20,820 bases of DNA from a virus, in the IMG/VR virus record IMGVR_UViG_3300036845_000432, positions 1-20,820 of that record. The stretch is one strand, 5' to 3'. Of the stretch, positions 1 to 20,820 are shown in pieces (the stretch's first letter is position 1; each line of letters begins with the position of its first letter). A program made the position numbers and the translations under genes. The notes beneath the pieces are model-generated. The model had not been told where the DNA came from, ran no database searches, and was given only the letters and a program-made list of their open reading frames with translations.

Positions 1-293
1 CCATTGCCGATGGCGAGCGTTGCGTCGAGCGCGATAACGGAGCCGCCGGGGATGGTGATGGTACCGCCCCCGGCGTTGCCGACCTGACTGATCGCCGCGT
101 TGAACGCTGCGGCAGACCCCGCGCCGCCAGTCAGGTCAACCCCGGAAAAGTCGCTGATGGATACGGTGTCGCTGCCGGCCCCGCTGCGCACGAACTTGTC
201 GAGGCTCTGGAAATACTGCACCCACGGCAGGTTATGGTTATTAGCCTGCTGGCCAATGACCGGGGCGGTGGGCGGCGGCAGCGGCGCCAGCAT
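1..293 (-). CDS. Tail spike / pectate-lyase-fold protein, N-terminal part (partial)
   Basis: The gene starts at 293 and runs off the left edge, so only about 97 residues are visible; the reading was made directly from the minus strand. The first residues are a Pro-rich leader followed by NLPWVQYFQSLDKFV, an amphipathic stretch of the kind found at the start of phage spike and fibre proteins (family knowledge), probably the virion-attachment end. Then comes VSISDFSGVDLTGG, AAFNAAISQVG and GGGTITIPGG, which resembles the entry turn of right-handed beta-helix pectate-lyase-like spikes (usual pattern DFGA.GDG..DTAAFN.AI....GGTI.IP.G). Its ATG overlaps the stop of the gp10-like gene in TGATG, so it is translationally coupled, and the position after gp10 fits a spike gene. 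The enzyme activity, if any, lies outside the window. The beta-helix call is moderate; a non-enzymatic fibre is possible. Confidence 0.7.
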   Translation of the reverse strand, partial: MLAPLPPPTAPVIGQQANNHNLPWVQYFQSLDKFVRSGAGSDTVSISDFSGVDLTGGAGSAAAFNAAISQVGNAGGGTITIPGGSVIALDATLAIGN

Positions 294-1984
294 CAGTATT
301 CCCTCGGATCGGTGGCCTGGGTGGCGCCGAACAGGCCGAACCACACCGGATCGGTGCAATCGACGCGCCAGCGCCGCGCTTGCGGCCCCGAGGTGCCGGT
401 GTTCTTGACCGACACGCGGGCGAATTTGCTGCGGCGTTGAAATCCGAGCGAGCGCACCAGCGGATTGCCCCAGCTATAGCCGTCGTCGTCCGACCAGGAG
501 ATCGCCACCGACGGGTTGACCATGTTGGGCGGCGCGGTGATGTCGACGGCCGTTCCGCCGCTGGTCCAGGCATTGGCAAAGTGCGAGCCGAGCAATTGGA
601 TGAGCTCGCCGTTGATCTGATTGATCGGCCAGGTGCCGTTGGCCTCGGTGGTGCCGCCGACCCCGGACACCACCGCATAGTCGCCGTTATTGACCTGGGT
701 GGCGTCGTTGACGATCAACTGAATCTCGCCATTGCTGGCGGCTTGCGCCCCGAGCACGGTCATCTGCAGCATGCGCGAATTCATCCCCACCCCGACCTCG
801 AAATTGAAATCGGCGCGCGGGATTGCCAGCCGGTTCGGGAACCCCGCCACTGGCCCGGACTCCAGGCGCGCCAGCAGCGGCATGCCGACTTCGGTATAGT
901 TGGTGTCGTCGACGAACAGCAGCGCCCCGGTGAGGGTGTCGCCGACCAGCCACTTGCCAAATGCGGCATGTGACGAGGTCGCCCGCCAGCGCACATTGGA
1001 ACCTGCGAAATTGGAGGTCCGCTCGGTCCATTTGAGCGTATTCAGATTGACTTCCCAGGACCAATCGGGCGAGGCGATCGACCAGAATTTTTTCCCCTGC
1101 ACCACGTAGCACAGGGCGTCGAGGGTCTTTCCGGCGCGCGCCGCCGCCTCGATCTGCCGGTCGAGATCAGGCGGCGATATCTTCGCCGGCTGCAATTGAT
1201 TGGGCGCCAAGCGCCACACCCCAAAATCGTGGCTGACGAAGCACAGATCGGCAAACCCGGTTTCCCAGCCGGCGATGGCGGCCGGTTGCAACAGGCCGTT
1301 GTCGAGCACGGCGAGGCGCGAATAAGGGAATCCCGGCGCCGGTTGCGCCGTGTCCGAATAGACCTCACAACTCGCCGTGGTGAACGCCCAGATATATCCG
1401 GAATAGGCGATCACCCGCAGCAAGGTGACGTCGGAGCGCGCCTGGCACGTCGTAAAGGTCAGCGCATTGACGGTCAGCGAATTGTTGTTGGTGGCGAAAA
1501 TCCGGCCATCGGCGATCGAGAAAAACAAATAGGAGTCCTGGAACGTGACCGAGTTCGGCTGCGGCAGTATTCCGCCGGCGGTGAACGGCACCGCGGTGCC
1601 CGACGTGAGGTCATAGGCGCCGTTGTCGGGATCGACCACAATGATGTTGGGCGATGGCTGCAACTGATTACGCGCGATCGATATCTTTTTGCTGCCGTTG
1701 ACGGTGCCGATATCGGTGGCGACGCCGGCCGCGCTGACCGTCACCGCCGTATCCTTCCAGAAATCATAGCTCGTATTGTTAACGATCAGGCCGCCGCGGT
1801 AGCCGCTCAGGAGGGTGCCGACAAACACGGTCAGGCCCGGTTGCCGCCGCCACACCTGCTTGTCTGCATTGGCGTCGCCGAGCGGCTCGGCCGAAACGTT
1901 GATCAGCCGGCCGCCGGATTCCTGCGGGTTGGCGCCCGGCGCCGAGGACAACGGCCAGGGAATGTCCATCGGCTGGCGCGGCAT
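293..1984 (-). CDS. P22 gp10-like packaged-DNA stabilisation / tail hub protein
   Basis: A 563-residue protein resembling P22 gp10, which plugs the portal neck after DNA packaging and joins the gp4 ring to the needle and spikes (family knowledge). Visible support: an N-terminal NVSAEPLGDA segment followed by RRQPGLTVF, like the 'NMLATP...SFPGI' opening of gp10; repeated short beta strands; and the stretch ADLCFVSHDFGVWRLAPNQLQ then KISPPDLDRQIE, which parallels the gp10 segment around its propeller. At about residues 416-480 there is an extra beta module (NNGDYAVVSGVGGTTEANGTW ending in SGGTAV) that P22 gp10 lacks and that looks like the E1_FCCH-type domain common in phage tail proteins. The gene follows the gp4-like adaptor with no gap, the P22 order, and couples to the downstream spike by TGATG. 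Family call is fairly sure; the extra-domain name is less so. Confidence 0.75.
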   Translation of the reverse strand: MPRQPMDIPWPLSSAPGANPQESGGRLINVSAEPLGDANADKQVWRRQPGLTVFVGTLLSGYRGGLIVNNTSYDFWKDTAVTVSAAGVATDIGTVNGSKKISIARNQLQPSPNIIVVDPDNGAYDLTSGTAVPFTAGGILPQPNSVTFQDSYLFFSIADGRIFATNNNSLTVNALTFTTCQARSDVTLLRVIAYSGYIWAFTTASCEVYSDTAQPAPGFPYSRLAVLDNGLLQPAAIAGWETGFADLCFVSHDFGVWRLAPNQLQPAKISPPDLDRQIEAAARAGKTLDALCYVVQGKKFWSIASPDWSWEVNLNTLKWTERTSNFAGSNVRWRATSSHAAFGKWLVGDTLTGALLFVDDTNYTEVGMPLLARLESGPVAGFPNRLAIPRADFNFEVGVGMNSRMLQMTVLGAQAASNGEIQLIVNDATQVNNGDYAVVSGVGGTTEANGTWPINQINGELIQLLGSHFANAWTSGGTAVDITAPPNMVNPSVAISWSDDDGYSWGNPLVRSLGFQRRSKFARVSVKNTGTSGPQARRWRVDCTDPVWFGLFGATQATDPREY

Positions 1985-2386
1985 TTACAGATACTCCACC
2001 CTGAGCCGTTCATAGGTCGGGCGCCCGCGTGCCATTTCGCGCAGGGTTTTCGCCGCCGCGCCGGACCCGACGTCGACGCCTTGCACACCGCCGAGCCCGG
2101 AATTTTTCAGCATCACAAAGTCGGCGTCGTTGACGCCGAACTTGAGACAGACCTCGCCGGCGATGATGGAGACGAGCTCGCGATAGTATTCCGCCGGCGT
2201 CACATCCGGATCGGGAATGTAGACGATGTTGAGGGCGCCGAGCTTGGCCATCACCGAGTCGAGCTCCTCGCTCACATAAGCGAAGTCCTCGGGGTCGGTG
2301 GGCTGGCCGGACTGCTTAACCTTGAGCTCTTTGAGCACACCCTCGATCAGATCGTTGGCGGTGCGGGTCGGCCCGGTCATCGCCAT
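1985..2386 (-). CDS. P22 gp4-like head-to-tail adaptor
   Basis: A 133-residue protein placed between the capsid region and the gp10-like gene. Its N-terminal half (ANDLIEGVLKELKV, PEELD-like acidic helix, SVMAKLGALNIVYIP) followed by EYYRELVSIIAGEVCLKFG matches the helical pattern of P22 tail accessory factor gp4 and related head-tail connectors, which form a ring below the portal and receive gp10 (family knowledge). The C-terminal tail is basic with several Arg, as in gp4. Length is somewhat shorter than P22 gp4 (about 166). It ends one base before the gp10-like start codon. Start chosen at 2386; a second Met two codons on (2380) is equally possible. The call rests on pattern and position, not on a search. 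Confidence 0.62.
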   Translation of the reverse strand: MAMTGPTRTANDLIEGVLKELKVKQSGQPTDPEDFAYVSEELDSVMAKLGALNIVYIPDPDVTPAEYYRELVSIIAGEVCLKFGVNDADFVMLKNSGLGGVQGVDVGSGAAAKTLREMARGRPTYERLRVEYL

Positions 2387-2389
2387 CGA

Positions 2390-2881
2390 TTATCGTCCGC
2401 GCGCCTGCAGGCGGGCGAGCTTGGCCGCCTCTTTGAGTTCGACGGCGCGGATATCGATGAACGGCCGCAACGCGCGCAAGTCGTCGTCGTTCATCATGCA
2501 TTGTTCGCGCAGGTCTTCTTCCGCCTCGAAGCGTTGCCGCAAGCGGCCGAGGTCGGTTTCCGACTTGAGCCAATGCTGCATGTAACGCCGATATTCGGCG
2601 GGCGTGCACATTTCCTCCTCGGTGGGCAGTTTGCGCACCTGCTTTTCTTCGCCCTCGATGCGGAAATAAGAGTTGCCGCGCGCCATTTCGGCATAGGTGA
2701 CTTTGCGCTCGCGTGGTACCCGCACGATGGTTCCGTCCGGCCGTTCAGAGGCGACCGTTTCCATGATCACATAGCCGGCGTCGTCGGGGATGCTTTCCGG
2801 CACGTTGGCTTTGAAGCGGCGGCCGCCCCAGATGATGGTCGAGGGTTCATCGGCGGGTGGCTCATAGATGATTCTGATCAT
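2390..2881 (-). CDS. Unknown protein between capsid and adaptor genes
   Basis: A 163-residue protein I do not recognise. It starts after AGGGAG six bases upstream of the ATG, a good ribosome binding site. The first 60 residues look like a small beta domain (MIRIIYEPP, STIIWGGRRFKANVPESIP, GYVIMETVA); the second half is helical and highly charged (PAEYRRYMQHWLKSETDLGRL, then RFEAEEDLREQ and VELKEAAKLARLQARGR), with likely coiled coil. There is no signal peptide. It ends three bases before the gp4-like gene. The mix of a small N-terminal domain and long charged helices would suit a head-tail joining or internal virion protein, but this is inference from position only. Confidence 0.7.
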   Translation of the reverse strand: MIRIIYEPPADEPSTIIWGGRRFKANVPESIPDDAGYVIMETVASERPDGTIVRVPRERKVTYAEMARGNSYFRIEGEEKQVRKLPTEEEMCTPAEYRRYMQHWLKSETDLGRLRQRFEAEEDLREQCMMNDDDLRALRPFIDIRAVELKEAAKLARLQARGR

Positions 2882-2944
2882 ATTTGCTCCCTTGTTGGCG
2901 GGACCGCCGTCCTAAGGATGGAGGGGCGGCCCCGTAGTTGTTGA

Positions 2945-3598
2945 TCAGCAGCCCGCCGGCCGCGACGGCGCGGGCGGAATCGGCGTTCCCTGTGCGCAGT
3001 TGCCGTCGTTGGGCGCGATGTATTCGATGATGATCGAAGCGAGCCCTGCCGGTGTTGCGTTAGGGGCGCCGGTGGCGACCCATTTCACCCACAGATCAAA
3101 GCCGCCATTGAAGCCACTTAATACTGACGCTGGCGGACTATGGCCGGTGGCAAGGATTCCGGTCGGGGGTGGACCGACCACAGTCGGAGCGAGCGTGGCG
3201 GTGGCAAGTCCGAGCGTCTGCAGGTTCATTGTCGTCGCCACGAGTTCGTTGGCATTGGCCTGCGATGTTCCCAACGTCAGCGCGTCGGACGTGGTGGAAT
3301 TCCACGGAGTGTAAACCGCCAGATACACGCGCGTCACGATCGCATTGAACGGCAAGCTGGCGGTTCCCAGTTGCACGGCACAAGTACCGGCGACCGGGGT
3401 GCCGCACATGTTCACAGTTAGCGTGGTGCGAATGTAGTGCGTCATCTGCTCGGTGTATTGCCGCGGCGTTGGCCGCCGTTGTGGCTGCGGCGCGGGTGGC
3501 GGCGGGACGATGATGACCTGGGCGACTGATGGTCCAGCCGCCGCCAGCAGCATCAAGCCTAAACCCGATGCGGCAACAAGGTTACGGATGTTACGCAT
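2945..3598 (-). CDS. Secreted protein with Sec signal peptide, unknown function
   Basis: A 217-residue protein. The start at 3598 was chosen over an upstream in-frame codon at 3673 because AGGAGG lies eight bases before it and because it gives a clean leader: MRNIRNL, a hydrophobic core AASGLGLMLLAAAG and a PSVAQ cleavage site near residue 27. The mature part opens with a Pro-rich linker (VPPPPAPQPQRRPTP), then an all-beta domain (IVTRVYLAVYTPWNS, ALTLGTSQANANELV, FDLWVKWVATG, LASIIIEYIAP) and a Pro/Cys C-terminus with four Cys in all, which could form disulfides outside the cytoplasm. It lies directly downstream of the major capsid gene, where a decoration or head-fibre protein is often found, but a Sec leader is not expected for such a protein. 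Function unknown. Confidence 0.75.
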   Translation of the reverse strand: MRNIRNLVAASGLGLMLLAAAGPSVAQVIIVPPPPAPQPQRRPTPRQYTEQMTHYIRTTLTVNMCGTPVAGTCAVQLGTASLPFNAIVTRVYLAVYTPWNSTTSDALTLGTSQANANELVATTMNLQTLGLATATLAPTVVGPPPTGILATGHSPPASVLSGFNGGFDLWVKWVATGAPNATPAGLASIIIEYIAPNDGNCAQGTPIPPAPSRPAGC

Positions 3599-3627
3599 GT
3601 GGTGGTCCTCCTTTCCTTGTTTGCCGG

Positions 3628-4782
3628 TTACTGATCGGCCACGGCGGCGGTGAACAGGGTAAACACGCCCCATTCCTTGTAATTGCCGAGGTTGTTGGTT
3701 TTGGCGATTTTCTTCATGCCGTAGGCCATCTTGATGCCGACGCCGCGATAGAACTGATAGTCATCTTCGCGCAAGAACGTTGGCATTGGCATGCGGCCCC
3801 AGCCCCAGGCGACCGCGCCTTGCCCGCACATGAACGCCGGCGCGACCTGGCCGCCACCAGCGCCGCCGGCCGTGTAATTCGACGGCAAGCGCACGGTCAG
3901 CGGCGGAATCTCCCGGATGATGACGCCGTCCCAGATCAGATCGCCATCCTGGAAGATCGGATTTTTGTCGAGCCCGTCGCCCTCTCTCGGCCTGGCCTGC
4001 GTATTGGCCTGAATGATCGACGGGTCAGCCTTGAGATCGCGAAACTGGTAGGTGTTCGCGAACAGCACGAAGTACTCCCTGCCGTCTTTCAACTTGTAGG
4101 GCCGAATGCGCGGCTGCGCGAGTTTGGCCAGCCGCTTGCCTTTGCTGACCATGGATGCCGACAGCGTCATGGCCGCAGTGACGTTACCGAGCGAGCCAGA
4201 AAAGTTGCCACTCACGAGGTTGCCGTTAGCGCCGCCGAACAGCACCCGGTCGGCATTGTCGGTCACCCAGGTATTGACCACCGTAGCGGTTGCCTGACCC
4301 GTACCCATCAAGGCGCCGTTGACGCGTTGCCCATTCGATGTACCCAATCCTGATGGCGGGGTAGTGGCTTGCGGAATTGCATAGAGCGTATCGGTCAGCT
4401 CATCGATATGCAGTTCCTTGCCCCAGTCTTCCAGCAGCGGTCGCGCCTGGCCGAACAGGTCGATGGAGGATTTTTGTTCTTCCGAGATCGGAATCTTGAC
4501 GGCATTGCGCGCCCAGTCGATCCACATCCGATCGCCAAAATTGTCGATCTGTTCTTCGTTACCGACCAGGGCGCCGGTCGAGGTGGCGGTGCTCCTGAGC
4601 CGAGCGATCAGCGGAATGTTGATCTGCTCGCCGCCTTTCTTCAAATCCGGGAGCACCCGGAATATCGAGGTCATTTCCTGGCCCACATAGGGCGAGTAGA
4701 GGTTCTGTCTGACGTATTCCCGATACACCTGTTTGGAGAACACGATCAGTTTGTTGTTTGGACTGACGGTGGTGACAGCCAT
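3628..4782 (-). CDS. Major capsid protein (P22 coat / N4 gp56-like)
   Basis: A 384-residue protein that builds the head shell. Its opening (MAVTTVSPNNKLIVFSKQVYREYVRQNLYSPY... ) with a short N-arm followed by GGEQINIPLIARLRS and VGNEEQIDNFGDRMWIDWARNAVKIP is typical of the N4 gp56-family / DUF4043-type major capsid proteins, which have an HK97-like fold (family knowledge). Later segments fit too: LKDGREYFVLFANTYQFRDLKAD, DLIWDGVIIREIP, and a C-terminal REDDYQFYRGVGIKMAYGMKKI. Length is in the family range. An AGGAG site lies nine bases before the ATG. It follows the scaffolding gene by 27 bases, the standard podovirus arrangement, and is probably the most highly expressed gene of the block. 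Confidence 0.85.
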   Translation of the reverse strand: MAVTTVSPNNKLIVFSKQVYREYVRQNLYSPYVGQEMTSIFRVLPDLKKGGEQINIPLIARLRSTATSTGALVGNEEQIDNFGDRMWIDWARNAVKIPISEEQKSSIDLFGQARPLLEDWGKELHIDELTDTLYAIPQATTPPSGLGTSNGQRVNGALMGTGQATATVVNTWVTDNADRVLFGGANGNLVSGNFSGSLGNVTAAMTLSASMVSKGKRLAKLAQPRIRPYKLKDGREYFVLFANTYQFRDLKADPSIIQANTQARPREGDGLDKNPIFQDGDLIWDGVIIREIPPLTVRLPSNYTAGGAGGGQVAPAFMCGQGAVAWGWGRMPMPTFLREDDYQFYRGVGIKMAYGMKKIAKTNNLGNYKEWGVFTLFTAAVADQ

Positions 4783-4809
4783 GGCCTACGCTCCTGCGAG
4801 CGCGCGCCC

Positions 4810-5838
4810 TCATGAGCGGCGATCGCTGAAAGCGAAATCGTTGTAGGACTGCGGTTTGGAGTCATACATGCCCGGGTCATCCGGGACGACGCGTCGGCCG
4901 CCGGCCGTATTCAACGATTTCGGTAGTTGCGTCGGTTGGCGCGGCTGCGCCGGACGCGGGGGAATGCCATTCGACTGAGATTGCCGCCGAGCATCGGGCC
5001 TTGCATCGGGCACCTGATATCCGAACCGATCCGCCTGCTGCACGAACGCCTCGTACTCGCGCTGCTCGCGTTCCTGCTGCATCTGCTCGATACGCTCGCG
5101 GCCGCCGCCCTGACGTTCCCACATTTTGACCAGGGAACCGGCCGGATCGGGGGAGTCGCGCAGGTATTCGAACAGTTGCTGGCGATTGCGCGGGTCGTGC
5201 AGGTTGAGGCTTTGCATGGCCCAGTTACCCGCGGCTTGGACTTTCCAACCCTCGTCGGGGTCGCGTTCGGCATGGTTGAGCATGCGCACGATGCGGTCGT
5301 TTTGATCGAACAGGCGAGCGCCATCGGGGTCGAGGATCGGATCGGGACGCGGCTGTGCAGGTTGCGGCGGTTGCTGCGGCTGCATACGCCGCAACGCCTC
5401 CATTTCGCCGCGCAAGCGGTTGAGTTCCGCCTCCTGTTCGCGCTGGCGCGTTTCGACTTCACGCCGGCGCGTGGTTTCCTCCTGTAGCCGGGTGAGTGGA
5501 ATGCGCTGCTCCGGTGACGGCGGCGGCATTGGTGGGCCGTCGTCGAGTTCGTGGCCTTCCTCGTCGTCCGCTTCCGGCTCGTCCTCGTTCGCCTCGACAT
5601 CTTCATCGCCGGGGTCTGCCGTCACGTCGTCTTGCGGCAGGCCTTCGATATCTTCCGGCTGCTCGAGCTCACGATCGTTGTTGTTGTCGGGCTCGATTTC
5701 GCCATCGAGGTCGGGATCGTGATTGAACGCGGAGCGCGCCTGCTCGTCGAAGGTCTCGGCCACCATGGCGTTGATGTCGTCGTCGAGCGGGCTTTCCATA
5801 TTGCGCATCTGCTCGGGGGAAATCTCAGTCTTTGGCAT
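4810..5838 (-). CDS. Scaffolding protein
   Basis: A 342-residue, low-complexity protein directly upstream of the major capsid gene. The first 110 residues are strongly acidic (long runs of Asp and Glu), followed by a Pro-rich hinge, a coiled coil at about 115-155 (RLQEETTRRREVETRQREQE), a Gln/Pro linker, a mixed middle part, a second charged helix (ERIEQMQQEREQREYEAFVQQ) and a C-terminus rich in Pro, Gln and Arg. Acidic, helical, Gln/Glu-rich proteins at this place are internal scaffolds that bind coat protein through a basic C-terminus and leave before DNA enters (family knowledge). AGGAG precedes the ATG by ten bases. Sequence identity is not diagnostic in this family, so the call relies on composition and place. 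Confidence 0.8.
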   Translation of the reverse strand: MPKTEISPEQMRNMESPLDDDINAMVAETFDEQARSAFNHDPDLDGEIEPDNNNDRELEQPEDIEGLPQDDVTADPGDEDVEANEDEPEADDEEGHELDDGPPMPPPSPEQRIPLTRLQEETTRRREVETRQREQEAELNRLRGEMEALRRMQPQQPPQPAQPRPDPILDPDGARLFDQNDRIVRMLNHAERDPDEGWKVQAAGNWAMQSLNLHDPRNRQQLFEYLRDSPDPAGSLVKMWERQGGGRERIEQMQQEREQREYEAFVQQADRFGYQVPDARPDARRQSQSNGIPPRPAQPRQPTQLPKSLNTAGGRRVVPDDPGMYDSKPQSYNDFAFSDRRS

Positions 5839-5982
5839 TGTTTGTTCTCTCCTGTGACGTCGGACAGTGTACGAATCGACCCTTTGCGCCGGCCGGGGTG
5901 CGCGCGCCTGTAACGTCGGCGCGGTACGGAACGCCCGTTAGAGTCGGCGGCACTCGCAGCGATAACGCTCGCTGCCGGCGAA
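5839..5982 (-). other. Leader region of scaffold-capsid genes with imperfect repeats and a hairpin
   Basis: This 144-bp gap is the largest inside the left block. It holds a perfect 7-bp stem with a 6-base loop (5956-5975) just after the SGNH-hydrolase stop, not followed by a T-run, and two near-identical 13-mers, CCTGTGACGTCGG at 5851 and CCTGTAACGTCGG at 5907 (+ strand), each followed by a GTACG core. A looser third copy starts near 5934. I see no convincing sigma-70 type promoter. It may be an mRNA processing point or contain a promoter that raises scaffold and coat expression; neither can be shown here. Confidence 0.3.
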
Positions 5983-7353
5983 CTAGTTGACTGACAATCC
6001 TTGGATGATCGAGCGCAGTTCGGCGCCAGCCAGCGGATAGCTGTTAATGTTTGGATGGTTGCCGGCGCAGGTGTATTTGTACGCGGTACCGTCGGTCAGC
6101 CACAGCCAGCGGCTGGTCGGGTCCTGGGTGGCGTGCAGGGTGAACTGGCCATCGATGGTGCCGACCGGCGCGTTTTGATAGAGCGTATTGAGCTGGTCGC
6201 CCACCTGCCCGGTATTGAAGCCGTTTTGCGGGGTTTGATTGGCTAACGTCATCCAATTGTCGGTGCTTACGGTTCGCTGATTCATCTGCATGACGACGAC
6301 GCGCTGAACCCCAGCGGCTCGCGCATTCTGCCACACCTGCAAATTGTTGTTGTAGATCGTCGACGCGGTGCCGCCAGGAACGTCGTTTGCGCCCATGTCG
6401 TCGAACAGGATATTTCCGTACTGGAAGTAGTTGAATGACTTGGTCCAGGTCAAGGCATTGGCCGCACCGGTGCCGCCCAGGGCGATTTTCATAAAGGGGA
6501 TAGTTCCACTGATGGCGCCGTTGTTGAGTGCGGCGCGCGACATCATGCCAATGCCCGCTGCCGTCGAGCCATTGCTGAGGGCGCAGGGGGCGCCGCCGGT
6601 ACTGACTGCGAAATCGTCGAGGCCGGTCGAGAATGACGCGCCGAGATTGATCACTGCGGGATTGCCGGGAGTGGTGCAGTGTCCGAGTATGGCCGAGGGT
6701 CCGAACCCAGTGGTGGTTGCCACTGACTGGGCCGGTTGCGTCAGCGCGCCGGTTGCATAGACCTGATCGATATTATTGGCCGGCGGGTACAGGTAGGTTT
6801 GCGCGCCGGCAAAATTCGCATTTGTATATGGGCCGAATTGCCAATTCCCCGCCGCCGGAATGGTCGCGCTGATGCGAATCCAGAATAGCTGATCCTTCGG
6901 CAAATTCGCCGTCAGCGTATCGCTGTGCACATTGGCGGCGCCAGTGGCGAGCGTGGTTCCTGGGCTGGAGGCAAATGTAATCGGCGTTTGCGATGCCGGG
7001 GTGTCCCGCTCCAGCGACATTTTTACGATCGTGATCGGCTGCGCTCCATCCAGCAGGCCGTTGCTTGTCCCGTCCAGGTACCAATTATCAAAGGCGAAGC
7101 TGACATCGCTCACGTTACAGCCGAATATCATTGGAATCCTTGATACGCTCTGCAAGCGCGTGGTCTGCGCCGACAACACAAACGGCACGACGCCATTGGT
7201 TCCGACCACGCGCAACGGGTTCTGTGTCGCCGGTGGCGCCGTAAAGTAGGATTGCGCCGCCGCAAAATGTGCAAATACGATAACCCCGATCAGGGCACCG
7301 AGCTGACCAGGAACACGATTTGCGGACTGCTTGCGTCTACTACGATCGTCCAT
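5983..7353 (-). CDS. Secreted SGNH/GDSL-type hydrolase
   Basis: A 456-residue protein. Start 7353 was chosen because AGGA lies seven bases upstream and it yields a Sec leader: a basic N-region (DDRSRRKQSANR), hydrophobic LGALIGVIVFAHF and AAAQ cleavage site. Residues about 35-225 form a beta-rich domain of unknown type. The C-terminal 220 residues carry SGNH blocks in order and spacing: NLGASFSTG near 238 (block I, candidate nucleophile Ser), YGNILFDDMGANDV near 321 (block III, Asn), AGVQRVVVMQMN, and AGNHPNINSYPLAGAEL near 433 (block V, His). The usual Asp three residues before the His is Ala here, and the block I GDS is GAS. Members are esterases or deacetylases of polysaccharides (family knowledge). 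The 5' end overlaps the previous gene by 64 bases. An enzyme removing acetyl groups from a surface glycan is plausible; loss of activity is also possible. Confidence 0.75.
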   Translation of the reverse strand: MDDRSRRKQSANRVPGQLGALIGVIVFAHFAAAQSYFTAPPATQNPLRVVGTNGVVPFVLSAQTTRLQSVSRIPMIFGCNVSDVSFAFDNWYLDGTSNGLLDGAQPITIVKMSLERDTPASQTPITFASSPGTTLATGAANVHSDTLTANLPKDQLFWIRISATIPAAGNWQFGPYTNANFAGAQTYLYPPANNIDQVYATGALTQPAQSVATTTGFGPSAILGHCTTPGNPAVINLGASFSTGLDDFAVSTGGAPCALSNGSTAAGIGMMSRAALNNGAISGTIPFMKIALGGTGAANALTWTKSFNYFQYGNILFDDMGANDVPGGTASTIYNNNLQVWQNARAAGVQRVVVMQMNQRTVSTDNWMTLANQTPQNGFNTGQVGDQLNTLYQNAPVGTIDGQFTLHATQDPTSRWLWLTDGTAYKYTCAGNHPNINSYPLAGAELRSIIQGLSVN

Positions 7354-8387
7354 GTCGATCCTACTAAAGTCGCTGGCCATGTTCCAAATGTGCTGCTGCC
7401 GCCGGCGCAAGCTGCGGCGGCACACGAAACCCCGCTCGACGTACTGGCCACCGCATTGATCGCGACCTGCGCCTGAGTGCCGCCGATATAGCCGGTGCCC
7501 GCCGTCCCTCCGGAAACTCCGTTGAGCACCACGGTCGCGTTGTCGGAGTTCATGCACCACCACAGATTGGCGCCGCCGTTGGCGCCGTTGCCGCCGACCT
7601 GCACATTTGCGCCAAGGACTCCGTTTATGGAGCCGGTGGCCGCCGTGCTGATACTCGCCGTGGAACTGAGCAGCACACCGGGTCGTCCAGCGACGTTGCT
7701 ATAGAGCGCGAATTGAACGTTGCCGCCGGCCGCAAGTGTGCCGACGCGGGTGCCGAGCGTCGAGATCGTCAGCCGCTGGGCGACCTGACCGAACGAGCAT
7801 TTTATCGTGTTGGCGGTGGCCGCTATTCCGGCGACGAAGTTTCCCTGATTGAGCGGTTGATACCAATTGGCGGCGATGTAGCCGGGATGGCTTGGCGCAA
7901 TCACCGAACCGGCAACACCGAGCATGACCAGATAATTTGTTCCGTCAGAGACGATGCGGGCGGCCTGCCCGGGCAGCAATTGCCGATAGGTGGTGGTGTC
8001 GATTGTCGAGGTCGTCGGCGTGATGGTGACAATGCCGCTGCCGCTGTTGCGGTAGTCGGCAAACCATCCGGAGACGAATTGGCTCGCCGCGCCGGCTTGC
8101 GGCAGCGTCACGGCGACGTTGGCCGCATTGGTGAAATTGGTCAGCGTTCCGCAATCGGCGTTAGCGATGGTGTAGGTCGTTCCGGTCTGCGGATTGATCA
8201 GTTCGAAGGCCGAAATGGTTCCGGCTGCGATGATGGGATTCGGGTTTGCGACCGAGGCGCAGCCGCCGGCAACCGAGGTCACCGTACCGCCACCGCCGCC
8301 GCCACCGCCGCCGTTGAAGATGCCATCGGCCAGCGCCGGGCCAGCCAGAACAATGAGCAGCGCGGCGAGCCTATTGCGTATCGACAT
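7290..8387 (-). CDS. Secreted fibre-like protein with Gly-rich linker
   Basis: A 365-residue protein. Start 8387 gives the leader MSIRNRLAALLIVLAGPALADG with an ALA cleavage site; an in-frame start eight codons upstream (8411) would spoil it. The leader is followed by a run of nine Gly and TVTSVAGG, a linker typical of phage tail-fibre and receptor-binding proteins (family pattern), and then all-beta sequence: ISAFELINPQTGTTYTI, ANVAVTLPQAG, GSGIVTITPTTSTIDTTTYRQL, DGTNYLVMLGVAG. The C-terminal half (VQFALYSNVAGRPGVLLSSTASI) resembles a beta-sandwich seen in virion surface proteins. It overlaps the gene before it by 17 bases and the SGNH gene by 64. A virion fibre with an N-terminal Sec signal would be unusual; function unknown. 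Confidence 0.7.
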   Translation of the reverse strand: MSIRNRLAALLIVLAGPALADGIFNGGGGGGGGGTVTSVAGGCASVANPNPIIAAGTISAFELINPQTGTTYTIANADCGTLTNFTNAANVAVTLPQAGAASQFVSGWFADYRNSGSGIVTITPTTSTIDTTTYRQLLPGQAARIVSDGTNYLVMLGVAGSVIAPSHPGYIAANWYQPLNQGNFVAGIAATANTIKCSFGQVAQRLTISTLGTRVGTLAAGGNVQFALYSNVAGRPGVLLSSTASISTAATGSINGVLGANVQVGGNGANGGANLWWCMNSDNATVVLNGVSGGTAGTGYIGGTQAQVAINAVASTSSGVSCAAAACAGGSSTFGTWPATLVGSTWTIVVDASSPQIVFLVSSVP

Positions 8388-8724
8388 AGACGGAATCCCC
8401 AGCAGTGACACAGGTCACGGCAACATTGTCGTTTGGAATGTAGGGGTAATAGCGCTGATATGAGCCTCCGGGAATCAGCAGAATTGCTTTCGGCTTGGTG
8501 GCGCTGGCGGTGGCTCCGAGAAATACCCAGCAATTATCCGTAAGGTTGTTGTTCTGGATGGTGAGCGAGCGCCGCGAGCTGGCGCCGGCGGTCAAGCCGG
8601 GCACGCTCTGAAATACGTTGGCGTTGGTGATGGTCACCGACAGATTGACGGTCGGCGCCATCGATTGACCGAACGCCGGAAATGACAAGGCCGCCATCAC
8701 GGCGGCCAGCAGCAAGCGTCGCAT
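8371..8724 (-). CDS. Small secreted protein with Sec signal peptide
   Basis: A 117-residue protein. Start 8724 is preceded by AGGGGAC about eight bases upstream and gives a textbook leader: MRR, hydrophobic LLLAAVMAALSFP and AFGQ cleavage site near residue 20. The mature part of about 97 residues is beta-rich (TVNLSVTITNANVFQ, SSRRSLTIQNNN, NCWVFLGATASATKPKAILLIPGGSYQRYYPYIPND, VAVTCVTAGDSVYV) and has two Cys that may pair in the periplasm. The pattern of a short Ig-like beta sandwich ending in a 'PGGSYQRYYPYIPND..AVTC..AGD' edge is like small phage beta-sandwich accessory proteins, but I cannot name a family. It begins 16 bases after the portal stop, first of three consecutive signal-peptide genes. 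Confidence 0.72.
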   Translation of the reverse strand: MRRLLLAAVMAALSFPAFGQSMAPTVNLSVTITNANVFQSVPGLTAGASSRRSLTIQNNNLTDNCWVFLGATASATKPKAILLIPGGSYQRYYPYIPNDNVAVTCVTAGDSVYVDTQ

Positions 8725-8740
8725 GGGTGTCCCCTCTGGC

Positions 8741-10942
8741 CTAGCCACGAATCCCGATTGGCAATGGATCGGACGGCCCGCCGCCGCTGTCGGGCGGGAT
8801 CATGCTCGAGCCGGCGCGCAAGATGTCGCCCAGCCCTGGATTTTGCCGCAGCCAACTATCGTTTTGCATGTTGCCGAGATATTGCGCCAGCGGATTGGTC
8901 AGCGGGATCACCGCTTCCGGGCCGCGCTCGCCGAGCAGCGCGTGCGTCGGTCGGGTGACGATGCCGCCCTCGGCCATCGGAACGGGACCGGCAGCGACGT
9001 TTCCGGTCGCCTTGGCCGCACTGCCCTCCTGGCTGATGTTGCCGGGATCCAGCACATCGGCCTTTTGAAACAGCTTGAGAAAATCCGTAAATGACTGGAA
9101 CGTGTCGATATGCGCGTCATGCATTTTCTTTTGCGCGTCGGCGATGCGGCCGACGGTGCCGGCGCGCTTCTCGCCCACTTCCGCCTCCAGCCGCTGATTA
9201 GTGAGCTCCTTGTTGCGCAGCACCTGCGGATCGGGCGGCGGCGGGGTCGACAGCATACGCAGGATTTTCTGCTTCAGCGCGCCGGGCAGGCTCATGAACT
9301 CAATCAATACAGTCGGCGGAATCGTGCCCGGCGGCAATTGCTTGATCAGGTCATAGGCATCTTGCATTAAATTGCTGGTGTCCGGCCCTTCGTCCAATGC
9401 GATATCGACATCGATCGCGCCGACAAAGTTGATCATGGTCGGCAAGCCGTATTGATCGAGCCGCTGGCCGTTGAGTTGCAGGAACTGCGCCATGCCGTTC
9501 TCGTCTTCGCCGGCGACCCTGATCCAGCGCTCGCTCTGCCAGGTGTTGACGATGGTGTTCCATAGATTGCGATAGATGCGGATTTTCCAGTTGCGATAGT
9601 TGCGCAGGAACGATCCGAGCTCGGCCAGCGCCGCCTTTTGCATCAGGTTGATCGCCACCCCTGAGTGCTCGTCGGTGTCCGGCTGCGCCAGGATCGCCGG
9701 GTTGACGTTGGCAAACGAGATGATCTTGTTGCGCGCGTCCTGCATCAGGCTCAAATGCGCGGCGAGGTCCTCCTGCTTGTCGTCCGCCAGCGGCGGGTCA
9801 TAGCCCTTGTTCCATTCGATCAGGCCGTCGGGGCGGGCCATTTCCCGGCGCGTGGTCTCGACGTCGTCAACGGCGCCCTTCTGCACCTTGATCCGCGTGA
9901 CATTCGACAGATGCAGCGCCTTTGCGCGCCGTTGATTGGTTTCGTCCTGCGGTGATTTCAACAACCGCACGAACGCATAGCGGTCGCCCTCGTGGTCGAC
10001 GAACGCCGAACACATGCAGTATTTGTTGATCGGATTACCGCGCTGATCGCGGAACTTGGATACGCCGCGCTCGAGCTCGAGGTAGGTTCCGCAATAAAAG
10101 CAGTAGAACCACATGCCCTTGTTTTTGTACCAGTGCTCGACCAGCCGCAGCCGGCCTTCGTTGACGTAAATCCACTTGATCTCACGGTCGGAATGCGTGG
10201 TCATGTCGTAACCCGACTCGACCATCAGGGTCCGAATGTCCTCCTCTTGGTCGGGGAACATCTCGACCGCTTCGTTAACGTCCATCCATTTGGCGACGCC
10301 CATCCAGCGGGCATCGCTGAAATCCGCTTTCATCGAGCGCGGGTCATAGAAGAAATCTTCGCCCCACACGTGATTGAGCGCGATGTCGGGGTCGTCGTGA
10401 TCGCCCTCGATCAAATCCAATTCCACCCCGGCGATGCCTTCGGTGGCCAATTGCTCGGCGACGAATGAGGCGGTGTAGGTTTCCCATTCGTTGGCGTCGA
10501 GCACCGCGCGCAACGATGCGCTGGCGACCTGGGCGCCTGATTCCGAGCGCGGGTGCTTTGGGTATGCCTTCGGTTCCTGGCGCAGCCGTTCCACCAGGCC
10601 GACGATCTGATCGATCTTCGGGCCGATCTCGTTATAGGTGATGATCGGTTGCCGGCGGGCGCGCAAGGCGCGGACTTCCTCGGCGGTGTACTGAGCGCCA
10701 TGCCGGTAATGCCGCGACAACTTCTGCTCTTCAATTTCCAATTGCTTGGCGCCGATGTAATCGAGGTACTGGCGCGACAGTTTGGTGACGGAGAATTCGC
10801 CGTTGGCGTCTTCGCTAAGATCGTATTCGCCGGGGTTATTGGTGGTGAATAGGCCAACGGTCGACTGCGCCGATTGATAGTTCTGGCCGGGCTCGCGCCC
10901 GGGTCGCCGGCGCTGCAGGGGAACGACGTTAGCCGGCGCCAT
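8741..10942 (-). CDS. Portal protein (P22-like)
   Basis: A 733-residue protein, the size of P22 gp1 (725), which forms the twelve-part DNA entry ring and terminase docking site. Matching pattern: LSRQYLDYIGAKQLEIEEQKLSR, QPIITYNEIGPKIDQIVGLVERLRQEPKAYP (portal wing opening), DPRSMKADFSDARWMGVAKWMD, SGVAINLMQKAALAELGSFLRNYRNWKIRIYRNLWNTI (long stem helix region) and a helical crown near 600-650. Two oddities: a four-Cys cluster, FYCFYCG near 281 and YCMC near 309, that looks like a zinc knuckle; and a C-terminal segment near 659-690, GGIVTRPTHALLGERGPEAVI, that resembles the C-terminal motif of tail tape-measure proteins. It starts by TGATG overlap with the upstream small gene. Family call is strong; the appended segments are unexplained. 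Confidence 0.88.
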   Translation of the reverse strand: MAPANVVPLQRRRPGREPGQNYQSAQSTVGLFTTNNPGEYDLSEDANGEFSVTKLSRQYLDYIGAKQLEIEEQKLSRHYRHGAQYTAEEVRALRARRQPIITYNEIGPKIDQIVGLVERLRQEPKAYPKHPRSESGAQVASASLRAVLDANEWETYTASFVAEQLATEGIAGVELDLIEGDHDDPDIALNHVWGEDFFYDPRSMKADFSDARWMGVAKWMDVNEAVEMFPDQEEDIRTLMVESGYDMTTHSDREIKWIYVNEGRLRLVEHWYKNKGMWFYCFYCGTYLELERGVSKFRDQRGNPINKYCMCSAFVDHEGDRYAFVRLLKSPQDETNQRRAKALHLSNVTRIKVQKGAVDDVETTRREMARPDGLIEWNKGYDPPLADDKQEDLAAHLSLMQDARNKIISFANVNPAILAQPDTDEHSGVAINLMQKAALAELGSFLRNYRNWKIRIYRNLWNTIVNTWQSERWIRVAGEDENGMAQFLQLNGQRLDQYGLPTMINFVGAIDVDIALDEGPDTSNLMQDAYDLIKQLPPGTIPPTVLIEFMSLPGALKQKILRMLSTPPPPDPQVLRNKELTNQRLEAEVGEKRAGTVGRIADAQKKMHDAHIDTFQSFTDFLKLFQKADVLDPGNISQEGSAAKATGNVAAGPVPMAEGGIVTRPTHALLGERGPEAVIPLTNPLAQYLGNMQNDSWLRQNPGLGDILRAGSSMIPPDSGGGPSDPLPIGIRG

Positions 10943-11157
10943 CAGGCGATCCCGATCGTGTGATCACTGCGCAAGGCTTCCTCGGCGACCGCGTTGAGCT
11001 TGCCGTGGGCTTCGTACATATCGCAGCACAGGAATTTGACGACTTGGCCGCCGGCGTGCTGCCGGACCAGGGCAAACTCATAGTGCGCGCCGGTTTCCAT
11101 ATCGATGACCGTCCGCTCCAGCGGCTCGATCCACCAGACGAATTCAGGGTGCGGCAT
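10942..11157 (-). CDS. Small unknown protein upstream of portal
   Basis: A 71-residue protein I do not recognise. It reads MPHPEFVWWIEPLERTVID, then METGAHYEFALVRQHAGGQ, VVKFLCCDMYEAHGKL and a short helical end. It has two adjacent Cys and no membrane segment or signal peptide. The start lies inside the upstream gene (14-base overlap) and its stop shares bases with the portal ATG (TGATG), so it belongs to the packaging operon between terminase and portal. The compact overlaps on both sides support that it is a real gene. Confidence 0.6.
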   Translation of the reverse strand: MPHPEFVWWIEPLERTVIDMETGAHYEFALVRQHAGGQVVKFLCCDMYEAHGKLNAVAEEALRSDHTIGIA

Positions 11158-11452
11158 TGATTGAGTCCAGATAGGCGACCCGGCGTTGATTGCGGCGTTG
11201 CCGCTTGACCAGCCGCTGGCGGGATTTGACTTCGATTATTTTCAATGCCCGCCGCTTTTCCTCCGGCGTCCCCGTTGCAAATATCGTATCAAATTTGATT
11301 TTGCGATCGATCCAATACATTGCGCTTTTGACCCGTCGAGGCGCATACAATGCCGGGCCACCTTCGGAATAATGCACGCTAGAAACCTGACGCTGATACT
11401 TGTCCTTGTGGACGATGATTTTATAACCACGATATTCCGTTATTTCGGTCAT
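11144..11452 (-). CDS. Small basic unknown protein downstream of terminase
   Basis: A 102-residue protein. The ATG at 11452 was chosen since it falls seven bases after the terminase stop; longer in-frame versions would lie wholly inside terminase. It opens with MTEITEYRGYKIIVHKDKY, a short beta domain of the kind seen in small single-domain phage proteins (YRGY.I.V), continues with YSEGGPALYAPRRVKSAMYWIDRKI, and ends in a strongly basic helix (KSRQRLVKRQRRNQRRV), which suggests nucleic acid binding. I cannot assign a family. Its position between terminase and portal suggests an accessory role in packaging, but that is only inference. Confidence 0.6.
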   Translation of the reverse strand: MTEITEYRGYKIIVHKDKYQRQVSSVHYSEGGPALYAPRRVKSAMYWIDRKIKFDTIFATGTPEEKRRALKIIEVKSRQRLVKRQRRNQRRVAYLDSINAAP

Positions 11453-11459
11453 GCGGCCC

Positions 11460-12974
11460 TCATAACATCTTGATTGAATCGGTTGGGTAGGCTTCCTCGA
11501 TCGCGTCGCGATAGCCGTCGCGGCGATCGGGGTCCTCCTCCTGTTTCGGCACCACGCCCGGCGCCATCCAGTCCAGCAACTGGCCGGCCAATCCCAGCGC
11601 GTCGACCTGATCGTCATGCTTGCCCGACGGAAACGACAGCAACTCGCTCCGCAATGCCTCGTACCAGGGCGCGTCGACCGGCACATACAGGCCATCGAGC
11701 GCCATCCGACCGCGAATGGATGCCGCCCGAATAGCCTTGTCACCGCGGGTCGGGAACTGCTCGCGGCCAAGCCACGCCTTGCGCTCGCGCAAGCGCCGAT
11801 CGAGATAGGGGCCAATGCCTGAGGTGATCTGAATGTTTTCTTCCGCCCAACCGTGCGGGCGCCATTCGATCACCATGTCGCACAGGGCCTCGACCCATTC
11901 GGCCGGATCGGCTTGCTTGCGCCACAGGTCGAGCAACCACATGCGGCCATCCGGATCGAGCCCAATGACCACATGCACGGTGTAGTCGCCGCCGTCGGCG
12001 GTCACCGCGTAATCGGAGGCGCCGTAGACGTTGAGCGTGCGGCGCGCCGGCTGCTCAGCAAGTCGGTATGGGCGCAGCCAGTCGGAGCGGAAAAATGTCC
12101 CCTCTTCCGGTGCCGGGCGCTGCTGAAACAGCGATGCCCAGTTGCCGGGCAGTTGCGTGGCTTTTTCCTGACGCAGAAAGTCAGCATAGCCGTACTCATC
12201 GTCCCATAGCCATTCACCGGGCGCACGGCCGAGCTCGTCGTCGTATTCGGCTTGCGCCGGCAAGTTCAGCACGTCCCATTGCTGGCCGCCGTGGCGCATT
12301 TCCTCGAGAATGCGCCCGGCTAGATCATCTTCATGCCAGCGCGTCTGAATCAGCACGATGCGCGCTCCCGGCTTGAGCCGTGGCCCGAGGTCGGCTTTGT
12401 ACCAATCCCAAACGCGCTCCCGCACCGGCTTGGAATTGGCGTCCTGACGGCTTCGCACCGGGTCATCGATCACCGCCAGGTCGGCGCGGAAGCCGGCAAT
12501 ACCGACGCCAACGCCAGCGGCGTAGTATTCGCCGCCGCTGCGTAGAGCCCAGCGCCCAGCAGCCGTAGAGTCGCCGGATAGCTCCAAGCCGAGCGTGGTC
12601 GCGTGCTGACGGATCAAGTTGCGGACGCGGCGACCCCATTTTTCGGCGAGCTCCGTGGTGTGCGAGGCGGCGATGATCTGCGCCGTCGGGTTGTTGGCGA
12701 GATACCAAGGCTCAAACAGAATGCTGCAGTACGTGCTTTTGGCCGAGCCCGGCGGCATAAACACCGCCAGCCGCGTGATCTTGCCGACGTTGACGGCTTC
12801 GAGCTTATCGATCAGCAATTGGTGGTGATCGGCTGGCTCGAAACCGGCGAGGCGGGCGAATTCAGTTAAGCTTCGTTTGATCCGAAGTCTGCGGATCAGC
12901 TCCGTTGCCGCCGTTTGCCGGGTGATCACCGCGGGCGATGGCGTGGAGCTCGGCATCAGTAAGTTGTTCAACAT
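11460..12974 (-). CDS. terL: Terminase large subunit (ATPase and nuclease)
   Basis: The DNA-packaging motor, 504 residues from the chosen start. The ATPase half has Walker A PPGSAKST at 74-81, Walker B LAVIDD at 166-171, and the coupling motif QTRWHEDDLAG at 210-220. The nuclease half has an RNase H-like set of acidic residues: ASDYAVTADGGD with Asp 321, WAEEN with Glu 378/379, and KHDDQVDALG with Asp 454 and Asp 458. The GSAKST form of Walker A is usual in this branch (Terminase_6-type). The start is uncertain: 12974 and 12956 are both ATG without a clear binding site, and a GTG at 12929 is possible, so overlap with the small subunit gene is about 68-113 bases. Neighbours (small subunit upstream, portal downstream) fit. 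Confidence 0.92.
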   Translation of the reverse strand: MLNNLLMPSSTPSPAVITRQTAATELIRRLRIKRSLTEFARLAGFEPADHHQLLIDKLEAVNVGKITRLAVFMPPGSAKSTYCSILFEPWYLANNPTAQIIAASHTTELAEKWGRRVRNLIRQHATTLGLELSGDSTAAGRWALRSGGEYYAAGVGVGIAGFRADLAVIDDPVRSRQDANSKPVRERVWDWYKADLGPRLKPGARIVLIQTRWHEDDLAGRILEEMRHGGQQWDVLNLPAQAEYDDELGRAPGEWLWDDEYGYADFLRQEKATQLPGNWASLFQQRPAPEEGTFFRSDWLRPYRLAEQPARRTLNVYGASDYAVTADGGDYTVHVVIGLDPDGRMWLLDLWRKQADPAEWVEALCDMVIEWRPHGWAEENIQITSGIGPYLDRRLRERKAWLGREQFPTRGDKAIRAASIRGRMALDGLYVPVDAPWYEALRSELLSFPSGKHDDQVDALGLAGQLLDWMAPGVVPKQEEDPDRRDGYRDAIEEAYPTDSIKML

Positions 12975-13371
12975 CGTTAGCGGTGCCGTGTTTGATGACG
13001 GTGGCGAACATGCCGACCTCGAGGCCGAGCAAATGCAGCGCCTTGTTCGCGGCGGCGTAGTTATGATCGGCCCTGGCCTCGACCACGTTGGCGACCAGCT
13101 TGTCAACGATCCAGTCGCGCGTTGCCACGTATGCCGGATGCGGCTGGGTCGCGTGCTGGACTTCCTCGAGTCGCAGTTCGGCAATGCGGGCGACGATGTC
13201 CGGCTTGTACATCAGGCTCGTCGCGGTAGCGCTGGCGACACTCGCGCTGTAGCGCTGCAATCCGCAAGCGATGCGGGCCTGTTGCACGCAATCCCGGCGC
13301 AGTTGCCCGGTGAACGCGACGTTGCGGCAGAAGTGCTCATGGAACGGGTTGAGCAGCGGCTTGCTTGGCAT
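12862..13371 (-). CDS. terS: Terminase small subunit
   Basis: A 169-residue protein just upstream of the large terminase gene. It reads FCRNVAFTGQLRRDCVQQARIACG, then SASVASATATSLMYKPDIVARIAELRLEEVQHAT. The helix-turn-helix-like region followed by 'KPDIVARIAEL' is the typical signature of small terminase subunits, which bind the packaging start site and regulate the motor (family knowledge). A second helical block follows (RDWIVDKLVANVVEARADHNYAAANKALHLLGLEVGMF), and the C-terminus is Gly/Asn-rich and flexible, as expected for the part that contacts the large subunit. The gene starts a few bases after the two-span membrane protein gene. Confidence 0.78.
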   Translation of the reverse strand: MPSKPLLNPFHEHFCRNVAFTGQLRRDCVQQARIACGLQRYSASVASATATSLMYKPDIVARIAELRLEEVQHATQPHPAYVATRDWIVDKLVANVVEARADHNYAAANKALHLLGLEVGMFATVIKHGTANDVEQLTDAELHAIARGDHPANGGNGADPQTSDQTKLN

Positions 13372-13374
13372 GGC

Positions 13375-13605
13375 TTACCTCAAGGAATGATAAATTGGCA
13401 CATTGACCCCGAGCATTGCCAGCAATTGCAGGAATACGAATAGCACAATCAGCACCATGCCGACCGTCAGCAGCACATACACCAGCGTTCGGAACGGCGG
13501 CACCAATGGAATCAGCGGCAGCAGCTTATACACCGCCCAGAAGATCACGCCGATGATGATCAATGTCACGACGATGGCGATCAATGCGCCGATGATGGCC
13601 ATCAT
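13375..13605 (-). CDS. Small two-span membrane protein, holin candidate
   Basis: A 76-residue, very hydrophobic protein. Span one is about residues 3-33 (IIGALIAIVVTLIIIGVIFW and on), a Pro-rich turn follows (LLPLIPLVPPFR), and span two is about 41-66 (LVYVLLTVGMVLIVLFVFLQ and on). The short polar tail ends in YHSLR. Small two-span proteins in phage gene blocks are often holins, which open the inner membrane for lysis, but no endolysin or spanin is seen nearby, so this role is unproven; a membrane-linked assembly or exclusion role is also possible. The first ATG overlaps the stop of the gene before by ATGA; a second Met one codon on gives a one-base overlap. Confidence 0.65.
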   Translation of the reverse strand: MMAIIGALIAIVVTLIIIGVIFWAVYKLLPLIPLVPPFRTLVYVLLTVGMVLIVLFVFLQLLAMLGVNVPIYHSLR

Positions 13606-13823
13606 TCGTCATATCCGTGGCGTTTGGCGGCGCGCTCCGAGATGGCGCCGCGCTTGCGCATGCGCTGCAGCTTGTTGCCATGCTTGTTGGCGGTGGCGAT
13701 GGCGGTGCCTTCGGGCACGCCCTCGCGCACCATGGCGCTGGCCATGCTGGCGGCCTTGGACGCGGCCGGACCGCTCAATTTCTTGTTGTGCTTGCTAGCG
13801 AAGCTCTTGGCGTCCCAGGGCAT
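13602..13823 (-). CDS. Small helical basic protein, unknown
   Basis: A 73-residue protein reading MPWDAKSFASKHNKKL, then AASKAASMASAMVREG, EGTAIATANKHGNKLQRMRKR and GAISERAAKRHGYDE. Two Ala-rich amphipathic helices flank a Gly-Val-Pro turn. Short proteins of this style (MPW..K...KHN..L...A..A...AN..L..G..EG.AI..AN) are widespread in phage and prophage gene sets with no known job (pattern knowledge, not checked). Start 13823 is chosen for its TGATG overlap with the stop of the gene before; an in-frame start eight codons upstream would overlap more. The end repeats a motif, GxISERAxxKH, found near the start of the protein at 14654-15070. Confidence 0.68.
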   Translation of the reverse strand: MPWDAKSFASKHNKKLSGPAASKAASMASAMVREGVPEGTAIATANKHGNKLQRMRKRGAISERAAKRHGYDE

Positions 13824-14302
13824 CAGGTAAACGTCGACGCGCTCCAATTGGCATGGTTGGCGGCTGAGAAATCCGGGACTCCCGGTGCCACATCACCACC
13901 GCCTCTCTGGCTCAGAATCCCGATCGGAATGAAAATGGCGAACCCGCCGGCGGCAACGACTAGGCGCCCGGTCGTGGCGCCCAACACCATCGTTGTGCCG
14001 TTGAGCGCTTCCGCGTTGCCGGAGCCATCGACATAGGCATAGAGGCTGATCGAGTTGGGGGTGTCATTAACGAGACAGATCGGCAGGTTCTGCTCGTAGG
14101 TGTTCAACGACGGCAGCATGGCGGTCCCGGTATTCGCATTGCCGACGACTGGAGGTCTCGTGAAGCGCGCCAGTTGCCCTTGTATGCGCGCGGCTGTGAC
14201 CGCCGCGACGGAGCCTGTGGTCGAAACCGGAATCTGACCATCGACCATGGCTAGGCCGAGCCGGGCAAATCCCTGAACGACCGCGTTGGTGCTATTCGTC
14301 AT
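13823..14302 (-). CDS. Unknown beta-rich protein
   Basis: A 159-residue protein without recognised family. It starts inside the end of the previous gene (11-base overlap). The N-terminal third is helical (AVVQGFARLGLAMVDGQIP, then SVAAVTAARIQGQLARF); the rest is small beta strands (LPICLVNDTPNSISLYAYVD, LNGTTMVLGATTGRLVVAAG, GFAIFIPIGILSQRGGGD), a pattern of small virion proteins. It has no signal peptide and one Cys. The gene couples to the next by TGATG. A minor capsid, decoration or tail component is plausible from composition and place, but nothing here proves it. Confidence 0.6.
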   Translation of the reverse strand: MTNSTNAVVQGFARLGLAMVDGQIPVSTTGSVAAVTAARIQGQLARFTRPPVVGNANTGTAMLPSLNTYEQNLPICLVNDTPNSISLYAYVDGSGNAEALNGTTMVLGATTGRLVVAAGGFAIFIPIGILSQRGGGDVAPGVPDFSAANHANWSASTFT

Positions 14303-14657
14303 GGCCTGGTTCCTTGGTGTGCTCGGCGTGCTCGGGGTCGAGCTTGTCGGCGATCTCGCGCAGCTCGTTGATGATGGCCGTCGACACCGGCGCGTTGTGG
14401 AACGCCTGGTGGTGCAACGCTATCAGCAGATTGCGCAGCCGTTCCAGCGGCGGCACTTCGGGTTCTGGCTCCGGCGGCGGAGGTTGCTCGGATGGCGCAT
14501 CGATTTCGGCTTCCGGCTCGGCTTCGTGCACGCTGTCGTCGTCGTAAACATCTTGCGATTTTCTGGCCATGACATGCCTCGTTGGTTTCTGCACAGGTGG
14601 CTTATGCGGCTTGGACTTGCTCTTGTGTTTGTATGCACCGCGGGCTGAGCGTTTCAC
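14292..14657 (-). CDS. Unknown protein with basic N-terminus and NAPVS helix module
   Basis: A 121-residue protein starting at a GTG that overlaps the preceding stop by GTGA; an ATG 29 codons later (MARKSQ) is an alternative start. The first 33 residues are very basic (KHKSKSKPHKPP), residues 38-70 acidic and Pro/Glu-rich, and the last 50 form one helical module: LERLRNLLIALHHQAFHNAPVS followed by TAIINELREIADKLDP. This module closely matches two copies in the N-terminus of the protein at 15084-16703, so the two proteins probably share a partner or a common origin. No enzyme motif is seen. Confidence 0.62.
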   Translation of the reverse strand: MKRSARGAYKHKSKSKPHKPPVQKPTRHVMARKSQDVYDDDSVHEAEPEAEIDAPSEQPPPPEPEPEVPPLERLRNLLIALHHQAFHNAPVSTAIINELREIADKLDPEHAEHTKEPGHDE

Positions 14658-15070
14658 ATCGTCCTACGCGAGATTTTCCCCTCGTACATTGGGCCGCTCT
14701 CGATCACGGTTCCCTTGGTTGCCGGCGGGGTTTTGACAATGCCGCTTTTGCCGGGTGCCTTGCCGCCGGGCGGAAACTTCTTAGCGACCAACGATTTCTG
14801 GTTGATATGGTTTGCCCCTGGCGCTGCGTTGCCGTGGGCGCCGGCGGCGTGCGATGGCTTGGTGCCGCGCTGATGGCGCCGCTCATTGATCTCGTTCGCC
14901 TTGTACTCGCCGCGCGGGTGGCTGCCCTCGTCGCTGGCGTTATCTTCGTCCATATGCGCCATTTTGCTCGGCTGCGCCTTGGTGCCCTTGAGCACCGATG
15001 GCTTGTGCTTGGCAACGGCGCGCTCGGAAATAACTCCGGCGCGCATCAGCGCATGAATCGATCGCGGCAT
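14654..15070 (-). CDS. Unknown basic disordered protein
   Basis: A 138-residue protein rich in Lys, His, Gly, Pro and Ala with little order predicted. The start at 15070 follows an AAAGGG site about ten bases upstream; a longer frame to 15160 would run into the gene before. The N-terminus MPRSIHALMRAGVISERAVAKHKP carries the same GxISERAxxKH motif as the end of the 73-residue protein at 13602-13823. The rest (MDEDNASDEGSHPRGEY, NEINERRHQRGTKPS, KKFPPGGKAPGKSGIVKTPP) looks like a nucleic-acid-binding or packaged internal protein by composition only. Its stop overlaps the GTG of the following gene. Confidence 0.6.
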   Translation of the reverse strand: MPRSIHALMRAGVISERAVAKHKPSVLKGTKAQPSKMAHMDEDNASDEGSHPRGEYKANEINERRHQRGTKPSHAAGAHGNAAPGANHINQKSLVAKKFPPGGKAPGKSGIVKTPPATKGTVIESGPMYEGKISRRTM

Positions 15071-15083
15071 GTGGGTTTCCCTT

Positions 15084-16703
15084 TCACGAAGATGCGTACT
15101 GCATGGTGACTTGGCTGCTGCCATTTGTTGTTGGATTCGCAAAGCCCTGCAAGACCCCACAGTTGACGCCGCCGCCCGCTCCGGGCTGCAGCACCTGATT
15201 CCAGTTCACCGGTAGCGGGTTTGGGCCGAGCCGCACGGTCAGGCCGCCAAACACGGCCGTGACGTTAATATCGGTGCAGGTAAAAGCACCATCGTTAGGG
15301 TAAGGAATTTCGATTGTGAGCCCCGCCTGTTCCGGGATGGCGGTCCGGCCAGAGAGCGCGACACCGGCTGCAGCAGCGGATGGATCATTGAAATACATGT
15401 CGAAGGGCACGCAAGGCTTGCCATCGCTCCCTATGGCCGGCTGATTGAAATTAGGCGCGTTATTTTTCGGATTGCCGCGGTAAAATCCGTTCCTGAAAAA
15501 GCCGCCGGTACCGCCAAACTCGCGGATCACGCCCCAGACGCCCTGCGGCATGTGAATGGGAAACGATCCAGAACCCCATTGATTGTGAACGCCGTTGGAG
15601 TCGACACCGTGCAGAAGCGGAAGCATGTTCCAGGCCTGCAGATCGGTGCCTTTCGAATGGAGCAATACCGGTTGCACGACGAAATGACTATCAGCCGGTT
15701 CCCATCCGGGCCAAATGCACATCGTGACATTGCTGGTCGTTGCGACCTGCGAAATGCCGAAGAACGTCGCCATGTAGCTGATGCGTTGCGGCAGGACGTA
15801 TTGCTGACCCGACGTCAACAGCGCGCCCTGATAGGTCCACGGCGGCGCGCTCTGCGGTGTTGCCGCCCGTTGTTGTTGCCGGCGGCGCAGCCAGTTCTTG
15901 CCGCCGCGCAGATCATCGCGGTGGGCATCGAGCCAGGCCTGGGCGTCCGCCGACAATGGCGGCGGATCATAAATCCGTCCGGTGCCGTGCTCGATCAGCG
16001 TGCTTGATTCGAAGATGACGGCGCAGCCTTCGGGCACGATGCGGGTTGTGTTGATAAGCGCCTCGGCAGCGTCCCAATGGCGCCAGGGCTCGCGGTGAAT
16101 TGCAGGCGCTGCCGGCGCGTCATCCTGAACACTTGCCGAAGGGTCGGCCGCGCAGCCGCAATCTTCCGCCAGGGCGACCGCCGGAGTCAGGTTGGCCGGC
16201 GTGATGCCGAGCAGATAAATGCTGGCAATGAGCGCAGATGCCGCCTCGGAGTACGTCGGCCAATTGCTCCACCACGGCGATGCACTGATGACCATTGTCA
16301 GCGTGTAGAAGCCGCGCACTTGCACGGTCAGTGTGGTGCTTGGATCGTCGAAATTCATCCACAGCGACGGCGCCCAATCCGGTTCTTGCAGGAGCATGTA
16401 GCTGGTGATTTGCGCGATTGCGTTGAGATCGGCCACGTTGGTCGTCTGCGTGCCGTTGGTGAGTTGCGACCACACGTCGGCCAATTCGACCAGTGTGATT
16501 GCGGGGGCCGGCGCCGCATGTGGTGCGTTGAATGACAATTGGCTGATTGCGGCGTTGAGCTCGTCGAGTGGTGAGCCGGGGCTCAGTTGCGCGGCGACGT
16601 CTTGCAGTTGGGCAATCAGCGCGGGCGATATCGGCGCGTTGTTGTAGGCATTGAAGGTCAGCCGCGTGATGGCGTCCTGGAGCTCGTCGGTGGTTGCGCT
16701 CAT
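15084..16703 (-). CDS. Large unknown virion-type protein with repeated helical module
   Basis: A 539-residue protein. Start 16703 has AGGAA six bases upstream; the open frame continues to 16874 but that extension is Arg-rich and crosses a terminator hairpin, so it was rejected. Residues 1-100 hold two tandem copies of a 30-residue helical module (LTFNAYNNAPISPALIAQL and LSFNAPHAAPAPAITLVEL). Residues about 100-190 are a compact helix/strand part, 190-300 are linker-like with Cys and acidic stretches, and from about 310 an all-beta domain continues to the end (ISYMATFFGISQVATTSNVTM, SHFVVQPVLLHSKGTDLQAW, LTIEIPYPNDGAFTCTDINV, LTVRLGPNPLPVNW). No family recognised. It is the first gene after the terminator gap; a virion surface or fibre role is inferred from the beta-rich half. 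Confidence 0.68.
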   Translation of the reverse strand: MSATTDELQDAITRLTFNAYNNAPISPALIAQLQDVAAQLSPGSPLDELNAAISQLSFNAPHAAPAPAITLVELADVWSQLTNGTQTTNVADLNAIAQITSYMLLQEPDWAPSLWMNFDDPSTTLTVQVRGFYTLTMVISASPWWSNWPTYSEAASALIASIYLLGITPANLTPAVALAEDCGCAADPSASVQDDAPAAPAIHREPWRHWDAAEALINTTRIVPEGCAVIFESSTLIEHGTGRIYDPPPLSADAQAWLDAHRDDLRGGKNWLRRRQQQRAATPQSAPPWTYQGALLTSGQQYVLPQRISYMATFFGISQVATTSNVTMCIWPGWEPADSHFVVQPVLLHSKGTDLQAWNMLPLLHGVDSNGVHNQWGSGSFPIHMPQGVWGVIREFGGTGGFFRNGFYRGNPKNNAPNFNQPAIGSDGKPCVPFDMYFNDPSAAAAGVALSGRTAIPEQAGLTIEIPYPNDGAFTCTDINVTAVFGGLTVRLGPNPLPVNWNQVLQPGAGGGVNCGVLQGFANPTTNGSSQVTMQYASS

Positions 16704-16725
16704 GTGGTTCCTGCAGAATGCGCGC

Positions 16726-16760
16726 CGGGCGGCACGACGGGGGCCCTCCGGGGCCGCCCG
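16726..16760 (-). repeat. GC-rich inverted repeat in 5' leader
   Basis: CGGGCGGC at 16726-16733 pairs perfectly with GCCGCCCG at 16753-16760; the loop holds a further GGGCCC palindrome. No T-run follows on either strand, so it is not a standard terminator. It ends 23 bases upstream of the ATG at 16703, just before the AGGAA site, and may shape the leader of the mRNA. Confidence 0.4.
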
Positions 16761-16833
16761 GCCGATTGGCGACGTCCTCGGATAACCTGCGAGGGTACGA
16801 GAACGCCCGCCAACGAGGGAATTGGGGAAACGC

Positions 16834-16860
16834 AAAAGGCGGCCGCTGGTGGCGACCGCC
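16834..16860 (-). terminator. Rho-independent terminator
   Basis: On the minus strand GGCGGTCGC, loop CACCA and GCGGCCGCC form a 9-bp stem with one G-T pair, followed at once by TTTT, GCG and TTT. This is a good intrinsic terminator. It stands 186 bp after the stop of the GH74-like gene and 131 bp before the next start, so it would end the upstream transcript. Confidence 0.65.
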
Positions 16861-16890
16861 CTGGTCCCTTTCAAGCTAGGGGCATTGGGA

Positions 16891-16920
16891 ATGTTGCAAT
16901 ATCTCGCCCCCCTTTGTCAA
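16891..16920 (-). promoter_or_regulatory. Possible -35 TTGACA box with weak -10
   Basis: On the minus strand CTTGACA (TTGACA at 16920-16915) is an exact -35 hexamer, but the best -10 at a spacing of 18 is CAACAT, only three of six matches. If used, transcription would start near 16885 and meet the terminator at 16860, giving an RNA of about 50 bases. Weak evidence. Confidence 0.2.
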
Positions 16921-17045
16921 GCGGTGGTATATAGGCCGCCAATCGCCCACAGTTGGCCGCTGGTGCGTAAAACGGGGTCGAGGCTAGGGTTGTGGCCCTG
17001 CGGGTGCAAAATCGCTGTACGGCCACCTGTGAGGCGCCGGCCCGC

Positions 17046-19241
17046 TTATGGAAATATGCCGTAGGCACAACCCGTCCCGGCAAACCCGACATAGACTTTG
17101 CCGTAAGTGTTCGCATCGCCCTCGACGGTTTTGACCAGGTCGAGACTGTTCATCGGGGAGGTGACGAGAAGCTGCCAAGTCGTCGCATTGTCGATCGACC
17201 GGTAAATTCCCCAGACGCTGCTGACAAAGCCCGCAATGTAGATTGCAGGATAGGTTTGTCCTGAAGCTGCAACGCCAAATCCGAACGCCCACACTTCGGT
17301 GACATTTGCGACTGAACTCCAAGTCGCCCCGCCGTCTATGGATCGCTGAAATGCCGCCCCGCTGCCTTGCCCGGAAGATCGAAACAAATTGCCGGCGTTG
17401 CCAGGAACGGCCTTCATGTGGGGAAACCCGGCAAAGGTGCCGCCGATCGATGTTGTGGAAACTCGCGTCCACGCCGCTCCGCCGTTGGTGGTTTTCCAGG
17501 TTCCCGCGCCAGTACCCGACCCACCGAAATTGTAGGTGTAAAACGTATTTGCCGTCACCCGATCCGCGCACAGCATTTGGCTATCCAGATAATAGTTCGT
17601 GTTCCATCCGGTGTTGCCGGACGTCGGCACGCCGGTCATGGTTATCGCGGTCCAAGTAGTCCCACCGTCCAGTGTGTAATACGGCTGATTGGCCGCTGCG
17701 CCATTGTCGGTCAGACAAAGCACGAAATTAGTTGCCGTCGATGCCGCTATGCTGCCGCCTCGATTGCCGGCGGTATAGGTCTTGGATGCGAACTGAGTCC
17801 AGGTTGCCCCCTTATTTGCTGACACGCCGGAGGTTTCCTCGCCACTCCAATTGCACAGGGCGGCGATAGTGGCCGGGCTCGACGACGCATAATCAACACC
17901 CCATCCCATTGATAGAATGTTGCCGGCGTTATTGGTCGGCCCCTTGGTGGCTGAATATGTATTCGGGTTGGTAATCGTGAATACACCCTGATCCCACACT
18001 GCGACGATCGGATTTCCGCCCGGCGGGCTGACGATCCAATTGACCACGAACTCTTCAATGCCTGCGGTTACGGTAGTCCACGCGGTTGTCGTGTTGGTGG
18101 ACGGGGGATTGCTCACCGCGACGCCGAGCCCAAAGCAAATATACAGCGTATTCGATACGGACGGATCGAATTTGATGCAGGCTGTCGACATGAACGGACT
18201 TGCCGAGCCGCCGTTTGTTGTTGTTATCCACGGCACGTCCGTGGCCGTCAGCGTGTAGTTGGTCCATCCGGTCCAGGTTGTTCCATGATTGGCGCTGATG
18301 CTCGCTTTGCCCTCGCCGCCGACCACGACAACCCTGGCCGCCGTATTCGGATCGGCGGAAACCGTGACCGGAGTATCACCGCTCCCGGTCGAGACCGCGG
18401 CCCACGTGCCGGCCGTCAGTATGTTAAGATTTGATCCGCTGGCCCCTACAACATAAACAATTCCGTCCGTGCTGACATCCATGGATTGATGCGCGGTCGG
18501 CGATCCGGTGGTCAGAGCAAAGGTCGAGCCGCCGTTGGTGGAATGGTACACACCGTTTCCATAACAGGAAACGTAGATACCCTGCGTGGCGCCCGCCGTA
18601 ACAACGGAAGATGGATCAAACCTGACAAGAATTCCGGAGTCGGTGATGGACGGAGTGGGAACAGACGCGACGGAAGCCCACGTCGATCCGCCATCCAACG
18701 ACTTTGATAGCCCCGTTGAACCTCCTACAAATACAATATTAGCGTTTGCCGGATCGACCGCCATTTTCGCACCAAAGCTCCGATTGTTGCTGTTGGCGTT
18801 GGCGTTGGTATCTTGCGCCTTTGTTGTCAGTGCCCAACTCGCTCCCCGGTTGGCCGTGCGATAAACAAACCCATTGAATACCATGTAAACCACATTGGTA
18901 TTGCTGGCAGCGATGGCAATCTCGTAAACACCCTGCAATGTGTTCTGCGCATTGGACCCTGACGGCATGGTCGCCATGGTCATCATTTGCTGCCACAGGC
19001 CGGACGCCGTGTTGTACAAATAACAGCCACCGACATCCGTTCGGCATATCTTGGTTCCGTCAGCAGCAATATCAATTCCGCTGACAACGCCGCCACCACC
19101 AATCTTTAACGTCTGGAATGTCGGCGGCGGCGGCCCCCCCGCTGGAATTGTTTTGAGCACTTGCCCGCGCGCTGCTGATGTGATCAGCCATGCAACAACT
19201 CCTTGCAGGAAGCTCAGTCGGCTCAGTGTGATCCAGGACAT
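17046..19241 (-). CDS. GH74-like beta-propeller protein (xyloglucanase family) with N-terminal leader
   Basis: A 731-residue protein. After a hydrophobic leader (SFLQGVVAWLITSAARGQ, possible Sec signal) it opens with LKIGGGGVVSGIDIAA and KICRTDVGGCYLYN (residues 46-76), the GH74 entry motif whose Asp in TDVGG is a catalytic candidate (family knowledge; here Asp 69). Nine Asp-box motifs follow (for example KSLDGGSTW, HSTNGGSTF, VSANKGATW, YTLDGGTTW, KTTNGGAAW, RSIDGGATW). The C-terminal part (MKAVPGNAGNLF, VTEVWAFGFGVAASGQTYPAI, GIYRSIDNATTW, YGKVYVGFAGTGCAYG) matches the second propeller end of GH74 enzymes closely. Those are endo-xyloglucanases or related; length fits two seven-blade propellers. 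The gene starts three bases after the small gene before it. Whether it is an active enzyme, a tail receptor-binding protein or a cargo gene is open. Confidence 0.8.
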   Translation of the reverse strand: MSWITLSRLSFLQGVVAWLITSAARGQVLKTIPAGGPPPPTFQTLKIGGGGVVSGIDIAADGTKICRTDVGGCYLYNTASGLWQQMMTMATMPSGSNAQNTLQGVYEIAIAASNTNVVYMVFNGFVYRTANRGASWALTTKAQDTNANANSNNRSFGAKMAVDPANANIVFVGGSTGLSKSLDGGSTWASVASVPTPSITDSGILVRFDPSSVVTAGATQGIYVSCYGNGVYHSTNGGSTFALTTGSPTAHQSMDVSTDGIVYVVGASGSNLNILTAGTWAAVSTGSGDTPVTVSADPNTAARVVVVGGEGKASISANHGTTWTGWTNYTLTATDVPWITTTNGGSASPFMSTACIKFDPSVSNTLYICFGLGVAVSNPPSTNTTTAWTTVTAGIEEFVVNWIVSPPGGNPIVAVWDQGVFTITNPNTYSATKGPTNNAGNILSMGWGVDYASSSPATIAALCNWSGEETSGVSANKGATWTQFASKTYTAGNRGGSIAASTATNFVLCLTDNGAAANQPYYTLDGGTTWTAITMTGVPTSGNTGWNTNYYLDSQMLCADRVTANTFYTYNFGGSGTGAGTWKTTNGGAAWTRVSTTSIGGTFAGFPHMKAVPGNAGNLFRSSGQGSGAAFQRSIDGGATWSSVANVTEVWAFGFGVAASGQTYPAIYIAGFVSSVWGIYRSIDNATTWQLLVTSPMNSLDLVKTVEGDANTYGKVYVGFAGTGCAYGIFP

Positions 19242-19244
19242 GGC

Positions 19245-19433
19245 TTAATCTTTCGTATGCCCGTCGCGAGCAGACATCTCAATCAATCGATACGGCGGCA
19301 CACCATTGCGAGCAGGAAATACATCCTGCCAATTGCATTCCCATTCCTCCAGGCTCAGAGCGAATGCCCAATCGTGCAACTGCCAGCGGTCGTCCCAGAA
19401 CCATAACGCGCTCTGATCACTCATGTGGCTCAT
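19245..19433 (-). CDS. Small Trp-rich unknown protein
   Basis: A 62-residue protein starting at 19433, where ATGA overlaps the stop of the gene before; GGGCGAG lies just upstream. A longer frame to 19670 exists but lies inside the preceding gene and was rejected. The sequence is MSHMSDQSALWFWDDRWQL, then HDWAFALSLEEWECNWQDVF and PPYRLIEMSARDG. Five Trp in 62 residues is high. No family, membrane span or signal is seen. It ends three bases before the GH74-like start and so may be co-expressed with it. Confidence 0.62.
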   Translation of the reverse strand: MSHMSDQSALWFWDDRWQLHDWAFALSLEEWECNWQDVFPARNGVPPYRLIEMSARDGHTKD

Positions 19434-20002
19434 CTCGCCCTCTGCGATTGCAACACGCGGCTGATTTTGAGCGGGCCGGCAAGCCACGGCGATACCAACG
19501 CCGCCGGGCCAGTCACCACATGTTCGCTCAACCGCAAGCTGGCCGATAGCACAAACAATGCGCCCCACCAGCACTGCCATTCCAATCGCGCCGCATTGAT
19601 CTCTGCCGCGCTCGGCACCCAGCGCAGCGGGCAATATGAGCCGAGCGTGTATTTGTTCTTGCCGCGGCATTCACCAACAACTTGTGGCAGCTTGCGGTGC
19701 GGCCCATAGGTCGGTAGCACGCGAATCGGTCCCGGCAACCAATCGGGCCGCGTCTGCAGCGTGGCATGCTTGAGGATCAGCGCCGGCGCCGGCGCCGGCA
19801 ATTGCTGCACGGCGTGGTGAATCGCAATCGCATCGGGGTGCGGGCCGCCGAAATAGGCCGGCAAACGGCTTTCAGGCCGTTCAGCACGGGCGCCGAGCAG
19901 CATCACCAAGTCCCATTGATTGTTTGATGGCCCGTCGCCGCCCTTGCACAGTTCATCAAGGTAGGTCCATTGCAAAAGCTGTTCGATATCAAGGCGTTTC
20001 AT
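19430..20002 (-). CDS. Unknown 190-residue protein
   Basis: Starts MKRLDIEQLLQWTYLDELCKGG with a Gly/Asp turn, then WDLVMLLGARAERPE, and a middle segment PDAIAIHHAVQQLPAPAPALIL in which the PAPA part is encoded by a GCCGGC repeat. Later LPQVVGECRGKNKYTLGSYCPLRWVPSAAEINAARLEWQCWWGALF suggests a compact domain with Cys and Trp. The opening 'LQWTYLDELCKGG' and the 'H.AV..L' segment are of a kind seen in small phage genes of unknown function. The binding site before the ATG is weak. It lies 35 bases after the repeat-bearing gene and couples to the next gene by ATGA. Confidence 0.65.
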   Translation of the reverse strand: MKRLDIEQLLQWTYLDELCKGGDGPSNNQWDLVMLLGARAERPESRLPAYFGGPHPDAIAIHHAVQQLPAPAPALILKHATLQTRPDWLPGPIRVLPTYGPHRKLPQVVGECRGKNKYTLGSYCPLRWVPSAAEINAARLEWQCWWGALFVLSASLRLSEHVVTGPAALVSPWLAGPLKISRVLQSQRAR

Positions 20003-20037
20003 GCTGTTTAAAGCGGCCCTAAAGTTGCTAAAGGCGG

Positions 20038-20820
20038 TTAATTGCCGTTGACGATGTTGTCCCAGTAGTCGCTGTCGAGCGGTTTAGGCTTCACCCAGGC
20101 GGTTCGCGGCTTGGCAACGTCACCGCTCGGCGCGACTGTTGCGCTTGCGTCATGAAGCTCGGAACCTTGGCCATTCGGCTTTGGAAGTACGCCATCCAGC
20201 GCTGGAACTCCGGGCTGTTCGGGCTGACTGACGTCAGGCTCTGGTGCAATCGGCCCTGGTCCAGCGCTTGCTGGAACCACGGGTCCAGTTGTTTCCATTC
20301 CGGCTCGGCCATTTCCCGATTGCGCATGGCGCATAAACTCCCGGCGTTCGTGGGGGGACATTTCCAACAGCCGCATGGCGTCGGCTTGGCGAGCTTTTGC
20401 TTCCTCGGTCAGCCGCTTGCTTTCTGGCTTGCTTTCCTTGGTGGTATCAGGGGCCGGCGCGACTGAAGGCGGCTCGCGTGGCGCGCCCCCCACAGCGCTA
20501 GCGAGCGAGCCGCCTTCTGGCGCCCGCTCTGAGTTAGTCCCAGAGGAAACCCCACCCAAAATAGAAGAGACTTCTTTAGGCTCTTCTATTCTGGGTGTGG
20601 TTGTGGAGGCATTGCGGGGCGGCATTGCCGGCAATGGCATACTTGGATGATTGATAACGTTGAATTTTTTGCGTTTTTCCCAGCCCTTTGCGGCTCGTTT
20701 CGACTGAGTTTCGGAGAAGTTTCGCGCCTCTTTCAAGGTAGTTTCGACCCGGTTTGCGACCAGTTTGGCGCCAGTTTCGGAGGTATTTATTTTGAGTTTT
20801 CCCTTCGCAATCAGGCTCGC
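20038..20820 (-). CDS. Partial unknown protein with 11-residue repeats and disordered tail
   Basis: The frame is open to the window edge, so the true start lies outside; a TTG at 20736 is a possible internal start, but the repeat pattern continues upstream of it. Visible length is 260 residues. The N-terminal part has four 11-residue units (KGKLKINTSET, GAKLVANRVET, TLKEARNFSET, QSKRAAKGWEK) with fixed Lys 3 and Glu 10 and mostly Asn 7 and Thr 11, then KRKKFNVINHP. The remainder is rich in Pro, Glu, Ser and Ala and probably disordered, with one charged helix near the middle (LTEEAKARQADAMRLLEMSPHERREFMRH) and a C-terminal TAWVKPKPLDSDYWDNIV. Repeats are made by an 11-bp DNA array (see repeat entry). 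Function unknown; a DNA-associated role is only inference from the array. Confidence 0.6.
   Translation of the reverse strand, partial: ASLIAKGKLKINTSETGAKLVANRVETTLKEARNFSETQSKRAAKGWEKRKKFNVINHPSMPLPAMPPRNASTTTPRIEEPKEVSSILGGVSSGTNSERAPEGGSLASAVGGAPREPPSVAPAPDTTKESKPESKRLTEEAKARQADAMRLLEMSPHERREFMRHAQSGNGRAGMETTGPVVPASAGPGPIAPEPDVSQPEQPGVPALDGVLPKPNGQGSELHDASATVAPSGDVAKPRTAWVKPKPLDSDYWDNIVNGN
20550..20600 (-). repeat. Long imperfect inverted repeat inside coding sequence
   Basis: AATAGAAGAG (20560-20569) pairs perfectly with CTCTTCTATT (20581-20590) around an 11-base loop. After one mismatch the arms continue with ACCCAC against GTGGGT-type bases (20553-20558 with 20592-20597) and, after another mismatch, two more pairs. 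The total is about 18 pairs. It lies in the reading frame of the partial gene. No long T-run follows. It could fold in mRNA or, as a cruciform, in DNA. Confidence 0.6.
20665..20799 (-). repeat. Array of 13 A-tracts at exact 11-bp spacing
   Basis: On the + strand TTT begins at 20665, 20676, 20687, 20698, 20709, 20720, 20731, 20742, 20753, 20764, 20775, 20786 and 20797, with no exception. On the minus strand the unit is approximately CGAAACTNNNN; eight of 13 tracts are AAAC. The next expected positions (20654 and 20808) do not match, so the array is bounded on both sides in this window. Since 11 is not a multiple of three, the tract falls in all three codon positions and three units (33 bp) make one 11-residue protein repeat. 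Helically spaced A-tracts bend DNA, and 11-bp repeats are used by ParR-type centromere sites (general knowledge). Confidence 0.85.

Follow-up and report, generated by a model that had tools for sequence, protein, structure and literature searches.

Replication origins embedded in the gene of their own initiator are already known. In phage lambda, four 18-bp, imperfectly palindromic iterons with an AAAA core, about 20 to 24 bp apart, lie inside gene O right behind the DNA-binding part (nt 348 to 432) and are followed by an A/T-rich stretch. In phage SPP1, the direct repeats of oriL, which are bound by the replisome organizer gp38, and an AT-rich unwinding element are both located within gene 38 (PMC6316719); a second SPP1 origin lies outside this gene. 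A plasmid counterpart is the rep gene of staphylococcal pSK41 (RepA_N), in which the N-terminal domain of the product binds four Rep boxes located centrally in rep and the part of Rep that the origin encodes, a linker, is dispensable (PMC5703833). An active origin, oriJ, has been reported in the Rac prophage of Escherichia coli (PMC3945230).

The DNA analyzed here (the window; 20,820 nt, an entire linear IMG/VR record) carries an array of 11-bp units with a comparable layout inside a putative initiator gene of the DUF1376 family. As in lambda, the repeats are situated right behind the DNA-binding part, contain A-tracts (AAA here), and precede an AT-rich stretch, which is modest in the window itself. 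Unlike the four widely spaced iterons of lambda, arrays of the present kind comprise about 5 to 13 one-turn units of 11 bp, and the N-terminal domain of O belongs to a family other than DUF1376; with its 11-bp units, weak consensus, and DUF1376 domain, the locus is not a lambda-type ori, which would have 18-bp imperfectly palindromic iterons and an O-type N terminus. In layout, SPP1 oriL is similar in placing repeats and an AT-rich stretch inside the initiator gene, and SPP1 differs in having its second origin elsewhere. pSK41 likewise has its sites within the initiator gene, and structurally the DUF1376 domain matches plasmid initiators best (see below); the differences are that pSK41 is a plasmid of a Gram-positive host with four boxes and that the DUF1376 protein of a sister phage of the window matches no other Pfam family. 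In the Rac prophage, ydaU is itself a DUF1376 gene, in which GRTGTTCAAA-like repeats stand 33, 12, 11, and 13 bp apart behind the DNA-binding domain and are followed by an AT-rich stretch; ydaV adjoins it. The resemblance therefore extends to gene family, repeat position, and AT-rich stretch, whereas the spacing is not exact, and we found no literature source that maps oriJ to ydaU. The C-terminal half of YdaU is common to lambdoid O proteins, whereas its N terminus is DUF1376 and theirs differs; judged from its sequence, YdaU shows the modular logic of such putative initiators.

On the + strand of the window, TTT occurs at 20665, 20676, and every 11 bp up to 20797 (n = 13), and the rhythm is broken at both flanks (20654 and 20808). 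These positions agree exactly with the original prediction, as does the placement of the array in a genuine open reading frame (20038 to 20820, minus strand), which remains open at the contig end. The 13 phased AAA tracts of the coding strand (20665 to 20799, minus strand) are candidate initiator-binding iterons, and their phase is kept in two relatives, L015 and L171. Apart from multiples of the array itself, the longest run of any trinucleotide in the window at periods of 4 to 40 was 6, and the maximum runs in 150 second-order Markov sequences as long as the window were 4 to 7. Given the encoded protein and the codon usage of the contig, the probability of all 13 tracts is approximately 1e-7, and a run of 13 was never reached in 200,000 synonymous resamplings; together with the simulated maximum of 7, this rules out chance. 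The tracts demand scarce codons at set places in a GC-rich contig, namely, ATA (Ile), CGA (Arg), and GCA (Ala). In the unit consensus, the three A columns carry 2 bits each and every other column carries 0.47 bit or less. Because the units have little in common beyond AAA, Tandem Repeats Finder detects just 3.5 copies (20740 to 20777). The looser core CGAAACT that had been proposed is accordingly weak in the window copy, with the information residing in the A columns, and clean [CG]GAAAC copies are present in relatives. Three-A tracts bend DNA only weakly, so curvature carries no weight in the case. Arrays of 11-bp units are widespread, and that of the window is a long and diverged example.

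Because the record ends 21 bp past the array, the window holds the gene (20038 to 20820) without its 5' part. Its product is 66% identical over residues 2 to 260 to the protein of L002 and L015. L002 is a sister phage, its contig being 83 to 91% identical to the window over long stretches, and contains the complete gene (protein MVNWYKRDPDRALNGMVGLTLEERGAYNTILDLLY...). The full protein of L002/L015 matches Pfam PF07120 (DUF1376; E value, 4e-12; score above the cutoff) and a PHROG of primosomal proteins (3.9e-20). The window fragment, which is the part behind the domain, has no Pfam match, and its assignment as the 3' part of a DUF1376-type phage replication initiator gene thus rests on the 66% identity. 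With an E value threshold of 1, Pfam reported DUF1376 alone for the L002 protein, and the RepA_N profile was not matched. A structural model of the L015 protein shows a winged helix and, behind it, a single long helix (residues 83 to 117; mean pLDDT, 83); the array encodes this helix and the end of the wing. By the L015 alignment and domain model, the last residues of the winged-helix domain (ASLIAKGK...) are encoded at 20791 to 20820 (minus strand). Foldseek with the domain model returned no match at an E value of ≤0.001. On a second look at its matches, the closest solved folds were 4pql, 4pt7, and 5kbj (a Rep-DNA complex), with Z scores of 8.6 to 9.1, which are barely above the usual best Z of unrelated models and support resemblance only; DnaD N-terminal domains reached a Z of 7.3. 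We take these three plasmid initiators to be of the RepA_N type. A blast search of the region against phage records gave no match. Upstream in L002, positions 2 to 949 and 1209 to 2465 encode an MT-A70 methyltransferase and an ERF-type annealing protein. In L016 (1501 to 1827 and onward), the DUF1376 domain is apparently continued by an HNH-like segment (CRCGNDATEVHHL) within one ORF.

To characterize the array beyond this phage, 80 DUF1376 loci were sampled from IMG/VR, in addition to named phages. Many distant DUF1376 genes (30 to 47% identity) carry AAA at an exact 11-nt period from nt ~245 to 280 onward, i.e., at the same place as in the window, right behind the DNA-binding domain; the array is therefore not confined to one phage. 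The copies at 11 nt number eight in L087 and L015, seven in L081, six in L064, and five each in L050, L058, L069, L075, L078, L084, L085, and L086. In most relatives with the array, 11 is the best AAA lag, and within-gene synonymous codon shuffling weakens the signal in most relatives. AAA pairs pooled over 43 nonredundant genes peak at lags 11, 22, 33, and 44, with nothing at off-lags. At lag 11, there were 138 pairs, compared with 46.9 in whole-gene synonymous shuffles (z = 12.9) and 91.5 in shuffles confined to the 67-codon region (z = 6.9; reached in 0 of 500). Elsewhere, lag-11 pairs numbered 1 in the first 200 nt, 6 in the downstream part, and 27 in 444 flanking segments. The phase in homologs is thus kept beyond synonymous expectation. 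Since amino-acid-preserving shuffles retain an excess at lag 11 (91 versus ~20 at off-lags) that falls short of the observed 138, the amino acid sequence supplies part of the 11-nt period but not all of it. The view that the protein repeat is a mere by-product of the DNA period was consequently too strong, because the encoded long helix contributes to that period, whereas its premise of selection at the DNA level is upheld.

Synonymous sites provide a more direct view of this selection. In codon alignments restricted to pairs with identical amino acids, the fraction of differing codons upstream of the element was ~0.35 to 0.55 in the rhizobial, 0.36 to 0.65 in the roseobacter, and 0.23 to 0.67 in a third subfamily. 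Over the array and the stretch right behind it, the values were 0.03 to 0.3, 0.0 to 0.3, and 0.03 to 0.2, respectively, and past the element divergence returned to about 0.4 to 0.6 in all three subfamilies. No other observation argues as strongly as this synonymous collapse for a cis-acting element, some 180 to 200 bp long, that overlaps the gene. In the 78 nt aligned between the window and L171, 0 of 21 AAA positions had changed, versus 23 of the 57 others, and between the window and L015 several amino acid changes spare the AAA (e.g., CGA-AAC/GGA-AAC and GCA-AAG/ACA-AAA). The array in the DUF1376 family is almost certainly under selection at the DNA level, and the earlier claim of a DNA-level element hidden in a gene is borne out by the phase beyond synonymous expectation, the frozen synonymous sites, and the unchanged AAA positions.

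In DUF1376 genes, AT content peaks at gene nt 400 to 440, right behind the array (0.56 overall and 0.62 in genes with AAA arrays), and does so also in a subfamily whose iterons are not A-rich; in relatives, this flank belongs to the conserved block together with the array. The corresponding stretch of the window (20541 to 20660, minus strand, right 3' of the array) includes two 40-nt bins with AT contents of 0.53 and 0.55, compared with 0.25 to 0.42 per bin further downstream in the gene, and is thus a modest, weak candidate unwinding region. Within it lies an inverted repeat (20548 to 20602; 25-nt arms, 88% complementary, 5-nt loop) that may form an origin hairpin. At the same place, L015 has a perfect 14-nt hairpin of different sequence (1918 to 1952); the nucleotide identity of the two blocks is ~0.40, pairing is kept, and the z scores of single-strand folding are -5.2 and -5.8. 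A second inverted repeat of the window (20459 to 20523; 19-nt arms, 89%) lies in a block whose DNA is 100% identical between the window and L015 amid diverged surroundings.

The same layout is found with other iterons. A third DUF1376 subfamily has GGAGAAGTC at 11/10-bp steps at the same place, read in two frames. In its members L029 to L079 (subfamily ENFYRRDPSKALSGMIGL), the steps alternate between 11 and 10 bp at gene nt ~320 to 400, and an inverted copy, CACTTCTCGA, stands behind the iterons. TTCAACG-type units recur every 11 bp (occasionally 12) in phiLM21, Bordetella IFTN2, Pseudomonas PfDIW6, AH02, and PfAn1, where a short tandem repeat, AT-rich or purine-rich, comes next, e.g., (ATACAG)n, (AACCAG)n, or (AGAAG)n. 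A DNA-first search of viral contigs identified 44 loci with three TTCAACG copies at 11 bp and 67 with three [CG]GAAAC copies at 11 bp; in most of them, the array occupies the central part of an ORF of ~220 to 350 amino acids, on its coding strand. Clean tandem arrays include GGAAACCGACC (four copies in L186), CGAAACGAACG (L191), and CGAAACGCAAA (L173). Homemade initiator profiles (DUF1376, DnaD-like, and other) matched 38 of 44 TTCAACG loci and 35 of 67 GAAAC loci at 11 bp, versus 0 of 29, 1 of 80, and 0 of 4 GAAAC loci at 10, 12, and 13 bp, respectively; the DnaD-like and TTCAACG-group profiles were built partly from array-bearing sequences, which favors the 11-bp set, whereas the DUF1376 profile and the PHROGs are free of this bias. 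All 20 array ORFs compared with PHROGs, which were handpicked mostly for mid-gene arrays, matched families including replication initiation, DnaD-like helicase loader, or primosomal proteins. In L122, L144, L166, L176, and L183, 11-bp TTCAACG or GAAAC arrays lie outside recognizable initiator genes, some with several clusters per contig. Several DUF1376 genes adjoin a DnaC-like loader or DnaB helicase, and those of PBC5 and Atu_ph08 adjoin terminase and not a helicase loader. The GC skew of PBC5 and PfDIW6, both complete phages with such genes, has no clear switch at the gene.

An explanation at the protein level would be that a long amphipathic helix, with a pitch of ~11/3 residues, puts Lys, Glu, and Asn codons every 11 nt, from which A-rich codons follow. 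The encoded stretch is indeed modeled as a single long helix, and shuffles that preserve the amino acids retain much of the lag-11 excess, yet shuffles that hold both amino acids and local codon usage constant fall short of the observed phasing, synonymous divergence collapses over the element, and GGAGAAGTC is translated in two frames. In DnaD-like and other initiators, moreover, the arrays are translated into different peptides, with a rotating frame. We therefore regard a purely protein-level origin of the period as very unlikely. Chance or a recent tandem expansion in this phage alone, for which the weak consensus outside AAA in the window might speak, can be practically dismissed: simulated sequences do not exceed 7, the array recurs in distant relatives, and the units are too diverged for a recent event even though AAA is kept. 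The suggested recent expansion of an 11-bp unit thus found no support for the window copy, in which AAA is nearly all that the units have in common; tandem arrays of a cleaner kind occur in relatives.

The element could also serve another function in DNA or RNA. Repeats of 11 bp are typical of parC, and the gene adjoins terminase in two phages, so a partition centromere (parC/tubC-like), a packaging site (pac/cos), or the operator of a regulator might be considered. Nevertheless, arrays accompany initiator genes regardless of whether these stand beside a helicase loader, DnaB, terminase, or none of them, and the conserved block includes the AT-rich flank. No ParR-like protein was seen among the genes inspected around the array (in the window, whose contig ends at the array, and in L002). 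Partition and packaging are judged less likely because there are no consistent neighbors, and we consider this group of functions improbable as a whole. Among the options that the original prediction had listed, replication is accordingly favored over partition, packaging, and transcription control, since the arrays track initiator genes whatever the neighbor. A role in mRNA, in which phased AAA/GAAAC motifs would bind a regulator or mediate antitermination, draws on the fixed orientation of the motif, which reads in the sense direction of the initiator ORF in 42 of 42 TTCAACG and 57 of 66 GAAAC cases. An array at a constant position within the gene would show a constant strand in any case, and the specificity for one turn over 10, 12, and 13 bp, together with harmonics up to lag 44, points to double-stranded DNA, which makes an RNA-level role extremely improbable.

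We consider it likely (probability, roughly 0.85) that the array constitutes the iterons of a phage replication origin located within the coding sequence of its own initiator. Observed are the period, its recurrence at the same place in distant DUF1376 genes, the DNA-level selection, the specificity of 11-bp spacing for initiator genes, and, in relatives, the AT-rich flank; from these we infer that the product of the gene binds the array, that the DNA melts and a helicase is loaded, and that the locus is the origin used. As expected for an origin in an initiator gene, the repeats lie inside the gene behind the DNA-binding domain, the DNA over them is under selection, and an AT-rich stretch lies beside them, clearly in the families as a whole and weakly in the window. 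The N-terminal winged helix of the DUF1376 protein, predicted for the window phage from L002/L015, would bind the 11-bp-spaced repeats, one per helical turn, so that many initiator copies would line up on one face of the DNA. The adjacent AT-rich stretch may act as an unwinding element that opens when stressed by the bound initiators, and the C-terminal part or a neighboring loader could then bring in a DnaB-type helicase.

We lean toward the broader proposal that one-turn, 11-bp, mid-gene iteron arrays are a general phage origin format across winged-helix initiator families (DUF1376, DnaD-like, and others), in which initiators, spaced one to a turn, would line one side of their own coding sequence as an uninterrupted array, and initiator gene, linker peptide, and origin would evolve as one exchangeable module. 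A literature search, which is weak evidence of absence with most subscription journals outside its coverage, returned no report of 11-bp origins in DUF1376-type genes, and the publications mentioning DUF1376 do not, by their titles and abstracts, concern replication origins. In the literature searched, the one-turn format and its spread thus appear to be unreported. If this reading is correct, DUF1376, a domain of "unknown function," would gain a concrete job, and many phages and prophages without an annotated origin would receive a candidate one, located with base-pair precision. The locus would also illustrate two codes in one sequence, in which an 11-nt rhythm cannot stay in frame and the DNA message therefore becomes visible as frozen synonymous sites. 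One motif per 11 bp in an early gene would then be a predictor of phage origins and of their initiators.
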